Origin: Pseudophaeobacter arcticus DSM 23566
GTDB lineage: Bacteria > Pseudomonadota > Alphaproteobacteria > Rhodobacterales > Rhodobacteraceae
Reading direction: 5' to 3'
Assembly: GCF_000473205.1 (NCBI RefSeq)
Contig: NZ_KI421507.1
Span: forward strand, 469,934 to 533,933
DNA length: 64,000 bases
The notes under the pieces are model-generated. The model was not told the DNA's origin. It ran no database searches and saw nothing but the letters and a program-made list of their open reading frames with translations. Positions 1-64,000 of the stretch are shown piece by piece; position 1 is the stretch's first letter, and every line of letters starts with the position of its first letter. The position numbers and the translations under genes are program-made.

Positions 1-103
1 GCAGATGACGCAGAGAGGCGAAAAATCGGGCGCGGTGCAGCGCAGAGCCGAGGCGTTTTGTGATGCGGGCAGCAATGGCGGGCTGCGGCGGGTGGTCACT
101 CAT
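1..103 (-). CDS. Partial hypothetical ORF cut by the window edge
   Basis: An ATG at 103 on the minus strand opens a frame that stays open for 34 codons to the window edge; it begins MSDHPPQPAIAARITKR. It lies downstream of tamB on the same strand, 148 bases after the tamB stop. No good Shine-Dalgarno sequence precedes it and no family is recognisable from so short a piece. It could be the start of the next gene or a chance frame. Confidence 0.35.
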   Translation of the reverse strand, partial: MSDHPPQPAIAARITKRLGSALHRARFFASLRHL

Positions 104-251
104 GCAATCTGTCCAGCTGTCGGGTCTGTCGGGGCAGGTTAAGCGGCTGCTCCGGTTTGGAAAAGCATTTGCAGGCCTAGTGAAGACATGTGTCGAAATT
201 GCGCCGCCGGGACGGAGCGCTGATGGCATGGGGGCTGCGGGCGTCAGAAAA

Positions 252-3200
252 TCAGTAATCCCGTTTGAAAAACAGGCCAAAACCGCTTTCGCCTTCACTG
301 TCGACAGTGCCGGTCACGGTGACGGACTCGGTGAGGTCGATGTTGATGCTCAGCTCACTGTCGCCCTCGGTGTTGACGTTGAAATCGGTATAGGCCTTCT
401 CGCCGATATAGCCCCCAAGCCCCAGCAGCCCCGAGCCGATATTGTCGAGACCCACCTCCACATTGTCAGCGCCGGTTGCCTCCCGCAGGCGGCTTTGGTT
501 GCCCAGCCCGCGTCCGCTGAGATCCAGAGCGGATTTGGCCAGCCGGGCCAGTGCCAGGGGGGACAGATCATCCAGGTTGTCGCCAAACAGCAGCAGCGCC
601 AGGGCCTCTTCGCTGGGGCGGGGCGGGTCCGAGGTGACCTTGATTTGCGGCGCGTCCAGCGGGCCTTCGATCTCCAGCGTGGCGGAGCCGCTGGCGGTAC
701 TGGCAGAGGAGCGAAACTCCAGATGGGGTTTCAGATCCCCCAACAGGGTGATGCGGCCTTCGTCCAGCTCCAGGCGCCGCCCGAGGATATCAAAGGTGCC
801 ACGCTTCAGGCTGATCTGCCCGGAAGGCGCCAGGGCGGCGGTGCTGCCGCGCAGCTGGATGCGGCCGCCCAGTTCGGCATTGAGCCCACGGCCCCGGGCA
901 AAGATGCGGTTGGGCGCGTCAATCAGCAGATCCAGGTTGATGTTGCTGCTGGAACCCGTGCTGGCGGCGGTTTGGATCAGCCCGGCGCGGGCGCGGGTCA
1001 GCCGTACCGCGCGGGTTTCGCCGATGTGGCGGATTGGCGGGATTGGCGCCGCCGAGATCGCCCCCCCGGCGGTGTTGAGGTTGATATTGCTTTCGCCGAT
1101 ATCAATCCGACCGCTCAAATTGCTGTTGCCGGCCAGCGGCCCATTGAAGGTCAGCGCGCCGTTCAGCAGGGTTTCATAGCTCAGATGATCGCTCAGCGTG
1201 ACATCCGAGATGCCAATCTTGAGCGAAGCATCAAAGGGGGGCGTCAGGGCCATTGGCCCGGTCAGTTGCAGCGCGCCGCCATCGCGCGGGCGGGCCGAGA
1301 CCTGAAGCTGCGCCCGTGCATCCCGTAGCGTGACAGTTGCGTTGATATCATCAAGCCGCTGGGCCGCAGCGGGCAGCGCCATCGCGGCGCCGCGCGTGGT
1401 GATGCTGCCCGTCAGGGCCGCGAGCGCGGGCGCGCCTTTTAATGCCAGATCAAAGGCGGCAGTGCCGCTCAGCAGATTTGGGGTGATAAAGGGGTTGGCC
1501 CCCTCCAGCCGGGCCTGCCCCTTGGCGGTGATATCCGCCTGTCCGCTGCGCTCGTCAAAGCTGCCAGCGAGGTGCGCCGCGGCACCCGAAGGCGCCTTGG
1601 CATCACTGGTGATCTGCCAGCGCCCATCGCGGCGTTGCGCCTTTCCCGTCGCGCTGAGCCTGCCCGGCAGTTCGGGAACGAAGCGCTGCATTTCTTCCAG
1701 AGAGGCCTCAAAGGTGACATCTGCCGCGCCGTCCAGCTGGGCACTGCCCTGGAGCTGGGCAAAGGAGGCATGTGGCCCCTTGAGCTGTAGCTGCCCCGTC
1801 AGGCTGTCGCCGCTTCGGGCCAGGTCGCCCTCCAGGGTCAGCGCCCCAGAGACCTGCGGCACCAGTGGGTTGAGATCCTTGAGCCCCGCCCGCAGATGCA
1901 GGCTGCCGGCGCGACTGTCCAAGCTGCCGCTGGCCTCGGCTGAAATTTGCCCGCCCAGCAGTGTGAACCTGTCGATGTCCAGCCCATCGGCACCGCGCGC
2001 GCCCTTGAAGGTCAGCGCCAGATTGCCCTCGGTCAGCTGGTCAACAAGGGCAATCCCGGCAGAGACTCCCTGGCCTTGCAGCGCCAGATCAGCCGCGAAG
2101 GCACCGGACAGCGGCGTGAGCGAGCCCTTGATCTGGCTTTGCACCGCGCCCGACAGGGGCTGCCCTGCCAGGGCAGAAAACCGCTGCAAATTGCCGGCGC
2201 CGATGCGCAGGTCGCCAGTGACCTTCAAGCCGCTTTCCAGCCCCTCAAAGCCCAGATCTCCGCTGGCCTGGTAGTCCTGCCCCTGCAACAGCAGATTTTG
2301 CAGGGTGAATGCCGCCGCGCCGCCCTGCGTGGTCAGATGGCTGGACAGGGAAATTTCGCTCCCCGCTGCCTGGGCCAGGGCCGGATCGCGCAGTTTCAAC
2401 CCCTGAAGGTCTGCAGCGATATCCCCGTCGAGCTGCTGCGCACCGGTCTCATCCAGCGACAGCTGTCCCTTGGCGGTAATCACCCCGGTTTTGATCAGCG
2501 CCTGAGGATGGCTGAGCTGGGTCAGTTCGGCACTCACGGACCAGGGGCCATCGCTGGTTTTCTGCGCCAGGATTTCTGTGCCTGCAAGGGTGGTGTCGGC
2601 GCCGGGCAGGGGCAGGATGACTGCGGCCTGCCCGGGGGGCGGCGTGATCGCGGCGCGGATATTGGCGGTGTCCAGCAGTCCTGCGGGTGTCAGGGCCAGC
2701 GCCCCGGTGAGCCGCAGGGCCTGGCTGCGCAGGGCAAAACTGTCCAGCGCCAGCCCCGCCGTGGAGGAGGTGCTGCCCCGCAGGGTCATTTGCAGGCCCG
2801 GCCCAAAGAAGGGGCGATAGTCCGGCAGCAGCAAGGCGTCGATATCGCCGCCAAGATCGGCAGCGAAGGCGATGCCAGCCGCTGCGGCGGTGTCCCTTGT
2901 GTCGTCTGTTCCGGCATCGGTTGCATCCGCCAGCGCTGCCAGTTCAACACGGCCCGACAGCCGGTTGCTGCCGTTGGAGGACAGGGCAATCTGGGCGGTG
3001 AAATCTTCAACCGGGCCGGTGCCCTTTATGTCGAGCTGCAGGCTGGGGGCCGCAGGCAGCGCCAAAGCGGTGGCGATCAGGCCTCCTGAGGCTTCTTGTA
3101 GCGCCAGATCAAGGGTGATCTGGCGGCTGTCCCTGGCATATCCGGCCTCTAGGCTCAGCCGGTCACCGGGTTTGTCGAGCCGGTTCACCTTGAGCTGGGT

Positions 3201-3746
3201 TGCCAGACTGCCCTCGGCCAGTTTCAAGCCCCCCTGCAGGTTGAGGCTGGCGGCAAAGCCAAACAGCGATTCATCCAGCAGGATATGGGCGATGCTGATC
3301 TCTCCCAGCTCGATCGCGACTGGCAGGTCCGGCAATTGAAAGGGCGTGGCCTCAGGCGCGGGCAGGCTGGGATCCGGCGGCAGCGGCTTTGGCTGCCGCA
3401 GCACGGTGATTTCCGCCGCCTTCAGGTGATTGATCGACAAATTTCCGCGCAGCAGCGCCAGCCGGTTCCAGTCCAGCTCGGCGCCGCGCAGCCGCAGCCA
3501 GACGCCCTCGGCATCGGCGACGGTGATCTCGTCGATCACCGCCTGCGAGGAAAAGGCACCGTTCAGACCGGTCACGGTGATGTATTGGTTTTCCGCAGAC
3601 AGGGTCTCTTCAAGAAAACTCTCGAGATAGCTGGGCTCGGGCGCGGTTTCCTGCGCTGCCAGAGGCGAGATCAGAGGCGAGACCAGGGATAGCGAGAGCG
3701 CAGAGCTGGCCAGCAGAGCGGCGGGGAACAGACCGGGAGCGCGCAT
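252..3746 (-). CDS. tamB: Translocation and assembly module protein TamB
   Basis: TamB is a very long inner-membrane-anchored periplasmic protein that works with the barrel protein TamA in outer-membrane biogenesis. This 1164-residue protein has an N-terminal hydrophobic signal/anchor (about residues 4-32). A long repetitive beta-rich body follows, full of short TGxL/GxLxL strands, then a C-terminal DUF490/TamB domain (about 830-1164) ending in the aromatic strand GLFFKRDY. The ATG at 3746 overlaps the tamA stop as TGATG, so translation is coupled; the TTG one codon earlier is a less likely start. The signal region contains a short duplication that gives SPLISPLA. Length and gene order match the family. 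Confidence 0.93.
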   Translation of the reverse strand: MRAPGLFPAALLASSALSLSLVSPLISPLAAQETAPEPSYLESFLEETLSAENQYITVTGLNGAFSSQAVIDEITVADAEGVWLRLRGAELDWNRLALLRGNLSINHLKAAEITVLRQPKPLPPDPSLPAPEATPFQLPDLPVAIELGEISIAHILLDESLFGFAASLNLQGGLKLAEGSLATQLKVNRLDKPGDRLSLEAGYARDSRQITLDLALQEASGGLIATALALPAAPSLQLDIKGTGPVEDFTAQIALSSNGSNRLSGRVELAALADATDAGTDDTRDTAAAAGIAFAADLGGDIDALLLPDYRPFFGPGLQMTLRGSTSSTAGLALDSFALRSQALRLTGALALTPAGLLDTANIRAAITPPPGQAAVILPLPGADTTLAGTEILAQKTSDGPWSVSAELTQLSHPQALIKTGVITAKGQLSLDETGAQQLDGDIAADLQGLKLRDPALAQAAGSEISLSSHLTTQGGAAAFTLQNLLLQGQDYQASGDLGFEGLESGLKVTGDLRIGAGNLQRFSALAGQPLSGAVQSQIKGSLTPLSGAFAADLALQGQGVSAGIALVDQLTEGNLALTFKGARGADGLDIDRFTLLGGQISAEASGSLDSRAGSLHLRAGLKDLNPLVPQVSGALTLEGDLARSGDSLTGQLQLKGPHASFAQLQGSAQLDGAADVTFEASLEEMQRFVPELPGRLSATGKAQRRDGRWQITSDAKAPSGAAAHLAGSFDERSGQADITAKGQARLEGANPFITPNLLSGTAAFDLALKGAPALAALTGSITTRGAAMALPAAAQRLDDINATVTLRDARAQLQVSARPRDGGALQLTGPMALTPPFDASLKIGISDVTLSDHLSYETLLNGALTFNGPLAGNSNLSGRIDIGESNINLNTAGGAISAAPIPPIRHIGETRAVRLTRARAGLIQTAASTGSSSNINLDLLIDAPNRIFARGRGLNAELGGRIQLRGSTAALAPSGQISLKRGTFDILGRRLELDEGRITLLGDLKPHLEFRSSASTASGSATLEIEGPLDAPQIKVTSDPPRPSEEALALLLFGDNLDDLSPLALARLAKSALDLSGRGLGNQSRLREATGADNVEVGLDNIGSGLLGLGGYIGEKAYTDFNVNTEGDSELSINIDLTESVTVTGTVDSEGESGFGLFFKRDY

Positions 3747-5569
3747 CAAAAAGCCTGCCCTATACCGATGTAGAACTGCAATCCATCCTCGGTGCCACCA
3801 TCCACCGGATAGGCGAAATCCACCCGCAGCGGCCCGATCCCGGCCACATCATAGCGCAGGCCAAACCCGGCGCCTGAATGGCTTTGCGACGTGCTGGAGA
3901 CAAAGGCATCGCTGTCGACATAGCCAATGTCAAAAAAGCCTACCAGCGAGAGTTTGTCAGTGATCTTGCCGCGCAATTCACCCGAAAGCGCCAGATAGCC
4001 ACGCCCACCGGCGGAATTGGCGCCCACCGGCACGCCCAGGGACTGGTATTCATGGCCGCGTACGGATCCGGCGCCGCCAGAGAAAAACAGCAGCGTCGGG
4101 GAGGCATTGCTCAGCGAGGGGCCAATCACCGAGCCAAGCTGGGCGCGACCGGCAAGAACCAGACGATCACTGCCGCCCAGCCCGTGGTAAATTCTCCCGT
4201 CAAGCTTGACCTGCAGCCCATCGTCGGTGCCGTCGAGCCCGAGGAAAGGGGTGAGGCGGGCGTTGATGAAATAGCCGCTGGTGGCATCCACCCGGCTGTT
4301 GCGCCGGTCATATTCCGCCCGCAGAAATCCGGCGATATATTTAAAGCGGCGTTTGCCAAAGGCATCCTCGGCCAGGATTGTGTTAAAGCCAAAGCCGGCT
4401 TCGGCAAACAGCTGGTCGGAATAGACCCGGCGCAGACCAATGCCGCCCCGCGCTTGGGTGGCGGTGTAATGCTCCTCGTCCAGCCGTTCGGCCTCAACAA
4501 GGTAGAACAGATTGTCATCCGGCCCCAGCGAGGCCGGTTGGTCCAGACGCAGGGCGATGCGCCCGTCGATGTCATTGCTGCTGCCCAGCCCGCTGAGCCG
4601 GGTTTCAAAGCGCAGCTTTTCAGCGCCACCAAACAGATTGCGATGCATCCAGGTGGCGGTGACCTCTATCCCGTCAGAGGAGCTGAGCTCGGCGCCAAAG
4701 GTCAGCCGGCGCGGCGGCATGTCCTCGACGGTGGCGATATAGTCAAGCGTGCCATCCGGGTTGGGCTGTTCCTCGGCGCGCAGGGTGACAGAGGAAAAGG
4801 CGCCGGTGCGGCGCAGCCGGGTGGCGGATTTGGCCACAAGATCCGGGTGATAGACTTCGCCGGTTGGCAGGCTGGCGATGCGCTGGATCGCCTCGGCGCG
4901 CACGGCGCTGGGGGTCACCAGCCGCAGCGCGCCAAACCGCAACTGCGCGCCGGGGGCCATGGTCAGGCGGGCGTCCAGGGTATTGGCGCGATGATTGGCG
5001 GTGATCGCTTGCTGCGCCAGACGGGCCTTTGGGTGGCCGGCACGGCGCCAGGCCAAAAGCCCGGCCGCACTGGCATCGCGCAGAACCCCGGTGGTGGCGG
5101 GCTGGCCGGTGGCAAAACCGGCGGGGCGTTCAACAGTGCTATTGGTGGGCCAGGGGGTGATCTCGGCGCGGGAAAAGCGAAAGCTGGGGCCGGGGATCAC
5201 GGTGATGCGCACCTGATTGATCTGGCGCGGCGCGTTCAGCGGCTCAATGCGGGCGGCCTCTTGCCCGTCGAGGCGGATATTGACCTGCGGCGCAAAATGC
5301 CCGGCGTCATAGAGCACCTGCACCAGGGTTCGATAGTCCGACAGGGCGGCAGCCAGCAGTTCCTGCGCGTCGACTTGCGGATCCGCCCCAAGGACGCTGG
5401 AGGCGCCTTGCAATCGCTGGGTCAGCGCATCCGAGGCACCGGGAGCAGAGAGTTGCGCTTCGGCGCTGCTGCCCGCAGTTGGCAGCAGGGCGGTTGTCAC
5501 ACACAGACCCAGAGCGGCTGCGCGCAGGGCCCTTTGGGGGGCAGAGCGCACGGGCAAATTGAAAAACAT
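3746..5569 (-). CDS. tamA: Outer-membrane barrel protein TamA (BamA/Omp85 family)
   Basis: TamA is the Omp85-type barrel of the translocation and assembly module. The 607-residue product starts with a signal peptide (about residues 1-38, ending near SSAEAQ). Periplasmic POTRA-type sequence follows to about 250, then a C-terminal 16-strand-type barrel whose last strand ends GLQFYIGIGQAF, with the terminal phenylalanine typical of outer-membrane proteins. I chose the ATG at 5569 because a GGAG lies 7 bases upstream and the signal peptide begins there. An upstream in-frame extension to 5671 has no ribosome site. It is the first gene of the tamA-tamB operon; the family is usually about 580 residues. 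Confidence 0.93.
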   Translation of the reverse strand: MFFNLPVRSAPQRALRAAALGLCVTTALLPTAGSSAEAQLSAPGASDALTQRLQGASSVLGADPQVDAQELLAAALSDYRTLVQVLYDAGHFAPQVNIRLDGQEAARIEPLNAPRQINQVRITVIPGPSFRFSRAEITPWPTNSTVERPAGFATGQPATTGVLRDASAAGLLAWRRAGHPKARLAQQAITANHRANTLDARLTMAPGAQLRFGALRLVTPSAVRAEAIQRIASLPTGEVYHPDLVAKSATRLRRTGAFSSVTLRAEEQPNPDGTLDYIATVEDMPPRRLTFGAELSSSDGIEVTATWMHRNLFGGAEKLRFETRLSGLGSSNDIDGRIALRLDQPASLGPDDNLFYLVEAERLDEEHYTATQARGGIGLRRVYSDQLFAEAGFGFNTILAEDAFGKRRFKYIAGFLRAEYDRRNSRVDATSGYFINARLTPFLGLDGTDDGLQVKLDGRIYHGLGGSDRLVLAGRAQLGSVIGPSLSNASPTLLFFSGGAGSVRGHEYQSLGVPVGANSAGGRGYLALSGELRGKITDKLSLVGFFDIGYVDSDAFVSSTSQSHSGAGFGLRYDVAGIGPLRVDFAYPVDGGTEDGLQFYIGIGQAF

Positions 5570-5813
5570 GGGCACTCCGGGCAGCGTGCAGAAATTGGGC
5601 GCAGAACAGACATCCCGGTCACGTGGCAGCAGGCAGAACGGCCACTCAGGATATCTTTGCGACCCTAGCACAGAGCGGCGGGAGGTAAAGCGGTCTCAAA
5701 CGGGATTGGAGAAAAGTTCGGCGAGGCGGGCAGGAAGCCGCGCATCTGGGCTGGCCGCAGCCCTGAGCCCTTGGCATGTGAAGGCAGCCGACATGAAGGG
5801 GGCGGCGCAATAT

Positions 5814-5865
5814 GAGCGCAGGCGAACTGTGAGTGCAGGCGAACCGTAGGGGGCTGGCGAACTGC
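5814..5865. repeat. 17-base tandem duplication next to the puuD stop
   Basis: Two 17-base units (5814-5830 and 5831-5847, GAGYGCAGGCGAAYYGT) follow each other, and a decayed third unit runs to about 5865. They sit 25-75 bases beyond the 3' end of puuD. The rest of the 320-base gap 5570-5889 between tamA and puuD holds no ORF, terminator or promoter that I can support. Confidence 0.7.
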
Positions 5866-5889
5866 GGGGGAGCCAATAGGCGAGGCAGG

Positions 5890-7122
5890 CTACATGCCGG
5901 CCTTGGTGAACCAGCGCCGGATTGCGGCGCGATCCTCTGGCTCCATAAAGGTGACATTGGCGGGGGGCATGGCATCGGTCAGGCCGGCATGCAGGAACAC
6001 CGCCTTGGCCTGGCGGGCCAAATCGGCTTCGGTTTCCAGCAGAACCGCCTTGGGGGCGGTGCGGATGCCATCCCAGAAGGGCTCGCGGGAGTGGCACATG
6101 CTGCAGCGGCCCAGGACGATCTCATGCACCTCTTCAAAGCCATCGGCCTGTGCCATTTTCAGCGCCGTTCCGGTCAGCGCGGCGCTGTTGTCCGCCTCCT
6201 CGCCCTGGTGCTCCAGCCCCAGAGTGGAGAGAATGATCACCCCCAGGAACAACAAGACCGTGGCCAGCCAGGTCCAGGTTGGATTGCCGGTGCCGGCATG
6301 TTTGGTGTTGAAATAGTGCCGGATGGTAACCCCCATCAGGAACACCAGTGCCGCGATCAACCAGTTGTAATCAGAGGCAAAGGCCAGCGGGTAGTGGTTT
6401 GACAGCATCAGGAAGATCACCGGCAGGGTGAGGTAGTTGTTATGGGTCGAGCGCAGCTTGGCGATCTTGCCATATTTGGCATCCGGGGTGCGCCCCGCCT
6501 GCAGGTCCGCCACCACGATGCGCTGGTTTGGCATGATGATGAAAAACACATTGGCGGTCATGATGGTGGCGGTAAAGGCACCAAGATGCAGCATCATTGC
6601 GCGACCGGTAAAGACCTGGTTGAGCCCATAGCCCATCACCACCAGCAGTCCAAACAGCAGCACCATCAACAGGGTGGGGCGCGCGGCCAGGCCGGATTTG
6701 CACAGGCGATCATAAATCAGCCAGCCAACCGACAGGGAGGCGGCCGAGATGGCGATGCCCTGCCAGAGCGTCAGCTCCGCCTTGGCCTGATCAATCAGAT
6801 AGAGCTCTCCGCCCACCCAATAAACCACCATCAGCAGCGCAAAGCCCGACAGCCAGTTGGTGTAGCTTTCCCATTTGAACCAGATCAGATGCTCTGGCAT
6901 TTCAGCCGGGGCCACCAGATATTTGCGGATGTGGTAAAACCCACCGCCATGCACCTGCCATTCCTCACCATGGGCACCAACCGGCAGATTGGGCGCCTTG
7001 CGCAGGCCCAGATCCAGGGCAATGAAATAGAAAGAAGAGCCAATCCAGGCCATTGCAGTGATTACATGCAGCCAGCGAATGGCAAAGCCCAGCCAATCCC
7101 ACATCATCAGAATTTCATACAT
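5890..7122 (-). CDS. puuD: Urate hydroxylase PuuD (membrane cytochrome c urate oxidase)
   Basis: PuuD oxidises urate to 5-hydroxyisourate, passing electrons to a fused cytochrome c instead of oxygen. The 410-residue protein has an N-terminal multi-helix membrane domain (about residues 1-300, starting with the WLHVITAMAWIGSSFYFIAL helix). Its C-terminal c-type haem domain has CSMCH at 340-344 and a likely axial methionine in DAMPP near 385. That two-part layout is diagnostic for the family. It diverges from a LysR gene across 169 bases and belongs functionally with uraH, puuE-uraD, allA and allE in this window. The minus-strand ATG at 7122 starts the first hydrophobic segment. Confidence 0.93.
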   Translation of the reverse strand: MYEILMMWDWLGFAIRWLHVITAMAWIGSSFYFIALDLGLRKAPNLPVGAHGEEWQVHGGGFYHIRKYLVAPAEMPEHLIWFKWESYTNWLSGFALLMVVYWVGGELYLIDQAKAELTLWQGIAISAASLSVGWLIYDRLCKSGLAARPTLLMVLLFGLLVVMGYGLNQVFTGRAMMLHLGAFTATIMTANVFFIIMPNQRIVVADLQAGRTPDAKYGKIAKLRSTHNNYLTLPVIFLMLSNHYPLAFASDYNWLIAALVFLMGVTIRHYFNTKHAGTGNPTWTWLATVLLFLGVIILSTLGLEHQGEEADNSAALTGTALKMAQADGFEEVHEIVLGRCSMCHSREPFWDGIRTAPKAVLLETEADLARQAKAVFLHAGLTDAMPPANVTFMEPEDRAAIRRWFTKAGM

Positions 7123-7291
7123 GCCGTGCCCTCATACCCTCTGTGTGGTGTCGTCTTTGTTCTGCGCCGTGATTTGTTCAGGATTTCCCCCGGCGCCACC
7201 CTAGGCAAGCTCCTCTTTATTCGGTATTCCAGTAAACTTCCAAGCTGTATCAAAAAAACAAGAAGAATGCCGCGAGGCAACCGGGGGCGCC

Positions 7292-8236
7292 ATGTCTTAT
7301 CTCGACAATATCCGAACCTTTGTGCGTGTCTATGAGCTGGGCTCGATGTCGGCGGCGGGGCGGGATCTGCGGGTCTCTCCGGCGGTGACTTCGGCGCGGA
7401 TTTCGCAGCTGGAGGATTACCTCGGGGTGCGCCTGTTCCAGCGCACCACCCGCAATCTAACCGCAACCGAACAGGGCCAGGCGTTTTATACCGGTGCGGT
7501 TTCGGTGCTGGAGGCGGTGGATCAGGCCGAGGCGCAGGTGATGCATCTGACCGATACGCCGCGTGGCACCCTGTTTGTGGCCGCGCCCCTGGGGGCAGGC
7601 CGGCGGCTGGTGGCGCCCGAGGTGCCAGCCTTTCTGGCGCAGTATCCAGAGATCAATATGCGCCTGCGGATGTCGGACCGAACGGTGGACCTGACCACCG
7701 AAGGGCTGGATCTGGCATTCTTTCTGGGCCAGCCGGAGGACAGCAACCTGCGCATTCGCAAGATCGCCGATTGCCAGCGGGTGCTTTGTGCGGCGCCGGA
7801 CTATGTTGCGCGCCATGGCAATCCTGCGGGGGGGGCGGATCTGGTGGGCGGCAGTCACAATTGTCTGAACCTGCGCTATCCCGGCGCCAGCGAGTTTCAG
7901 TGGATGTTGCAAAGTGAAGACGGGCCGAAACGCTTTGCGGTGTCGGGGCGCTATGAATGTGATGATGGGGATGTGCTGACAGACTGGGCGCTGGCCGGGG
8001 AGGGAATTGCGCTGAAGCCGGTGTTTGAGGTGGCGGAGCATCTGATCTCGGGGGCGCTGGTTGCAGTGGCGGAGCAGACCCCGCCGGTGCCGGTGCAGAT
8101 GGCCTGTCTTTATACGCATCGCCGCCACCAGGACCCAAAGACACGGTTGTTTATGGATTTTATGACCCAGCGCATGGGTGCCTCGGTGCGCGCCGCTGAG
8201 GCATCTGTTGCCATTTGCGCGCCAGGCGAAAACTAA
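7292..8236 (+). CDS. LysR-family transcriptional regulator, probably of urate genes
   Basis: A 314-residue LysR-type regulator. The N-terminal winged helix-turn-helix covers about residues 1-60 (MSAAGRDLRVSPAVTSARIS, then QLEDYLGVRLFQRTTR). The periplasmic-binding-like effector domain fills 90-300. The ATG at 7292 follows a GGGGGC run. The gene is divergent from puuD and lies inside the purine-degradation cluster, so regulation of these genes is the natural inference; the inducer is unknown. LysR T-N11-A boxes are possible in 7123-7291, but I could not single one out. Confidence 0.88.
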   Translation: MSYLDNIRTFVRVYELGSMSAAGRDLRVSPAVTSARISQLEDYLGVRLFQRTTRNLTATEQGQAFYTGAVSVLEAVDQAEAQVMHLTDTPRGTLFVAAPLGAGRRLVAPEVPAFLAQYPEINMRLRMSDRTVDLTTEGLDLAFFLGQPEDSNLRIRKIADCQRVLCAAPDYVARHGNPAGGADLVGGSHNCLNLRYPGASEFQWMLQSEDGPKRFAVSGRYECDDGDVLTDWALAGEGIALKPVFEVAEHLISGALVAVAEQTPPVPVQMACLYTHRRHQDPKTRLFMDFMTQRMGASVRAAEASVAICAPGEN

Positions 8237-8261
8237 CGTCGCGATGCCAAAAAAAGGGCGA

Positions 8262-8381
8262 GGCTCCCGCCTGTTGAAGCAAAAGGGGGGCTCCCGCCAA
8301 CTGTTTAATAAGGGCGGAGCTCCCGCTCAGATTGATTAATGGGGGGGCTCCCGCCCAGGTTTATAGGGGGGGGCTCCCGCC
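8262..8381 (+). repeat. Five spaced copies of GGCTCCCGCC (module A of repeat R1)
   Basis: The word GGCTCCCGCC, usually preceded by a G-run, occurs at 8262, 8289, 8346 and 8372, with a variant (GAGCTCCCGCTC) at 8317. The period is about 26-29 bases and the spacers are unrelated. The block lies just after the LysR stop in a 449-base gap (8237-8685) that otherwise holds the structured repeat R1. Single GGCTCCCGYC or GCTCCCGCC copies also stand at about 12677 (next to R2) and 43192 (next to R3), so it is part of a composite element and not a CRISPR. Confidence 0.75.
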
Positions 8382-8420
8382 CCCGGGACATGCCCTGACG
8401 GGCCCGCCCCGGCCTTGGGC

Positions 8421-8643
8421 CCGGCGCCGCTGTCGCGGCGCGGTTGGTGACATCCGGTGGATGTTGCTGGATGCGGGAGGATGTTGTGGCGCAAAAAGAT
8501 CAAGAAAGAAGATGTGCTGAGAAGCGCTTCAGGAGGCAGTCTGCCCCTGAAGACGCCCTGTCGAGTTTAATGCTGTTGTGCCCACCTCAAGGGTAAACCG
8601 GGCAGAGCCCGGCGGCTGCGCCGCCCTTGACCCGACCACAACA
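8421..8643 (+). repeat. Interspersed structured repeat, copy R1
   Basis: Module B is a GC hairpin (GCGCCGC 8424-8430 with GCGGCGC 8435-8441). Module C is the word TGCTGAGA (8515) followed by a stem CTTCAGG/CCTGAAG (8527-8552). Module D has an outer stem TGTTGTG (8574)/CACAACA (8637), the conserved pair CCTCAAGGG (8585) and CCCTTGACCC (8624), and inner GC hairpins. The copy lies between the convergent 3' ends of lysR and uraH. Three more copies are in this window (R2-R4). Confidence 0.75.
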
Positions 8644-8685
8644 GGGACCCGACCACAACAGGGGCAGGGAGCCCAGGCGCCGGGG

Positions 8686-9042
8686 TCAGCTGCCACGGTA
8701 GGTGGAATAGCCAAAGGGTGAGAGCAGCAGGGGCACGTGATAATGGGCCTCTGCGTCACTGATACCAAAGCGAATGGGCACCTGATCGAGAAACAGCGGC
8801 TCGGCGCCGGCCTGGCCGCTGGCGCGCAGATAGGCGCCGGTGTCAAACACCAGCTCGTAGGTGCCGGGGGTGAACTGGTCCTGGGGCAGGATGGGGCTGT
8901 CGGTGCGCCCATCGGCATTGGTACTCATCTGGGCCAGCTTGTGGCGGCTGTCGCCGTCGATGCGGTAGAGGGTGATGGGCAGGTTGGCGGCAGGGCTGCC
9001 CTGGGCGGTGTCCAGAACATGGGTGGTCAGATATCCGGTCAT
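8686..9042 (-). CDS. uraH: 5-hydroxyisourate hydrolase (transthyretin-like)
   Basis: UraH hydrolyses 5-hydroxyisourate, the PuuD product, to OHCU. The 118-residue protein shows the N-terminal [10 protein letters not shown] motif with its catalytic histidine, a central RIDGDSRHK segment, and the C-terminal YRGS tetrapeptide that separates HIU hydrolases from vertebrate transthyretin. The ATG at 9042 starts [11 protein letters not shown]; the frame runs open far upstream, but this extension is antisense to puuE and is not coding. The gene diverges from puuE-uraD across about 200 bases. Confidence 0.95.
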
Positions 9043-9136
9043 TTCAGAGGCGCTCCGTGAGACATGTGCTGCATTTTCCTGCATGACTATGGATTTTGCT
9101 GCAAACACCGCTGCTTTGACAGTGTATTCGGGAATA

Positions 9137-9165
9137 TTTGAAAAAGAAGCCGCGTCTTTTACAAT
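9137..9165 (+). promoter_or_regulatory. Candidate promoter of puuE-uraD/allA
   Basis: TTTGAA (9137-9142) and TACAAT (9160-9165) are separated by exactly 17 bases and lie 75 bases upstream of the puuE-uraD ATG, in the uraH/puuE divergent region. Two TGCTGCA words at about 9067 and 9098 could be regulator sites. The match is by eye only. Confidence 0.4.
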
Positions 9166-9240
9166 AGCAAGAGAGAACAGGCCGTTTTGCCGTCTTGGAC
9201 GCTGCAGCGGTGGACAGAGATCAGGGAAGAGACGCAGCGC

Positions 9241-10659
9241 ATGAACAGATATCCGCGCAATATGATTGGCTACGGGGCACAGGCACCAGATGCGGCCTGG
9301 CCGGGGGCGGCCCGGGTGGCGGTGCAATTTGTGCTGAACTACGAGGAGGGGGGCGAGAATTGCACCCTGCATGGCGACGCCGCGTCCGAGGCCTTTTTGT
9401 CCGATATTGCCGGGGCCGCGCCCTGGCCGGGGCAACGGCACTGGAATATGGAATCGATCTATGAGTATGGCGCCCGGGCTGGGTTCTGGCGGCTGCATGA
9501 CATGTTCACCGCTGCGGCTGTCCCGCTGACAATCTATGGCGTGGCGACGGCGCTGGCGCGCTCGCCGGATCAGGTGGCGGCGATGAAATCCGCAGGCTGG
9601 GAGATCGCCAGCCATGGTCTGAAGTGGGTCGAGCACAAAGATATGGCCCCGGAAGACGAGCGCGCCGCCATTGCCGAGGCGGTGCGGCTGCATACCGAAG
9701 TGGTCGGGGAGCGGCCGCGCGGCTGGTACACGGGCCGCTGCAGCGCCAATACGCTGCGGCTGGTGGCAGAGGAGGGCGGCTTTGACTATGTCTCGGACAC
9801 CTATGATGACGATCTGCCCTATTGGCTGGAGGTCGGTGCCCGCGACCAGCTGGTGATCCCCTATACGCTGGAGGCAAACGATATGCGCTTTGCCACCGCA
9901 CCGGGCTATATCACCGGCGAGCAGTTCTTTCAGTATCTGAAAGACGCCTTTGATCTGCTCTATGCTGAGGGGGCAAATGGTGCGCCCAAGATGATGAGCA
10001 TCGGGTTGCACTGTCGGCTGATTGGCCGCCCCGGCAAGGCGGCGGGGTTGAAGAAGTTTCTTGAATATATTCAGGGCTTTGATCATGTCTGGTGCCCACG
10101 CCGCATCGAGATTGCCGACCATTGGGCCAAGACCCATCCGCATCAGCGCCGGGAGCGCGCCAGCCAGATGGACCTGGCGCGGTTTGTCGAGGTCTTTGGC
10201 GGTATCTTTGAGCACTCGCCCTGGATTGCCGCGCGCGCCCATGGGCTGGAGCTGGGGCCGGCGCATGACACCGCAGGGGGCGTGCATAATGCCCTGTGCC
10301 GGATGTTCCGCTCTGCCAGCGAGGAGGAGCGTCTGGGGGTGCTGACCGCGCACCCGGATCTGGCGGGGAAACTGGCGGCGGCGAAACGGCTGACAGCCGA
10401 GAGCAGCTCGGAGCAGGCCAGCGCCGGGCTGGATGCGCTGACCGATGCGGAGCGGCAGCGGTTTAGCGCGCTCAACAGCGCCTATGTGGACAAGCACGGC
10501 TTTCCCTTCATCATTGCGGTGCGGGACTACGACAAGGCCTCGATCCTGGCGGCCTTTGAACGGCGCATCGACAACAGCCGTGCGGAGGAGTTTGCCGAGG
10601 CCTGCAAACAGGTGGAGCGCATTGCCGAGTTCCGCCTGCGCGATCTGGTGCCATCATGA
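9241..10659 (+). CDS. puuE-uraD: Fused allantoinase PuuE - OHCU decarboxylase UraD
   Basis: This 472-residue protein joins two urate-pathway enzymes. Residues about 1-305 are a polysaccharide-deacetylase-like PuuE allantoinase (NYEEGGE near the start, [15 protein letters not shown]). From about 307 to the end comes OHCU decarboxylase, with HPDLAG and the family word [14 protein letters not shown]. UraD makes S-allantoin from OHCU and PuuE opens it to allantoate, so two steps flanking allantoin sit on one chain. I start at the ATG at 9241 (GGGAAGAG upstream) and not at the in-frame start at 9187, which lacks homology-like sequence. The stop overlaps allA as ATGA. Confidence 0.93.
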
Positions 10660-11153
10660 ACGCGCCAGAGAACAGGGTCTTGATCCAGCCGATGAGTGCT
10701 GCGGGGTTTGCTCCCTTTGGCGATCTGCTGCAGGCCACTGGCCAGCCGGACAAGATCATCAATCAGGGGCTTTGTGGTCGCTACCATGACCTGGCGCAGA
10801 TGGATTTTAGTGACGGGCGGGCGGGGCTGAGCCTGTTCAATGCCGAACCACGCGCCTTGCCGATGCCGCTGCAGATGATGGAGCGCCACCCTGAGGGCAG
10901 TCAGGCCTTTATTCCGATGAGTGAACACGGGTTTTTGGTGATCGTGGCGCCGGATGCGGGCGGCCGCCCCGGTAGGCCGCTGGCCTTTGAGACCCAGCCG
11001 GGACAGGCGGTGAATTTTCATCGCGGTACCTGGCACGGGGTTCTGACACCTTTGCAGGCGCCGGGGCTTTTTGCGGTTGTGGACCGCATCGGCGCAAGCG
11101 CCAACCTGCAGGAACACTGGTTCGAGACGCCCTTTGTGGTGGCGCGAAGCTGA
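10656..11153 (+). CDS. allA: Ureidoglycolate lyase
   Basis: AllA splits S-ureidoglycolate into glyoxylate and urea, the last step of the pathway. The 165-residue cupin-type protein has the family features AAGFAPFGDLL near the N terminus, the AFIPMS segment and the metal-site-like NFHRGTWHG word (about residues 125-133). Its ATG overlaps the puuE-uraD stop (ATGA), so the two are translationally coupled. AllE, which makes the substrate, is encoded at 14698-15534. The expected allantoate amidohydrolase is not in the window. Confidence 0.93.
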   Translation: MNAPENRVLIQPMSAAGFAPFGDLLQATGQPDKIINQGLCGRYHDLAQMDFSDGRAGLSLFNAEPRALPMPLQMMERHPEGSQAFIPMSEHGFLVIVAPDAGGRPGRPLAFETQPGQAVNFHRGTWHGVLTPLQAPGLFAVVDRIGASANLQEHWFETPFVVARS

Positions 11154-11215
11154 CAACGACGAGAGGGATCACCCAAAGAAGGTGGCGATCTTGAAAACCA
11201 ACAGAACGAGGGAAT

Positions 11216-12649
11216 ATGAAAATGGCTGATGGCGCTTTAGGAACACCCGCGCAATTACGGGATCCGAATTACACTCCACCGCTGGCGCGTGCGGTGCCGC
11301 TGGGCATCCAGCATGTGCTGGCAATGTTTGTCTCCAACGTCACGCCGGCGATTATTGTGGCGGGGGCGGCAGGCTTTGGCTTTGGCTCCAATTCGCCGGA
11401 CTTCCCGGAACTGCTCTATCTGATCCAGATGTCGATGCTGTTCGCCGGGGTGGCGACGCTGTTGCAGACCGTGACGCTGGGGCCTGTGGGGGCGGCATTG
11501 CCGATTGTGCAGGGGACGTCCTTTGCCTTTTTGCCGATCATGATCCCGCTGGTGGCGGGCAAGGGCGTAGATGGCCTGGCGGCGCTCTATGGCGGGGTGC
11601 TGATTGGCGGTATCTTCCATGGCATGCTGGGGCTGGTGATTGGCAAGATCCGCTTTGCGCTGCCGCCGCTGGTGACGGGGCTGGTGGTGACCATGATTGG
11701 TCTGGCGCTGGTCAAGGTTGGCATTCAATATGCGGCCGGCGGGGTGCCTGCAATTGGCACGCCTGAATATGGCTCTTTGTTGAATTGGTCGGCAGCCTTG
11801 GTGGTGATCTTTGTCACTCTGGGGCTCAAGTTTTTTGCCCGCGGCATGCTGTCGGTTTCGGCGGTGCTTTTGGGTCTGATTGTGGGCTATATCTACGCGC
11901 TGATGATGGGCATGGTGACGGTCGAGGCGATTGGTGGCAGCTGGTCGCGGGCGGCGGGTTTTGCCCTGCCGGTGCCGTTCAAATATGGGTTTGAATTCTC
12001 CTTTGCGGCGGTTCTGGGCTTTTGTCTGATGGCCTTTGTGTCGGCTGTGGAGACCGTTGGTGATGTCAGCGGGATTACCCGCGGTGGCGCCAAGCGGGAG
12101 GCCACGGAGGAGGAAATTTCCGGGGCCACCTTTGCCGATGGTATTGGCTCGGCCGTGGCCGGGATCTTTGGTGGTTTGCCAAATACCTCGTTTAGTCAGA
12201 ACGTCGGGCTGATCGCCATGACCGGCGTGATGAGCCGCCATGTGGTCACCATCGGGGCGCTGTTCCTGATCCTCTGTGGTCTGGTGCCCAAGGTCGGCGC
12301 GATCATCCGCACCATTCCGATTGAGGTGCTGGGCGGCGGTGTCATTGTGATGTTTGGCATGGTTGTGGCCGCCGGGATTTCGATGCTGTCCGATGTGGAC
12401 TGGAACCGGCGCAATATGGTGATCTTTGCCATTTCCCTGTCGGTTGGTCTGGGTCTGCAACTGGAGCCGGGGGCGGTGCAATACCTGCCGGGAACGCTGA
12501 AGGTGCTGATGACCAGCGGCCTGTTGCCTGCCGCGCTGATTGCAATTGTGCTCAACCTGATCCTGCCCGCAGAACTGGCGGATGAAGCCACCGAAGAAGT
12601 CTCTGGTGGCATGGCGGGTCACGGCGGTGGCAGCCTGCCCGGAGAGTAG
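11216..12649 (+). CDS. NCS2-family nucleobase permease (urate/xanthine type)
   Basis: A 477-residue inner-membrane permease with about 12-14 hydrophobic segments. It carries the nucleobase-ascorbate transporter signature in the form QNVGLIAMTGVMSR (around residues 325-338), preceded by GGLPNTSFS, and PLGIQHVLAMF in helix 1. It follows allA by 62 bases on the same strand and presumably imports urate or xanthine for the pathway. Two near ATGs (11216, 11222) are both served by GAGGGA. A hairpin at 12687-12717 follows the stop. Confidence 0.9.
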   Translation: MKMADGALGTPAQLRDPNYTPPLARAVPLGIQHVLAMFVSNVTPAIIVAGAAGFGFGSNSPDFPELLYLIQMSMLFAGVATLLQTVTLGPVGAALPIVQGTSFAFLPIMIPLVAGKGVDGLAALYGGVLIGGIFHGMLGLVIGKIRFALPPLVTGLVVTMIGLALVKVGIQYAAGGVPAIGTPEYGSLLNWSAALVVIFVTLGLKFFARGMLSVSAVLLGLIVGYIYALMMGMVTVEAIGGSWSRAAGFALPVPFKYGFEFSFAAVLGFCLMAFVSAVETVGDVSGITRGGAKREATEEEISGATFADGIGSAVAGIFGGLPNTSFSQNVGLIAMTGVMSRHVVTIGALFLILCGLVPKVGAIIRTIPIEVLGGGVIVMFGMVVAAGISMLSDVDWNRRNMVIFAISLSVGLGLQLEPGAVQYLPGTLKVLMTSGLLPAALIAIVLNLILPAELADEATEEVSGGMAGHGGGSLPGE

Positions 12650-12686
12650 GGGCTTTTAAATCCCAAAAAGGGGTGGGCTCCCGTCC

Positions 12687-12717
12687 AAACTGGCCCAATC
12701 AAAGATTGGACCAGTTT
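12687..12717 (+). terminator. Hairpin after the NCS2 permease gene
   Basis: AAACTGG-C-CCAATC pairs with GATTGG-A-CCAGTTT around an AAA loop, 13 paired bases with one internal mismatch, 38 bases past the stop. There is no T-run directly after it, so termination is likely but unproven. A second, stronger GC hairpin with a TTTTCTTTT tail stands at 12729-12759. Confidence 0.6.
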
Positions 12718-12728
12718 AGTTGGGTCTG

Positions 12729-12887
12729 GCGCCGCGCTGACGCGCGGCGCTTTTCTTTTGCTGAGAGGTTCTGAAGGGGCGGGTCTGCCCCTACAGAACC
12801 CTTTCAAGTCTGTGGCGCCGCATCCTGCCTCAAGGGTAAACCGCGCTGACGCGCGGCAGCCAGGGCTGCCCTTGACCCAGGATGCGG
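12729..12887 (+). repeat. Interspersed structured repeat, copy R2 (with terminator-like module B)
   Basis: Module B is GCGCCGCG/CGCGGCGC (12729-12750) followed by TTTTCTTTT, a good intrinsic terminator. Module C has TGCTGAGA (12759) and the stem GGTTCTG/CAGAACC (12767-12800). Module D has a perfect 9-base outer stem CCGCATCCT (12818)/AGGATGCGG (12879), CCTCAAGGG (12828) and CCCTTGACCC (12869). A reverse-orientation fragment of modules B and A lies at about 12905-12995. The element fills the 358-base gap between the convergent permease and gap genes. Confidence 0.75.
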
Positions 12888-13007
12888 CAAGAAACTGTCT
12901 TTTCTCTGGGGCGTGGCCGCGCCGCGCATCAGCGCGGCGCCGGGCCCAACGGGAGCGCTGCAGCTTTGCTGCTGTGGCGACGGGCGGGAGAGCCTGGCTT
13001 TGGGTTC

Positions 13008-13994
13008 TTACTGCCTGGCCATCAGGCGGGCGACATCCAGCATACGTGCCGAAAAGCCCCACTCATTATCATACCAGCCAAAGATCCGGACTTGCTGGTC
13101 GCCAACCAGCCGGATCTCCGGTGCGGCAAGCACCAGGGATTCTGGTCGTGCCCGTAGATCTGACGACACCAGTGGCATGTCGGTCCAGCCCAGCACCTCG
13201 GATGCCGCGCAACCGGCCTTCAGGGCGGAGATAAAACGGCGCTCCTCAGTTGGGGTGTGCAGCTGTGCCACCAGATCCACCGCCGAGACGCTGGCGGTGG
13301 GCACCCGCACGGCAGCGCCGCTGATCCGGCCTTTGAGATGCGGCAGCACCTCGTCAATCAGATGGGTGGCAGAGGAGGTGGTTGGCACCATCGACAGGGC
13401 GCCCGCGCGCGAGCGGGCAAAATCGCCGCGGGGGGCATCCACCATAGGCTGCGAGTTGGTGTAGCAATGGATGGTGGTCATATGGGCGCTGACAATGCCG
13501 CCGATCTCATCCACCAGTTTGACCAGCGGCGCCAGCCCATTGGTGGTGCAGGAGGCGTTGGAGACAATCCGCGCCGCTCCCAGCTGGTGCTCATTGGCGC
13601 CATAGACCACCGTTTGCTCTGCGGCGGGCGAGGGACCTGAGATCAGCACCTTCGCGGCCCCCGCCGCCAGGCCACGCTGCGCAACATCCGAGCTGCGGGC
13701 GATACCGGTGCAGTCCAGCACCACATCGACCCCCGACAGATCAACCCGGGTGAGATCGGCCTCACGGCGAAACGGGATATCCTGCCCCTGAACGCGGAGG
13801 GTGCTGTCACCATGGCTGACCTCATGGGGGAAGGGGCCAAAGGTGCTGTCGTATTGAAACAGATAGGCGCAGATATCCAGCGGAGCGATGTCATTGATCA
13901 GGGCGATCTCTACCGCATCGCCGCGTGTCGTGGTGAGGATCTGGCGCAAAATGGCGCGACCGATACGGCCAAACCCATTGATGGCAATTTTCAT
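13008..13994 (-). CDS. gap: Type I glyceraldehyde-3-phosphate dehydrogenase
   Basis: GAPDH catalyses the phosphorylating, NAD(P)-dependent oxidation of glyceraldehyde-3-phosphate. The 328-residue protein has the Rossmann start INGFGRIGR, the active-site word SNASCTTN (cysteine near residue 150), TTIHCYTNSQ and the C-terminal WYDNEWGFS. All catalytic words are intact. It is unusual to find it inside a purine-degradation cluster; it is convergent with the permease gene and may be a second gap copy or belong to C3 metabolism from glyoxylate. Erythrose-4-phosphate dehydrogenase is a less likely reading. Confidence 0.9.
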   Translation of the reverse strand: MKIAINGFGRIGRAILRQILTTTRGDAVEIALINDIAPLDICAYLFQYDSTFGPFPHEVSHGDSTLRVQGQDIPFRREADLTRVDLSGVDVVLDCTGIARSSDVAQRGLAAGAAKVLISGPSPAAEQTVVYGANEHQLGAARIVSNASCTTNGLAPLVKLVDEIGGIVSAHMTTIHCYTNSQPMVDAPRGDFARSRAGALSMVPTTSSATHLIDEVLPHLKGRISGAAVRVPTASVSAVDLVAQLHTPTEERRFISALKAGCAASEVLGWTDMPLVSSDLRARPESLVLAAPEIRLVGDQQVRIFGWYDNEWGFSARMLDVARLMARQ

Positions 13995-14115
13995 GAGTGC
14001 AACTCTTTAGCGTTCCGGTTCCCCCATGGATGAGGGCAGTGCACCGGGATCTGTTCAGTGGATATACCTTGGCTGGTCAAGATCGGACCGGCGCCTGGCG
14101 GTGGTATTTGTGATG

Positions 14116-14502
14116 TTACTTGCGGGGACAGATCAGGGTGGCAAAATAGGCACCGGTGATGTCGCGATACAGCGCGTTGAGATTGGCTCTGCAGCCGGTG
14201 GCCCTGCGAAAGGCGCGTATCGCCTGTCGGGCGCTGAGCACCGCAGGCGGGCGTTTGGGCCGCAGCTCGGTGTTGAGCCGGACCGCGCGATACAGCCCTG
14301 GCGACTGTTCCACAGGGGCGACAACCCAGTTGCGCCCCAGAACGGTGACCTGTTTTGCCGCAGGGGCCTCGTTGGCCAAAGAACCCGTCGGCATCAGGCT
14401 GGTGGCAAGCGTCAGGCACAGGGCTGCGGCCAGGGCTGTGGTCAGGGTATGGGCTGCGGTCAAGGTGTGTGGCAGGGTATGGGGCAGGGGACTGGTAGTC
14501 AT
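14116..14502 (-). CDS. Small secreted protein of unknown function
   Basis: A 128-residue product with a long N-terminal hydrophobic signal segment (about residues 1-46, cleavage likely after SLANEA) and a basic mature part. The mature part has two cysteines (GCRANLNALY and LICPRK) that could form a disulfide. The start is the ATG at 14502 with GGAG about 10 bases upstream. The signal region is built from a duplicated TLPHTL/TAAHTL pattern that reflects a DNA repeat (CAGGGTATGGG...). I do not recognise the family. It lies 121 bases downstream of the gap start codon, on the same strand and unrelated to it. Confidence 0.6.
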   Translation of the reverse strand: MTTSPLPHTLPHTLTAAHTLTTALAAALCLTLATSLMPTGSLANEAPAAKQVTVLGRNWVVAPVEQSPGLYRAVRLNTELRPKRPPAVLSARQAIRAFRRATGCRANLNALYRDITGAYFATLICPRK

Positions 14503-14697
14503 CAGGAACAACTCCGGCAGGCAAATGCATTTGCCTCCAGCCTAGCGTCGCAACGGCGCTTTGCAATGGCGATCTCGACCAGTTGGGGCAAAGACCGCAG
14601 CAAGGGGCGGGATCTGCGCCTGAAGTCTGTTCCCTCTGCCCTGCCCCTGAGACATCGGCTGCACAGGTTCCGGTGGCTGCTGACTGCTGGCTACTGA

Positions 14698-15534
14698 TTA
14701 CAGGCTCAGCGGCATGTGGCGGTTGACATCTTTATACAGCAGATAGCGGAAGGGGCCCGGTCCGGCGGCATAGCAGGCCTGGGGGCAGAAGGCGCGCAGC
14801 CACATGAAATCCCCCGATTCGACCTCGACCCAGTCCTTGTTCAGCAGGTAGACCGCCTTACCCTCAAGCACATAGAGCCCGTGCTCCATCACATGGGTTT
14901 CTTCAAAGGGGATGACGCCGCCGGGCTGGAAGGTGACAATTGTGACATGCATGTCGTGGGACATGTCATCGGGATCCATAAACCGGGTGGTGGCCCAGCG
15001 TCCCTCGGTGTCGGGCATTTCATTGGGGGCGATATCCTGCTCATTGCAGACAAAGGCCCGGGGTTTGTCGAGACCAGGGGCGGATTGCCAGCGCTTGCGG
15101 ATCCAGTGGAAGCTGGCAGTGGTGCCAGTATTGGCCTCACTGTTGTTGTGCAGGCTCCAGCTGCTGCCGGCGGGCAGATAGGCAAAGCTGCCGGGGCTGA
15201 GGGTATGCGCCGTGCCGTCTATGGTCAGCAAAAGCGTGCCTTTGGTAACAAACAGACCGCTCTGGGCTGTGGCATCACTTTCGGGGCTGTCAGAACCGCC
15301 ACCGGGCTGCAGCTCGACAATATACTGCGAGAAGGTCTCGGCAAAGCCGGTCATGGGCCGGGCGATGACCCACATGCGCATGCCGTGCCAGCCAGGCAGG
15401 AAAGAGGTGGTGATATCGCGCATGGTGCCACCTGGCAGCACCGCGTAGGCATCGGTGAAAACCGCACGCCCGGTGAGCAGCTGATCCTGGCCGGGAAGGC
15501 CGCCTTTGGGGGTGAAATAGCTGCTTTGGCTCAT
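14698..15534 (-). CDS. allE: (S)-ureidoglycine aminohydrolase
   Basis: AllE releases ammonia from S-ureidoglycine to give S-ureidoglycolate, the substrate of AllA. The 278-residue bicupin has two beta-barrel halves. The C-terminal one carries the metal ligands in EETHVMEHGLYVLEG (E, H, H) and a downstream glutamine in CPQACYAAG, as in characterised enzymes. The N-terminal half has FLPGWHGMRMWVIARP, typical of the family. The minus-strand ATG at 15534 follows AAGGA. It is the only pathway gene placed beyond gap. Confidence 0.93.
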   Translation of the reverse strand: MSQSSYFTPKGGLPGQDQLLTGRAVFTDAYAVLPGGTMRDITTSFLPGWHGMRMWVIARPMTGFAETFSQYIVELQPGGGSDSPESDATAQSGLFVTKGTLLLTIDGTAHTLSPGSFAYLPAGSSWSLHNNSEANTGTTASFHWIRKRWQSAPGLDKPRAFVCNEQDIAPNEMPDTEGRWATTRFMDPDDMSHDMHVTIVTFQPGGVIPFEETHVMEHGLYVLEGKAVYLLNKDWVEVESGDFMWLRAFCPQACYAAGPGPFRYLLYKDVNRHMPLSL

Positions 15535-15760
15535 TTTGCGTCCTTATTCGATACCGCCTGCCAATGGGGCAGATCTCCAGCAATATGCGTGTCTCCCGGC
15601 GCCGCTCCAAGCGGTGCAAGGGGAATAACTTTCTTCGTGTTTTTTTGAAAACGGCGCATCGGGGCCTGACCCCAGAGGCAATCTCAAACGCCTCCCCGAA
15701 ACACTAGTCCAGAGATGAGGCCCAGGGACCTGGCCCAGAGAACCTGCCCAAAGATAAGGC

Positions 15761-15807
15761 TCACACCCTCCCTGGTGCCCGGTCTGCTGTGCAGGGGAGG
15801 GGTGTGA
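15761..15807 (-). terminator. Hairpin downstream of the iclR gene
   Basis: TCACACCCTCCC (15761-15772) pairs with GGGGAGGGGTGTGA (15794-15807) with one slip. It lies a few bases past the IclR stop on the minus strand. There is no marked T-tract, so this is a candidate terminator or 3'-stabilising structure. Confidence 0.5.
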
Positions 15808-15818
15808 GATTGATGAGA

Positions 15819-16595
15819 TCAGAGATCGTCCACCGCATTGGTCTGGCGCAGCTCAGCGGCGCAGACCTGCAGCCCCTGTAACAGCTCTTCTCGGTGGTGG
15901 TTTGGTGTCAGACCACTGGGGGCAGAGCTGCCCAGGACCACCGGCGTCTTTCCGGGGCGTGACAGCGCCACCGCATAGCCGACAATGCCGGGTTCAAACT
16001 CGCTGTCGGTGATGCAGTAGCCGCAGCTGCGGGCCTCGGCGACCTGTTGCAAAATCGCCTCCCGGTCCAGAATTGATTGCTCTGTGTGTCGCGGCACCTC
16101 CGCGTGTTGCAGCATCTCGGCGGCTTCCTCCTGGGGCAGGCAGGCCAGCAACATCCTGCCAAGGCTGGTATGCACCAGCGGGATATGCGCCCCTGCGGTA
16201 AAGCCATAGGTGACCGGACCGCGCTCGGTGGTGGACTGGGCCAGCAACAGCACCCGACCCTGATCCAATATCGCCAGGCTGAGCTCGGCGTCCAGCCTGC
16301 GCCCGTGTTGGTTCAGCACGGGCTGCACCCGGCGGCCAAACTGATTGGCCTGCAAAAAGCCGCCAGCCAGGGCCAGAACCCTGGGGGTGAGCGACAACAT
16401 GCGTCCCTGTTGGCGCAGATATCCCGCCTGCACCAGGGTCAGCGCGCCGCGCCGCGCTGTGGCGCGGTCCTGATTCGTGCGCCGGGCGATCTCGGCCAGG
16501 GTCATGCTGGGCGTGGCGGCATCAAATACGGCCAGCACGGCTAGACCCTTGGCAAAGCTGGAAGAAATATTTCGGTCTTGTACTGGTTTGGTCAT
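15819..16595 (-). CDS. IclR-family transcriptional regulator
   Basis: A 258-residue IclR-type regulator. A winged helix-turn-helix occupies about residues 10-75 (MTLAEIARRTNQDRATARRG) and an effector-binding GAF-like domain about 85-250 (HIPLVHTSLGRMLLA, DSEFEPGIVGYAVAL). The closest recognisable style is the PcaR/PobR group that governs aromatic catabolism. It diverges from the Rieske oxygenase gene over 164 bases that contain a 17-base perfect inverted repeat, so control of the oxygenase and its neighbouring ligase is the likely role. Confidence 0.88.
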   Translation of the reverse strand: MTKPVQDRNISSSFAKGLAVLAVFDAATPSMTLAEIARRTNQDRATARRGALTLVQAGYLRQQGRMLSLTPRVLALAGGFLQANQFGRRVQPVLNQHGRRLDAELSLAILDQGRVLLLAQSTTERGPVTYGFTAGAHIPLVHTSLGRMLLACLPQEEAAEMLQHAEVPRHTEQSILDREAILQQVAEARSCGYCITDSEFEPGIVGYAVALSRPGKTPVVLGSSAPSGLTPNHHREELLQGLQVCAAELRQTNAVDDL

Positions 16596-16687
16596 ATAAC
16601 CCGTCGCTTGTCAAAATTGATTAAGGGCAGTGACCTTGACAATGGTCGGCACACACAACAAAACTTGATCGTATTTAACAACATAAG

Positions 16688-16704
16688 TACGTTTAACGAA
16701 CGTA
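16688..16704. promoter_or_regulatory. Candidate IclR operator (perfect inverted repeat)
   Basis: TACGTT-TAACG-AACGTA is a perfect 6-base inverted repeat with a 5-base spacer, placed 56 bases before the Rieske oxygenase ATG in the divergent iclR/oxygenase region. IclR-family dimers commonly bind palindromes of this size. A TTGACA at 16636-16641 could belong to either promoter. Confidence 0.5.
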
Positions 16705-16759
16705 GTCAAGAGCGCGAAACCAGCATCTCCGGTTTGCATTGCCAAAGGAAGAGCCAGCC

Positions 16760-18109
16760 ATGATCAGCCAGGAATTGAACGATAGCCTCACCCGTGTTGG
16801 CAAAGGCAGTGATGCAGGCGAGGTTTTGCGGCGCTACTGGCAACCGGCGGCCCTGGTGGATGAGCTGGAAGGCGCCCGCCCGGTGGTGCCGGTGCGGCTG
16901 CTGGGCGAGGATCTGGTGCTGTTTCGCGACAGCGAGGGCAAGCTGGGCCTGATCGGGCGCCATTGTCCGCATCGCGGCGCGGATATGTGTTTTGGCCGTC
17001 TCGAAGACAACGGGCTGCGCTGCCCGTTCCATGGCTGGCATTTCAATCGCGCCGGTCAATGTGTCGAACAACCCGGCGAACCGGCGGGCAGCCGGATGCA
17101 TGAGCAGATCCAAAGCACCGCCTATCCGGTGGTGGAAAAGAACGGCATCATCTGGGCCTATATGGGACCGGGAGAGGCGCCGGACTTCCCCGCGCTGGAC
17201 TGTTTCCGTGCCCCCACCAGCCATGTCTTTGCCTTCAAGGGGGTGTGGCAGTGCAACTGGCTACAGGCGATGGAGGTTGGCATCGACCCGGCGCATGCCT
17301 CCTTTCTGCACCGGTTCCTGCAGGACGAAGACCCGGCAGAGGCCTATGGCAAGCAGTTCCGCGACACCGCCGGCGATACCGAAATCCCGATGACCAAGCT
17401 GCTGCGCGATTTCCCCCGCCCCGAGATCACTGCGGAGGAGGCGGACCATGGTCTGAAAATCACCGCGCTGCGGCATCTCGGGGATGGGCGTACCCATGTG
17501 CGGATCACCAACCAGATCTTCCCCGAGGCGATCTGCATCCCGATGTCGCGCGAGATGACCATCACCCAGTGGCATGTGCCGATCGACGATGAGAGTTGCT
17601 ATTGGTATTCGATGTTCACCAGCTTTGATCAGCCGGTGAACAAGACGCTGATGCGCGAACAGCGCCTCAAGGAACACCGCCTGCCAGACTATGCCCCCCT
17701 GAAGGGCCGCCACAATAATTACGGCTTTGACCCCAAGGAGCAGCAGCGCGAGACCTATACCGGCATGGGGCTGGACATCAATGTGCATGACCAATGGGCG
17801 GTCGAAAGCATGGGCGCCATTCAGGACCGCACGCAGGAACATCTTGGCAAGACGGATGTCGCCATTATCCGCTACCGCCGCCAGCTGCGCGCGGCAATTG
17901 CCGCGCTAAAAGACGGGCGGGACCAGGATTTGCCGATGTACAGGGGGCTGGATCTGTCGACGGTGGTTGGGCCAATTTCCAATGACTCCATTGCCCAGGA
18001 TGGCGATTGGCAGCGCGCCGCGCAGCAGGCCGACCAGGAGCGGCGTGGCGGTTGCTCCTGGGAGGCGGGCATTGCGGCTGCGGATAGCCTGGCCAGAACC
18101 ACGACCTGA
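16760..18109 (+). CDS. Rieske [2Fe-2S] aromatic-ring-type oxygenase, large subunit
   Basis: A 449-residue oxygenase alpha subunit. The Rieske cluster ligands are C69-x-H71 and C88-x2-H91 (HCPHRG and CPFHGWHF). The mononuclear iron site is D176-x2-H179-x4-H184 (GIDPAHASFLHRF). The layout resembles the phthalate-4,5-dioxygenase/vanillate demethylase group, which use a separate reductase; no reductase gene is nearby. The ATG at 16760 follows AAGGAAGAG. The next gene is a glutamine-synthetase-like ligase, so a glutamylated amine substrate is possible (inference). Confidence 0.88.
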   Translation: MISQELNDSLTRVGKGSDAGEVLRRYWQPAALVDELEGARPVVPVRLLGEDLVLFRDSEGKLGLIGRHCPHRGADMCFGRLEDNGLRCPFHGWHFNRAGQCVEQPGEPAGSRMHEQIQSTAYPVVEKNGIIWAYMGPGEAPDFPALDCFRAPTSHVFAFKGVWQCNWLQAMEVGIDPAHASFLHRFLQDEDPAEAYGKQFRDTAGDTEIPMTKLLRDFPRPEITAEEADHGLKITALRHLGDGRTHVRITNQIFPEAICIPMSREMTITQWHVPIDDESCYWYSMFTSFDQPVNKTLMREQRLKEHRLPDYAPLKGRHNNYGFDPKEQQRETYTGMGLDINVHDQWAVESMGAIQDRTQEHLGKTDVAIIRYRRQLRAAIAALKDGRDQDLPMYRGLDLSTVVGPISNDSIAQDGDWQRAAQQADQERRGGCSWEAGIAAADSLARTTT

Positions 18110-18306
18110 AACTGATCTGACACTGATCTGGCACAGCCCGGGCCGCGACCAATCCCGGCATGGGCCGGAATTTCCCTACGGCAGGTCTGACGGGGGGCTG
18201 TAGGGGGGGGTGTTTTTGGGAGTGACGCGGGAGCCGCACAGCGGCAGGATGCCCCTGGACTGGCCCCTCAAGTGGACTGGCCCCGGCAAAGGAACTGAAT
18301 GACGCA

Positions 18307-19764
18307 ATGACATATGATCTGGCAACGGGACGACTGGCACGAGCAGGGCTGCTCGATCCAGAAGCGCAACAGCGGGCAGGCGAGGTTCTTGACGCGGCAA
18401 AATCGGCAGGGGTGGAAACGCTTCGGGTGCTGTTTGCCGACCAGCATGGCATTTTGCGGGGCAAGACCCTGGTGGCGGAGGCCTTTCGGGGGCTGTTTCG
18501 CGCCGGGCTCAATATGCCCTCGACGCTGCTGCTAAAGGACACCTCGCATCGCACTGCCTTTGCGGTCTGGGAGGCCGAGCAGGGCGGTGGCGGCGATTTT
18601 GTGCCCATGCGCGGCGCAGGAGATGTGCTGTTGGTGCCGCGCCCCGAAACCTTTCGGGTGCTGCCCTGGTCGCCGCATTCCGCCTGGATCCTGTGCGATC
18701 CGGTGCAGACCGATGGCAGCCCCATCAGTTTTTCCTCAGCCCAGGTGCTGCGCCAGGCCATTGCCGGTCTGGATGCCCAGGGGCTGGAGGCGATTTTTGG
18801 CCTGGAGGTGGAGTTTCAGATCTTTGAACGGGTGGATGCGGCGCTGGACCACAGCCAAAGCACCATGCCCGGCGCGCCGGTGACAACCCGCAATCTGACC
18901 CAGGGCCACCAGTTTCTGACCGAGAGCCGTTACAGCGACTGTGAGGCGGTGCTGGATGACATCCGACGCATGGCGCAGGGCCTGGGGCTGCAGGTCCGCT
19001 CGGTTGAGATCGAGATGGGGCCAAGCCAGTTTGAATTCACCTTTGCGCCGCTGCCGGCGCTGCAGCAGGCCAATGCCATGGTGATGTTCCGCACCATGGT
19101 CAAAGAGGTCTGCGCCCGCGCCGGGCTGCACGCCAGTTTCATGGCAAAACCACGCCTGGAAAACGCGATGGCCAATGGCTGGCACCTGCATCAGTCGCTG
19201 CTGGAGCGCAGCACCGGGCGCAATCTGTTTGAGCCGGGTGCCGATGGCAGTCTCACCCCGCAGGCCTCTGGCTGGATTGCCGGGTTGCTGACCCATGCTG
19301 CGGCCTCCTCTGTGATGATCGCGCCAACGGTGAACAGCTACAAACGCTATCTGCCCTTTCAACTGGCGCCGGATCGCATTCAGTGGGGGCTGGACAATCG
19401 CGGCGCCATGCTGCGCGCCCTGATGCAGCCGGGCGATGCCGCCTCAAGGATTGAAAACCGCGCCCCTGACAGCTCGGCCAATCCCTATTTTGCCATTGCG
19501 GCGCAGATCCTTGCAGGCTCTGCCGGGATGGCGGCGGGGCTGCAGGCGCCGGCGCCAACCACCTCGCCCTATGACAGCACCGCCGCGCGGCTGCCGCGCT
19601 CATTGGGACAGGCGCTGGAGAGCTTTGCCAGCTCGGATCTGTTTGCCGATACCCTGGGGGCAGAGTTTGTCAGCTATCTGTCGCAGTTGAAACGGTTTGA
19701 ATGGGATCGCTACCTCAACACCGTCAGCGAGTGGGAGCAGGCGGAGTATTTCAACCTGTTCTGA
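18307..19764 (+). CDS. Glutamine-synthetase-like gamma-glutamyl ligase
   Basis: A 485-residue protein of the glutamine synthetase fold. Seen are the N-terminal beta-grasp segment RVLFADQHGILRGKTL, the metal-binding GLEVEFQIF and EMGPSQFEFTF, GWHLHQSL in place of GSGMHxH, and ENRAPDSSANPYFAIAA in the C-terminal domain. This form occurs in PuuA/IpuC/AtdA1-type enzymes that join glutamate to an amine, rather than in housekeeping GlnA. It follows the Rieske gene by 197 bases on the same strand. A three-codon ORF (ATG ACG CAA TGA, 18299-18310) overlaps its start and sits under the AAGGAA ribosome site. Confidence 0.85.
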   Translation: MTYDLATGRLARAGLLDPEAQQRAGEVLDAAKSAGVETLRVLFADQHGILRGKTLVAEAFRGLFRAGLNMPSTLLLKDTSHRTAFAVWEAEQGGGGDFVPMRGAGDVLLVPRPETFRVLPWSPHSAWILCDPVQTDGSPISFSSAQVLRQAIAGLDAQGLEAIFGLEVEFQIFERVDAALDHSQSTMPGAPVTTRNLTQGHQFLTESRYSDCEAVLDDIRRMAQGLGLQVRSVEIEMGPSQFEFTFAPLPALQQANAMVMFRTMVKEVCARAGLHASFMAKPRLENAMANGWHLHQSLLERSTGRNLFEPGADGSLTPQASGWIAGLLTHAAASSVMIAPTVNSYKRYLPFQLAPDRIQWGLDNRGAMLRALMQPGDAASRIENRAPDSSANPYFAIAAQILAGSAGMAAGLQAPAPTTSPYDSTAARLPRSLGQALESFASSDLFADTLGAEFVSYLSQLKRFEWDRYLNTVSEWEQAEYFNLF

Positions 19765-19828
19765 ATTTCTTTTTGCAGTGCTCAGGATGATTATGAGTAA
19801 AAGCGACAAGATGGGACGTATTTGCGTC

Positions 19829-19857
19829 TTGAACGCGCCCCGGCGCGCTGGTACCTA
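19829..19857 (+). promoter_or_regulatory. Candidate promoter of the glycine riboswitch-gcvHP unit
   Basis: TTGAAC (19829-19834) and TACCTA (19852-19857) are 17 bases apart. The implied start near 19864 lies just before the first riboswitch aptamer. Assigned by eye. Confidence 0.45.
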
Positions 19858-19871
19858 TGGCCTTGTGTATA

Positions 19872-20056
19872 TGGGAGAACCGTCGCTGCGCAGAGGGACC
19901 TTTGGGGTCTGTGCGCAAGCCCGGTGCCGAAGGAGCAACCGCCCCGGAAACTCTCAGGCAGCAGGGACCTTATACGCAAAAGACTCTGGAGAGAGCGCGG
20001 GGAGAGCCCGCGCCGCCGAAGGGATAACGATCTCAGGCAACCGGACAGAGGGGGCA
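19872..20056 (+). promoter_or_regulatory. Tandem glycine riboswitch
   Basis: Two glycine aptamers in series. The first (about 19872-19992) has GGTGCCGAAGGAGCAA, ACTCTCAGGCAGCAGGGACC and closes with GACTCTGGAGAG. The second (about 19993-20056) has GGGGAGAGCCC, GCCGCCGAAGGGATAACG, ATCTCAGGCAA and CCGGACAGAGGGG. These CCGAAGGRG and CTCAGGCA words are the class signature; the tandem form is the usual on-switch for glycine cleavage operons. Downstream, a hairpin at 20135-20160 (TTCCAG...TGGAA arms around a CCCC/GGGG core) may be the expression platform before gcvH. Confidence 0.93.
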
Positions 20057-20217
20057 TCAAACTGTGCGGGCTTTTGCGCGCGCGGGGATGCCGGAGAGAC
20101 TTGACCAGATCCCACTGATCAAGCCGGCCCAAGTTTCCAGATCCCCTTTGGGGGCTGGAAGGCCAGATCAAACCACCGGGCAAGGTGCTCCGGGGCAAGC
20201 ATGACGGGATGACGACG

Positions 20218-20577
20218 ATGAAATTTACCGAAGAACACGAATGGCTCGATGTGGACGGCGATATTGTGACTGTGGGCATCACCGCCCATGCTGCCGAGCA
20301 GCTGGGCGATGTGGTCTTTATTGAGCTGCCCGAGGTTGGCGACGAATTTACCAAAGACGATGAGATCGTGGTGATTGAATCGGTCAAGGCGGCCTCTGAC
20401 ATCCTGTCGCCGCTGGACGGCGAAGTGGTCGAGATCAACGAGGCCCTGACCGAAACTCCGGGCAAGGTGAATGACGACCCACAGGGGGATGCCTGGTTCT
20501 TCAAGCTCAAGGTCGAGGACCTGTCGCCGATGGACGACTACATGGAAGAAGCTGCCTACAAGAGCTTCATCGGATAA
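20218..20577 (+). CDS. gcvH: Glycine cleavage system H protein
   Basis: GcvH carries the lipoyl arm that shuttles the aminomethyl group between the P, T and L proteins. The 119-residue protein begins [10 protein letters not shown] and has the lipoyl-lysine word ESVKAASD (K57). I place the start at the ATG at 20218, which gives the N terminus usual for the family; an ATG three codons earlier (20209) is also possible. The 20209 start overlaps a three-codon ORF (20201-20212). The gene is under the glycine riboswitch and 190 bases upstream of gcvP. Confidence 0.95.
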
Positions 20578-20767
20578 GATCCACAGCCCGTCGCGCCCCT
20601 GGTTCGGCGGGTTTTGCATACCAGCAGCAGAGGGCTTTGATCGCTTTGATCAGGCAGACGGGTTTGCCCGAATGCCCCCTTTTGCCCGCGATCTGCTGCC
20701 CCGCTCCGCAGGGTTTTCCCCTGCATTGACCCGCTCTGACCCGCCCTGAACAGACAGGACCCCTGTG

Positions 20768-23635
20768 ATGCCTTTCACCCCGATTGACTATCTTCCCTAT
20801 GATTTTGCCAACCGCCGCCACATTGGCCCCTCTCCCGAAGAGATGGAGGCCATGCTGGAGGTTATCGGTGTCGAGAGCCTTGAGGCGCTGATAGAGGACA
20901 CGGTTCCGGCCTCGATCCGTCAGGCTGCGGCGCTGGAGTTTGGCCGCCCGCTGTCAGAGCGCGAGCTGCTGTTTCACATGCGCGAAGTGGCAAACAAGAA
21001 TCAGGTGATGACCTCGCTTATCGGGCAGGGCTACCATGGCACGGTGACGCCGCCGGCGATCCAGCGCAATATTCTGGAAAACCCCGCCTGGTACACGGCT
21101 TATACGCCCTATCAGCCCGAGATTTCCCAGGGGCGGCTTGAGGCATTGTTGAACTTCCAGACGATGATCTCTGACCTCACCGGGCTGGAAGTGGCCAATG
21201 CCTCGTTGTTGGACGAGGGCACCGCCGCCGCCGAGGCGATGACCATGGCGCAGCGGCTGGCCAAATCCAAGGCAAAGGCGTTTTTTGTTGACCGGGACTG
21301 CCACCCGCAGACCATTGCCGTGGTGCAGACCCGGGCGCGGCCGCTGGATATCGAGGTGATTGTCGGCAACCCGGACAAGATGCAGGCGGATCAGGTCTTT
21401 GGCGCCCTGTTCCAATATCCTGGCACCTATGGCCATGTGCGCGACTTTACTCCGCAGATGGAGGCCCTGCACGCCGCCCGCGCCATTGGCGTGGTGGCCG
21501 CAGACCCGCTGGCCCTGACCCTGCTGAAAGAGCCGGGCGCCATGGGGGTCGATATTGCCGTTGGCTCAACCCAGCGCTTTGGCGTGCCCATGGGGGCAGG
21601 CGGCCCACACGCGGCCTATATGGCCACGCGCGACGCCTATAAACGGGCAATGCCGGGGCGGATTGTCGGGGTGTCGATTGATGCCCATGGCAACAAGGCC
21701 TACCGCCTGTCGCTGCAAACCCGCGAGCAGCATATCCGCCGCGAAAAAGCCACCTCCAATGTCTGCACCGCGCAGGCACTGCTGGCGGTGATGGCCTCGA
21801 TGTATGCGGTGTTCCACGGCCCCAAAGGGCTGAAGGCCATTGCCCAGCGGATCCACCGCAAGACCGTGCGTCTGGCCCGCGGGCTGGAGGAGGCCGGGTT
21901 CAAGGTCGATCCCCAGAGCTTTTTTGACACCATCACCGTAGACGTCGGCCCCCTGCAGGCGGCGGTGATGAAATCGGCCCTGGATGAGGGCATCAACCTG
22001 CGCCGCGTTGGTGAAAGCCGCATTGGCATCACCCTGGATGAAACCACCCGGCGGGACACCACCGAGGCCGTCTGGCGCGCCTTTGGCATTACCCGCCTGG
22101 ATGATGAGCTGGCGCCGGAATACCGGGTGCCGCAGGATATGCATCGCAAATCCGACTACCTCACCCATCCGATTTTCCACATGAACCGGGCCGAGACCGA
22201 GATGATGCGCTATATGCGCCGCCTGGCGGATCGTGATCTGGCCCTGGACCGGGCGATGATCCCGCTGGGCTCCTGCACCATGAAGCTGAACGCCGCCGCC
22301 GAGATGATGCCGCTCAGCTGGCCCGAGTTTGCCCATATCCACCCCTTTGCCCCCGCTGCACAGCTGGTGGGATATGGTGAGATCATTGCAGATCTGTCGG
22401 CCAAACTGTGCCAGATCACCGGCTATGATGCGATCTCGATGCAGCCCAATTCCGGTGCGCAGGGCGAATATGCCGGCCTGTTGACCATTGCCGCCTATCA
22501 TCGGGCACAGGGCGAGGGGCACCGCAATATCTGCCTGATCCCGATGTCGGCCCATGGCACCAACCCGGCCTCGGCCCAGATGGTGGGCTGGACCGTCGTG
22601 GTGGTGAAAACGGCGGAGAATGGCGATATCGACCTGGATGACTTCCGCGCCAAGGCCGAGAAACATGGCGCCAATCTGGCCGCCTGTATGATCACCTATC
22701 CCTCCACCCACGGCGTGTTTGAGGAAACCGTGCATGAGATCTGCCAGATCACCCATGATCACGGCGGTCAGGTCTATATCGACGGCGCCAATATGAACGC
22801 CATGGTGGGTCTCAGCCGTCCCGGTGATCTGGGCGGCGATGTCAGCCACCTGAACCTGCACAAGACCTTTGCCATTCCCCATGGTGGCGGTGGCCCCGGC
22901 ATGGGGCCAATTGGGGTGAAATCGCATCTGAGCGCGCATTTGCCAGGCCATCCTGAGCAGGGCCACCCGGAACAGGGCGGCGCGCAGCAGGGGCCGGTCT
23001 CGGCGGCGCCCTATGGTTCGGCGTCGATCCTGACGATCTCGTGGGCCTATTGCCTGATGATGGGGGGCGCCGGTCTGACCCAGGCCACCAAGGTGGCAAT
23101 CCTCAACGCCAACTATATCGCCAAACGGCTGGAGGGGGCCTATGGCGTTTTGTACAAGGGGCCAACGGGGCGCGTTGCGCATGAATGCATCCTGGATACC
23201 CGACCCTTTGACGCCAGCGCGGGGGTTACCGTGGATGATGTGGCCAAACGGCTGATCGACAGCGGCTTTCACGCCCCGACCATGAGCTGGCCGGTGGCGG
23301 GCACCCTGATGGTGGAACCCACCGAGTCTGAGACCAAGGCGGAGCTTGACCGGTTTGTCGAGGCCATGTTGTCGATCCGCGCCGAGGTGCAGGCCATTGA
23401 AGACGGCAAAATTGACGCGCAGAACAACCCGCTGAAACATGCGCCGCACACCATGGAGGATCTGGTGAAGGACTGGGATCGCCCCTACAGCCGCGAACAG
23501 GGCTGTTTCCCGCACGGTGCCTTCCGGGTCGACAAATATTGGCCACCGGTCAACCGGGTTGACAATGCCTATGGCGACCGCAACCTGATCTGCACCTGCC
23601 CGCCGCTGGAAGACTACGCCGAGGCGGCTGATTAG
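20768..23635 (+). CDS. gcvP: Glycine dehydrogenase (decarboxylating), P protein
   Basis: A 955-residue single-chain P protein, the PLP enzyme that decarboxylates glycine. N-terminal [28 protein letters not shown] in the second half and the PLP-lysine word [16 protein letters not shown] (lysine near residue 699) are intact. The ATG at 20768 follows an in-frame GTG and lies 10 bases after a CAGGA. About residues 727-740 contain a short in-frame expansion ([15 protein letters not shown]) between the conserved LPGH and [10 protein letters not shown]. No gcvT is adjacent, which differs from the common gcvTHP order. Confidence 0.96.
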
Positions 23636-23660
23636 AGCCGCTGCAGATTTGTTAAATTGG

Positions 23661-23690
23661 ACGGGCCCTGAGGGGCCCGTTCTGGTTTGT
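23661..23690 (+). terminator. Intrinsic terminator of gcvP
   Basis: ACGGGCCC (23661-23668) and GGGCCCGT (23673-23680) form a perfect 8-base stem with a TGAG loop, followed by TCTGGTTTG, 25 bases after the gcvP stop. Confidence 0.75.
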
Positions 23691-23736
23691 AGAAATCTGC
23701 TTGGCCGGCGTTGAGACGGATCGCCCGGCCCGTTTA

Positions 23737-23820
23737 CCAGCCCGTTAGCCAGCCCGTTAGCCAGCCCGTTAGCCAGCCCGTTAGCCAGCCCGTTAGCCAG
23801 CCCGTTAGCCAGCCGGTTAG
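23737..23820. repeat. Seven tandem copies of a 12-base unit
   Basis: The unit CCAGCCCGTTAG is repeated seven times without a gap (84 bases); only the last copy has one change (CCGG for CCCG). A decayed unit precedes it. On the minus strand it would read LTGW repeats, but no ribosome site supports a protein. It is followed by two further short direct repeats (AAAACCCAGTCCC and CCCCAAAAGTTC, about 23851-23925). The 508-base gap 23636-24143 holds nothing else recognisable. Confidence 0.9.
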
Positions 23821-24143
23821 ACTGGGCCTATGAAGCTGCCCCAGTTCTCCAAAACCCAGTCCCCCAAAACCCAGTCCCTCAAAAACCAGGCCCCAAAAGT
23901 TCCGGCCCCAAAAGTTCTGGCCCCGGATGTCATCCCCGGGTCTGAAACCCTGGGCATTCGATCCAATGGCGCTGAGGCGCTGACCTATCAGAAACGGGAA
24001 TAGGCCACCTGTGCGCAATGGGTGCCAAAGTTGTGCTGGCTGGTCGAAATTCACGCTTAAGCCCAAGCGTTATCGCGACGTCAGTCTTGTTTGGAATCAT
24101 CTCGGCTCCAATCCTGTTGGCAAATGCCGGGGAGGGCTGCGCG

Positions 24144-25880
24144 ATGAAATGGCTGGGTCGAATTCTGAAAGGGCTGCTGGTGCTGGGGCTGCTGGCGGCG
24201 GGGCTGGGCTGGTATCTCCTGCGCCCCGAGCGGGTTGCCTCCCGGCTGATTCTGACCGGTGGGGAAATCATCCCCATGGCCACAGCGGCCGAGACTCCCG
24301 GCCCCGAGGCGATTTTGGTCGAGGATGGCGTGATCACCGCAGTTGGCCCATTGGCACAGTTGCAGGCAAGCGGCGCGCCGGTGCATGACCTTGCGGGCCA
24401 GGTGCTGACGCCGGGGCTGATCGAGCCCCATACCCATCCCATTGCCACGGCCTTGCTTGGGGCTGTGGTGGATATCAGCGGCTTTCACCACGCCAGCCGC
24501 GCCGAGGTGATGCAGACCCTGGCGCAGGCGGCAGATGGCCGGGCGCTGACCCCCTGGCTGGTGGCCTATGGCTGGGATCCGGTGGCCATCGCCGATCTGT
24601 CCGCGCCAACCCTGGCAGAGCTGGACGCCATTGCGCCGGACCGCCCGCTGGTGGTGATCACCCAGATGCTGCATGAGGTCTTTGCCAATACCGCCGCGAT
24701 GCAGGCGGCTGGAATCGCTTTGGTTTCACAGCAGGCAGAGGCAGGCCGCGCGGGTATCATCCGCGATGCCACCGGCCGCGCCACCGGCGCCTTTCGCGAG
24801 CTGGAGGCGGTGAACGCTATCCTTGGCGCCATGCCCTCGGCAGATCCTGCGGTGATCGAGCTCCTGGTGCGCAAGGAATATACCACCTATGCCAAGGCAG
24901 GCTATACCACCATCGGCATCACCGGGGCGGTGGGCAAACACCCGGACCCGGTGGGGCTGCTGCGCCGTATCGGCGCCACCGAGCCAGCGCTGCGGGCCTT
25001 TCTCTATCTGCTGCCGCATCAGGGCAAGGCGCTGGGCGGCACAGATGATTTCCGGGTGCTGGGCACCAAGTTCTGGATGGATGGCTCCCCCTTTACCGGT
25101 GGTGCGGCCTTTGCCGATGCCTATGAGCACAGCGACCTCACCTCGGAACGGATGCATATCCCGCATGGCCATCTGGGGCCGGTGAACCATGACCCCGGCG
25201 ATTTTGCCGCCAAGGTCGCAGCCCTGCAGAGCGCCGGGCATCAGATTGCCGTCCACAGCCAGGGCGAACGCGCCATCGACGAGGTTCTGGATGCCTTTGA
25301 GGCTGCCGGGCCAAACCCTGGCCTGCCGCATCGGCTGGAACATAATGCCCTGATCACCGCCGCGCAGATTCAGCGGGCCAAGGCGCTGGGCATCAGTCTC
25401 GGCTTTTTTGTCGACCATATCTATTACTACGGCGATGCGCTGCCGGATATTGTGGGGGCACGCGCAGATCGCTATATGCCGGTGGGGACGGCGATGCGCG
25501 CCGGGGTGGTCACCACGCTGCATGGCGATCACCCCGCCTCGCCGATTGATGCGCTGCGCACCCTGCGCACGGCGGTGGATCGTGCTTCGGCATCAGGCCA
25601 GACGGTCACCGCGCCGGATCAGGCGATCTCTCGCTATCAGGCCCTGTCGGCGATGACACGCCAGGCTGCACGGCAGCTGGGGCAGGAGGCGCTGATTGGC
25701 TCCATTGAGGTTGGCAAACGCGCGGATTTCACCCTGTTCAACGGCAACCCGCTGACGGCGGACTGGCAGGCCTTATCCGTGGCGGCAACCTGGAAAGATG
25801 GCCAGCCCGTCCAGACCGGGCTGGGGGGCTGGCTGCGCTTTGGCCCGGCGCTTGCGGCGGTCAAATCAATGCTGTTTTAG
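24144..25880 (+). CDS. Membrane-anchored YtcJ-like amidohydrolase
   Basis: A 578-residue metal-dependent hydrolase of the amidohydrolase-3/YtcJ group. One N-terminal membrane segment (about residues 4-24) anchors it; EAILVEDGVITAVG starts the beta domain. Metal-binding residues appear in EPHTHP (about 97-102), AVHSQGERAID, HRLEHN and TTLHGDHP, and the C-terminal GSIEVGKRADFTLFNGNP closes the fold. The ATG at 24144 follows GGAGGG; an in-frame upstream extension to 24018 looks non-coding. The substrate is unknown. It is convergent with the next gene. Confidence 0.85.
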   Translation: MKWLGRILKGLLVLGLLAAGLGWYLLRPERVASRLILTGGEIIPMATAAETPGPEAILVEDGVITAVGPLAQLQASGAPVHDLAGQVLTPGLIEPHTHPIATALLGAVVDISGFHHASRAEVMQTLAQAADGRALTPWLVAYGWDPVAIADLSAPTLAELDAIAPDRPLVVITQMLHEVFANTAAMQAAGIALVSQQAEAGRAGIIRDATGRATGAFRELEAVNAILGAMPSADPAVIELLVRKEYTTYAKAGYTTIGITGAVGKHPDPVGLLRRIGATEPALRAFLYLLPHQGKALGGTDDFRVLGTKFWMDGSPFTGGAAFADAYEHSDLTSERMHIPHGHLGPVNHDPGDFAAKVAALQSAGHQIAVHSQGERAIDEVLDAFEAAGPNPGLPHRLEHNALITAAQIQRAKALGISLGFFVDHIYYYGDALPDIVGARADRYMPVGTAMRAGVVTTLHGDHPASPIDALRTLRTAVDRASASGQTVTAPDQAISRYQALSAMTRQAARQLGQEALIGSIEVGKRADFTLFNGNPLTADWQALSVAATWKDGQPVQTGLGGWLRFGPALAAVKSMLF

Positions 25881-25899
25881 CGGCGCCCCGGCGGTGGGG

Positions 25900-26835
25900 T
25901 CAGTAGCCCCGCTGCCGGTCGACTGCGTGCAACAGATCCTCGCCGAGGCTCAGGCGGCGGAAGTTTTCCACCACATCCTGCAGCGCCTCGCCCAGGTGCC
26001 AGCCCGAGACATGCGGTGTGATGGTGACCTGTGGATGCGACCACAGCGGATCCTGCGCAGGCAGGGGCTCGGTGCAGAACACATCCAGCACCGCATGGCC
26101 AAGATGGCCGCGATCCAGATCGGCAATCAGCGCCGCCTCATCCACCAAATCGCCACGCCCGGCGTTGATGAAGGTCGCGCCTTGCTTCATCGCTGCCAGT
26201 GTCTGCGCGTTGATCAGCCCGCAGGTTTCGCCAGTGGAGGGCAGGATGGCGCAGATATAGTCGCAGATGCCCAGCATTGGTTCCAGCGCCGCAGCCCCAT
26301 GGTGGCAGGTGACGCCCTGCATCTCTTTGGCAGAGCGGCTCCAGCCGTGGACTTCAAAGCCGAGGTCGCGCATCAGGGCGGCGGTTTCGCCACCGATATG
26401 CCCCATGCCCAGCACCCCGACGCGGGTCTTGTGGTTTTGCTTTGGTTCCAGAGGCTCCCAGCTGGCGCGGGCCTGATTGGCCGCATGGGCCAGGATATTG
26501 CGCTGCCCCTGCAGCACATAGGCAAGGCAATACTGGGCAATCTCGCGGGCGGGCTCCAGCGGTTTTAACCGGGTGACCTGCACATGCGGCGCCAGGGCGG
26601 GGTGGGCGACGATGGTTTCCACCCCGGCACCCAGTTTTTGCACCAATGCAAGATTGGGCAATTGGGCGGGCAGATCAGAGGCAAGCCCGGACACAGCCAA
26701 CATGGTGACATCTGCCAGATCGCCGGGGTCTGCCAGGGTGCGGATGTCTGCACCGGGGGCCAAATTGCGCAGCTCTGCGGCCAGTTCGCTATCGCTATAC
26801 CATCCGTCATGTCCAATATTGACCAATAACGCCAT
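25900..26835 (-). CDS. D-isomer-specific 2-hydroxyacid dehydrogenase (GhrA-like)
   Basis: A 311-residue NAD(P)-dependent dehydrogenase. The nucleotide-binding word is GVLGMGHIGGE (about 140-150). The catalytic arginine is in NAGRGDLVDE, the glutamate in FCTEPLP and the histidine in ITPHVSGW. Length and motifs fit the GhrA glyoxylate/hydroxypyruvate reductase group. That would suit glyoxylate made by the purine pathway, although the genes are 15 kb apart and the link is only inferred. The ATG at 26835 follows GGAAGGGAA. Confidence 0.85.
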   Translation of the reverse strand: MALLVNIGHDGWYSDSELAAELRNLAPGADIRTLADPGDLADVTMLAVSGLASDLPAQLPNLALVQKLGAGVETIVAHPALAPHVQVTRLKPLEPAREIAQYCLAYVLQGQRNILAHAANQARASWEPLEPKQNHKTRVGVLGMGHIGGETAALMRDLGFEVHGWSRSAKEMQGVTCHHGAAALEPMLGICDYICAILPSTGETCGLINAQTLAAMKQGATFINAGRGDLVDEAALIADLDRGHLGHAVLDVFCTEPLPAQDPLWSHPQVTITPHVSGWHLGEALQDVVENFRRLSLGEDLLHAVDRQRGY

Positions 26836-26958
26836 GCTGTTCCCTTCCGTCTATTTTCCAGTGTGGGCCAATGACGTCCCGTCATTGCGCTGGACAGTTG
26901 TCGCGCGACTAAGCCATGGTTTTTACAAGAGCGAAAGTGGCAGTGGAGGAGAATTTCA

Positions 26959-28194
26959 ATGGATATGAATTTTGGCATGCGGGCAGAGAACCGCCAGCTG
27001 TTGGAGCGGGTTGCCACCATGGTGCGCGACGAGATCATGCCGCTGGAAGCGGAATATCAGGCCGAGATCGGCAAAGGTGACCGCTGGCAATATACGCCGC
27101 GCCAGGCTGAAATCCTCGAAGGGCTGAAAGCCAAGGCCAAATCAGAGGGCCTGTGGAACTTCTGGCTCACCGACAGTGACAAGGGCTTTGGGCTCTCCAC
27201 CGTGGAATACGCCTATTTTGCCGAGGAAATGGGCAAGACCCCGCTGGGCGCCGAGGTGTTCAACTGCGCCGCGCCGGATACCGGCAATATGGAAGTCTTT
27301 GAGCGCTATGGCACTGAGGCAATGAAACAGCAGTGGCTGGCCCCGCTTCTGGAGGGCAAGATCCGCTCTGCCTATCTGATGACCGAACCCGATGTGGCCT
27401 CCTCTGATGCCACCAATGTGTCGATGGCCTGTGTGCGTGACGGCGATGATTATGTGCTGAACGGCGAAAAATGGTGGGCCTCCGGGGCGGGCGATCCGCG
27501 CTGCAAGGTCTATATCGTTATGGTGAAAACCGGTGGTGAAGAGCAGCCCAAGCACCAGCGTCAGTCGATGATCGTGGTGCCCGCAGATACGCCGGGTATC
27601 GAAGTGCTGCGCCCGATGGAGGTCTACGGCCACGATGATGCGCCCCATGGCCATATGCATATCCGCTTCACCAATGTGCGGGTGCCTGCCAATAGTATCC
27701 TGCTGGGCGAAGGCCGCGGCTTTGAAATCGCCCAGGGGCGGCTTGGGCCTGGACGGATCCACCACTGTATGCGCGCCATCGGTCAGGCCGAAAGCGCGCT
27801 GGAGCAGATGTGTAAACGCTCGCTGCAACGCGAAGCCTTTGGCAAGAAGCTGGCCCATCTGGGCGCCAATTACGATATCGTTGCGGAATGCCGCATGGAG
27901 ATCGAAATGGCGCGTCTGCTCTGCCTCAAGGCCGCCTGGTACATGGATCAGGGCGATGGCCGTGCCGCCGCGCCCTGGATCAGCCAGATCAAGGTGGTGG
28001 CACCACGGGTGGCGCTGAAAGTCATTGATGAGGCGGTGCAGATGTTTGGCGGCCAGGGCGTCAGCCAGGATACCCCGCTGGCAACAGCCTGGACCCATGT
28101 GCGCACCCTGCGTCTGGCCGATGGACCAGATGCGGTGCATCGTCGCCAGGTGGCACGGGTTGAGCTGAAGAAATACACCCAGGAAAAGGTCTGA
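26959..28194 (+). CDS. Acyl-CoA dehydrogenase
   Basis: A 411-residue flavoprotein of the acyl-CoA dehydrogenase family, ACAD10/11-like in style. Helical N-terminal domain, middle beta domain with YLMTEPDVASSDATN and WWASGAGDPRCK, and C-terminal four-helix domain with RLGPGRIHHCMR, REAFGK and QMFGGQGVSQDTPLA. The start at 26959 has GGAGGAGAA upstream. It is three bases from the thioesterase gene that follows, so the pair is probably co-transcribed and acts on an acyl-CoA intermediate that is not identifiable here. Confidence 0.9.
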   Translation: MDMNFGMRAENRQLLERVATMVRDEIMPLEAEYQAEIGKGDRWQYTPRQAEILEGLKAKAKSEGLWNFWLTDSDKGFGLSTVEYAYFAEEMGKTPLGAEVFNCAAPDTGNMEVFERYGTEAMKQQWLAPLLEGKIRSAYLMTEPDVASSDATNVSMACVRDGDDYVLNGEKWWASGAGDPRCKVYIVMVKTGGEEQPKHQRQSMIVVPADTPGIEVLRPMEVYGHDDAPHGHMHIRFTNVRVPANSILLGEGRGFEIAQGRLGPGRIHHCMRAIGQAESALEQMCKRSLQREAFGKKLAHLGANYDIVAECRMEIEMARLLCLKAAWYMDQGDGRAAAPWISQIKVVAPRVALKVIDEAVQMFGGQGVSQDTPLATAWTHVRTLRLADGPDAVHRRQVARVELKKYTQEKV

Positions 28195-28197
28195 GGC

Positions 28198-29004
28198 ATG
28201 ACCTCCAGGGCTCTCGCGGCGGCACCGTTCTTCTCGCAAAACTCCGATGGTGTTTTTGTGGGCAACGACCCGGCACGCGGGCCCTGGTCTGCCGATCACT
28301 GTCATGCCGGGCCGGTCACCGGCCTGGCGGTTCGCGCCGCCGAGATCGAGGTCGGCGCCGATAAGATGCTCTGTCGGTTGACGCTGGATATTCTGCGCCC
28401 GCTGCCGCTGGCGGGGCTGCGGGTTGCGGCTGAAACCACGCGGCACAGCCGCACATTGGCCACCACGCAGATCACCGTGCATGATCTCGACAACCGCCTG
28501 TGCGCGCTGGGCACCTCGATGCATCTGGTACGCAAGGATCTGGGCCCGGTGCCAACCGCGCCGGTGGTGCCGCTGAACCGCGCCGAGGCTGTAGCGGGGC
28601 AGTTTTCCATTGGGGCGGGTCTGCATGACAAACCCTATTTTGGCGAATTTCTGGATGTGGCCTATCCACCGGAGTTTGGCCTGCAGCCAGGGCCAAAGAC
28701 GCTTTGGATGCGCACCACCACCCTGCTGGAAGGGGAGGAACAATCGCCAATTCAGTCCCTCTGCGCGCTGGCCGACTGCGGCAATGGCATTTCCTGGAAT
28801 GCGGCCCCCAGCGCGATGGGTTTCATGAATACCGATCTCACCCTCAATGTGCACCGCGAGCCCATTGGCGACTGGCATGCCTCAGAATCGATTTCTCATT
28901 GGCACAGTACCGGCATTGGCATGTCCCAATCGGTTCTGCAGGACGAACAAGGCCCGGTGGCCACGGCCCTGCAAACACTGGTTCTGCATCCGCCCAAAGC
29001 CTGA
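28198..29004 (+). CDS. TesB-like acyl-CoA thioesterase family protein
   Basis: A 268-residue protein that looks like a double hotdog fold of the TesB-like group. The N-terminal half has the short sheet LTLDILRPLPLAGLRV and the C-terminal half MGFMNTDLTLNVHREPIGDW followed by TGIGMSQSVLQDEQG, where the family keeps its D/S/Q catalytic elements. It begins four bases after the acyl-CoA dehydrogenase stop, which supports a shared role in acyl-CoA turnover. Its 3' end converges with truA across a tandem repeat. Confidence 0.8.
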   Translation: MTSRALAAAPFFSQNSDGVFVGNDPARGPWSADHCHAGPVTGLAVRAAEIEVGADKMLCRLTLDILRPLPLAGLRVAAETTRHSRTLATTQITVHDLDNRLCALGTSMHLVRKDLGPVPTAPVVPLNRAEAVAGQFSIGAGLHDKPYFGEFLDVAYPPEFGLQPGPKTLWMRTTTLLEGEEQSPIQSLCALADCGNGISWNAAPSAMGFMNTDLTLNVHREPIGDWHASESISHWHSTGIGMSQSVLQDEQGPVATALQTLVLHPPKA

Positions 29005-29053
29005 ATTCAGGGCCTGCCTTGCACATCGCGCAGTCAAACGCGACCGGATTGCG

Positions 29054-29136
29054 CTGTCAGGAATGGCCTGTCAGGAACGCCCTGTCAGGAATGGCCTGTC
29101 AGGAACGCCCTGTAAGGATTGCCTGTCAGGCTTGGC
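29054..29136. repeat. 28-base perfect tandem duplication plus decayed units
   Basis: A 28-base unit (two 14-base halves beginning CTGTCAGGAATGGC and CTGTCAGGAACGCC) occurs twice without change at 29054-29081 and 29082-29109. A 13-base and a 14-base variant then run to 29136. The last units overlap the truA stop codon region (29126-29136), so the array reaches into the coding end. Confidence 0.9.
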
Positions 29137-29902
29137 TGGCAAAGGGATCTTCGGGGTAGCCAACCCGCGCCAGATACAGCCCATGGCCCGGGCAGACCGG
29201 GCCACAGGCGGCGCGGTCACAGGCTTCCAGTGCGGATTTTACATCCTGCGGCTCCCAGGCCCCGGCGCCAACACGTTCCAATGTGCCGACAAAGCTGCGC
29301 ACCTGATTGTGCAAAAAGCTGCGCGCCCGCACGTGGAAATGCACTTCGGGGCCAGACAGCCCCATGACCCGCTCGATGCGCAGCTCATCCAGGGTTTTCT
29401 GCGGGCTTTGCGCCTGACAGATCGACGAGCGGAAGGTGGTAAAATCATGATTGCCAAGCAGGTGGTTGGCGGCCTGCTGCATTGCGTCGACATCCAGGTC
29501 ATTGTTGACCTGCCAGACCTGGCCCGCGTCATGGGTGGCGGGCGCCCGGCGGATCAGGATGCGAAACAGATACTGCCGCTCGATGGCGGAAAACCTTGCA
29601 TGCCACTCCGGGTCGACCTCGGCGCAGTCCACAATGGCCACCGGCGCGGGCTTCAGGTGAAAATTCAGCGCCTCCGTCAGGCGAAAGGGCGTCCAGGATT
29701 TTTGCAGATCACAATGGGCCACCTGTCCCAGCCCGTGCACGCCGGTATCCGTGCGGCCTGCCGCGGCAATGGTATGGGGGCCGGGCTCCAGCCGGGCAAG
29801 CGCATCCTCGATCGCCCCCTGCACCGAGGGCTGATCTTTCTGCCGCTGCCATCCGGCAAAGGGCTTTCCGTGGTATTCAACTTTGAGAGCAAAACGAGCC
29901 AT
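29126..29902 (-). CDS. truA: tRNA pseudouridine(38-40) synthase
   Basis: TruA isomerises uridines 38-40 of tRNA anticodon arms. The 258-residue protein has the start [19 protein letters not shown], the catalytic aspartate in [11 protein letters not shown] (D52) and the C-terminal [13 protein letters not shown]. The ATG at 29902 is preferred because the family starts there; an in-frame extension to 29950 has no homologous look. Its last four codons lie in the tandem CTGTCAGG repeat, so the C terminus ASQA may have been shaped by repeat expansion. Confidence 0.94.
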
Positions 29903-30002
29903 GAGCGGGCAAGTAACCCGGCAACAGGGCTGAGGCAAGTGTTCAGGCACACTGGAATCCCCACCACGGCCTGCCTATCTTGAGCCAAGCAAACAACAGC
30001 AG

Positions 30003-31427
30003 GTGAGCCGGGTGGTATTATCGACATTGACCGAGGGTGCGGTGCGCGGGCTGGACAGTCTTGGCAGCAATCTCTCCTCGCGGTTCTTTGAACCGACGCT
30101 CAGGCTTGGCGTCACGGGGCTGGCGCGGGCGGGCAAGACGGTCTTTATCACCTCGCTGGTGGCCAACATGCTGAACCGGGGCCGTATGCTGCAACTCAAT
30201 GCGGCGCGCATGGGCCGCATCGACAGCGCCTATCTGCAGCCTCAGCCCGACGATACCGTGCCGCGTTTTGCCTACGAGGACCATCTGGCGGCGCTGACCG
30301 GCCCGCAGCCCTCCTGGCCTGCCAGCACCCGCGCCGTGTCTGAATTGCGCCTCAGCCTCACCCTGCGTCCCTCGGGGCTGTTGTCCGGCTTTCAGGGGCC
30401 GCGCCGGTTGCATCTGGATATCGTCGACTACCCCGGCGAATGGCTGCTCGACCTGGCGCTTTTGGATAAATCTTATGCCCAGTGGTCCGCCGAGGTGCTG
30501 GACCGGCTGCCCGCCCGCGAGATGGCGGCTGATTTCCTGCAAGCCCTGACCACGGTTGCGGCGGATGCCCCCCATGATGAACCTCAGGCGCAGCGGCTGG
30601 CGATGGAATTCACCCGCTACCTGCACGCGGCGCGCCAGGCCGGGTTTTACGATTGCTCGCCGGGGCGCTTTTTGCTGCCCGGCGATCTGGAGGGCTCCCC
30701 GGTGCTGACCTTTGGCCCTTTGCCGCCACAAGAGACCGCGCCGCGCCGTAGCCTGTGGCGCGAGATGGAGCGCCGCTACGAGGCTTATAAATCCAAGGTG
30801 GTACAGCCGTTTTTCCGCGATCATTTCACCCGTATTGACCGTCAGGTGGTTTTGGTGGATGTGCTCAGCGCCATTCACTCCGGGCCGCAGGCGGTCGAGG
30901 ATCTGCGTCTGGCCATGGGCGATGTGCTGGCGGCCTTTCGCCCCGGCCGCAACGGGTTCCTGACCTCGCTGCTGCGCGGCAAGCGGGTTGAGAAAATCCT
31001 CTTTGCCGCCACCAAGGCCGACCATTTGCACCACCTGCAACACCCACAGATGACCGCCATCATCGAGGCTCTGACCCGCGATGCACGCGACCGGGCGCAG
31101 TTTGCCGGGGCCGAAACAGCGGCGCTGGCGCTGGCCTCGCTGCGGGCCACCACCGAAGAAATGCGCCCCCACAATGGGGCAGAGCTGGCCTGCGTGCGCG
31201 GGCGGCTGTTGGAGACCGGCAAACAGGCGGCCTTTTACCCCGGTGCCCTGCCGACGGATCCTGCACAGCTGCTGTCACCGGCGCGTCAGGGGGCGCGGCA
31301 TTGGCTGGACGGCGACTATCAGGCGATGCAGTTTGCCCCGGCGGCGCTTAGCCTGAAGCCGGGGGACGGGCCGCCCCATATCCGGCTGGACCGGGCCGCC
31401 GAATTCCTGATCGGAGACGCTCTGTGA
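30003..31427 (+). CDS. YcjX-family GTPase-like protein (DUF463)
   Basis: A 474-residue YcjX homologue. A P-loop GVTGLARAGKTVF (about 36-48) and the segment DIVDYPGEW (switch-like) mark the nucleotide-binding half; LFAATKADHL matches the family's NKxD-like word. In enterobacteria ycjX is a stress gene paired with ycjF; the function is unclear. The start is a GTG at 30003. The stop overlaps the next gene as GTGA, and ycjF follows one gene later, so the three form one tight operon. Confidence 0.88.
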   Translation: MSRVVLSTLTEGAVRGLDSLGSNLSSRFFEPTLRLGVTGLARAGKTVFITSLVANMLNRGRMLQLNAARMGRIDSAYLQPQPDDTVPRFAYEDHLAALTGPQPSWPASTRAVSELRLSLTLRPSGLLSGFQGPRRLHLDIVDYPGEWLLDLALLDKSYAQWSAEVLDRLPAREMAADFLQALTTVAADAPHDEPQAQRLAMEFTRYLHAARQAGFYDCSPGRFLLPGDLEGSPVLTFGPLPPQETAPRRSLWREMERRYEAYKSKVVQPFFRDHFTRIDRQVVLVDVLSAIHSGPQAVEDLRLAMGDVLAAFRPGRNGFLTSLLRGKRVEKILFAATKADHLHHLQHPQMTAIIEALTRDARDRAQFAGAETAALALASLRATTEEMRPHNGAELACVRGRLLETGKQAAFYPGALPTDPAQLLSPARQGARHWLDGDYQAMQFAPAALSLKPGDGPPHIRLDRAAEFLIGDAL

Positions 31428-31921
31428 ACAAGCCGCTCCCTGACAACGTCAGCCTGCGTCCGGCCTCGGCGCTGGATGCGGGCACCACGGGCTGGATCCT
31501 ACACCGTTTTGCGCTCTATACGCCCTGGATGCCGGTGCTGTACTCAGAGGCGGAAACGATTGGCTTTTGTAAGGCGATGATTGACTACGGCTGGGTCACG
31601 GTGGCCGAAAGAAATGGCCGGGTGATTGGCTTTATGGCCCGCGACGGGGCCGAGATCTGCAGCCTGTATCTGGCACCGGACGCCCGTGGGCAGGGGGTGG
31701 GCAAGGTTTTGTTGCGGCAGGCCAAAGCGGCGCAACCAGAGCTATGGCTGCGCACCCTTGTGGCCAATACCGGCGCCCGGCGCTTTTACCAGCGCGAAGG
31801 GTTCTGTGAAACCGACCGCACCGACGGAAGCGGGAATGACGAAGGCCTGCCAGATGTCCGCATGGCCTGGCAGGCGCAGCCCCACCCGCACGCCCCCCAA
31901 CAGCAGGAGCCACAGGGATGA
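31424..31921 (+). CDS. GNAT-family N-acetyltransferase
   Basis: A 165-residue GNAT protein. The acetyl-CoA loop is LAPDARGQGVGKVLLRQA (about residues 84-101) and the following strand and helix read LVANTGARRFYQREGF. The GTG start overlaps the ycjX stop (GTGA) and its own stop overlaps the ycjF ATG (ATGA). The gene is therefore sandwiched between two normally adjacent partners. The substrate is unknown; the proline/histidine/glutamine-rich C-terminal 20 residues are probably unstructured. Confidence 0.88.
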   Translation: MNKPLPDNVSLRPASALDAGTTGWILHRFALYTPWMPVLYSEAETIGFCKAMIDYGWVTVAERNGRVIGFMARDGAEICSLYLAPDARGQGVGKVLLRQAKAAQPELWLRTLVANTGARRFYQREGFCETDRTDGSGNDEGLPDVRMAWQAQPHPHAPQQQEPQG

Positions 31922-32937
31922 GCCAGAAACCGGTATTGTTTGATCTGGACCAGGATGACACCACCCAGACCCCGGATGTGGCTGCGGCCCCGCCGGTGCC
32001 TGACCCTTTGCTGAACCTGGCACAGGCGGCAGCTCCTGCCGCGATGGAGCAGGCGGCGCGTCTGGCGGCCCGACCTGCGTCACGGCTGAGCCGTTGGTTC
32101 TGGGGGCTGGTGCTGGGTTTGCTGGGCACTGTGGTGTCTCTGGCAGCCTGGGATTTTGCTGTTGGGCTGGTGGCGCGGATGCCGCTGCTGGGCTGGGCGG
32201 TCAGCGCCGGGCTGGTGCTGGTACTGGTACTGGCGCTGGTGATGCTGCTGCGCGAGCTGGCAGGGCTGGCCCGGTTGAAACGGGTTGATGGGCTGCGTCA
32301 GGGGGCGACCCTGGCCCATAGCGATCTTGCCGCTGCCAAGACACATGTCGCCAAGCTGGAGCGCTTTTATGCCGGACGCCCGGATATGGCCTGGCAATTG
32401 GCCCGGCTTGCGGAGCGTCAGGCGGAGGTGCTGGACGCCGATGCCCTGCTGATGCTGGCGGAAGAAGAGCTGCTGCTGCCGCTGGATGCCCGCGCCCTGC
32501 AAGAGGTCGAGGCCGCCGCCCGTCAGGTTGCCACGGTGACGGCGCTGGTGCCCTTGGCGCTGGCTGATGTCACCGTGGCGCTGCTGGCATCGGTGCGGAT
32601 GATCCGACAGGTGGCACAGATCTATGGCGGGCGCTCGGGGCTGTTCAGCTCCTGGCGGTTGACCCGCGCGGTGCTGGCCCATCTCGCCGCCACCGGAGCA
32701 GTGGCTGCGGGGGATGATATCCTGGAGTCGGTTCTGGGCGGCTCGGTCCTGTCCAAACTGTCGCGCCGTTTTGGCGAAGGGGTGGTCAATGGCGCCCTGT
32801 CGGCCCGCGTTGGCATCGCCGCGATGGAGGTCTGTCGCCCCTTACCCTTTTCTCCGGCGCACCGCCCGGCAACCCGTCGGGTGATCAAAGGCGCCCTGGC
32901 AGGGCTGTTTCGCCGCGAACAGGCCTCGAAAGCGTAA
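31918..32937 (+). CDS. YcjF-family inner-membrane protein (DUF697/TIGR01620)
   Basis: A 339-residue protein with a proline-rich cytoplasmic N terminus, two adjacent membrane segments (about residues 59-82 and 92-115) and a C-terminal helical domain. That domain has the family word MIRQVAQIYGGRSG and repeated small-residue helices that may also be membrane-associated. It is the usual partner of YcjX. The ATG overlaps the GNAT stop. It is the last gene of the three-gene operon; a 713-base non-coding block follows. Confidence 0.85.
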   Translation: MSQKPVLFDLDQDDTTQTPDVAAAPPVPDPLLNLAQAAAPAAMEQAARLAARPASRLSRWFWGLVLGLLGTVVSLAAWDFAVGLVARMPLLGWAVSAGLVLVLVLALVMLLRELAGLARLKRVDGLRQGATLAHSDLAAAKTHVAKLERFYAGRPDMAWQLARLAERQAEVLDADALLMLAEEELLLPLDARALQEVEAAARQVATVTALVPLALADVTVALLASVRMIRQVAQIYGGRSGLFSSWRLTRAVLAHLAATGAVAAGDDILESVLGGSVLSKLSRRFGEGVVNGALSARVGIAAMEVCRPLPFSPAHRPATRRVIKGALAGLFRREQASKA

Positions 32938-33650
32938 AAGCTTTGATAATCCCCCCCCCCGATCTTCGCAGTCAAAACAGGGGCAGAGGCCCGGCGGGAT
33001 GAGTTTCACTGCGAGAGCTGTTGATTTTAAATGGTTTCTTTCGGGTGTGCTTCGGCAGATTTGGCTGTGGCGGCTGTGCTCCACAGAGGTGGGTTTGGCC
33101 GCAAATGATTTCCATTTTTTGCTGCGACATCCCGTCCTGAAGCGCGGGTCCTGCAATACCAGATGCGCTTGCTTGCCGACCGCGATCGGAAAACCTCCTG
33201 TGGACCAACCTGTGCACAGATTGTGGGTAGCGGTGCGGGTTGTATGAACAAAGTATTAATTTCAATGCCTTTTGCCCCAGGCCTCAACTGGCGTCTGGGC
33301 AAGGAGCTGCTGTGGGTATCAGCAACAGCCGGGGCCTGTTGCTTTGCCGCCCTTTGCACTGGCGGCTTGGGCTTCAATGGGGCGCGAGGTCTGCGGCCCG
33401 TGCTGCGAGCTGGGGCAGGCTGCGGGCGAGCGATTGGCCTGCACCCCTCCTGTTTTCCACAGGTTGAGAAGAGTTACCCCCAGGCAGGGCGTATTTATTC
33501 ACAGGAGCTGCATCGGCGGGGAGGGTCTATCACGCCAGTTTTGCGCTTTTAAAGTTATCTTTGTTCAACTTTATTTGGCAGAATGGCATGAAAATTGATT
33601 GATAAATTGCTATTTACCCATCTTTTCCAGATTTGGCGTCAATCCTGGCC
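32938..33650. other. 713-base non-coding block with DnaA-box-like words and an AT-rich stretch
   Basis: No supported ORF. TTTTCCACA (33453-33461) and TTATTCACA (33495-33503) each differ from the DnaA box TTATCCACA by one base and point the same way. Looser matches are TGTGGACCA (33197) and the palindrome CTGTGCACAG (33208-33217). An AT-rich stretch follows at about 33548-33625. This could be a DnaA-regulated or origin-like region, or chance; the usual alphaproteobacterial origin neighbours (hemE, parAB, gidAB) are not here. Confidence 0.35.
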
Positions 33651-34130
33651 TTAGAATAGTTTTGGCGGCGCGTCCTTGGGTTGGCGCATGGCTACGATCC
33701 CGGTGCGAAAGCCCTCGCCGATGCGGTCCGCCAGGGTGCCCCATTGCAGCGCAATCGGCGCGGGCAGTTCAGCCCGCAGCACCTGGTGAAACAGCCCAAG
33801 CCACTGTGGGAAGTGATCCGCCTCAATCTCGGGGCGCGAGACATGCACCCGCATCGGGTTCCCGCTATAGCTCTTTTCGCGCAGGATCGCATTGCGCCAG
33901 AACCGGGCGATCTTGGCCTCGTGCGCGGGCCAGTCCGCGTCTGCCACATAGCGGGCAAAAATTGGTCCCAGCTCTGGATGCGCCCGGATGCGGATGTAGA
34001 ACAGGGTCACAACCCGGTCGATCTCTGATCCGGTGATGTCAAAGCGTTTCATCGGGTGATCGCCAGTCTGAGGGCCATCTGTCTGGGGGCCATCTGTCTG
34101 GAACGCGTCGGTCTGCAACTCGTCGGTCAT
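33651..34130 (-). CDS. Group III truncated haemoglobin
   Basis: A 159-residue single-domain globin of truncated group III. The core begins at about residue 27 (MKRFDITGSEIDRVVTLFY). The distal region is FYIRIRAHPELGPIF and the E-F segment WPAHEAKIARFWRNAIL. The proximal helix lies in ADHFPQWLGLFHQVL, with its histidines. The first 26 residues are a repetitive QTDGPQTDGPQTGDH tail encoded by a GCCATCTGTCTGG direct repeat, so the ATG at 34052 is a real alternative start. Likely roles are oxygen or nitric-oxide chemistry, as inferred from the family. Confidence 0.85.
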   Translation of the reverse strand: MTDELQTDAFQTDGPQTDGPQTGDHPMKRFDITGSEIDRVVTLFYIRIRAHPELGPIFARYVADADWPAHEAKIARFWRNAILREKSYSGNPMRVHVSRPEIEADHFPQWLGLFHQVLRAELPAPIALQWGTLADRIGEGFRTGIVAMRQPKDAPPKLF

Positions 34131-34287
34131 GGGGTGTCTCGCTTGGGTCTTTTGCGCAGCGATCTGTGCCGCTGCTGCCCCGACATATGGGTTTGAGCGG
34201 CTGATGGGTAGGGGCGGCGTTGATCTGTCGCAAGGCAAATGGGCTGGGATCCATTAGATGTAGAGGACCGAGCAGAAGGAGCCCGCC

Positions 34288-34530
34288 ATGGTTGATCACG
34301 GTCACAGCCCGCAGGAAATCAGTGACCGCATCGGAGGACCTCCGGGGCGGGGGGGGTTACGGGATGTGGTCTACGGGGCCATTGATGGATCTGTCACCAC
34401 CTTTGCTATTGGCGCCTTCAAAAGCCATTGGGTCCTGACGCCCTGGTGGCGCTCCGGGGCTGAGACCTTGGCAATTGGCGGCGCGGCAGCGGCGCTGGCC
34501 TATGGGGTGGGCCGCCTGTTTCAGGCCTGA
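34288..34530 (+). pseudogene. Internally deleted VIT1/CCC1-family transporter remnant
   Basis: An 80-residue frame with AAGGAG 7 bases before its ATG. Residues 1-41 match the N terminus of VIT1/CCC1-type iron/manganese transporters (HSPQEISDRIG, then LRDVVYGAIDGSVTTFAI). Residues 42-80 match the family's C terminus (GAFKSHWVLTPWWRSG, then ETLAIGGAAAALAYGVG). The middle, about 150 residues holding the other membrane helices and the cytosolic domain, is missing in frame. Both ends being so well kept suggests a recent deletion across the repeated FAI/FFAIGA coding words, or a retained mini-protein. Confidence 0.7.
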
Positions 34531-34870
34531 GGCGTGCCGGGAAGGACACTGCCCAAAGGTTTCGCGTGCGAAACGAATTAGGGGTCTGGTAACCTTGCCT
34601 CGGGCGCTCTTAATTCGGCGCGCGGCGGTGGGGGCTGGCCTGTTCAGGCCTGTCTGCAGAGGCGGGGCAATTACAGGCCTCGGCCGCGGAGCTGGATCAG
34701 GTGCAGCATCTGGCGATTGCGGTTGTGGCGCGTGATGCTCTTGTCAAAGTTAGACAGTTTGGCTTGTTCGGACAGATGCCGTGGCGGCCTGTTGCGCCCA
34801 TAGTCCGGCAAGATGACCCGTGACGGGATGGGGGCTTCGGCTGCGATACTCGGCGCGGGTACAACCCTGC

Positions 34871-34899
34871 TTTACCCCGGCTCATAGTCGTCCTATAAC
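34871..34899 (+). promoter_or_regulatory. Promoter of the ileS leader
   Basis: TTTACC (34871-34876) and TATAAC (34894-34899) are separated by 17 bases. The predicted +1, seven bases after the -10 hexamer, is 34906, which is the A of the leader-peptide ATG. Confidence 0.6.
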
Positions 34900-34905
34900 G
34901 CCTGC

Positions 34906-34956
34906 ATGTCCGATATCCTGGCCATCATTATTCGAATTATATCCCCGGCGCTCTGA
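34906..34956 (+). CDS. Isoleucine-rich leader peptide of ileS (candidate attenuator)
   Basis: A 16-codon ORF, MSDILAIIIRIISPAL, with six isoleucine codons (residues 4, 7, 8, 9, 11, 12), 89 bases upstream of the ileS start. Its ATG coincides with the predicted transcription start, so the RNA would be leaderless, as is known for trpL of Sinorhizobium. Directly after the isoleucine codons comes segment 1 (34944-34953), which pairs with segment 2 (34963-34973). Segment 2 can alternatively pair with segment 3 (34978-34981), and 3 with segment 4 (34993-34997). No strong T-run follows, so the output step is unclear. It is too short to be found by ORF callers. Confidence 0.65.
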   Translation: MSDILAIIIRIISPAL

Positions 34957-34997
34957 TCATATGAGACGCCGGGCAAAGGCGCTTGAGCCATCGCGCC
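34944..34997 (+). promoter_or_regulatory. Mutually exclusive stems between leader peptide and ileS
   Basis: Stem 1:2 is CCCGGCGCTC (34944-34953) with GAG-A-CGCCGGG (34963-34973), 10 pairs and one bulged A; the leader stop codon lies in its loop. Stem 3:4 is GGCGC (34978-34982) with GCGCC (34993-34997). Stem 2:3 is CGCC (34967-34970) with GGCG (34978-34981). A ribosome stalled at the isoleucine codons would cover segment 1 and favour 2:3 over 3:4. Upstream, 34531-34870 holds nothing else that I recognise. Confidence 0.5.
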
Positions 34998-35045
34998 GAA
35001 CCGAATATCCAGATTTCCGAACCGATTATCCAAAGGACGCCACCC

Positions 35046-37961
35046 ATGTGCGCCGACACTGCTGATACCCCTGAATACAAACAGACCCTGAACCTGCCAA
35101 AGACGGATTTCCCCATGCGCGCGGGCCTGCCCAAGCGCGAGCCCCACTGGCTGGAGCGCTGGGCCAAGATCGGCGTCTATGACCGGCTGCGCGAAAAGAC
35201 AGGGCGCACGCCTTTCACGCTGCATGACGGGCCGCCCTATGCCAACGGCCATCTGCACATCGGTCACGCCTTGAACAAGACCATCAAGGACATGATCGTG
35301 CGCTCGCACCAGATGATGGGCTTTGACGCGCGCTACGTGCCGGGCTGGGATTGCCATGGCCTGCCCATCGAGTGGAAGATCGAAGAACAGTACCGCAAGA
35401 AGGGCAAGAACAAAGACGCCGTTGACGTGGTCGAGTTCCGCCAGGAGTGCCGCGCCTTTGCCGACAAATGGGTGGATATCCAGCGCGAAGAGTTCAAGCG
35501 CCTTGGCATCACCGGCAACTGGGCTGATCCCTATCTGACGATGGATTTCCACGCCGAGGCGGTGATCGCGGCGGAATTCCAGAAGTTCCTGATGAACGGC
35601 ACGCTGTATCAGGGCTCGAAACCGGTGATGTGGTCGCCGGTGGAAAAAACCGCCCTGGCCGAGGCCGAGGTGGAATATCACGACAAGGAAAGCTTTACCG
35701 TCTGGGTGAAATTTGCCGTCACCGGCGGATCTGATGATCTGGCGGGCGCTCATGTGGTAATCTGGACCACCACCCCCTGGACCATGCCGTCCAACAAGGC
35801 TGTCGTTTACGGCGACAGCTTTGACTACGGCCTGTACGAGGTCACCGACGCGCCGGAAGAATGCTGGGCCGCCAAAGGCGACCGTTTTATCCTGGCCGAC
35901 AAACTGGCCGCTGACGTGATGAGCCGCGCCCGCCTGGAGGAGGGCCAGTATACCCGCGTGCGCGCCGTGCCTGCGGATGAGCTGGCAAACCTGCAACTGT
36001 CGCACCCGCTGGCTGGCGCAGAGGGCAGCAATGGCGAATGGGATGCGCCGCGTGATTTCCGCGCCGCACCTTTTGTCACCGACGAAGAAGGCACCGGCTT
36101 TGTGCACTGCGCGCCAAGCCACGGGATGGAAGAATTTGAGCTTTACCGCGATCTGGGTATGCTCGAGCAGGTCATCACCTATAACGTGATGGACGATGGC
36201 GGCTTCCGCGCTGATCTGCCGTTCTTTGGTGGCAAATATATCCTCAACCGCAAGGGCGGCGAGGGCGATGCAAACAAGGCGGTGATCGACAAGCTGGTCG
36301 AGGTCGGCGGCTTGCTGGCGCGTGGCAAGATCAAACACAGCTACCCGCATTCCTGGCGCTCCAAGGCGCCGATCATCTATCGCAACACGCCGCAGTGGTT
36401 TGCCAGCGTTGACCGCCCCGTTGGCGATGGTCAGGACGAGATGGGCACAACCATCCGCGAACGCGCCCTGCGCTCGATTGACGAGCTGGTGAAATGGACC
36501 CCGCAAAAGGGCCGCAACCGGCTCTATTCCATGATCGAAGCCCGCCCCGACTGGGTGCTGTCGCGTCAACGCGCCTGGGGCGTGCCGCTGACCTGCTTTG
36601 TGAAAAAGGGCCTGTTGCCAACGGATGAGGGCTTTTTGCTGCGCGATGATGCGGTGAATGCCCGGATCGTCGCAGCCTTTGAAACCGAAGGCGCCGATGC
36701 CTGGTATGCGCAGGGGGCCAAGGAGCGGTTCCTGGGATCGGAGTATAATGGGGAGGAGTGGGAACAGGTCTTTGACGTGCTCGACGTCTGGTTTGATTCC
36801 GGCTCAACCCATGCCTTTGTGCTGCGCGACCGCAAAGACGGCACCGAAGATGGCATTGCCGATGTCTATATGGAAGGCACCGACCAGCACCGGGGCTGGT
36901 TCCATTCCTCCCTGCTGCAGGCCTGCGGCACCAAGGGCCGTGCACCTTACAGAAACGTTGTCACCCATGGGTTTACCCTGGATGGCAAGGGCAACAAGAT
37001 GTCCAAATCCCTGGGCAATACCATCGTCCCCGAGGAGATCGTCAATCAATACGGCGCCGATATCCTGCGGCTCTGGGTGGCGCAGACCGATTATACCTCG
37101 GATCAGCGCATCGGCCCCGAGATCCTGAAAGGCACCGCCGACAGCTATCGCCGCTTGCGCAACACCATGCGCTATATGCTGGGCTCGCTGCATGACTTTA
37201 CCGATGATCAGCGCGTTGATGCTGGCGATATGCCCGAGCTGGAGCAATGGGTGCTGCATCGACTGGCCGAGCTGGATCACCAGGTCCGCAACGGCTATCA
37301 AGCCTTTGATTTCAACGGTGTCTGGCAGGCGATTTTTACCTTTGCCACCGTTGATCTTTCCGCCTTCTACTTTGATGTGCGCAAGGATGCGCTGTATTGT
37401 GATGGCGATACGCTGAATGCCCGCGCCGCCCGCACGGTGCTGGATATCCTGTTCCACCGGCTCACCACCTGGTTGGCGCCAATCCTGGTGTTCACCATGG
37501 AAGAGGTCTGGCTGGAGCGTTTCCCCGGCGAGGCCAGCTCGGTGCATCTGGTGGATATCCCCGACACCCCGGCGGATTGGCTGAACGAGCCGCTTTCGGC
37601 CAAATGGGCCAAGATCCGTCAGGCCCGCCGGGTGGTAACAGCGGCGCTGGAAGTGCAGCGCGTCGACAAGGTGATCGGCGCCTCGCTGGAGGCAAATCCG
37701 GTGGTACATGTGCGCGACCCAGAGGTGCTGGACCTGCTGAAATCGGTGAATTTTGCCGATATCTGCATCACCTCCGACATCTCGCTCACCAATGACCCGG
37801 CCCCGGCAGAGGCCTTCCGTATGCCCGAAGTTGACGGGATCTCGGTGGTTTTTGAAAAGGCTGAAGGCGATAAGTGCCAGCGGTGCTGGAAAATCCTGCC
37901 GGATGTTGGCACCCATTCCCACGCTGGTGTCTGCGGCCGCTGCGAGGCAGCCCTGAGCTGA
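35046..37961 (+). CDS. ileS: Isoleucyl-tRNA synthetase
   Basis: A 971-residue class Ia synthetase. The HIGH motif is in ANGHLHIGHALNK (near residue 70) and KMSKS in GNKMSKSLGN (near 650). The editing domain lies between them (WTTTPWTMPSN, GTGFVHCAPSHG). The C-terminal zinc finger is CQRCW and CGRCEAAL at the very end. The bacterial-type zinc-bearing form is complete. The ATG at 35046 follows AAAGGA; an in-frame upstream start at 34983 lies inside the leader structures and is unlikely. Expression is probably controlled by the leader peptide at 34906. Confidence 0.97.
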   Translation: MCADTADTPEYKQTLNLPKTDFPMRAGLPKREPHWLERWAKIGVYDRLREKTGRTPFTLHDGPPYANGHLHIGHALNKTIKDMIVRSHQMMGFDARYVPGWDCHGLPIEWKIEEQYRKKGKNKDAVDVVEFRQECRAFADKWVDIQREEFKRLGITGNWADPYLTMDFHAEAVIAAEFQKFLMNGTLYQGSKPVMWSPVEKTALAEAEVEYHDKESFTVWVKFAVTGGSDDLAGAHVVIWTTTPWTMPSNKAVVYGDSFDYGLYEVTDAPEECWAAKGDRFILADKLAADVMSRARLEEGQYTRVRAVPADELANLQLSHPLAGAEGSNGEWDAPRDFRAAPFVTDEEGTGFVHCAPSHGMEEFELYRDLGMLEQVITYNVMDDGGFRADLPFFGGKYILNRKGGEGDANKAVIDKLVEVGGLLARGKIKHSYPHSWRSKAPIIYRNTPQWFASVDRPVGDGQDEMGTTIRERALRSIDELVKWTPQKGRNRLYSMIEARPDWVLSRQRAWGVPLTCFVKKGLLPTDEGFLLRDDAVNARIVAAFETEGADAWYAQGAKERFLGSEYNGEEWEQVFDVLDVWFDSGSTHAFVLRDRKDGTEDGIADVYMEGTDQHRGWFHSSLLQACGTKGRAPYRNVVTHGFTLDGKGNKMSKSLGNTIVPEEIVNQYGADILRLWVAQTDYTSDQRIGPEILKGTADSYRRLRNTMRYMLGSLHDFTDDQRVDAGDMPELEQWVLHRLAELDHQVRNGYQAFDFNGVWQAIFTFATVDLSAFYFDVRKDALYCDGDTLNARAARTVLDILFHRLTTWLAPILVFTMEEVWLERFPGEASSVHLVDIPDTPADWLNEPLSAKWAKIRQARRVVTAALEVQRVDKVIGASLEANPVVHVRDPEVLDLLKSVNFADICITSDISLTNDPAPAEAFRMPEVDGISVVFEKAEGDKCQRCWKILPDVGTHSHAGVCGRCEAALS

Positions 37962-38061
37962 GGCTGGCTGAGCTGAGGCGGCCGGACCACCGGACCGCCT
38001 GGCAGCCCATAATCGGCCATCCCAAGCTGCGATGCGAATCGCAGTTTGGGCGGGGCCAGCA

Positions 38062-38096
38062 AAAAAAACCTGCCGCGCCATGCGCGGCAGGTTTTT
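38062..38096. terminator. Bidirectional intrinsic terminator after ileS
   Basis: A perfect 16-base inverted repeat with a CAT loop: six A, CCTGCCGCGC, CAT, GCGCGGCAGG, six T. It can terminate ileS and also transcription coming from the convergent gene at 38268-38666. Confidence 0.95.
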
Positions 38097-38127
38097 TGTC
38101 TCGAGGGGAGGGGCAGTCTCGAGAGGG

Positions 38128-38273
38128 GGGAGAGAGCCGTCTAAAACGGGAGAGAGCCGTCGGAAAACGGGAGGGTCTGTTGTGGAGGGGTCTGTGGCGC
38201 TTGGGTCTTTGCAGGGCAGATCCTTATTTGGCGGGTCTTTACAGGTTGGTCTTTGCAGGTCGGGTCTTTACAT
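38128..38273. repeat. Short tandem repeats between ileS and the convergent gene
   Basis: Two 20/21-base units start GGGAGAGAGCCGTC (38128-38147 and 38148-38168). Four degenerate units with the core GGTCTTTRCAG run from about 38203 to 38273. The array ends at the stop of the minus-strand gene. Beyond the terminator and these repeats the 306-base gap 37962-38267 holds nothing. Confidence 0.75.
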
Positions 38274-38666
38274 AGAAGAGCCATTCACCCCAGCCACAGC
38301 CTGGCTGCGGGCGGCGCGATAGCTGTCTTCAGCTATCAGGCTGCTGACAGATTTTGGCCCCGGGGCATGGCTCGAAGCCTGGGCTAGAAACTGCGCCATC
38401 AGGGAATCTGCGCTATAGCTGCCACGACCCAGGGCCTTGTCTCTTGCCGCTTTCAGCGCCGGGCCTGCAGACTGGGGGGCGCGAAGGTTAAAAATACTGG
38501 CTTCCCTGGCCGCCCTCAACGCTCTTTCACGTTGGATGGCACGATCCATTCCTTGGGTCTTTCCTTCATTGAGACTTGCGTCCATCTCAGGAACGCCGGC
38601 CTTGTAAGAGGCTTCCAGGTTGCTGATATTGAAGTTTGAACCAATTCCAGAGATCATCGTCTTCAC
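38268..38666 (-). CDS. Hypothetical protein, 132 residues
   Basis: A hydrophilic, alanine/serine/arginine-rich protein without signal peptide or membrane segment. The N terminus is ISGIGSNFNISNLEAS and the centre MDRAIQRERALRAAREA is probably helical. The start is either the GTG at 38666 or the ATG at 38657; neither has a strong ribosome site. The last residues lie in the tandem GGTCTTTRCAG repeat. I recognise no family. It is divergent from the ogt gene and convergent with ileS. Confidence 0.5.
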   Translation of the reverse strand: MKTMISGIGSNFNISNLEASYKAGVPEMDASLNEGKTQGMDRAIQRERALRAAREASIFNLRAPQSAGPALKAARDKALGRGSYSADSLMAQFLAQASSHAPGPKSVSSLIAEDSYRAARSQAVAGVNGSSM

Positions 38667-38848
38667 CCATTTGTTCTGTCTTTCTAATCTCGTTTTAACA
38701 GAATTTTATCAAAATCCACGTCCCCCTTGGGTTACGTCCTGCTGGATTTAGGATGGTGTCCTATACGAAAGGGGTAGATTGCCCTGTATTCCCGCCGCGG
38801 TTCTGCTTTAGTTCAGGAAACTGCCCTCATCCTCATGGAGCGCCTGCC

Positions 38849-39301
38849 ATGCCCTCAGCCCAGATTGATACATTTGTCGGAACGCTGAGCGTGACAGAAA
38901 CCGAGGGGGCGATCACCGGCCTGAGCTGGGGCGCGCAGGGACAGGACAGGACCGCGCTGCTGGATCGCGCCATTGACCAGCTCAGGGCCTATTTTGCCCT
39001 GGAATTGCAGAGTTTCGATCTGCCGCTGCATATTGCCGGATCGGCGTTCCAACAGGCGGTCTGTGCGGCAATGCTGGCAATTCCCCTGGGGGAGACCCGG
39101 ACCTACGGAGATATTTCCAAGGCGCTAAAAGTCCCGCCGCAGCCCGTTGGTAACGCCTGTGGCGCCAATCCAATCCCGGTGATCATTCCCTGTCACCGGG
39201 TCTTGGGCGCAACGGGCCTGGGTGGGTTTTCCGGCGGTACGGGGATCGAGACCAAAATTGCCCTGCTCAAACATGAAGGCGCTGCCAGCCTGCTGATCTG
39301 A
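38849..39301 (+). CDS. ogt: Methylated-DNA-[protein]-cysteine S-methyltransferase
   Basis: A 150-residue repair protein that removes alkyl groups from O6-alkylguanine onto its own cysteine. The active-site word IIPCHRVLG (cysteine near 115) is preceded by the helix-turn-helix FQQAVCAAMLAIPLGETRTYGDI (split here as FQQAVCAAML and GETRTYGDI) and GNACGANPIPV. The ATG at 38849 follows GGAG; an in-frame start at 38753 gives an unrelated 32-residue tail. Length fits Ogt without the Ada domain. Confidence 0.92.
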   Translation: MPSAQIDTFVGTLSVTETEGAITGLSWGAQGQDRTALLDRAIDQLRAYFALELQSFDLPLHIAGSAFQQAVCAAMLAIPLGETRTYGDISKALKVPPQPVGNACGANPIPVIIPCHRVLGATGLGGFSGGTGIETKIALLKHEGAASLLI

Positions 39302-39399
39302 GCCTCTGGCCCTGCCGCTGGTGGTGCCAAGGGGCTGGTTCCTAAGGGGGAGCCGTCGCAAACAGTGGCCTTGTGTTGGCTGGTCCCAACGCCGGTGGG

Positions 39400-40092
39400 T
39401 CAGCTGCGCTGTGGAAAGATCTGCTGCGCAATGCCGACAAACAGCAGATAGATCGAGGTGACAACCAGCCCCCAATGCGCCCAGCTTTGGGGATGGAAAT
39501 CAACCCAGGCGGCCCAGCCGGCAAAAAAGGTCCAGGCCAGGGCCACCGGCAGGGAGACCCGGCGCCAGCGTTCCGTGCGCACGGGGTGAATGAACTTCAA
39601 TGGCAGGAACATGGCAATGGACAGCAAAGTCACCAGCACCAGAATGGTCCAATGGCTGGGCTCAAGAGCAAAGATCACCAGCACCAGCATATTCCAGCAG
39701 CCTGGAAAGCCGGAGAAGGAATTGTCCTTGGTCTTCATCCTGGTGTCGGCAAAATACATCGCACTGGCAAAGGTGATGACGATAATGGCAAACCAGCCTG
39801 TCCAGCCTGACATCAGCCCTGATTGGAACAGGGCAAAGGCCGGGATAAAGACATAAGTCAGGTAGTCGATGATCAAATCCAGCAGCACGCCGTCAAACTG
39901 CGGTGCATAGCGGCCGACCTGATAATGCCGCGCCAATGGTCCATCAATGCCATCCACCGCAAAGGCCACAACCAGCCAAACGAACATCAAGCTCCATTTG
40001 GCATCCACTGCGGCGAGCATGGAAAGCATTGCAAAAACTGCACCGGTGGCGGTGAGCAGGTGAACGGCGAGGGCGCGAAACTGAGGTGTCAT
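39400..40092 (-). CDS. pcs: Phosphatidylcholine synthase
   Basis: Pcs condenses CDP-diacylglycerol with choline in one step, a pathway found in alphaproteobacteria and a few pathogens. The 230-residue membrane protein has about eight hydrophobic segments and the CDP-alcohol phosphotransferase motif as VDGIDGPLAR (46-55), followed by FDGVLLDLIIDY (66-77), the form specific to Pcs. The ATG at 40092 follows CGGGAT. It stands alone on the minus strand, convergent with ogt. Confidence 0.92.
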   Translation of the reverse strand: MTPQFRALAVHLLTATGAVFAMLSMLAAVDAKWSLMFVWLVVAFAVDGIDGPLARHYQVGRYAPQFDGVLLDLIIDYLTYVFIPAFALFQSGLMSGWTGWFAIIVITFASAMYFADTRMKTKDNSFSGFPGCWNMLVLVIFALEPSHWTILVLVTLLSIAMFLPLKFIHPVRTERWRRVSLPVALAWTFFAGWAAWVDFHPQSWAHWGLVVTSIYLLFVGIAQQIFPQRS

Positions 40093-40131
40093 AATCCCGT
40101 GATGGCGAATTTCACCGGCGCCTGCAAGACT

Positions 40132-40353
40132 TCAGTGCAACCAAGTCGGGTATTCCTGACGCTGAAGGCCGTTCCATTTTGTGTTGCTGCCCTCATTTGG
40201 CGATCCCAGCAGGACCATTTTTGCCCTTGGCGCGCCCGGCTGGGGCAGGTCGGATCTGCGAATGCGATGTGGCAGGTGCGGGATGTGGATCTGCGAAGGC
40301 GCTGGCGCCGGAGTCGCCGGGGCGGAATAAAGCGCGAGAGTCTGGGGAGTCAT
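40132..40353 (-). CDS. Possible small hypothetical protein
   Basis: A 73-codon frame beginning MTPQTLALYSAPATPAPAP, with AAAGGA about 9 bases upstream of the ATG. It is proline- and arginine-rich, with no membrane segment or recognised domain. It lies upstream of pcs on the same strand in the 472-base gap 40093-40564, whose remainder has no supported feature. It may be a real short gene or an artefact. Confidence 0.35.
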   Translation of the reverse strand: MTPQTLALYSAPATPAPAPSQIHIPHLPHRIRRSDLPQPGAPRAKMVLLGSPNEGSNTKWNGLQRQEYPTWLH

Positions 40354-40564
40354 CTGGGCATCCTTTCTGGAGCAATGGGAGGTCTCAGATAAGCGGTGAG
40401 GAGTTAACCACAGATGCAAGGGGCGGCAAAACTTGCCTCGAATTTTAGCAATTCCATCGTTTCAAATTTCACCAAGTCTCCTGCGGGCTTATACGTATTC
40501 CAAAAGTGGAATTTATGTGCTAAGATTTAAGGTGAAGAACGATCAGACAAGAGAGGAGCCTTGA

Positions 40565-41176
40565 ATGGGGCAACGGGCGCATCATTGGAACCGGCTCTAT
40601 GAGACCAGTGATACAGAACAGGTGAGCTGGTTTCAGAGTGATCCGGCCCCCTCTCTGCGCGCGATTGCGCTCTGTGGGTCCCGGTCTCTGTCCGTCATTG
40701 ATATCGGGGGCGGTGCCTCCCGTCTGGCCGGCGCACTGCTGGACCAGCGCCGCCATGATGTGACGGTTCTGGATATTTCTAAACGCGCCCTGGCATTGGC
40801 GCGCGTCAGACTGGGCGAGGAGGGGCGCAGAGTGGCCTGGATTGCCAAGGATATCACCCGGTGGCAGCCCCACCGGCAGTGGGACATCTGGCACGACCGG
40901 GCGGTGTTTCACTTTCTGACGGAGGATCAGGATCGTCAGGCCTATATGCAGGCCCTGCACCAAGCGGTGCCAAAGGGAGGTCATGTCATTCTCGCCAGCT
41001 TTGCGCCCGAGGGTCCCGAGACCTGCAGCGGATTGCCAGTGCGGCGCTATACGCCGGAGGGGCTGCAGGCGGAGCTGGGGGAGGGCTATGATCTGATGCA
41101 CAGCTGGGCTGAGACCCATGCTACCCCGGCGGGGAATATGCAGGCCTTTACCTGGTGTGTGTTCCAAAAACTTTGA
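40565..41176 (+). CDS. Class I SAM-dependent methyltransferase
   Basis: A 203-residue Rossmann-fold methyltransferase. Motif I is VIDIGGGASRLAGALL (about 44-59), the acidic residue after strand 2 is in VTVLDISKRAL, and WDIWHDRAVFHFLTE is the post-II segment typical of the UbiE/thiopurine-like group. GAGAGGAG precedes the ATG at 40565. The substrate is unknown. It is convergent with xerC over a tandem-repeat spacer. Confidence 0.85.
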   Translation: MGQRAHHWNRLYETSDTEQVSWFQSDPAPSLRAIALCGSRSLSVIDIGGGASRLAGALLDQRRHDVTVLDISKRALALARVRLGEEGRRVAWIAKDITRWQPHRQWDIWHDRAVFHFLTEDQDRQAYMQALHQAVPKGGHVILASFAPEGPETCSGLPVRRYTPEGLQAELGEGYDLMHSWAETHATPAGNMQAFTWCVFQKL

Positions 41177-41198
41177 CAGGTCGTTTTGACAGACCAGT

Positions 41199-41244
41199 TT
41201 GACGGGCCAGTTTGGCAGGTCTTGACGGGCCAGTTTGGCAGGTC
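41199..41244. repeat. 23-base perfect tandem duplication
   Basis: A 23-base unit (TTGACGGGCC-AGTTTGGCAGGTC) occurs twice, at 41199-41221 and 41222-41244, with no change. Decayed relatives lie on both sides (about 41172-41198 and 41245-41262). It fills the 117-base space between the convergent methyltransferase and xerC stops. Confidence 0.95.
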
Positions 41245-41293
41245 GTTTTGATGGGCCCATATGATAGGCCGGGATGTATCGCCAAGAGGCCGC

Positions 41294-42232
41294 TCAGGCC
41301 TTGGGGTGGCTGCGGTTGTAGATGGCCATCAGATGGGCTGTATCCACAGCGGTATAGGTCTGGGTTGTCGACAGCGAGGCATGGCCCAGCAGTTCCTGGA
41401 TGGCCCGCAGATCGCCGCCCGCCTCCAGCAGGTGGGTGGCAAAGCTGTGGCGCAAGGCATGGGGGGTGGCACTGGCAGGCAGCCCCAGCTGCGCCCGCGC
41501 CTGGGCCATGGCACCCTGGATCTGGCGTGGGTTCAACGCGCCACCACGCAGGCCGCGAAACAGCGGTCCGTCGGATTCTTTGGGGTAGGGCGACAGGTCG
41601 AGGTACCGCTGCACGGCTTCGCGCGCGGCCTCTATCACCGGCACCAGCCGTTCTTTGCCGCCCTTGCCCAGAATGCGCAGACTGGCGGGCAGGGGCGCGG
41701 CTTTGCCTGTCAGGGACAGGGCCTCGGAAATCCGCAGGCCACAGCCGTATAGCAGCGTCACCACGGCGACATCTCGCGCCGCGATCCAATCGGTGCCGGA
41801 TTGCAGCTCGACGGTCTCGATGACCGCGCGGGCGGCATCCTTGTCCAGCGGGCGGGGCAGCTTTTTTTGAAACTTTGGCGCCCGCGCTGCCAAAACAGCG
41901 GTGGGCTCAAACCCTTCACGCTCTGCCAGCCAGCGGTAAAAGCTTTTGACCGCAGAGAGCTTGCGCGCCAGCGAGCGGGCGCCAGCGCCGGAGTTGCGCT
42001 CCTGGGCCATCCAGGACCGCATGTCAGAGGTGGTGATCCGCGCCAGCGCGCCAAGCCCCTGCGGGGCGCCGTTATGACGGGTCATAAAGGCCAGAAAACT
42101 GCTGAGGTCGCCCTGATAGGCGCTGATGGTATTGGCTGCGGCCCCGTCCAGGGCGCGCAACCCCTGCAACCAGAGTTGCAGCGCATCGCGGCAGGCCGGA
42201 GAAATCAGCATCTGTGCCTCAGGGGGACTCAT
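41294..42232 (-). CDS. xerC: Tyrosine recombinase XerC
   Basis: XerC and XerD resolve chromosome dimers at dif. The 312-residue protein has the N-terminal SAM-like domain (NTISAYQGDLSSFLAFM) and the catalytic set: arginine in GCGLRISEAL, lysine in GKGGKER, HALRHSFATH, then LLGHASLSTTQTYT with the tyrosine nucleophile. I give the ATG at 42232; the ATG at 42211, with TGAGG upstream, is equally plausible. It follows the DUF484 gene, the usual arrangement in proteobacteria. Confidence 0.9.
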   Translation of the reverse strand: MSPPEAQMLISPACRDALQLWLQGLRALDGAAANTISAYQGDLSSFLAFMTRHNGAPQGLGALARITTSDMRSWMAQERNSGAGARSLARKLSAVKSFYRWLAEREGFEPTAVLAARAPKFQKKLPRPLDKDAARAVIETVELQSGTDWIAARDVAVVTLLYGCGLRISEALSLTGKAAPLPASLRILGKGGKERLVPVIEAAREAVQRYLDLSPYPKESDGPLFRGLRGGALNPRQIQGAMAQARAQLGLPASATPHALRHSFATHLLEAGGDLRAIQELLGHASLSTTQTYTAVDTAHLMAIYNRSHPKA

Positions 42233-42376
42233 TGTGCCGAGGCCAAGCCAGGCGCAGTTGCGCCGCCAGCGCCCGGCGTTGGGGCTGCCGTGTTGCGTTG
42301 GGGCAGCAGGCAGGCAGAGCGGGCACATCCGGGGGCGCAAGGGCGCCAGGATAGGCCAGGGCGGCTCATGTCGGCC

Positions 42377-43087
42377 TCATGCCAACCAGCGACACATGGC
42401 GCGTTCAAAGACACCGGCAAAAAAGGTCAGCAGATCGGTGCCGTGTTGCGGGGTGAATTGATGCGGATCTTCCGAGCCCAGCACCAAAAGACCGGGGAGG
42501 CGGCCGGCGCCAAGATCCAGCCGCAGGCAGGCCTCGGAGCGGATCCATTCGGCCTTGTCGCCGTAGATCTTGCTGGTGCCGCCCTGCAGTTGGCGCAGAG
42601 TGACCTGACGCAGAGGGCCGCCGCGGTCAGATCCGGCATAGCTGTCGATGAATCCGGGGCTGGCGACCTTGAGAACTTCGCCCATGCGCGCGGCTGCGGC
42701 GCCGCCGTCGTCTTGCAGGGTTTCCAGCACCAGAGAAACCGAATCCACCCGCATGATTTCGGCCAGGTCGCCGTTCAGGGCCTGCAAAAACCCCTCAAAA
42801 TCGGTGGGGGCCAGCAGCCGCAGGACGGCGCGGTGGATCTGATTCGTCCCGGCCAGGTTTTCATAGGCTGCCGCAATCACCGATCTGTGGGTGTCTTCCA
42901 GCCGGTCCAGCCGTGCCTCCATCCGTTCCATGGCGATGCCGCGCAGGTCGACGATATTGGAGCCCATGGCGCGTTCATTGGCTGAAACCAGGGCCTCCAT
43001 CAGGCCCTGATCTTCGAGTACCGCGTCTGGCTTTGCCAGAATCGCATCGCGCAGGGGGCTGTCTAGTTTGGCTGTTGTGCTGCTCAT
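42377..43087 (-). CDS. DUF484 family protein
   Basis: A 236-residue protein of the DUF484 family, GAF-like in its C-terminal half (about 75-230) with LDLGAGRLPGLLVLGSEDP and the family's RLPGLLxLGSxDPxxF pattern. A helical segment with MERMEARLDRLEDTHRSVI lies before it. It is commonly encoded just upstream of xerC, as here (144 bases), but its role is not established. Start at 43087 with AGGTT upstream. Confidence 0.88.
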   Translation of the reverse strand: MSSTTAKLDSPLRDAILAKPDAVLEDQGLMEALVSANERAMGSNIVDLRGIAMERMEARLDRLEDTHRSVIAAAYENLAGTNQIHRAVLRLLAPTDFEGFLQALNGDLAEIMRVDSVSLVLETLQDDGGAAAARMGEVLKVASPGFIDSYAGSDRGGPLRQVTLRQLQGGTSKIYGDKAEWIRSEACLRLDLGAGRLPGLLVLGSEDPHQFTPQHGTDLLTFFAGVFERAMCRWLA

Positions 43088-43242
43088 TCTTGAACCTCTG
43101 TGGGGCTTTGAGACCAGGTTATAACACGGGTTTTCGAACAGAGTGGCTAAAAATGTGTTACGGGCAGGAAAAGGCCGACAATAAAGGGGGCGCTCCCGCC
43201 CGGGGCTGCTGGATCAAAGATCCCTTGCCCCGGTTGGGCCGG

Positions 43243-43436
43243 GCGCCGGGCTGCGCCCGGCGCAAAAGAAGAATCAAAAGAAGAATCAAAAGAAGAAAAA
43301 GGGGCTGAGAAGCGGTTTAAGGGCAGGGCTGCCCTGAAACGCGCCGTATCAATTCTGCACTGGGATTTGCGGCCTCAAGGGCGAGCCACGCTGGCGCGTG
43401 GGCGCCAAAGTGGCGCCCCTTGACCCCGAAAATCCC
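43243..43436 (+). repeat. Interspersed structured repeat, copy R3
   Basis: Module B is GCGCCGGG/CCCGGCGC (43243-43263) followed by an A-rich run. Module C is GGCTGAGA (43303) with the stem AGGGCAG/CTGCCCT (43320-43335). Module D has an outer stem GGGATTT (43362)/AAATCCC (43430), CCTCAAGGG (43373) and CCCTTGACCC (43417), with an inner CCACGC/GCGTGG hairpin. GCTCCCGCC (module A) stands at about 43192. It lies upstream of the DUF484 gene. Confidence 0.75.
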
Positions 43437-43998
43437 AAAGACCCCGTAAATCCCAAACCCTCCACCGTGACACAGCCCTGTCCCGCCGTCAGGGGCTGTG
43501 GTGTCATTCAGCTGTCAATCCCGGCCGTGGCTGGGGTCAGCGGAGGACAAAAGCTGTCTGGGGCGGGATCTGGCGGTTTGAAGTGCAGGAGAAAATCCGG
43601 AAGCGGTTGTTGGTGGCTGCGCCAGATCTTGTCCGGATTTCCGGGCTCACCTGCGTGGGGGCCTGCGTGGGGGAACGTCACAGGTTTGGTGTGTCCAGCC
43701 GCCTCGGCGCGCCAGTAGGGGGGGGCGATGAGGTCAAGCTGCCGTGCCGGTGACCTGTCGTGGACTTGGAGCTGGCGCGGTTCGTCCGGCTGAACCTCAA
43801 GACTGAACAGGGCATCGTCGTGCTGCGGGGGCGTTCTGAGTGCAGGGATCCCACCCGGGCATATAGGCCGGGTGGGGAGTGTAGGCCGAGTGAGGAGTCT
43901 AGCCGGGGTGTTTGAAAGTGGCCCCAAGGCGTTGGTGCCACCCGGTCCAGACCTGTTTATGCCCGAGCCTGCTTATGCCCGAGCTTGGCCAGGTATGA
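43437..43998. other. 562-base region without a supported gene
   Basis: A hairpin with arms TGACAC...GTGTCA and AGCCC...GGGCT lies at about 43468-43506. A minus-strand frame (43508-43927) contains hydrophilic sequence such as DDALFSLEVQPDEPRQLQ but has no start signal and degenerates at both ends; it may be a gene remnant. Two 16-base units CCTGYTTATGCCCGAG (43952-43967, 43968-43983) form a tandem duplication beside the fsa stop. Confidence 0.4.
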
Positions 43999-44652
43999 TT
44001 ACAGGATCTTGATGTCGGCTGCCTTGATGTCCTCAAGGAAGGTGGCCAGGCCCTTGTCGGTCAGCGGGTGGTTGACCAGCGATTTGATCACGGCGGGGGG
44101 CGCGGTGATCACATCGGCACCAATGAGGGCGCTGTCGAGGATATGGTTGGCCGAGCGGATCGAGGCGGCGAGGATCTCGGTTTCAAAACCGTAGTTGTCA
44201 TAGATCTGGCGGATATCGTTGATCAGCTCCATACCGTCGAGGTTGATATCGTCGAGGCGGCCGATGAAGGGGGAAATAAAGGTGGCCCCGGCCTTGGCGG
44301 CGATCAGCGCCTGATTGGCGGAGAAGCAGAGCGTCACATTGACCATATGGCCGTCGTCGGACAGGACCTTGCAGGCCTTGAGCCCGTCCCATGTCAGCGG
44401 CACTTTGACGGCGATGTTTTCGGCGATTTCGACCAGCTTGCGGCCCTCGGCGATCATGGTCTCGGCGTCTGTCGCGGTGACCTCGGCAGAAACGGGGCCG
44501 GTGACCATGGCGCAGATCTCTTTGGTGACCTCGATAATGTCACGGCCGGATTTTTTGATCAGCGAGGGGTTGGTGGTCACACCATCCACCATGCCAAGGT
44601 CGTTGAGCTCGGCAATGGCGTCGATTTCGGCGGTATCTACAAAGAATTTCAT
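43999..44652 (-). CDS. fsa: Fructose-6-phosphate aldolase / transaldolase-like protein
   Basis: A 217-residue short transaldolase of the FSA/TalC group, a TIM barrel. [10 protein letters not shown] starts the first strand, GVTTNPSLI follows, and the Schiff-base lysine is K83 in [12 protein letters not shown]. Length (about 220) fits FSA and not the 320-residue classical transaldolase. Members may have transaldolase activity in bacteria lacking the long form. The ATG at 44652 follows AAGGAT; it is divergent from priA. Confidence 0.92.
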
Positions 44653-44749
44653 CGGCGGGGATCCTTTTGGGAAAGTTTGGCCTGGATTGCGCTAGCCTTT
44701 AGCGCATGGCGCGGGCATTAAAAAGCCCCGAGGTTTGGAGGCGGTACAG

Positions 44750-46945
44750 GTGAGCGGGCAGGAATTTTTCCATCAGGGCGACAGGGTGGCGGTACTGACC
44801 GCGCAACCTCTTGATCGGCTTTTGGATTATCGCGCCCCCGAGGGCGGTTGCTTTCGCGGTGCTTTTGTCGAGGTGCCGCTGGGACCGCGCAAAGTTCTGG
44901 GAGTGATCTGGGGCGCCGGGGGCGGTGATTTTGATTCGGCCAAGCTGCGCAGCGTCATCCGGGTGCTGGATCTGGCGCCGATGCGCGATGAGATGCGCCA
45001 GTTTCTGAGCAAGGCCGCCGATTATACGCTGACGCCGATGTCGCTGATGCTGCGCCTGGCCACCCGTGCGCCCGGCCTGTCCGATCCCCCCTCCATGCGC
45101 AGGGTGCTGCGGCTGGGCGAGCAGGAGCCGGACCGGATGACCCCGGCGCGGGCCAAGGTGTTGGCGGTGATGGACGAGTTCGGCGGCATGAGTTTCACAC
45201 CCAAAGAGCTGGCGGATATGGCCGGGGTGACGGCTTCGGTGGTCAAGGGGCTGGTGGGACAGGGGGCGCTGCGCGAAGAGGAAACGCCGCGCGATCTGCC
45301 CTATCCGAGCCTCGACCCGGAACGCCCCAGCAAGGATCTGACCGAAGACCAGAGCCGCGCCGCCGCTGCCCTGTCGCAGGGGGTGCAGAGCGGCAGCTAT
45401 GGCACCACCCTGCTGAAAGGCGTCACCGGGTCGGGCAAGACCGAGGTCTATCTGGAGGCGGTGGCGGCCTGCCTGCGCAGGGGGCGGCAGGCGCTGGTGC
45501 TGTTGCCGGAAATTGCCCTGACGGCGGAGTTCCTGAAACGGGTGGAGCAGCGCTTTGGCGCCACGCCGGCAGAGTGGCACTCTGGTGCCACCATGACCGA
45601 GCGCCGCCGGGTCTGGCGTATGGTCGGACAGGGCAATGCGCAGCTGGTGATCGGGGCGCGCTCGGCGTTGTTTTTGCCGTTTCGCGATCTCGGGCTGATC
45701 ATTGTCGATGAGGAACACGACACCGCCTACAAGCAGGAAGAAGGCGTGTTGTATAACGCCCGCGACATGGCAGTGCTGCGCGCGGCGATGTGTTCGGCGC
45801 AGGTGGTGCTGGCCTCGGCCACGCCCAGTCTGGAGACCTGGAGCAATGCGCAGGCGGGCAAGTACAAACGTGTTGATCTGACGGCGCGCTTTGGCACGGC
45901 GGTGCTGCCGACCATGAAGGCGGTGGATATGCGGGCTGAGGATCTGGCGCCGGCGACCTGGATTTCCCCGACCTTGAAACAGGCGATGACCCTGCGGATG
46001 CAGCGCGGCGAGCAGTCGCTGCTGTTTCTCAACCGGCGTGGCTTTGCGCCGGTGACGATCTGCCGGGCCTGCGGCGCCCAGGTGGCCTGCGACAATTGCG
46101 ATGCCCGCATGGTGGAACACCGGTTTATGAAACGGCTGATGTGTCACCAGTGCGGCGAGACCAAGCCGGTGCCCGAGAGCTGTCCCTCCTGTCAGGTGGA
46201 GGGCAAGATGGCACCGGTTGGGCCGGGAATCGAACGTCTGGGCGAAGAGGCCGCAGCGCTGTTTCCTGAGGCGCGTATCGCGGTGCTGAGCTCGGATCTG
46301 TTTGCATCGGCGCGGGCGCTGAAGGCGCGGATTGAGGAGATCGCTGCGGGCGAGGCGGATATTATCCTGGGCACTCAGCTGGTGGCCAAGGGGCATAACT
46401 TTCCGCTGCTGACCCTTGTGGGGGTGATTGATGCGGATCTTGGCCTGCAGGGATCCGATCTGCGCGCCGGAGAGCGCACCTTTCAGCTGATGCGTCAGGT
46501 GGCGGGCCGGGCCGGGCGTGCCGAACGCCCCGGCGAGGCCCTGTTGCAGACCTTCCAGCCCGAACATCCGGTGATCCGCGCCATCCTGACCGGCGATGAA
46601 GAGGAATTCTGGCGCGCCGAAGCGGCGCAGCGCCGCGAGGCCGGGGTGCCGCCCTTTGGCCGCATGGCGGGGATTATCCTGTCGGGCTCGGATCTGGCGC
46701 AGGTTTTTGATCTGGGCAATGCGCTGGCGCGCAATGATGGCCCGTTGCGTCAGGTTGGCGCGCAGCTCTATGGCCCGGCGCCGGCGCCCATTGCCCGGGT
46801 GCGCGGGCGTCATCGGGTGCGGCTACTGGTCAAGGCGGCCAAGGGGGTGGCGCTGCAGGATGCCCTGAGCCGGTGGGTGCAGCCCTTTCGCATGAAGGGT
46901 GATCTGCGGCTGAGCATTGATATCGACCCTCAGAATTTCTTTTGA
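44750..46945 (+). CDS. priA: Primosomal protein N' (replication restart helicase PriA)
   Basis: PriA reloads the replisome at stalled forks. The 731-residue protein has the N-terminal 3'-DNA-binding domain, the Walker A word GVTGSGKTEVY (about residue 225), DEEHD, and the two zinc centres CRACG...CDNC and CHQCG...CPSC. It ends with the conserved helicase C part (GTQLVAKGHNFP, QVAGRAGRAERPG). I prefer the GTG at 44750, nine bases after GGAGG, over the TTG at 44735. Divergent from fsa. Confidence 0.93.
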   Translation: MSGQEFFHQGDRVAVLTAQPLDRLLDYRAPEGGCFRGAFVEVPLGPRKVLGVIWGAGGGDFDSAKLRSVIRVLDLAPMRDEMRQFLSKAADYTLTPMSLMLRLATRAPGLSDPPSMRRVLRLGEQEPDRMTPARAKVLAVMDEFGGMSFTPKELADMAGVTASVVKGLVGQGALREEETPRDLPYPSLDPERPSKDLTEDQSRAAAALSQGVQSGSYGTTLLKGVTGSGKTEVYLEAVAACLRRGRQALVLLPEIALTAEFLKRVEQRFGATPAEWHSGATMTERRRVWRMVGQGNAQLVIGARSALFLPFRDLGLIIVDEEHDTAYKQEEGVLYNARDMAVLRAAMCSAQVVLASATPSLETWSNAQAGKYKRVDLTARFGTAVLPTMKAVDMRAEDLAPATWISPTLKQAMTLRMQRGEQSLLFLNRRGFAPVTICRACGAQVACDNCDARMVEHRFMKRLMCHQCGETKPVPESCPSCQVEGKMAPVGPGIERLGEEAAALFPEARIAVLSSDLFASARALKARIEEIAAGEADIILGTQLVAKGHNFPLLTLVGVIDADLGLQGSDLRAGERTFQLMRQVAGRAGRAERPGEALLQTFQPEHPVIRAILTGDEEEFWRAEAAQRREAGVPPFGRMAGIILSGSDLAQVFDLGNALARNDGPLRQVGAQLYGPAPAPIARVRGRHRVRLLVKAAKGVALQDALSRWVQPFRMKGDLRLSIDIDPQNFF

Positions 46946-47042
46946 ACTTCCCATTTTCGCGCGTTGACGACAGCGGTTGGCTCTTGTTTAACGCGTGGAT
47001 GAAGTGTGAATTCCCGTCTAAGAAAGGTATTTAGGCCCTCTG

Positions 47043-47618
47043 ATGAAACAAGATTTCCTCGATCCCAACATGAGCAGAGCTACCGTCTATGAGACACCGG
47101 AAGGCCTGCGCATTGTGGTGCCGGCCACGCGGAGAATCCTAATAGCGCTGTTTTTGTCATTCTGGCTTTGCGGCTGGGCCTTTGGCTGGATCGCGGCCTT
47201 TACCACCTTAGCGTCGGGCGCGGCTGGATCTGGAGGGCTGTTCTTGATTTTCTGGCTTTGCGCATGGACCGTGGGTGGCATGTTTGCGATAAGTTTCGTT
47301 GCTTGGATGTTGGCCGGAAAGGAGGTTGTGACAGTGACTTCTCAGGGTATCCAGATTGCGCGCAAGATTGGTGTCTTTCAGCGCAGCAGGAGCTGTAAAG
47401 CAGACTACATCACAGATCTGCGGGCGGTAGATGAGGCCCCATCGACGTCTTTTGGCAGATCACAGCCGCCTTGGATCCTCTCTGGTTTTAGGCACGGCAG
47501 CGTTAAGTTCGATTATGGCAATCTTACCTTGGGGTTTGGCCTGGAACTGGAACGTGGGGAGGCCAGGAAGATTTCTGGATTGCTGGCAGAGCGTTTCGCC
47601 TATCTGCAATCCAGATAG
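47043..47618 (+). CDS. Hypothetical membrane protein, 191 residues
   Basis: Two hydrophobic helices (about residues 31-55 and 62-90) join a short N terminus to a soluble C-terminal domain. That domain has alternating beta-like sequence (VVTVTSQGIQIARKIGVF, ADYITDLRAV, FDYGNLTLGFGLEL), which resembles a bacterial PH-like domain. It is flanked by priA and a minus-strand YeeE gene. Base composition is slightly lower in G+C than its neighbours. No function can be assigned. Confidence 0.65.
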   Translation: MKQDFLDPNMSRATVYETPEGLRIVVPATRRILIALFLSFWLCGWAFGWIAAFTTLASGAAGSGGLFLIFWLCAWTVGGMFAISFVAWMLAGKEVVTVTSQGIQIARKIGVFQRSRSCKADYITDLRAVDEAPSTSFGRSQPPWILSGFRHGSVKFDYGNLTLGFGLELERGEARKISGLLAERFAYLQSR

Positions 47619-47622
47619 GTGA

Positions 47623-48696
47623 TCAGGTGGCCAGTTGAGCCCCGCGCTGATCGACCAATAAATCCGTCGCCATGGCGCCGACCCACATGAAGAAAAGCGC
47701 CAGCCAGGCGGTGCCGGCAAAGATTGACCCGCCGGTCACCCCGGCACCGATGGCGCAGCCGCCCGCCAGCATACCACCAAAGCCCATCAATACCGCTCCG
47801 ATCATGGCCTTGCGCATGGTGGCGGCATCGTCAAAGGCTTGCAGCTTCATCTCTCCGGCGGCCCAGGCGGCCAGCATGGCGCCGATAAAAACGCCGGGCA
47901 CCAGGCCGATGTCGAATTCCAGAATGGCATTGCGATCAAGAAAGAACATCAGGGTATGGGCGGAGGGGCCGGTGAAGGTGGCGCTTTCGATCTGCACCGG
48001 ATCAAAGGCCACCTGTGACAGCCCGTAGGTCAGCACCCAGCCCAGAGCCACGGCAAAGCCAACCCCGGAGGCAAAGACCAGTCGCGACGCGCTGATCTGG
48101 CTGCGGCGCGCCAGAACCAGAGCGACAACAGCAATTGCCAGCCCCAGCGCCAGCCCGCCCCAGTTGGGCAGACCTGCTTCGACCAACAGGTCCATATTGC
48201 GCCCGCCCGAGGTGACCCAGAGCGCCGCGATCTTGTCGCGCAGCGGCGACAGCATGCCAGAGAGGCTCATCTGTGCCACCACGGCAAAGATCAGGCCAGA
48301 GACAACAGAGCGCAGATTGCCGGTGGCCGCCAGCACCAGCAAGCGGCCGGAACAGCCGCGCGCCAGCACCATGCCGACGCCAAAGATCAAGCCGCCGATG
48401 ATGGCACCGGACCAGCTGCCGGGCACCGCCATCATGCGGGCATCAGCGCTGCGCATCAGCCCCAGGAGCTCGGCGCCCTGGACCCAGACCACGGCAGTGG
48501 AGAAGGTCAGCAACCAGACCGCCATGCGATCCCCCATGCCGCCGCGGGCGAATTCCACCGTGGCGGCGCGCAGGCAAAAGCGGGAGCGCTGGGCGGCGAT
48601 GCCAAAAGTGACGCCGGTCAACAGGCCAAACAGCGCCGCCAGCGGGGCTTCGCCCAGGCGCTCGGCCAGGGTTTCGATGAGCGTCAGTAGATCCAT
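47623..48696 (-). CDS. YeeE/YedE family transporter (thiosulfate-type)
   Basis: A 357-residue integral membrane protein of the YeeE/YedE (DUF395) family, whose characterised member imports thiosulfate. The three conserved cysteine words are present: RSRFCLRAA near the N terminus, ARGCSGRLL in the first half and AGGCAIGAGVTGGS in the second half, showing the internal duplication. I prefer the ATG at 48696, which has GCGGAG upstream, over 48738. No tusA/yeeD-like gene is adjacent. Its upstream region faces an MFS gene. Confidence 0.85.
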   Translation of the reverse strand: MDLLTLIETLAERLGEAPLAALFGLLTGVTFGIAAQRSRFCLRAATVEFARGGMGDRMAVWLLTFSTAVVWVQGAELLGLMRSADARMMAVPGSWSGAIIGGLIFGVGMVLARGCSGRLLVLAATGNLRSVVSGLIFAVVAQMSLSGMLSPLRDKIAALWVTSGGRNMDLLVEAGLPNWGGLALGLAIAVVALVLARRSQISASRLVFASGVGFAVALGWVLTYGLSQVAFDPVQIESATFTGPSAHTLMFFLDRNAILEFDIGLVPGVFIGAMLAAWAAGEMKLQAFDDAATMRKAMIGAVLMGFGGMLAGGCAIGAGVTGGSIFAGTAWLALFFMWVGAMATDLLVDQRGAQLAT

Positions 48697-48774
48697 GAGC
48701 CAGGTCTCCGCGAGATGCATTGCGGGGATAATATACATACATTCGTATTTTTGATTTGATTTAGGTCATGAGCA

Positions 48775-48850
48775 TTCTGACACCGGGAGTCTGATACGGG
48801 GTATCCTGATATGGGCATCCTGACAGTGGTTATCCTGATACGGGCTTGCT
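48775..48850. repeat. Degenerate 15-16-base tandem units
   Basis: About five units built on TCCTGATAYGGG or TTCTGACACCGG follow each other in the 372-base gap 48697-49068 between the divergent YeeE and MFS genes. A second small repeat CCCTCAGCCAC follows at about 48889-48905. I could not fix a promoter in this gap. Confidence 0.6.
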
Positions 48851-49068
48851 GTCCTCAGCCCTGGCCCAAGGCCTTTACCCTCAGCCACTGTTACCCTCAG
48901 CCACGTATTCTCCAAAGCAGAGGCTGTTTGCGCCCCCTCCCAGGAGCACCCAGGAGCATATGTAGCCCGCGCGCAGATGTGGCCTCCTATCTGTGCGCCG
49001 ATGCGGGGCTGCATGTGCATGGACGGTTTGGTCTCGCCCCGGAGGAAAAAGAGGCGTAAAGGGAATGC

Positions 49069-50304
49069 ATGTTTAAACCTCTCTCTCTGGATGCGGCCCG
49101 TGATCTGCCGCGGTGGCGCCGCCCGACAACATTGTTGTTTGTGATGGCGATCTGCATGCCCATTGCCTTTAATGCCTGGTTTGCCCTGCTGAACAACTTT
49201 GTCATCGAGGTGGCGCAGTTTGACGGTGCCGATATTGGCCTGTTGCATACGGTGCGCGAAATACCGGGGTTCCTGGCGGTGGGGGTGATTGCCATCATCC
49301 TGTTTGTGCGCGAGCAGGTGCTTGGGCTGATCTCATTGATGATGCTGGGCATTGCCACCATGCTGACCGCCTGGTTCCCCTCGCTGGGCGGGATCCTGAT
49401 GATCACGCTGCTCAGCTCGATCGGGTTTCACTACTATGAGACGGTGAACCAGTCGCTGCAGCTGCAATGGCTGCCCAAGGACCGGGCGCCGCAGATGCTG
49501 GGCTGGCTGATTGCGACCGGATCGGCGGCAACCTTTGTGGTCTACGGAACGATTGTGCTGCTGTGGGAGAGCCTTGAGCTCAGCTATAATATGGTTTTTA
49601 TGGCGGCCGGGGGCGTGACCACGCTGATCGCCATGCTGTGCCTGTTGATCTATCCGCAGTTTGACTCGCCGACGCCACAGAACAAAAAGCTGATCCTGCG
49701 GCAACGCTATTGGCTCTATTACCTGCTGCAGTTCATGGCTGGGGCGCGGCGTCAGATCTTTGTCGTGTTTGCCGGCTTCATGATGGTGGAGCGCTTTGGC
49801 TTTGAGGTGCATGAGGTCACCGGCTTGTTCCTGATCAATCTGGTGATCAATATTCTGGTGGCGCCATTGCTGGGGCGGTTTGTGGCCGCTTTTGGCGAGC
49901 GTCGGACCTTGATCATCGAATATACCGGCCTTGCAATGGTTTTTGCGCTATATGGCGGCATCTACTGGTTCAGCTGGGGGGTCTTGCTGGCCTCCTGCCT
50001 CTATGTGGTGGATCACGTGTTGTTTGCCCTGGCGCTGGCGCTGAAGACCTATTTCCAGAAGATCGCGGATCCGGCAGATATTGCGCCGACGGCGGCTGTT
50101 GCCTTTACCATCAACCATATCGCGGCGGTCTTTTTGCCGGTGTTGCTGGGGCTGCTCTGGGTGATCTCCCCCTCGCTGGTCTTTACCCTGGCGGCTGTCA
50201 TGGCGCTGGTGTCGCTGGGGCTGTCCTGTCTGGTGCCGCGCCACCCGGCGCCGGGCAATGAGACGGTCTTTGCCAAATTCCGCAGCCGCGCTGCTGCGGA
50301 ATAG
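49069..50304 (+). CDS. Major facilitator superfamily transporter
   Basis: A 411-residue protein with about 12 hydrophobic helices in two halves and a central cytosolic loop (YPQFDSPTPQNKKLILRQR). The helix 2-3 region reads LHTVREIPGFLAVG and a motif-A-like segment lies at LGRFVAAFGERRTLI in the second half. Substrate unknown. The ATG at 49069 has AAGGGAA upstream. It precedes prmA on the same strand by 107 bases. Confidence 0.82.
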   Translation: MFKPLSLDAARDLPRWRRPTTLLFVMAICMPIAFNAWFALLNNFVIEVAQFDGADIGLLHTVREIPGFLAVGVIAIILFVREQVLGLISLMMLGIATMLTAWFPSLGGILMITLLSSIGFHYYETVNQSLQLQWLPKDRAPQMLGWLIATGSAATFVVYGTIVLLWESLELSYNMVFMAAGGVTTLIAMLCLLIYPQFDSPTPQNKKLILRQRYWLYYLLQFMAGARRQIFVVFAGFMMVERFGFEVHEVTGLFLINLVINILVAPLLGRFVAAFGERRTLIIEYTGLAMVFALYGGIYWFSWGVLLASCLYVVDHVLFALALALKTYFQKIADPADIAPTAAVAFTINHIAAVFLPVLLGLLWVISPSLVFTLAAVMALVSLGLSCLVPRHPAPGNETVFAKFRSRAAAE

Positions 50305-50411
50305 CGGCGCGGACTGCTGAAAACAGAGGGCAGGGAGGTGGAAAGTGGCTCTGCTCTTGACCTCTGGCAGCCATGGGCCTAGGCGCAGGGCACCGCAGCT
50401 GGAGATCTGAC

Positions 50412-51284
50412 ATGCCAACCTTTACCGCCCTGACCACCCTGCCTGGCAAACCCCAAGCCGAAGCCCTGGGCGAGGCAATGGAAAGCCTGATGCCGGAACC
50501 TACCGGGGTTGGCGTTTTTGAAGTAGAGGATGGGTCGGGTCTGTGGGAGGTTGGCGGCTATTTCACCGAAGCGCCGGACCAGGCGGGGCTGGCCCTGCTG
50601 GCGACGCTGCATGGCGCCAAGGAATTTGCCGTATCCGAGCTGCCGGAAACCGATTGGGTGGCCCATGTGCGCCGCGAGCTGGCGCCGGTCGAAGCGGGGC
50701 GGTTCTATGTCTATGGCAGCCATGATGCCGATACGGTGCCCGAGGGGCGCATTCCGCTGCTCATTGAGGCGGCGATGGCCTTTGGCACCGGACACCACGG
50801 CACCACCCTGGGCTGCCTCAAGGCGCTGGACCATCTGATCTCGGAGGGGTTTGTCGGCACCAAAGTGGCTGACATCGGCTGCGGCACTGCGGTTCTGGCC
50901 ATGGCTGCGGCGCGGGTCTGGCAGGGCGATTTTGTCGCCAGCGATATTGACGAAGTCGCAGTCGATGTTGCCGAGGCCAACCTCAAGGCCAATGGCATGG
51001 AGGGCGCTGTCACCTGCCTGGAGGCCGCAGGCTTTGATCATCCGGGCCTGGAGGAGATGGCACCTTACGATCTGATCTTTGCAAATATCCTCAAAGGTCC
51101 ACTGGTGGCGCTTGCGCCGGATCTCTGCGCCAATCTGCGGGTGGGTGGCTATGCCATTCTATCCGGCATCCTCAACGAGCAGGCCGATAGCGTCATTTCT
51201 GTTTATGCCGAAAATGGAACCAATCTTGTGCGACGCGATGTGATTGGTGACTGGACCACGCTGCTGTTGCAGCGAAATGGCTGA
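50412..51284 (+). CDS. prmA: Ribosomal protein L11 methyltransferase
   Basis: A 290-residue methyltransferase. The N-terminal substrate-recognition domain (about 1-110) precedes the signature FGTGHHGTTLGCLKAL and SAM motif I VADIGCGTAVLAMAAA; DLIFANILKGPLVALAP is the post-II word of PrmA. GGAGATCTGAC places the start at the ATG at 50412 rather than 50373. Complete and typical. Confidence 0.93.
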   Translation: MPTFTALTTLPGKPQAEALGEAMESLMPEPTGVGVFEVEDGSGLWEVGGYFTEAPDQAGLALLATLHGAKEFAVSELPETDWVAHVRRELAPVEAGRFYVYGSHDADTVPEGRIPLLIEAAMAFGTGHHGTTLGCLKALDHLISEGFVGTKVADIGCGTAVLAMAAARVWQGDFVASDIDEVAVDVAEANLKANGMEGAVTCLEAAGFDHPGLEEMAPYDLIFANILKGPLVALAPDLCANLRVGGYAILSGILNEQADSVISVYAENGTNLVRRDVIGDWTTLLLQRNG

Positions 51285-51388
51285 TTTTACGAAGGTTTAT
51301 GCCGAATTTTAGGCAATTGCCTTGGAATCACATCATTAAGATTCTATAAAGTTTTATCCGCTGGTGGGGGCCTGTTCGGAGCAACTTT

Positions 51389-51733
51389 ATGAGTGTTCAA
51401 CATCAAGAGTTTCGGGGTCGTGTGGCCCGTTTGCAAAGCAAGCATGCCAGCTTTTCGCAGGGTGCTACTGCGCGGGTTCAGTCCGACGGGCTGATTGTTA
51501 TCGAGCCGCGCAAGATCCGGTCAAGCATTTCTGGAAAAGTCTTTGTCCTGATCATTGTTTCGTTCCTGTTGTTCAAGGCTTTCCTGATGGCGGCGCTTGG
51601 CTTTGACAGCTATGATGAACGGGTGGCCAGGCTGGCCGAGGGCAGCGCCGTGGAGCAGTTGGGCGCGGTGATCATGCAGTCTGATCCGGTCTCTGTCTGG
51701 GCGGCGCAACAAATCGGGCCTATCCTGCGCTAG
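51389..51733 (+). CDS. Hypothetical single-pass membrane protein
   Basis: A 114-residue protein with a basic N-terminal half, one membrane helix (about residues 51-69, VFVLIIVSFLLFKAFLMAAL) and a short C-terminal tail that ends QQIGPILR. GGAG lies 10 bases before the ATG at 51389. It follows prmA by 104 bases on the same strand. I do not recognise a family; the composition is like neighbouring core genes. Confidence 0.65.
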   Translation: MSVQHQEFRGRVARLQSKHASFSQGATARVQSDGLIVIEPRKIRSSISGKVFVLIIVSFLLFKAFLMAALGFDSYDERVARLAEGSAVEQLGAVIMQSDPVSVWAAQQIGPILR

Positions 51734-51815
51734 CGTGATCAAGATGTGCTGGGGGCGGTTGGCGACCAGACGCGTGGTCAGACGAAGGGCTCGACAAGCG
51801 ACCAAACAAGCTCGG

Positions 51816-51866
51816 CCCGTCTGACAAAGCAACCAGTCTGACAAAGCGACCAGTCTGACAAAGCGG
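51816..51866. repeat. Three tandem 17-base units
   Basis: Units at 51816-51832, 51833-51849 and 51850-51866 share the form CCAGTCTGACAAAGCGA, with one to three changes. Decayed versions run back to about 51765, just after the stop of the 51389 gene. The 375-base gap 51734-52108 otherwise holds the DUF1127 3' structures. Confidence 0.85.
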
Positions 51867-52011
51867 CGCTGATCGCCTGCAAACCTTCAAACTCACCTCA
51901 AAACCGTCGTGGCTTTGCCGGACGGTTTTTTGCTGTCTTGCCGGTCTGGGAGGCCTTGCCGCGTTGTTCCTGAGCATCGGCCCCTTGCGGGAAAATACCG
52001 TGACTCCCTGC

Positions 52012-52108
52012 GCAAACAAAACCGCCGCGGCCAAGAGGGCACGCGGCGGTCTGTCGGGTGATCCGCACGGGGAGTACGAAGGATCACCAATAAATAGCTT
52101 GTCAGCCC
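52012..52108 (-). ncRNA. Structured 3' tail of the DUF1127 gene, possible CcsR/cuckoo-like sRNA
   Basis: On the minus strand, 20 bases after the DUF1127 stop, GGTGATCC and GGATCACC (52088-52057) form a perfect 8-base stem. Its 16-base loop contains ACTCCCCG. A second hairpin ACCGCCGCG/CGCGGCGGT (52050-52021) is followed by TTTGTTT, a strong intrinsic terminator. In Rhodobacter sphaeroides, CcsR RNAs with CU-rich anti-Shine-Dalgarno loops are cut from the transcript of a DUF1127 gene; this layout is similar but has only one loop hairpin. It may simply be a terminated 3' UTR. Confidence 0.5.
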
Positions 52109-52327
52109 TTAGAAGACGGGCTTGCCAGTTGCGATGTCTTCGATATCGCTGCGGCTCAGACCGATATCGGCCAGTTCGCGATCCGTCAGAGCATTCAATG
52201 ACTTCTTGGACATGCGGCTCTCATTCCACGACACCAGGGCGCTTGCCAGGGCGACAAACGTCATGCCGATACGGCCGAACAGGCCGGTGGAGCCATAGGT
52301 GGTGCGGGTCGTGTCGAATGCAGCCAT
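52109..52327 (-). CDS. DUF1127 family small protein
   Basis: A 72-residue protein. The C-terminal 40 residues carry the arginine-rich DUF1127 motif SKKSLNALTDRELADIGLSR followed by DIEDIA. The N terminus has a short hydrophobic helix (GMTFVALASALVSW). Proteins of this class bind RNA or influence sRNA maturation in alphaproteobacteria. The ATG at 52327 has GGATGAGGAT upstream. Its transcript seems to end in the structured element at 52012-52108. Confidence 0.88.
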   Translation of the reverse strand: MAAFDTTRTTYGSTGLFGRIGMTFVALASALVSWNESRMSKKSLNALTDRELADIGLSRSDIEDIATGKPVF

Positions 52328-52392
52328 ATCCTCATCCTTCGTAACTGAGTGAACATGTTGTGCAGCAACGGTATGTTGATGCGGTTTTGCGC

Positions 52393-52421
52393 ATTTAGGG
52401 AGGAAATTTTGCCCGCGCAAG
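52393..52421 (-). promoter_or_regulatory. Possible RpoH-type promoter of the DUF1127 gene
   Basis: On the minus strand CTTGCGC (from 52421) is followed after about 10 bases by CTCCCTAAAT (to 52393), a loose match to heat-shock sigma promoters. It lies about 65 bases before the start codon. The rest of 52328-52697, up to ruvC, shows an AT-rich patch near 52462-52490 but nothing else. Confidence 0.3.
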
Positions 52422-52697
52422 TGTCGAAATTGCATGAGTCCTATGCGCAAATGACATAGCTTTGGCCTATAAAAATAAGGCGCAATTCCACCTTTTTACC
52501 TAGTGTTTGAAAATGTCGCGCGCAGCCTGGTAAAGGGTCGGTTTTGGAACAGGTATTGGGGGTTTCAGCGCGGATCTGGTTTGCGGGGGCCTGGACAGGT
52601 GCCGCGCGGCGGGATGGGAAAGCGTTTGGCGATGTTCGCCTTTTGTGCTAGTTGGTGGAAAAATACTTTGAACACATAGGCAAAGGCCGGGCAGAAC

Positions 52698-53195
52698 ATG
52701 CGCATTTTGGGAATTGATCCGGGGCTTCGCAACCTTGGGTGGGGGGTTATCGAATCGCAGGGCAGTCGGCTCAGCCATGTGGCCAATGGGGTCTGTACCT
52801 CTGATGGGGATGATCTGGGGGAGCGGCTGTTGTCGCTGCACAATCAGGTCACCGAGGTGATCGCGGCCTATGCGCCAGATCAGGCGGCGATTGAACAGAC
52901 CTTTGTGAACAAGGATGGCGTTGCGACGCTGAAACTGGGGCAGGCGCGCGGCGTTGCGCTGCTGACCCTGGCCAAGGCCGGATTGCCAACCGGCGAATAT
53001 GCGCCAAACCGGGTGAAAAAGACGGTGGTGGGCGTGGGCCATGCCAGCAAGGAGCAGATCATCCATATGGTAAAGCTGCAGCTGCCGGGCTGCGACCCCA
53101 AAGGCGCTGATGCGGCGGATGCTCTGGCGATTGCCATCTGTCACGCCTATTACGGAGGCACCCAGCAAAGACAGCTCAAGGAGGTGCGGGCATGA
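52698..53195 (+). CDS. ruvC: Crossover junction endodeoxyribonuclease RuvC
   Basis: RuvC resolves Holliday junctions with RuvAB. The 165-residue protein keeps the four acidic metal ligands: D7 in [13 protein letters not shown]66 in AAIEQTFVN, and D138 and D141 in [12 protein letters not shown]. The ATG at 52698 starts MRILGIDPG. The stop overlaps ruvA as ATGA. First gene of ruvCAB. Confidence 0.96.
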
Positions 53196-53884
53196 TTGGC
53201 AAGCTGACAGGGCGCGTGGACTATCGCACCAGCGATCATCTGTTGATCGATGTGCGCGGGGTTGGCTATCTGGTCTATTGCTCCGAGCGCACCATGATGG
53301 CCCTGCCTGGGGTCGGAGAGCCTGTGGCGCTTTATACGGATATGGTGGTGCGCGAAGACCTGATGCAGCTCTATGGCTTTACCTCGCTGGTGGAAAAGGA
53401 ATGGCATCGTCTGCTGACCTCGGTGCAGGGGGTTGGCGCCAAGGTGTCGCTGGCGATCCTGGGTACCCTGGGGCCGGATGGTGTCAGCCGGGCCATCGCC
53501 CTGGGCGACTGGGGCAGCGTCAAGGCGGCCAAGGGGGTTGGGCCAAAGACGGCGCAGCGTATTGTGCTGGATCTCAAGGATAAGGCGCCCGGCGTCATGG
53601 CCATGGGCGGTAGCCTGCCCGATGCGATGGAGGGGGCTGATCTTGACGCGGTGGTCGAATCTGCTGACGCCGCTGCGGCGCCAAAGCCCGGGCGTAAATC
53701 CGCCGCCAAGACACCCTCTGGCGCGGCGGCGGCCTCTGCCGGGGCGCTGTCGGCGCTTGGCAATCTGGGCTATAGCCCTGCGGATGCGGCCTCGGCGGTG
53801 GCTGAGGCGGCGGGCGACAACCCGGAGGCCGATGAGGCGGCGCTGATCCGCGCCGCGCTGCGCCTTTTGGCGCCAAAGGGATGA
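53192..53884 (+). CDS. ruvA: Holliday junction branch-migration protein RuvA
   Basis: A 230-residue RuvA. Domain I is [20 protein letters not shown] with the acidic-pin region. The two helix-hairpin-helix motifs are in [17 protein letters not shown] and [16 protein letters not shown] long alanine-rich linker (about 140-180) leads to domain [21 protein letters not shown]. The linker makes it longer than the usual 200 residues, which is common in this order. Coupled to ruvC by ATGA. Confidence 0.95.
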
Positions 53885-54020
53885 GTAGCATCGTGTTATG
53901 GGAGTATAGAGGTTCGTGCCCGCACCTGAGTGCGGTCTGGCCAGATTTGGCCCGATCCTGCCAGGTCCGCGGGCCCACAGGTCAGAGCAACGGCAGTGCG
54001 CCAATCCCAGAGAGGCCCAG

Positions 54021-55052
54021 ATGATCGACGCTGACCCAACCCTGCGCCCGGAACCGATCCCCGAGGATAGCGCGGGTGATGGCGACCGCGCCCTGCGTCC
54101 GCAGGGGCTGTCGGAATTTATTGGCCAGGCCGAGGCCCGCGCCAATCTGCGGATCTTTATCGAAAGTGCCCGCCGCCGCGGCGAGGCGATGGACCACACC
54201 CTGTTTCACGGGCCGCCCGGTCTGGGGAAAACCACCCTGGCGCAGATCGTGGCGCGCGAGCTGGGGGTGAATTTCCGCATGACCTCGGGGCCGGTGCTGG
54301 CCAAGGCGGGCGATCTGGCGGCGATCCTGACCAATCTGGAAGCGCGGGATGTGTTGTTCATCGATGAGATCCACCGGTTGAACCCGGTGGTGGAGGAGAT
54401 CCTGTATCCGGCGCTGGAGGATTTTGAGCTGGATCTGGTGATTGGCGAGGGGCCAGCGGCGCGCACGGTGCGCATCGAGCTGCAGCCCTTTACCCTGGTG
54501 GGGGCGACAACGCGGATGGGGCTGTTGACCACGCCGCTGCGTGATCGCTTTGGTATTCCCACCCGTCTGCAGTTCTACACGGTGGATGAGCTGTTTGAGA
54601 TCGTCAGTCGCAACGCCCGCAAACTGGGCACCCCGGCGGATGCGGAGGGCGCCCGTGAGATCGCGCGGCGCGCGCGGGGCACCCCAAGGATCGCCGGGCG
54701 GCTCTTGCGCCGCGTGGTGGACTTTGCGGTGGTCGAGGGCGATGGGCGCATCACCCGAGACCTGGCGGATGGGGCGCTGACGCGGCTTGGGGTTGATCGG
54801 CTGGGGCTGGATGGGGCCGACCGGCGCTATTTGCGGCTGATTGCCGAAAACTACAGCGGTGGCCCGGTGGGGATCGAGACGCTGTCGGCGGCGCTGAGTG
54901 AAAGCCGGGATTCGCTGGAAGATGTGATCGAGCCCTATCTGTTGCAACAGGGGCTGATTCAGCGCACCCCGCGTGGGCGGATGCTGGCGCAGAAGGCCTG
55001 GACCCATCTGGGGATTGCCCCGCCGCAGCGCGCGACGGATCTGTTTGGCTAA
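54021..55052 (+). CDS. ruvB: Holliday junction helicase RuvB
   Basis: A 343-residue AAA+ motor. [11 protein letters not shown] opens the domain; Walker A is [13 protein letters not shown] (about 65), Walker B is [11 protein letters not shown], sensor 1 is [11 protein letters not shown], and [14 protein letters not shown] and the C-terminal winged-helix RTPRGRMLA complete it. The ATG at 54021 follows GAGAGG; the in-frame extension to 53916 is unlikely. It is 136 bases behind ruvA. Confidence 0.96.
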
Positions 55053-55085
55053 GCAGCCGCGACAGCCCTAAGCGCGACACATCAA

Positions 55086-55119
55086 TTTGCGTGACCCTGA
55101 TATTTGCGCGTCCCTGATA
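55086..55119. repeat. 17-base tandem duplication after ruvB
   Basis: TTTGCGTGACCCTGATA (55086-55102) and TTTGCGCGTCCCTGATA (55103-55119) are adjacent and differ at two positions. They lie 33 bases past the ruvB stop. A 15-base duplication GCCTGTATCTCGTAT/GCCTGTATCTCAGAT stands at the other end of the gap (55481-55510), just before the next gene. Confidence 0.8.
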
Positions 55120-55258
55120 TTTGGGTGACACGGCGCTGAGAGACAGCAAGGTCACCAGCAGGCAGCGCGATTTGGCAGGGGACTGATGCGGCGGCGCCTT
55201 TTGGGCCAGAAAACACAATGCGCCGGGGAGGCCCGGACCTGAAGAAACGGGTTTGAAT

Positions 55259-55380
55259 TGCTGAGATGGCCTCAAGGGGCGGGTCTGCCCCCTGAGGCCG
55301 CATTCAATTGTCTTGCAGCAGGCGCCTCAAGGACAAGCCGCTGCGCGAGGCCTTGCGGCCTCCTTGACCCGCAGGTCTGG
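55259..55380 (+). repeat. Interspersed structured repeat, copy R4
   Basis: Modules C and D only: TGCTGAGA (55259), the stem GGCCTCA/TGAGGCC (55268-55299) around GGGGC/GCCCC, then CCTCAAGGA (55325) and TCCTTGACCC (55361). The change of G to A in CCTCAAGGA is matched by TCCTTG on the other arm. No clear outer stem is visible. It lies in the 472-base gap between ruvB and the next plus-strand gene. Confidence 0.7.
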
Positions 55381-55524
55381 GCTGATATCAGGCCTGTGAC
55401 GGGCCTGTGTCTAGACGGGGTGCCTGCGCGGCGGAGCGGGCTTGCCGTTTTGCGCTGCGGCGGGCATAGAGCGGCAGCCCGCCTGTATCTCGTATGCCTG
55501 TATCTCAGATGATGGAGCACCGCC

Positions 55525-56160
55525 ATGTCACTGGACCTGACCCCGGAAGAAATCCAAGCCCTGTTCACGCGCAGCGATGGCTCTTATGGGTTTGCCCGTT
55601 GGGGGCGCCCCATTGCGCCTGTTGTCTTTGGGGTGCAGGAGGAGACGCTGAAGGTTGTGAAGGGCGCGATTGAGGCGGTGGCCACATTGGCGGGCCATCC
55701 GATGGCGGAAACCGACCCGGAGCTTGGGTCCAACCTGATGTTCTTTTTCTTTCGCGACTGGGCCGAGCTGCTGGATGTGCCCGACCTTGGCCGCCTGATC
55801 CCGGATCTGGCGCCATTGGTGGCACGGCTGCAAGCGGTTGATGCCAGCCAGTATCGCGCCTTTCGCTTTGATGACACCGGCGCCATTCAGGCCAGTTTTG
55901 TGTTTTTGCGCATGCAGGGCGCCATGGCTGAGCTGCCGGCTGAAACCCTGGCGCTGAGCCAGGCGGCGCAGGTCATTCTGCTCTGGGCGGATCAGGCCTT
56001 TGCCAGCACCTCGCCGCTGGCCATTCTGCCCGAGACCGGCGCGACAATTCTGCGGCCCGAAATTGCGGCGATTATTGCTGCTGGCTATGACCGGATGATG
56101 CCGCCTTCGGCCAATGACGCCTCTCATGCGCTGCGGCTGTTTGCGCGGCTTCAGGGCTAG
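55525..56160 (+). CDS. Conserved-type hypothetical protein, 211 residues
   Basis: A mostly helical, soluble acidic protein without signal peptide. It opens MSLDLTPEEIQALFTRSDGS, followed by FARWGRPIAPVVFGV, and has an SNLMFFFFRDWAEL segment and a helical C terminus ending HALRLFARLQG. Its codon use is like core genes. It sits between ruvB and the ybgC-tol operon, a position that may be conserved in the order. I do not recognise a domain or function. Confidence 0.7.
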   Translation: MSLDLTPEEIQALFTRSDGSYGFARWGRPIAPVVFGVQEETLKVVKGAIEAVATLAGHPMAETDPELGSNLMFFFFRDWAELLDVPDLGRLIPDLAPLVARLQAVDASQYRAFRFDDTGAIQASFVFLRMQGAMAELPAETLALSQAAQVILLWADQAFASTSPLAILPETGATILRPEIAAIIAAGYDRMMPPSANDASHALRLFARLQG

Positions 56161-56204
56161 GCGGCTGCGCTCCTGCGCAGCGCCGTGTTTGCCCGTCCTG
56201 AAGG

Positions 56205-56236
56205 CCTGTCCCTGATCTGGCCCGTTCCTGATCTGG
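56205..56236. repeat. 16-base tandem duplication between convergent stops
   Basis: CCTGTCCCTGATCTGG (56205-56220) and CCCGTTCCTGATCTGG (56221-56236) are adjacent, in the 92-base space between the 55525 gene and the convergent 56253 gene. Confidence 0.8.
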
Positions 56237-56252
56237 CCTGTCGCCCCGGCGG

Positions 56253-57044
56253 CTACTTTACCGTCAGCTTGAAAGCTCCGGTTGGCACCCGCACCTCCCA
56301 GGAGACGGATTTATTGCCCGCCGTCGTGGTCTGTCCTTCAACAAAGACCTCGCCGCCGACCTTCAGAATTTTGAAGTCGGCGCCTGCGGTTGCCTTGCTG
56401 CCGATCTTTTTGGCAACCTGAGCGGAACTGCCCGCTGAGATTTTTCTGATCTTGGAGTCTTCTTCAGACCTGACGGTCAGGGTCTTGGCTGTTCCCAGCT
56501 TGTAAGTGGTTACACCGCTGGAAATATGAGAGGCCTTGCCGGTTGACACCGTCATGATGCGCAGGGTGCCGACGGGCATGATTTCGATGCCCTTGAAGCT
56601 GACCACCCCGCCCTTGACCGGTTTTGACAGGGTGATGGTGTCACGCCCCGGTGCCTTGATTTCGATAAAGGCCTTCTGGCTGAGCATGGGGGAGCCGAGA
56701 AAATCCACAAAGACAAATTGCAGATCGACTTCGCGCGCGCCAAGCTTTTTCTCATTGGCTTCGTGTTTTATCTTGTCCCGCTTGGTGACTTTCAGCTCGG
56801 CTTCGATATCTTTCAGCAGATAGCCGAGGAATTCTGCCACCTCGGCGACGGCCTTGTATTTGGCGTCTTTGCTGAGCTTGGCAGCGCCTGTCTTCAATTT
56901 TTCCAGGGCAATCAACCGCCCCTCATAGGCTGGTGGTTTGCAATCCCAATAAGATGACATCGCAGGGGCCAGGGAGGTATCGCGCAGTTTATGCGTTTTG
57001 AGCAGCTTCTTCCAAGCTGATGAATCGATGAATTTTGTACCCAT
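56253..57044 (-). CDS. Orphan lysine-rich hypothetical protein, 263 residues
   Basis: A soluble protein with many lysines. The helical N-terminal half reads SSAWKKLLKTHKLRDTSLAP, then LKTGAAKLSKDAKYKAVAE. The beta-rich C-terminal half has TVRSEEDSKIRKISAG and GADFKILKVGGEVFVEG. No signal peptide, membrane segment or known motif. G+C is visibly lower than in the flanking genes and it interrupts an otherwise plus-strand housekeeping block, so recent acquisition is possible. Start at the ATG 57044 with only a weak ribosome site. Confidence 0.65.
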   Translation of the reverse strand: MGTKFIDSSAWKKLLKTHKLRDTSLAPAMSSYWDCKPPAYEGRLIALEKLKTGAAKLSKDAKYKAVAEVAEFLGYLLKDIEAELKVTKRDKIKHEANEKKLGAREVDLQFVFVDFLGSPMLSQKAFIEIKAPGRDTITLSKPVKGGVVSFKGIEIMPVGTLRIMTVSTGKASHISSGVTTYKLGTAKTLTVRSEEDSKIRKISAGSSAQVAKKIGSKATAGADFKILKVGGEVFVEGQTTTAGNKSVSWEVRVPTGAFKLTVK

Positions 57045-57242
57045 TGTGAAACCTATACTTAAAAAGAAAAACGCAGGCCTGAGGGCTGTGCCGCAAAACG
57101 AATTGGCAAAAGGCTGCAGGGGGTAGTCTACGCGACCAAGGCGCCGGGTCAATGCCCTCGCCTCAGGGGAGAGCTGCGTAATCGCCTTGCTGCCGCGCCG
57201 TGGCCTGTTTTAGGTTGCCGGCAACCACAGGAGCACTGGCCC

Positions 57243-57629
57243 ATGATTCATCGCTTTCCCGTCCGGGTATATTACGAGGATACCGATATGGGGGGTATTG
57301 TATATCACGCCAATTATCTGCGTTTTATCGAACGGGCCCGCAGCGACTGGGTGCGGGGCCTTGGCAATGATCAAAACGCCATGCGTGATGCCGGGGTGAT
57401 CTGGGTGGTGCAGCGGATTGAGGCGGATTACCTGGCTCCGGCGAAATATGACGATGAGCTGCTGATTGAGACCGAGGTGATCAAACTGACACCGGCCCGG
57501 CTAAACATGGGGCAACTGGTCAAACGCGGCGAGACCGAGCTGTTTCGTGCCAGGGTTTCGGCGGTTTGTATCTCTTCCGAAACCGGGCGGCCGACGCGGC
57601 TTCCGGCAGAGATTCGCGCATTGCTGTAA
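57243..57629 (+). CDS. ybgC: Tol-Pal-associated acyl-CoA thioesterase YbgC
   Basis: A 128-residue single hotdog thioesterase. The catalytic aspartate lies in VYYEDTDMGGIVYHANYLRF, the helix ERARSDWVRGLG follows and the sheet ends with RLPAEIRALL. It is the usual first gene of the tol-pal cluster. GGAG lies about 11 bases upstream of the ATG at 57243. Confidence 0.93.
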   Translation: MIHRFPVRVYYEDTDMGGIVYHANYLRFIERARSDWVRGLGNDQNAMRDAGVIWVVQRIEADYLAPAKYDDELLIETEVIKLTPARLNMGQLVKRGETELFRARVSAVCISSETGRPTRLPAEIRALL

Positions 57630-57818
57630 CATTGCCGTCTTTGTGCACTGTTTGATTGGCTTTTGCCGCCGAACTCAGCTAGCCTGCCTGAAAATAAGGC
57701 CGCGACAGACGGCTGATCGTGAGCGATGGCAACAAGCAGAACGCCCTGGGGCTCCTGAACCGGGGCACGAGGCAAATACGTAAGACCGGAGCGATCCGGC
57801 AGAGGATTGAGCAGGCAA

Positions 57819-58514
57819 ATGGAAGCAGAAACTCTGGCGCTGACGCAGGGGATTGATTTCTCCATGTGGGGTCTTTTCGCGCGGGCCACTTTTACCGTGA
57901 AACTGGTGATGCTGTTGCTGACCGCAGCCTCGATCTGGTCCTGGGCCATTATCGTGCAAAAGCTGATCAACTACCGCCAGGCCCGCCGTCAGGCGGCGCG
58001 GTTTGATCAGGCTTTTTGGTCCGGCGAACCGCTGGATGGGCTGTTTGATCAATTGGGGCCAGAGCCTGCGGGCCATTCGGAGCGTATTTTTGCCGCTGGC
58101 ATGGCGGAATGGCGGCGCAGTCATCGCAGCGATGGCGGGCTTATTCCCGGTGCTCAGGCGCGGATTGACCGCTCGATGGATGTGGCTATCGCCAAAGAGA
58201 CCGAAGACCTGCAACGGGGGCTATCGGTGCTGGCCACCGTTGGTTCCACCGCGCCCTTTGTCGGGCTGTTTGGCACGGTCTGGGGCATCATGACCGCCTT
58301 TATCGAGATCGCACAGCAGCAAAGCACCAATCTGGCGGTGGTTGCGCCCGGCATTGCCGAGGCACTGTTGGCGACGGGGCTTGGCCTGCTTGCGGCGATC
58401 CCTGCGGTGGTATTTTACAACAAGTTGAGCGCCGACAGCGATCGTATTCTGGGTGGCTACGAGGCCTTTGCCGACGAATTTGCCACCATCCTCAGCCGCC
58501 AGTTGGATTCCTGA
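57819..58514 (+). CDS. tolQ: Tol-Pal system proton channel subunit TolQ
   Basis: A 231-residue MotA/ExbB-type protein with three membrane helices (about 20-42, 135-158, 170-195). The second helix region includes VGSTAPFVGLFGTVWGIM and the third VAPGIAEALLATGLGLLAAI, with the conserved threonines. The ATG at 57819 is preferred over a TTG at 57807. Three bases separate its stop from tolR. Confidence 0.95.
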   Translation: MEAETLALTQGIDFSMWGLFARATFTVKLVMLLLTAASIWSWAIIVQKLINYRQARRQAARFDQAFWSGEPLDGLFDQLGPEPAGHSERIFAAGMAEWRRSHRSDGGLIPGAQARIDRSMDVAIAKETEDLQRGLSVLATVGSTAPFVGLFGTVWGIMTAFIEIAQQQSTNLAVVAPGIAEALLATGLGLLAAIPAVVFYNKLSADSDRILGGYEAFADEFATILSRQLDS

Positions 58515-58517
58515 GCC

Positions 58518-59024
58518 ATGGGTGCAGCGGTTCAACAGGGTTCTTCGGGGACGCGGCGGCGCGGGCGGCGCCGTGGCCGGGCGCGGCCGATGTCCGAAAT
58601 CAACGTGACGCCCTTTGTCGATGTGATGCTGGTGCTGTTGATCATCTTTATGGTGGCGGCACCGCTGACCACGGTTGGTGTGCCGGTGGATCTGCCCAAG
58701 ACAGAAGCCGGCGCGCTGCCAAGCGAGCAGGAAGAGCCGCTGACTGTGACGATGATCCTGGGCGGCGAGATCCAGATCCAGACGACACCGGTGGCCCCCA
58801 CCGAGCTGGTCTCCAAGCTGCGCGCCATTGCCGCAGAACGCACATCCGAGCGCATCTATCTGCGGGCGGATGGCGGGATTTCCTACCGCGAGGTGATGCA
58901 GGTCATGGGCGCGCTGAACGCGGGCGGCTTTGCCAATGTTGGTCTGGTGACTGATGTGGCCGGACCCGAGCCGGATGGCGGGGCTGCCACCACTGACGCG
59001 CCAGCCAGCAGCGCGGATCAATAA
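58518..59024 (+). CDS. tolR: Tol-Pal system protein TolR
   Basis: A 168-residue ExbD/TolR-type protein. After an arginine-rich N terminus (GTRRRGRRRGRARPM) comes the single membrane helix with the essential aspartate, EINVTPFVDVMLVLLIIF. The periplasmic domain with IYLRADGGISYREVMQVMGAL follows. The acidic/serine-rich C-terminal tail is longer than in E. coli. Directly follows tolQ. Confidence 0.94.
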   Translation: MGAAVQQGSSGTRRRGRRRGRARPMSEINVTPFVDVMLVLLIIFMVAAPLTTVGVPVDLPKTEAGALPSEQEEPLTVTMILGGEIQIQTTPVAPTELVSKLRAIAAERTSERIYLRADGGISYREVMQVMGALNAGGFANVGLVTDVAGPEPDGGAATTDAPASSADQ

Positions 59025-59044
59025 GCGGGGGCTTGAGGCATTTT

Positions 59045-60220
59045 ATGGGCCTGCAAACCGGAACCAAAATCTCTCTTGCGGGGCACGGCCTGCTGGTGGG
59101 CTGGGTTGCCTTTGGCGCCTGGTTGCCGTCGGAACCTCTGCCGATTCCCGTGCAAGAGGTTGCGGTGATCTCGGCCGAAGAATTTGCCCGGCTGAGCCAG
59201 CAGATCCAGGCCCCTGAAGTCACCGAGACCCCAAGCAGCCTGACGCCGCCCGACCCGGCTCCGGCACCACCGCAGGTATCGGTGCGCCCGGAAACCCGCC
59301 CCGATACCTCTGCGCCAGAAGCCACTCCGGCGCCTGTGGTGGATGCGCCAGTTGCGGCGCTGCCGGAACCAGAGCCCGAGCCAGAGGTCACCGATACCCT
59401 GCCAGAGCCGCAAACCCCGCCAGACCTGCCGACTGAGACCCCGTCGATTGTCCCAAGTCCGCCGGTGCCAGAGCGCGTCCGCCCAGCGGAGCGGGTTGCC
59501 CCGGTGCCGGTGGAGGCGCCAGAGCAGGAAGTGGCAATTGACGAATTGGTGCAGCCAGAAGTGAGCCCGGATGAGGGTGCGTTGAGCGAACAAGAAGTGC
59601 AGGAGGCCACCGCGCCCGAAGCGGCCAGCGACCGGATTGTCACCGAAGCCAATGAAAGCGACGAGGCCGAGCCCGCGCCACCTGTTACGGCGCCACCTGT
59701 CACCGCGCCGGTAACTTCGGTACGGCCCAGAACACGGCCCCAAAGACCCGTGGCGCAAACCACCCCGGCGGAGGTTGCGCAAACCACACCGGCCACGCCA
59801 CCTTCGCCGCAAGAGGACCAGTCCTCGGCGATCGAGGATGCTTTGGCGGCTGCCATCGCAGGCGGTGGCGAGGTGGCGGCCAGCGAGCCCTCGGGCCCGC
59901 CGCTGACGCCGGGGGAAAAAGACGCGCTGCGGGTTTCGGTCTCTCAATGCTGGAACGTCGGCTCGCTCTCGACCGAAGCACTGAAAACCACCGTCGAAGT
60001 CTCGGTCTCGCTAGAGCCAGACGGGCGGCCGAAAACGGGCTCTATCCGCATGGTTTCCAGCACCGGTGGCTCCACCGGAGCAGCCAAGCAGGCCTATGAG
60101 GCGGCGCGCCGGGCAATCATTCGCTGTGGCGCCAAGGGGTTTAAACTGCCCAGCGACAAATATGACCATTGGCGGGACATCGTCATGACCTTTAATCCAG
60201 AAAAGATGCGCATCAAATGA
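59045..60220 (+). CDS. tolA: TolA-like cell-envelope protein
   Basis: A 391-residue TolA/TonB-type protein. One N-terminal membrane helix (about 8-30) leads to a long proline/glutamate/threonine/valine-rich stalk (about 45-280) in place of the alanine-lysine helix of enterobacteria. A C-terminal TonB_C-like domain (about 295-391; [35 protein letters not shown]) follows. The ATG at 59045 has TTGAGGC upstream. Its stop overlaps an ATG at 60217, which opens a frame into tolB. Confidence 0.88.
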
Positions 60221-60363
60221 GACACCAAAATTTGATCTCGCCTCGGACGGGGCTGAACTATGACGGGGGGAGGGGGGATTTTCCCCCTGCATTGACCTCC
60301 CCAAGCCCCGATACTGCCCCTGAAAACCGCACTGATATTTACTCCGGAAAGGACGCGACGCTT

Positions 60364-61704
60364 ATGAGGCGCACCCTGACAGGCCTTTTGGCAAGCCTTC
60401 TTCTTGCGGCGGCGCCCCTGCTGACCGCTGGCAGCGTAGCACAGGCCCAGGACGGGCCGCTACGGATCGAAATCACCGATGGGGTGATCGAACCCTTGCC
60501 CTATGCGGTGCCCGATTTTCTGGCCGAAACCCCGGCAGCGGCCGAGCTGGCCAATCAGATCACCCGGGTGATTGCGGCGGATCTCAGCGGCACCGGGCTG
60601 TTTCGCGAAATTCCCGCCACCGCGCATATCTCCACCGTGAGCGATTTTAACGCGCCTGTGCGATTCGCCGATTGGAAGGCGGTAAATGCCCAGGCGCTGA
60701 TCACCGGTTCGGTTTCGGCCAATGGCAAGCAGCTGACGGTGCGGTTTCGTGGCTATGATATCTTTGCCGACAACGAGCTGGGGTCCGGTTTGCAGTTCAG
60801 CGGCACCACGGATGGCTGGCGGCGCATGGCACATAAGGTGGCGGATGCCATCTATAGCCGGATCACCGGCGAGAGCGGCTATTTTGACAGCCGGGTGGTC
60901 TTTGTCTCTGAGACCGGCCCCAAGAACGACCGCCGCAAGCGGTTGGCGATCATGGATTATGACGGCGCCGGGGTGCAGTATCTGACCAATAGCGCCGCCC
61001 TGGTGCTGGCGCCGCGGTTTTCGCCCACCGGCGACAGGGTGCTTTATACCAGCTATGAAAGCGGCTTTCCGCAGATCCATGTGCTGGACGTGGGCAAGGT
61101 GCAGCGGCGGGTCCTGTCGGCAGACAAGGGCATCATGAGCTTTGCGCCACGCTTTGCGCCGGATGGCAATACCGTGGTTTATTCGCAGGCCGAGGGCGGC
61201 AATACCGATCTCTACACCATGGATATCGCCACCGGAGCGCGTCAGCGGCTGACCAATGCGCCCTCGATCGAGACGGCGCCCTCTTATTCCCCCGATGGCA
61301 GCCAGATCGTCTTTGAAAGCGACCGCTCCGGCACGCCGCAGCTTTATGTGATGGCGGCGAGCGGTGGTGAGGCGCGCCGGGTCAGCTTTGGCACGGGGCG
61401 CTACGGCACGCCGGTCTGGTCTCCGCGTGGAGATCTGATTGCCTTTACCAAGCAGAGCAAAGGACGCTTTCATATTGGTGTCATGCGGCTGGATGGCAGC
61501 GAAGAGCGCCTGCTGACGGCCTCTTTCCTGGATGAAGGCCCCAGCTGGTCCCCCAATGGTCGGGTGATCATGTTCACCCGCGAAACCCAGGGGGCAAATG
61601 GTCGGGCGCTGCTTTACTCGGTGGATATTCTGGGGCGGAACCTGAAACCCGTGCGCACCCCGGATGGTGCCTCTGATCCGGCCTGGTCACCGTTGCAAAA
61701 ATAA
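60364..61704 (+). CDS. tolB: Tol-Pal system beta-propeller protein TolB
   Basis: A 446-residue periplasmic protein. The signal peptide is [19 protein letters not shown] to about residue 30 (VAQAQ). The N-terminal domain has [18 protein letters not shown], and a six-bladed propeller shows repeated [36 protein letters not shown] and [12 protein letters not shown] strands. The ATG at 60364, after GGAAAGGA, starts the signal peptide; the frame is open back to an ATG at 60217 that overlaps the tolA stop. Confidence 0.95.
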
Positions 61705-61817
61705 CAGGCAGTTACCGGCTGAACCGGCATGAAAACGCAAGACTGGAAGACCTGCATAGAATCGGCCCAATCTCTGTGATAGGTTAGGCCTAAGAAACCA
61801 AAGGAAAAGACACTGTC

Positions 61818-62318
61818 ATGAGCGGTTTTAAAAAGGCATTTGTGCTTGTTGCGGCCCTGGGGCTTTCAGCCTGTGGCAACACCCCCTGGAACGATACCGG
61901 CGCGGGCGCCGCCGGTGGTCCCGGCGGCATCGGCTCCAACCTGGACCCGGCCAGCCCCGCCTATTTTCAAGAGACTATCGGGGACCGTGTGCTGTTCCTG
62001 GTTGATCAGTCGAACTTGAACCCCGAAGCGGAAGCCATCCTGCAGGGTCAGGCGCGCTGGCTGACGGCCAATGCAGATTACACGGTGACGATCCAGGGGC
62101 ATGCAGATGAGCAGGGCACCCGGGAGTATAACCTCGCACTGGGCGCGCGCCGGGCCAATTCGGCGCGGGAATATCTGATCTCGCAGGGGATTGCCGGATC
62201 ACGGATCGATGTGGTGAGCTACGGCAAAGAACGCCCTCTAGAGATTTGTTCTGCCGAGAGCTGCTATGCCAAAAACCGCCGAGCCGTCACCGTGCTGGCG
62301 GGTGGATTGACGGGGTAA
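61818..62318 (+). CDS. pal: Peptidoglycan-associated lipoprotein Pal
   Basis: A 166-residue OmpA-family lipoprotein. The lipobox is GLSACG near residue 19, followed by a glycine-rich linker. The OmpA-like peptidoglycan-binding domain (about 52-163) reads TVTIQGHADEQGTREYNLAL, then GARRANSAREYL and SYGKERP. It binds TolB and TolA. SD-like AAGGAAAAG precedes the ATG at 61818. Confidence 0.96.
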   Translation: MSGFKKAFVLVAALGLSACGNTPWNDTGAGAAGGPGGIGSNLDPASPAYFQETIGDRVLFLVDQSNLNPEAEAILQGQARWLTANADYTVTIQGHADEQGTREYNLALGARRANSAREYLISQGIAGSRIDVVSYGKERPLEICSAESCYAKNRRAVTVLAGGLTG

Positions 62319-62319
62319 T

Positions 62320-63165
62320 ATGATGCGTCTGATGCGAGCCGCCCTTGTTGTCGGGACCCTGTTGGGGACTTCGGTTCTGGTCTCACCGGCCTTTGCGCAG
62401 GATCAGCAAACCCTGGCGGATATTCGCCAGGAGCTGACCGTTTTGCACGTGGATATCCAGCGTTTGAAGCGCGAGCTGTCGACGACAGGCGGGGCAAATT
62501 CCGCCGTTGCCGCCGGCAGTTCCGTTCTCGACCGGGTTGGGGCCATTGAGGCCGGATTACAACGGCTTACGGCGCAGACCGAGCAGCTAGAGTACCGCAT
62601 CAATCGCATTGTTGCGGATGGCACCAACCGGATTGGTGATCTGGAATTCCGCCTGGTAGAGCTCGAAGGGGGCGATATCGGCGCTTTGGGTGAGACCAGC
62701 ACCCTGGGCGGTGAAGAGGCATTGGCCGGGACCGGCACTTTGGGCGGCGGCCAGGACACCACGGACACCAACAGCGAACTCGCCGTTGGGGAACAGGCCG
62801 ATTTTGACCGGGCAAAGCAGGATTTGGACGCGGGCGCCTTTCAGCTTGCTGCGGAAAAATTTGCCATTTTCTCCCAGTCTTACCCGGGCAGCCCGCTGGC
62901 GCCAGAGGCGGATTTCAACCGCGGCAAGGCGCTGGACGGGTTGGGGGACACGCGGGAAGCGGCGCGCGCCTATCTGGCCTCCTTCACTGGCGATGCAAAT
63001 GGCGAGACGGCGCCCAAGGCGCTGTTTGAACTGGGGGCCGCCCTGGGCCGTCTTGGGCAGGTTGATCAGGCCTGCATTACGCTGTCAGAGGTGGGCGTGC
63101 GCTTTACCGGAGGGGATATGGTCGCTCCGGCCGAGGCTGAAATGGCCGAATTGGGATGTTCTTGA
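62320..63165 (+). CDS. cpoB: Cell-division coordinator CpoB (YbgF)
   Basis: A 281-residue periplasmic protein. A signal peptide ends at about residue 26 (AFAQDQ), a coiled coil (about 30-100; QELTVLHVDIQRLKREL) follows, and a C-terminal TPR domain (about 160-281) has FDRAKQDLDAGAFQLAAEKF and NRGKALDGLGDTREAARAYL. Two adjacent ATGs (62320, 62323) are possible starts, one base after the pal stop codon. Last gene of tolQRAB-pal-cpoB. Confidence 0.94.
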   Translation: MMRLMRAALVVGTLLGTSVLVSPAFAQDQQTLADIRQELTVLHVDIQRLKRELSTTGGANSAVAAGSSVLDRVGAIEAGLQRLTAQTEQLEYRINRIVADGTNRIGDLEFRLVELEGGDIGALGETSTLGGEEALAGTGTLGGGQDTTDTNSELAVGEQADFDRAKQDLDAGAFQLAAEKFAIFSQSYPGSPLAPEADFNRGKALDGLGDTREAARAYLASFTGDANGETAPKALFELGAALGRLGQVDQACITLSEVGVRFTGGDMVAPAEAEMAELGCS

Positions 63166-64000
63166 CGCAGCCAGAGGCTGGCGGATTGGGCAGGGATGAT
63201 TTGGTGGGCGCCCTGCGCCAGCACTTTGGCCGCTCCCTGCCTGCGCGCATTGGTATCGCCGTGTCCGGCGGTGGTGATTCTGTCGCGCTGATGCATCTTC
63301 TGAAAGATTGCTTTAGCGATGACCCGGTCGAACTGCTGGTGGCCACGGTCGATCATCGGCTGCGCCCCGAATCACGACAGGAGGCCGAAGAGGTTGCGCA
63401 GATGGCGCAAAAGCTTGGCCTGCGTCATGACATTCTGAGCTGGACCGAGGGGCCAGAGCCAACAGGCAACCTTCAGGATCAGGCGCGCCGCGCCCGCTAC
63501 GGGTTGTTGACAGCCTGGGCGCGGCAAAACGGCATTCCGGTTTTGGCGCTGGGTCATACCGCAGATGATCAGGCCGAAACGGTGATTATGCGCCTGAAGC
63601 GGGCCTCAGGCGTAAACGGGCTTGCCGGCATTCCACTGCGGCGCATCCAGGATGGGGTCTCATTGCAGCGGCCACTGTTGGGCCTGCGTCGGGCCGACCT
63701 GCGGCGCTATCTGCGTGCTCTGGGGCAAAGCTGGATTGAAGACCCGTCCAACGAAGATGAGACCTATGACCGGATCAAAACCCGCAAGGCGCTGGCTGTT
63801 CTTGAGGATCTGGGACTGACAGTGCCTGCCCTGGTGACTGTGGCGCAGAATATGAGCAAGGCGCAGACCGCTTTGGGCTGGTATGCCTTCTTATCGGCGC
63901 GGGATCTGGTGCAGATCAAGGCCGGCGCCATTGTTTTTGAGCTGCGAAAGTTCCGAACACTGCCGGATGAAATCTCTCATCGGTTGATGCTTCAGGCACT
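63156..64000 (+). CDS. tilS: tRNA(Ile)-lysidine synthase, 3' end outside the window
   Basis: TilS makes lysidine at position 34 of the AUA-decoding tRNA-Ile. The 281 codons visible include the PP-loop IAVSGGGDSVALMHLL (about 38-53), TVDHRLRPES, and LGHTADDQAETVIMRL in the N-terminal domain, and the start of the C-terminal part. The ATG at 63156 overlaps the cpoB stop by 10 bases; a TTG two codons later is an alternative. In this order ftsH usually follows. Confidence 0.93.
   Translation, partial: MFLTQPEAGGLGRDDLVGALRQHFGRSLPARIGIAVSGGGDSVALMHLLKDCFSDDPVELLVATVDHRLRPESRQEAEEVAQMAQKLGLRHDILSWTEGPEPTGNLQDQARRARYGLLTAWARQNGIPVLALGHTADDQAETVIMRLKRASGVNGLAGIPLRRIQDGVSLQRPLLGLRRADLRRYLRALGQSWIEDPSNEDETYDRIKTRKALAVLEDLGLTVPALVTVAQNMSKAQTALGWYAFLSARDLVQIKAGAIVFELRKFRTLPDEISHRLMLQA

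Follow-up and report, generated by a model that had tools for sequence, protein, structure and literature searches.

A conserved isoleucine-rich leader peptide and a covarying hairpin upstream of ileS form a probable isoleucine-responsive module in Alphaproteobacteria

In Pseudophaeobacter arcticus DSM 23566, the isoleucine--tRNA ligase gene ileS is preceded by a conserved leader peptide rich in isoleucine (Ile) codons, probably leaderless, with a covarying hairpin (H1) directly behind these codons; the initial annotation of the locus had noted both the leaderless ORF and the stem. The element probably regulates ileS in response to isoleucine by means of this leader peptide, and the position of the ribosome at a CGA-AUU codon pair would decide whether H1 forms, and we infer with good reason that the charging of tRNA-Ile controls ileS.

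The locus lies in a window of 64,000 nucleotides, the whole stretch of DNA that was analysed, and all of its features are on the + strand. A -35 element, TTTACC (34871-34876), is separated by a 17-nt spacer from a -10 element, TATAAC (34894-34899), and 6 nt lie between the latter and the ATG at 34906. This ATG opens the leader-peptide open reading frame (ORF) MSDILAIIIRIISPAL (34906-34956), which is predicted to be leaderless and in which 6 of the 16 codons specify Ile. Three of them, ATC ATT ATT, form a run at codons 7 to 9 (34924-34932), followed by the core CGAATTA (34933-34939), read as the codons CGA ATT A... H1 (34944-34973) pairs 34944-34950 with 34967-34973 and 34951-34953 with 34963-34965, leaving A34966 bulged, and its loop holds the leader stop codon. 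A further stem, H2 (34978-34997), pairs 34978-34982 with 34993-34997. The gap between the end of the leader ORF and the ileS ATG (35046) is 89 nt and contains a Shine-Dalgarno-like AAAGGA (35032-35037), with a similar AAGGA or GAGGA in many relatives; ileS itself extends from 35046 to 37961 (TIGR00392, E = 1.6e-230). The order of ORF, promoter with +1 on the ATG, H1 and H2 before ileS thus agreed with the initial annotation. When the window leader was considered alone, it folded mildly better than shuffled sequences (z = -1.55; 13 of 200 shuffles were equally good), and consensus scans of it called neither a promoter nor a terminator. What decides that the ORF is real is its conservation in related sequences, not the folding energy or the consensus scans of the window leader.

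The strict core, CGAATTA-N4-CCCGG, was found in 54 of the 57 leaders of the window's family. The start and frame of the ORF were also conserved, the ATG being located nine codons upstream of CGA in 41 of the 54 strict-core leaders. Ile was kept at codons -3, -2 and -1 relative to CGA in 32, 44 and 32 of these 54 leaders, respectively, and at codon -2 the synonyms ATC, ATT and ATA were used. The reading frame, Ile codons with synonymous change and compensatory base pairs, for which an alignment of relatives had initially been proposed, were therefore all conserved in the window's family. Because the frame and the Ile codons are kept in relatives, a lack of conservation cannot be held against the leader. 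Synonymous change in the CGA ATT pair was seen in none of the 54 leaders; the search pattern imposes this, yet only 3 of the 57 leaders lacked the core. As judged from the alignment, the invariance of CGA ATT exceeds what codon choice alone explains.

Conservation of the peptide is highest at RI[ITS]xP[AV], as expected if its C-terminal R-I-x-x-P-A stalled the ribosome as a nascent peptide, without isoleucine being sensed. We regard such an arrest as very improbable: the R and I codons are hardly ever replaced by synonyms (a single ATC, in L321), unlike what a pure constraint on the peptide would produce, and the genes found downstream of the leader have a common isoleucine theme (see below). 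Moreover, the P-A codons overlap the H1 stem, so the conservation of P-A has another cause.

The promoter was conserved as well. A TATA sequence was present 30 to 50 nt upstream of CGA in 50 of 52 family rows, and in 40 of these 50 TATA-bearing rows it lay at a spacing of 15 to 19 nt from a -35 element of the CTTGAC, CTTTAC or CTGGAC type. The first T of the -35 element was invariant in alignment A1. Across the class, -10-like hexamers were found 5 to 8 nt upstream of the ATG in 36 of 85 copies, compared with 2 to 5 at control gaps. The published transcription start site of ileS in Methylorubrum, 150 nt upstream of the gene, coincides with the leader ATG in the matching Methylorubrum-like relatives L300 and L315, where the promoter was located with a looser sequence pattern. 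From the promoter spacing and the published start site of this relative, we infer that the transcript of the window leader starts on the A of the AUG.

Next to the two stems, an alternative pairing between their arms (2:3; 34967-34970 with 34978-34981) can be drawn in the window sequence. H1 and H2 covaried in the window's family, with 25 double-change cells against 6.0 after shuffling (0/500). H2 is a family-level element, paired in 87.8% of cells, and the T-run after it was not conserved; H1 also covaried class-wide, in the ungapped alignments A3 and A4. For 2:3, no covariation above shuffles was detected in the family alignment. When folding of the window leader was constrained by a simulated ribosome, the probability of 2:3 was at most 0.04 at every position tried and H2 stayed formed. 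A ribosome on Ile codons 7 to 9 left H1 intact, and H1 opened only from about codon 11 on, its probability being 0.70, 0.14 and 0.00 with the ribosome at codons 10, 11 and 12. The classic four-segment attenuator of the initial annotation was rejected, since the covariation test and the constrained folding were both against 2:3 and no terminator was conserved. T-run inspection and folding of the 54 family leaders revealed no conserved intrinsic terminator or T-run; the T-run noted as missing from the window was therefore not conserved in its relatives either. With the negative consensus scan, an intrinsic terminator was also rejected. It is consequently unlikely that, as in classic transcription attenuation, 2:3 pairing switches a terminator, whether intrinsic or Rho-dependent, formed by H2 or an H1 arm. 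This would fit the covariation of H2, the complementarity of the 2:3 partners in 83.8% of cells and the 5 to 6 T residues found after H1 in 5 of the 54 family leaders (L011, L021, L031, L034 and L042; 6 more had 4 T), but 2:3 neither covaried above shuffles nor was populated in folding, and a T-run is absent from the window and most relatives. Sequestration of the ileS start site was likewise rejected: in the window, the accessibility of the Shine-Dalgarno sequence and start codon was hardly altered by ribosome position, and the start codon became slightly more accessible on average in 52 family leaders, from 0.42 without a ribosome to 0.54 to 0.55 with a stalled one (0.43 with a ribosome at the stop codon). 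A Y-G step 11 to 12 nt past H1 in 38 of 52 family leaders, and a TTCG beginning 9 nt past H1 in 13 class copies, are suggestive of a hairpin pause site, both being confounded with H2.

In the leader-peptide module that we favor, the RNA would begin at the A of the leader AUG, where the ribosome would start the 16-codon peptide. If Ile-tRNA were scarce, the ribosome would stall at the Ile codons upstream of CGA and H1 could form, since its stem begins 8 nt past the first nucleotide of the invariant AUU. If Ile-tRNA were plentiful, the geometry suggests that the ribosome would translate beyond CGA-AUU, reach the stop codon within the H1 loop and hold H1 open. H1 would thus be the switch and, because an intrinsic terminator is not conserved, it would probably be read by RNA polymerase, with H1 pausing the enzyme or controlling the access of Rho, or else through coupled translation.

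Ribosome-mediated leader-peptide attenuators are known for the trp, his and ilv operons and for pheST. The ileS leader resembles them in that it precedes a synthetase gene and combines a short ORF, with codons for the relevant amino acid, and a hairpin that overlaps the stop codon. It differs from them in its predicted leaderless start, in the near-invariant nucleotide core inside its codons and in having neither a terminator nor a supported 2:3 pairing. Contrary to textbook geometry, its Ile run lies upstream of H1, and a simulated ribosome there leaves H1 intact. Actinobacteria have such attenuators for trp, trpS and leuS (PMC1262725). A leaderless attenuator ORF from an alphaproteobacterium, trpL (peTrpL) of Sinorhizobium, serves trpE; the accessible part of its description mentions no equivalent of the CGAATTA core of the ileS leader (PMC10117765). 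The initial annotation was aware of no earlier account of an isoleucine leader of ileS in this group, a statement that calls for a caveat: Schrader et al. (2014) had already named an "ileS leader CDS (CCNA_03934)" in Caulobacter, of the same class, as a negative control in a ribosome-profiling study (PMC4117421). The accessible text of that study describes neither its sequence nor Ile codons nor a mechanism; it is like our leader in being a small CDS upstream of ileS. The ileS leader, for which RNA control is proposed here, shares such control with T-boxes, from which it differs in having no T-box match by Rfam. T-boxes bind tRNA directly and are found upstream of ileS in Firmicutes. They also occur upstream of ileS in Actinobacteria (PMC1262725). 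A search of the window with Rfam 15 at the gathering score gave no T-box, a glycine riboswitch being the sole match in the window, and no known Rfam family was found at the leader element in the window or in 20 class loci (46,295 bases). An E-value scan of 34800-35060 gave one sub-threshold viral family.

The core with H1 was present in 107 of 387 genomes of Alphaproteobacteria, compared with 4 of the 186 that represented other classes, and a reversed control pattern gave 2 matches. On the evidence of these genomes, the module is specific to Alphaproteobacteria. A "near"-mode search found no copies on plasmids. Of 89 copies inspected, 85 had an in-frame ATG, whereas the two alternative frames had one in 2 and 15 copies, and in 59 a stop codon occurred within 8 codons past the core. 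In leaders outside the window's family, Ile made up 8.3% and 10.6% of residues, compared with 3.1% and 3.5% when the alternative frames were translated; many ileS leaders there have no Ile run, and Methylobacterium-like leaders have few Ile codons. Among 60 regions upstream of ileS in other families, only 15 had the exact core, and near matches with changes were also seen.

We also considered that CGAAUUA and the CCCGG/CCGGG hairpin serve as a recognition element in the RNA, to which IleRS, some other protein or isoleucine itself would bind, the reading frame being secondary. There is little variation in the 7-mer, which 54 of the 57 family leaders contain, a single genome may carry several copies, and a TTCG that could pair with CGAA occurs within 24 nt past H1 in 33 of 76 compact class copies versus 10.2 in shuffled ones. 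Such an element is nevertheless doubtful. The in-frame ATG, the nearby stop codon, the Ile enrichment and the synonymous Ile changes suggest that translation matters, and outside the family the invariance of the core is largely imposed by the fixed search pattern. A helix CGAAU/[AG]UUCG is possible in class copies, one side of it being fixed by the search pattern.

The genes following the module gave a further indication of its role. Of the 89 copies, the next gene was ileS in 44, a small ACT gene (PF26954) in 34 and a threonine ammonia-lyase-like gene, whose product scored under the NCBIfam cut-offs, in 2; together, these genes were directly downstream in 80 copies. The leader module before these isoleucine-related genes probably senses isoleucine supply. 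The window's family combines the Ile run and H2 with a class-wide core that elsewhere is also found before the ACT and threonine ammonia-lyase-like genes. We propose, tentatively, that a single leaderless module may define an alphaproteobacterial isoleucine regulon, the CGA-AUU pair 8 nt before the hairpin being both codon sensor and RNA signal. Its output would not be a terminator and would probably be translational in many ACT-gene copies, because the leader ORF overlaps the ACT start codon there. If so, Alphaproteobacteria would share an RNA/peptide circuit that ties both IleRS and the synthesis of isoleucine to the supply of this amino acid, the task that T-boxes perform in other bacteria. 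The small uncharacterised ACT protein would then be predicted to take part in isoleucine metabolism, and the leader would exemplify an ORF that has no terminator and whose codons are frozen at the nucleotide level. The module also precedes four NTF2-like and three AAA_33 genes, for which no link to isoleucine is known, and in L149 ileS is 1.2 kb from the leader. In two ACT copies (L080 and L081) the ACT gene is located between the leader and ileS, and in one ACT copy it is followed by a threonine ammonia-lyase-like gene.

The promoter, ORF, hairpins and ileS start proposed in the initial annotation agreed with the sequence of the window. On the + strand, a -35 hexamer TTTACC (34871-34876) is separated by 17 nt from a -10 hexamer TATAAC (34894-34899), itself 6 nt before the ATG (34906) of a 16-codon leader ORF with six Ile codons that ends at 34956. 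The same strand carries hairpin H1 (34944-34973; a bulge at A34966 separates seven pairs from three), stem H2 (34978-34997) and the ATG of ileS (35046), whose identity as isoleucine--tRNA ligase was confirmed. The T-run was missing as described, no run after H1 exceeding 3 T. The leader folded only slightly better than shuffles (z of -1.55), and consensus scans called neither a promoter nor a terminator there; the case for the element therefore rests on comparison. The only Rfam match of the window at gathering score was a glycine riboswitch (RF00504, 46.2 bits, 19976-20058, + strand).

Searching 100 relatives at the DNA level yielded 57 ileS upstream regions of the window's family that could be used, window counted in; outside this set were G004, a genome in which a contig end cuts the region, and two family genomes without a match. 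The strict core CGAATTA-N4-CCCGG was found in 54 of the 57 leaders (all except L039, L059 and L061). Among these 54, the ATG lay nine codons before CGA in 41 and in frame at another distance in the remainder, and a stop followed within 8 codons of the core start in every case. Ile occupied codons -3, -2 and -1 in 32, 44 and 32 leaders, and codons -9 to -4 in 0 to 12; at codon -2 it was written ATT (23), ATC (17) or ATA (4). CGA and ATT were unchanged in 54/54; the search pattern imposes that, yet only three of the 57 leaders lacked the core. Eleven leaders of the sample came from the window's own genus, so that counts by genus are lower. Among the 80 stretches listed out of at least 119, ATH-ATH-ATH-CGAATTA was borne, in named genomes, mostly by Ruegeria, Leisingera, Roseovarius, Sulfitobacter and other Rhodobacteraceae. 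The alignment suggested initially revealed, in the family sample, both Ile codons with synonymous change and covarying pairs.

The pairs were scored in alignment A1, which comprises 52 family leaders; it omits the three that lack the core and two whose hairpins carry long inserts. H1 paired in 95.3% of the cells and H2 in 87.8%, with 25 double-change cells for both together versus 6.0 after shuffling (0/500 shuffles as high); when the partners were slid by 1 to 3 columns, at most 56.2% of the cells paired, with at most 20 double-change cells. The four-segment attenuator proposed initially also required an alternative pairing, 2:3 (34967-34970 with 34978-34981). This pairing was complementary in 83.8% of the A1 cells (at most 51.7% when slid), and no covariation above shuffles was found for it in the 52 leaders. 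Runs of 5 to 6 T after H1 were present in 5 of the 54 core-bearing leaders, and a run of 4 in 6 more.

The window leader was also folded under the constraint of a ribosome taken to occupy the 12 nt that follow the first base of the A site. The probability of H1 was 0.99 to 1.00 with codons 7 to 9 in the A site, 0.70 at codon 10 and 0.14 at the invariant ATT (codon 11), and it fell to 0.00 from codon 12 onward. The 2:3 pairing stayed at or below 0.04 at all ribosome positions, which also tells against that part of the attenuator; H2 remained above 0.9, and the accessibility of the ileS SD and start hardly changed. Because only H1 moved with the modeled ribosome, we infer that H1 would be the element switchable by the leading ribosome in the window, with the invariant ATT at the turning point. 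In ileS copies, H1 could possibly be read via RNA polymerase pausing or Rho. The element would work like leader-peptide attenuators and be a variant of them, but two features that define these, the alternative pairing and a terminator, were not supported here.

No Rfam family covered the element in the window or in 20 class loci. The initial annotation knew of no described isoleucine leader for ileS in this group. We likewise found no description, in the open-access full text searched, but the name is already in print: the one direct mention found, beside which other work may exist, is a Caulobacter "ileS leader CDS", not described in the part of that paper concerned (PMC4117421). The portion seen of a premature-terminator survey does not mention ileS (PMC2965389).

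Across the class, CGAATTA-N4-CCCGG-N10..40-CCGGG was present in 107/387 genomes; reversing the pattern as a control yielded 2 matches. In a phylum sample of 299 genomes, 66 had the pattern (62/113 of the class and 4/186 of other classes). We inspected 89 distinct copies of the module (core and H1), namely 30 class-search loci and 60 further matches picked for family spread, minus duplicates. An in-frame ATG, which is absent from the search pattern, lay within 25 codons upstream of CGA in 85 copies (in the two alternative frames, 2 and 15 copies had one), and a stop followed within 8 codons after the core in 59. Ile accounted for 42/504 (8.3%) and 43/405 (10.6%) of the leader residues versus 3.1% and 3.5% in other frames of the same DNA, an enrichment whose P values take no account of relatedness. 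Covariation was seen in the five inner pairs of H1, which the search pattern does not constrain: there were 39 double-change cells versus 14.1 shuffled in 30 sequences (alignment A3) and 25 versus 6.2 in 29 sequences (A4), with 0/500 shuffles as high in each; slid controls reached 20 and 12.

A less biased sample comprised 60 genomes, all from families other than the window's, taken from 77 after removal of 14 that matched weakly, two belonging to the window's family and one at the end of a contig. The exact core was found in 15 of the 60 ileS upstream regions, and six more (L321, L335, L341, L350, L360 and L376) had an approximate core that retained the Ile codon. The L350 match has no in-frame ATG; L376, from a small AT-rich genome, encodes I-I-I-R-I-I ahead of its hairpin. 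A one-mismatch match inside a coding frame (L359) looks like chance, and the core matches of the remaining regions were no better than those of shuffles. In genomes without the module, ileS often directly follows an ORF resembling what we take to be the end of ribF (L063-L065, L068, L070 and L071).

Of 85 class copies, 36 had a -10-like hexamer ending 5 to 8 nt before an in-frame ATG (2 to 5 for control gaps). The ileS entry in the dRNA-seq table of Methylorubrum extorquens DM4 reads TTCCCC-17-TAGAAG-cgctcca, with the TSS at an A 150 nt upstream of ileS (PMC9320726). Two leaders, L300 and L315, have TTCCCC-N17-TAGAAG-CGCTCC-ATG, the ATG exactly 150 nt before ileS. Because they share both the promoter string and the distance, the published TSS would most simply be the A of the leader ATG, the table's letters being ambiguous by one base; the promoter match also suggests that both genomes are close to M. 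extorquens. TAGAAG-N2..9-ATG-N15..40-core occurred in 57/111 genomes of the genus sample that includes them.

Downstream of the module, 44 of the 89 copies had ileS as the immediate next gene, with the IleS motif at most 280 nt away; 34 preceded a small ACT-domain gene (32 plus L080 and L081), and two lay directly upstream of a gene whose best NCBIfam matches, below curated cut-offs, were threonine ammonia-lyases; therefore, an isoleucine theme is found in 80/89. The other copies preceded NTF2-like genes (4, L092-L095) or AAA_33 P-loop genes (3, L110, L141 and L158), neither with a known isoleucine link, had no match (L078) or had ileS 1.2 kb downstream (L149). In L080 and L081 the ACT gene is followed by ileS, and in L137 by a threonine ammonia-lyase-like gene; these neighbors tie an uncharacterized ACT protein to isoleucine. 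Over 94% of its length, the ACT protein of L106 has the same sequence as a protein with precomputed domain PF26954, and many relatives are named "acetolactate synthase small subunit" by one source. In a Pfam scan, the sole match of L106, to ACT_AHAS_ss, was below threshold, and three more ACT-like proteins had none; the remaining ACT genes were assigned via phmmer against L106 and L115. A translational output would be more likely for the ACT copies, because 18/32 of their leaders extend past H1, 16 of these with a stop near or beyond an ATG in the ACT frame. In these 16 of the 32 copies, L072, L082, L119 and L120 among them, the leader ORF thus extends up to or over such an ATG, as in translational coupling.
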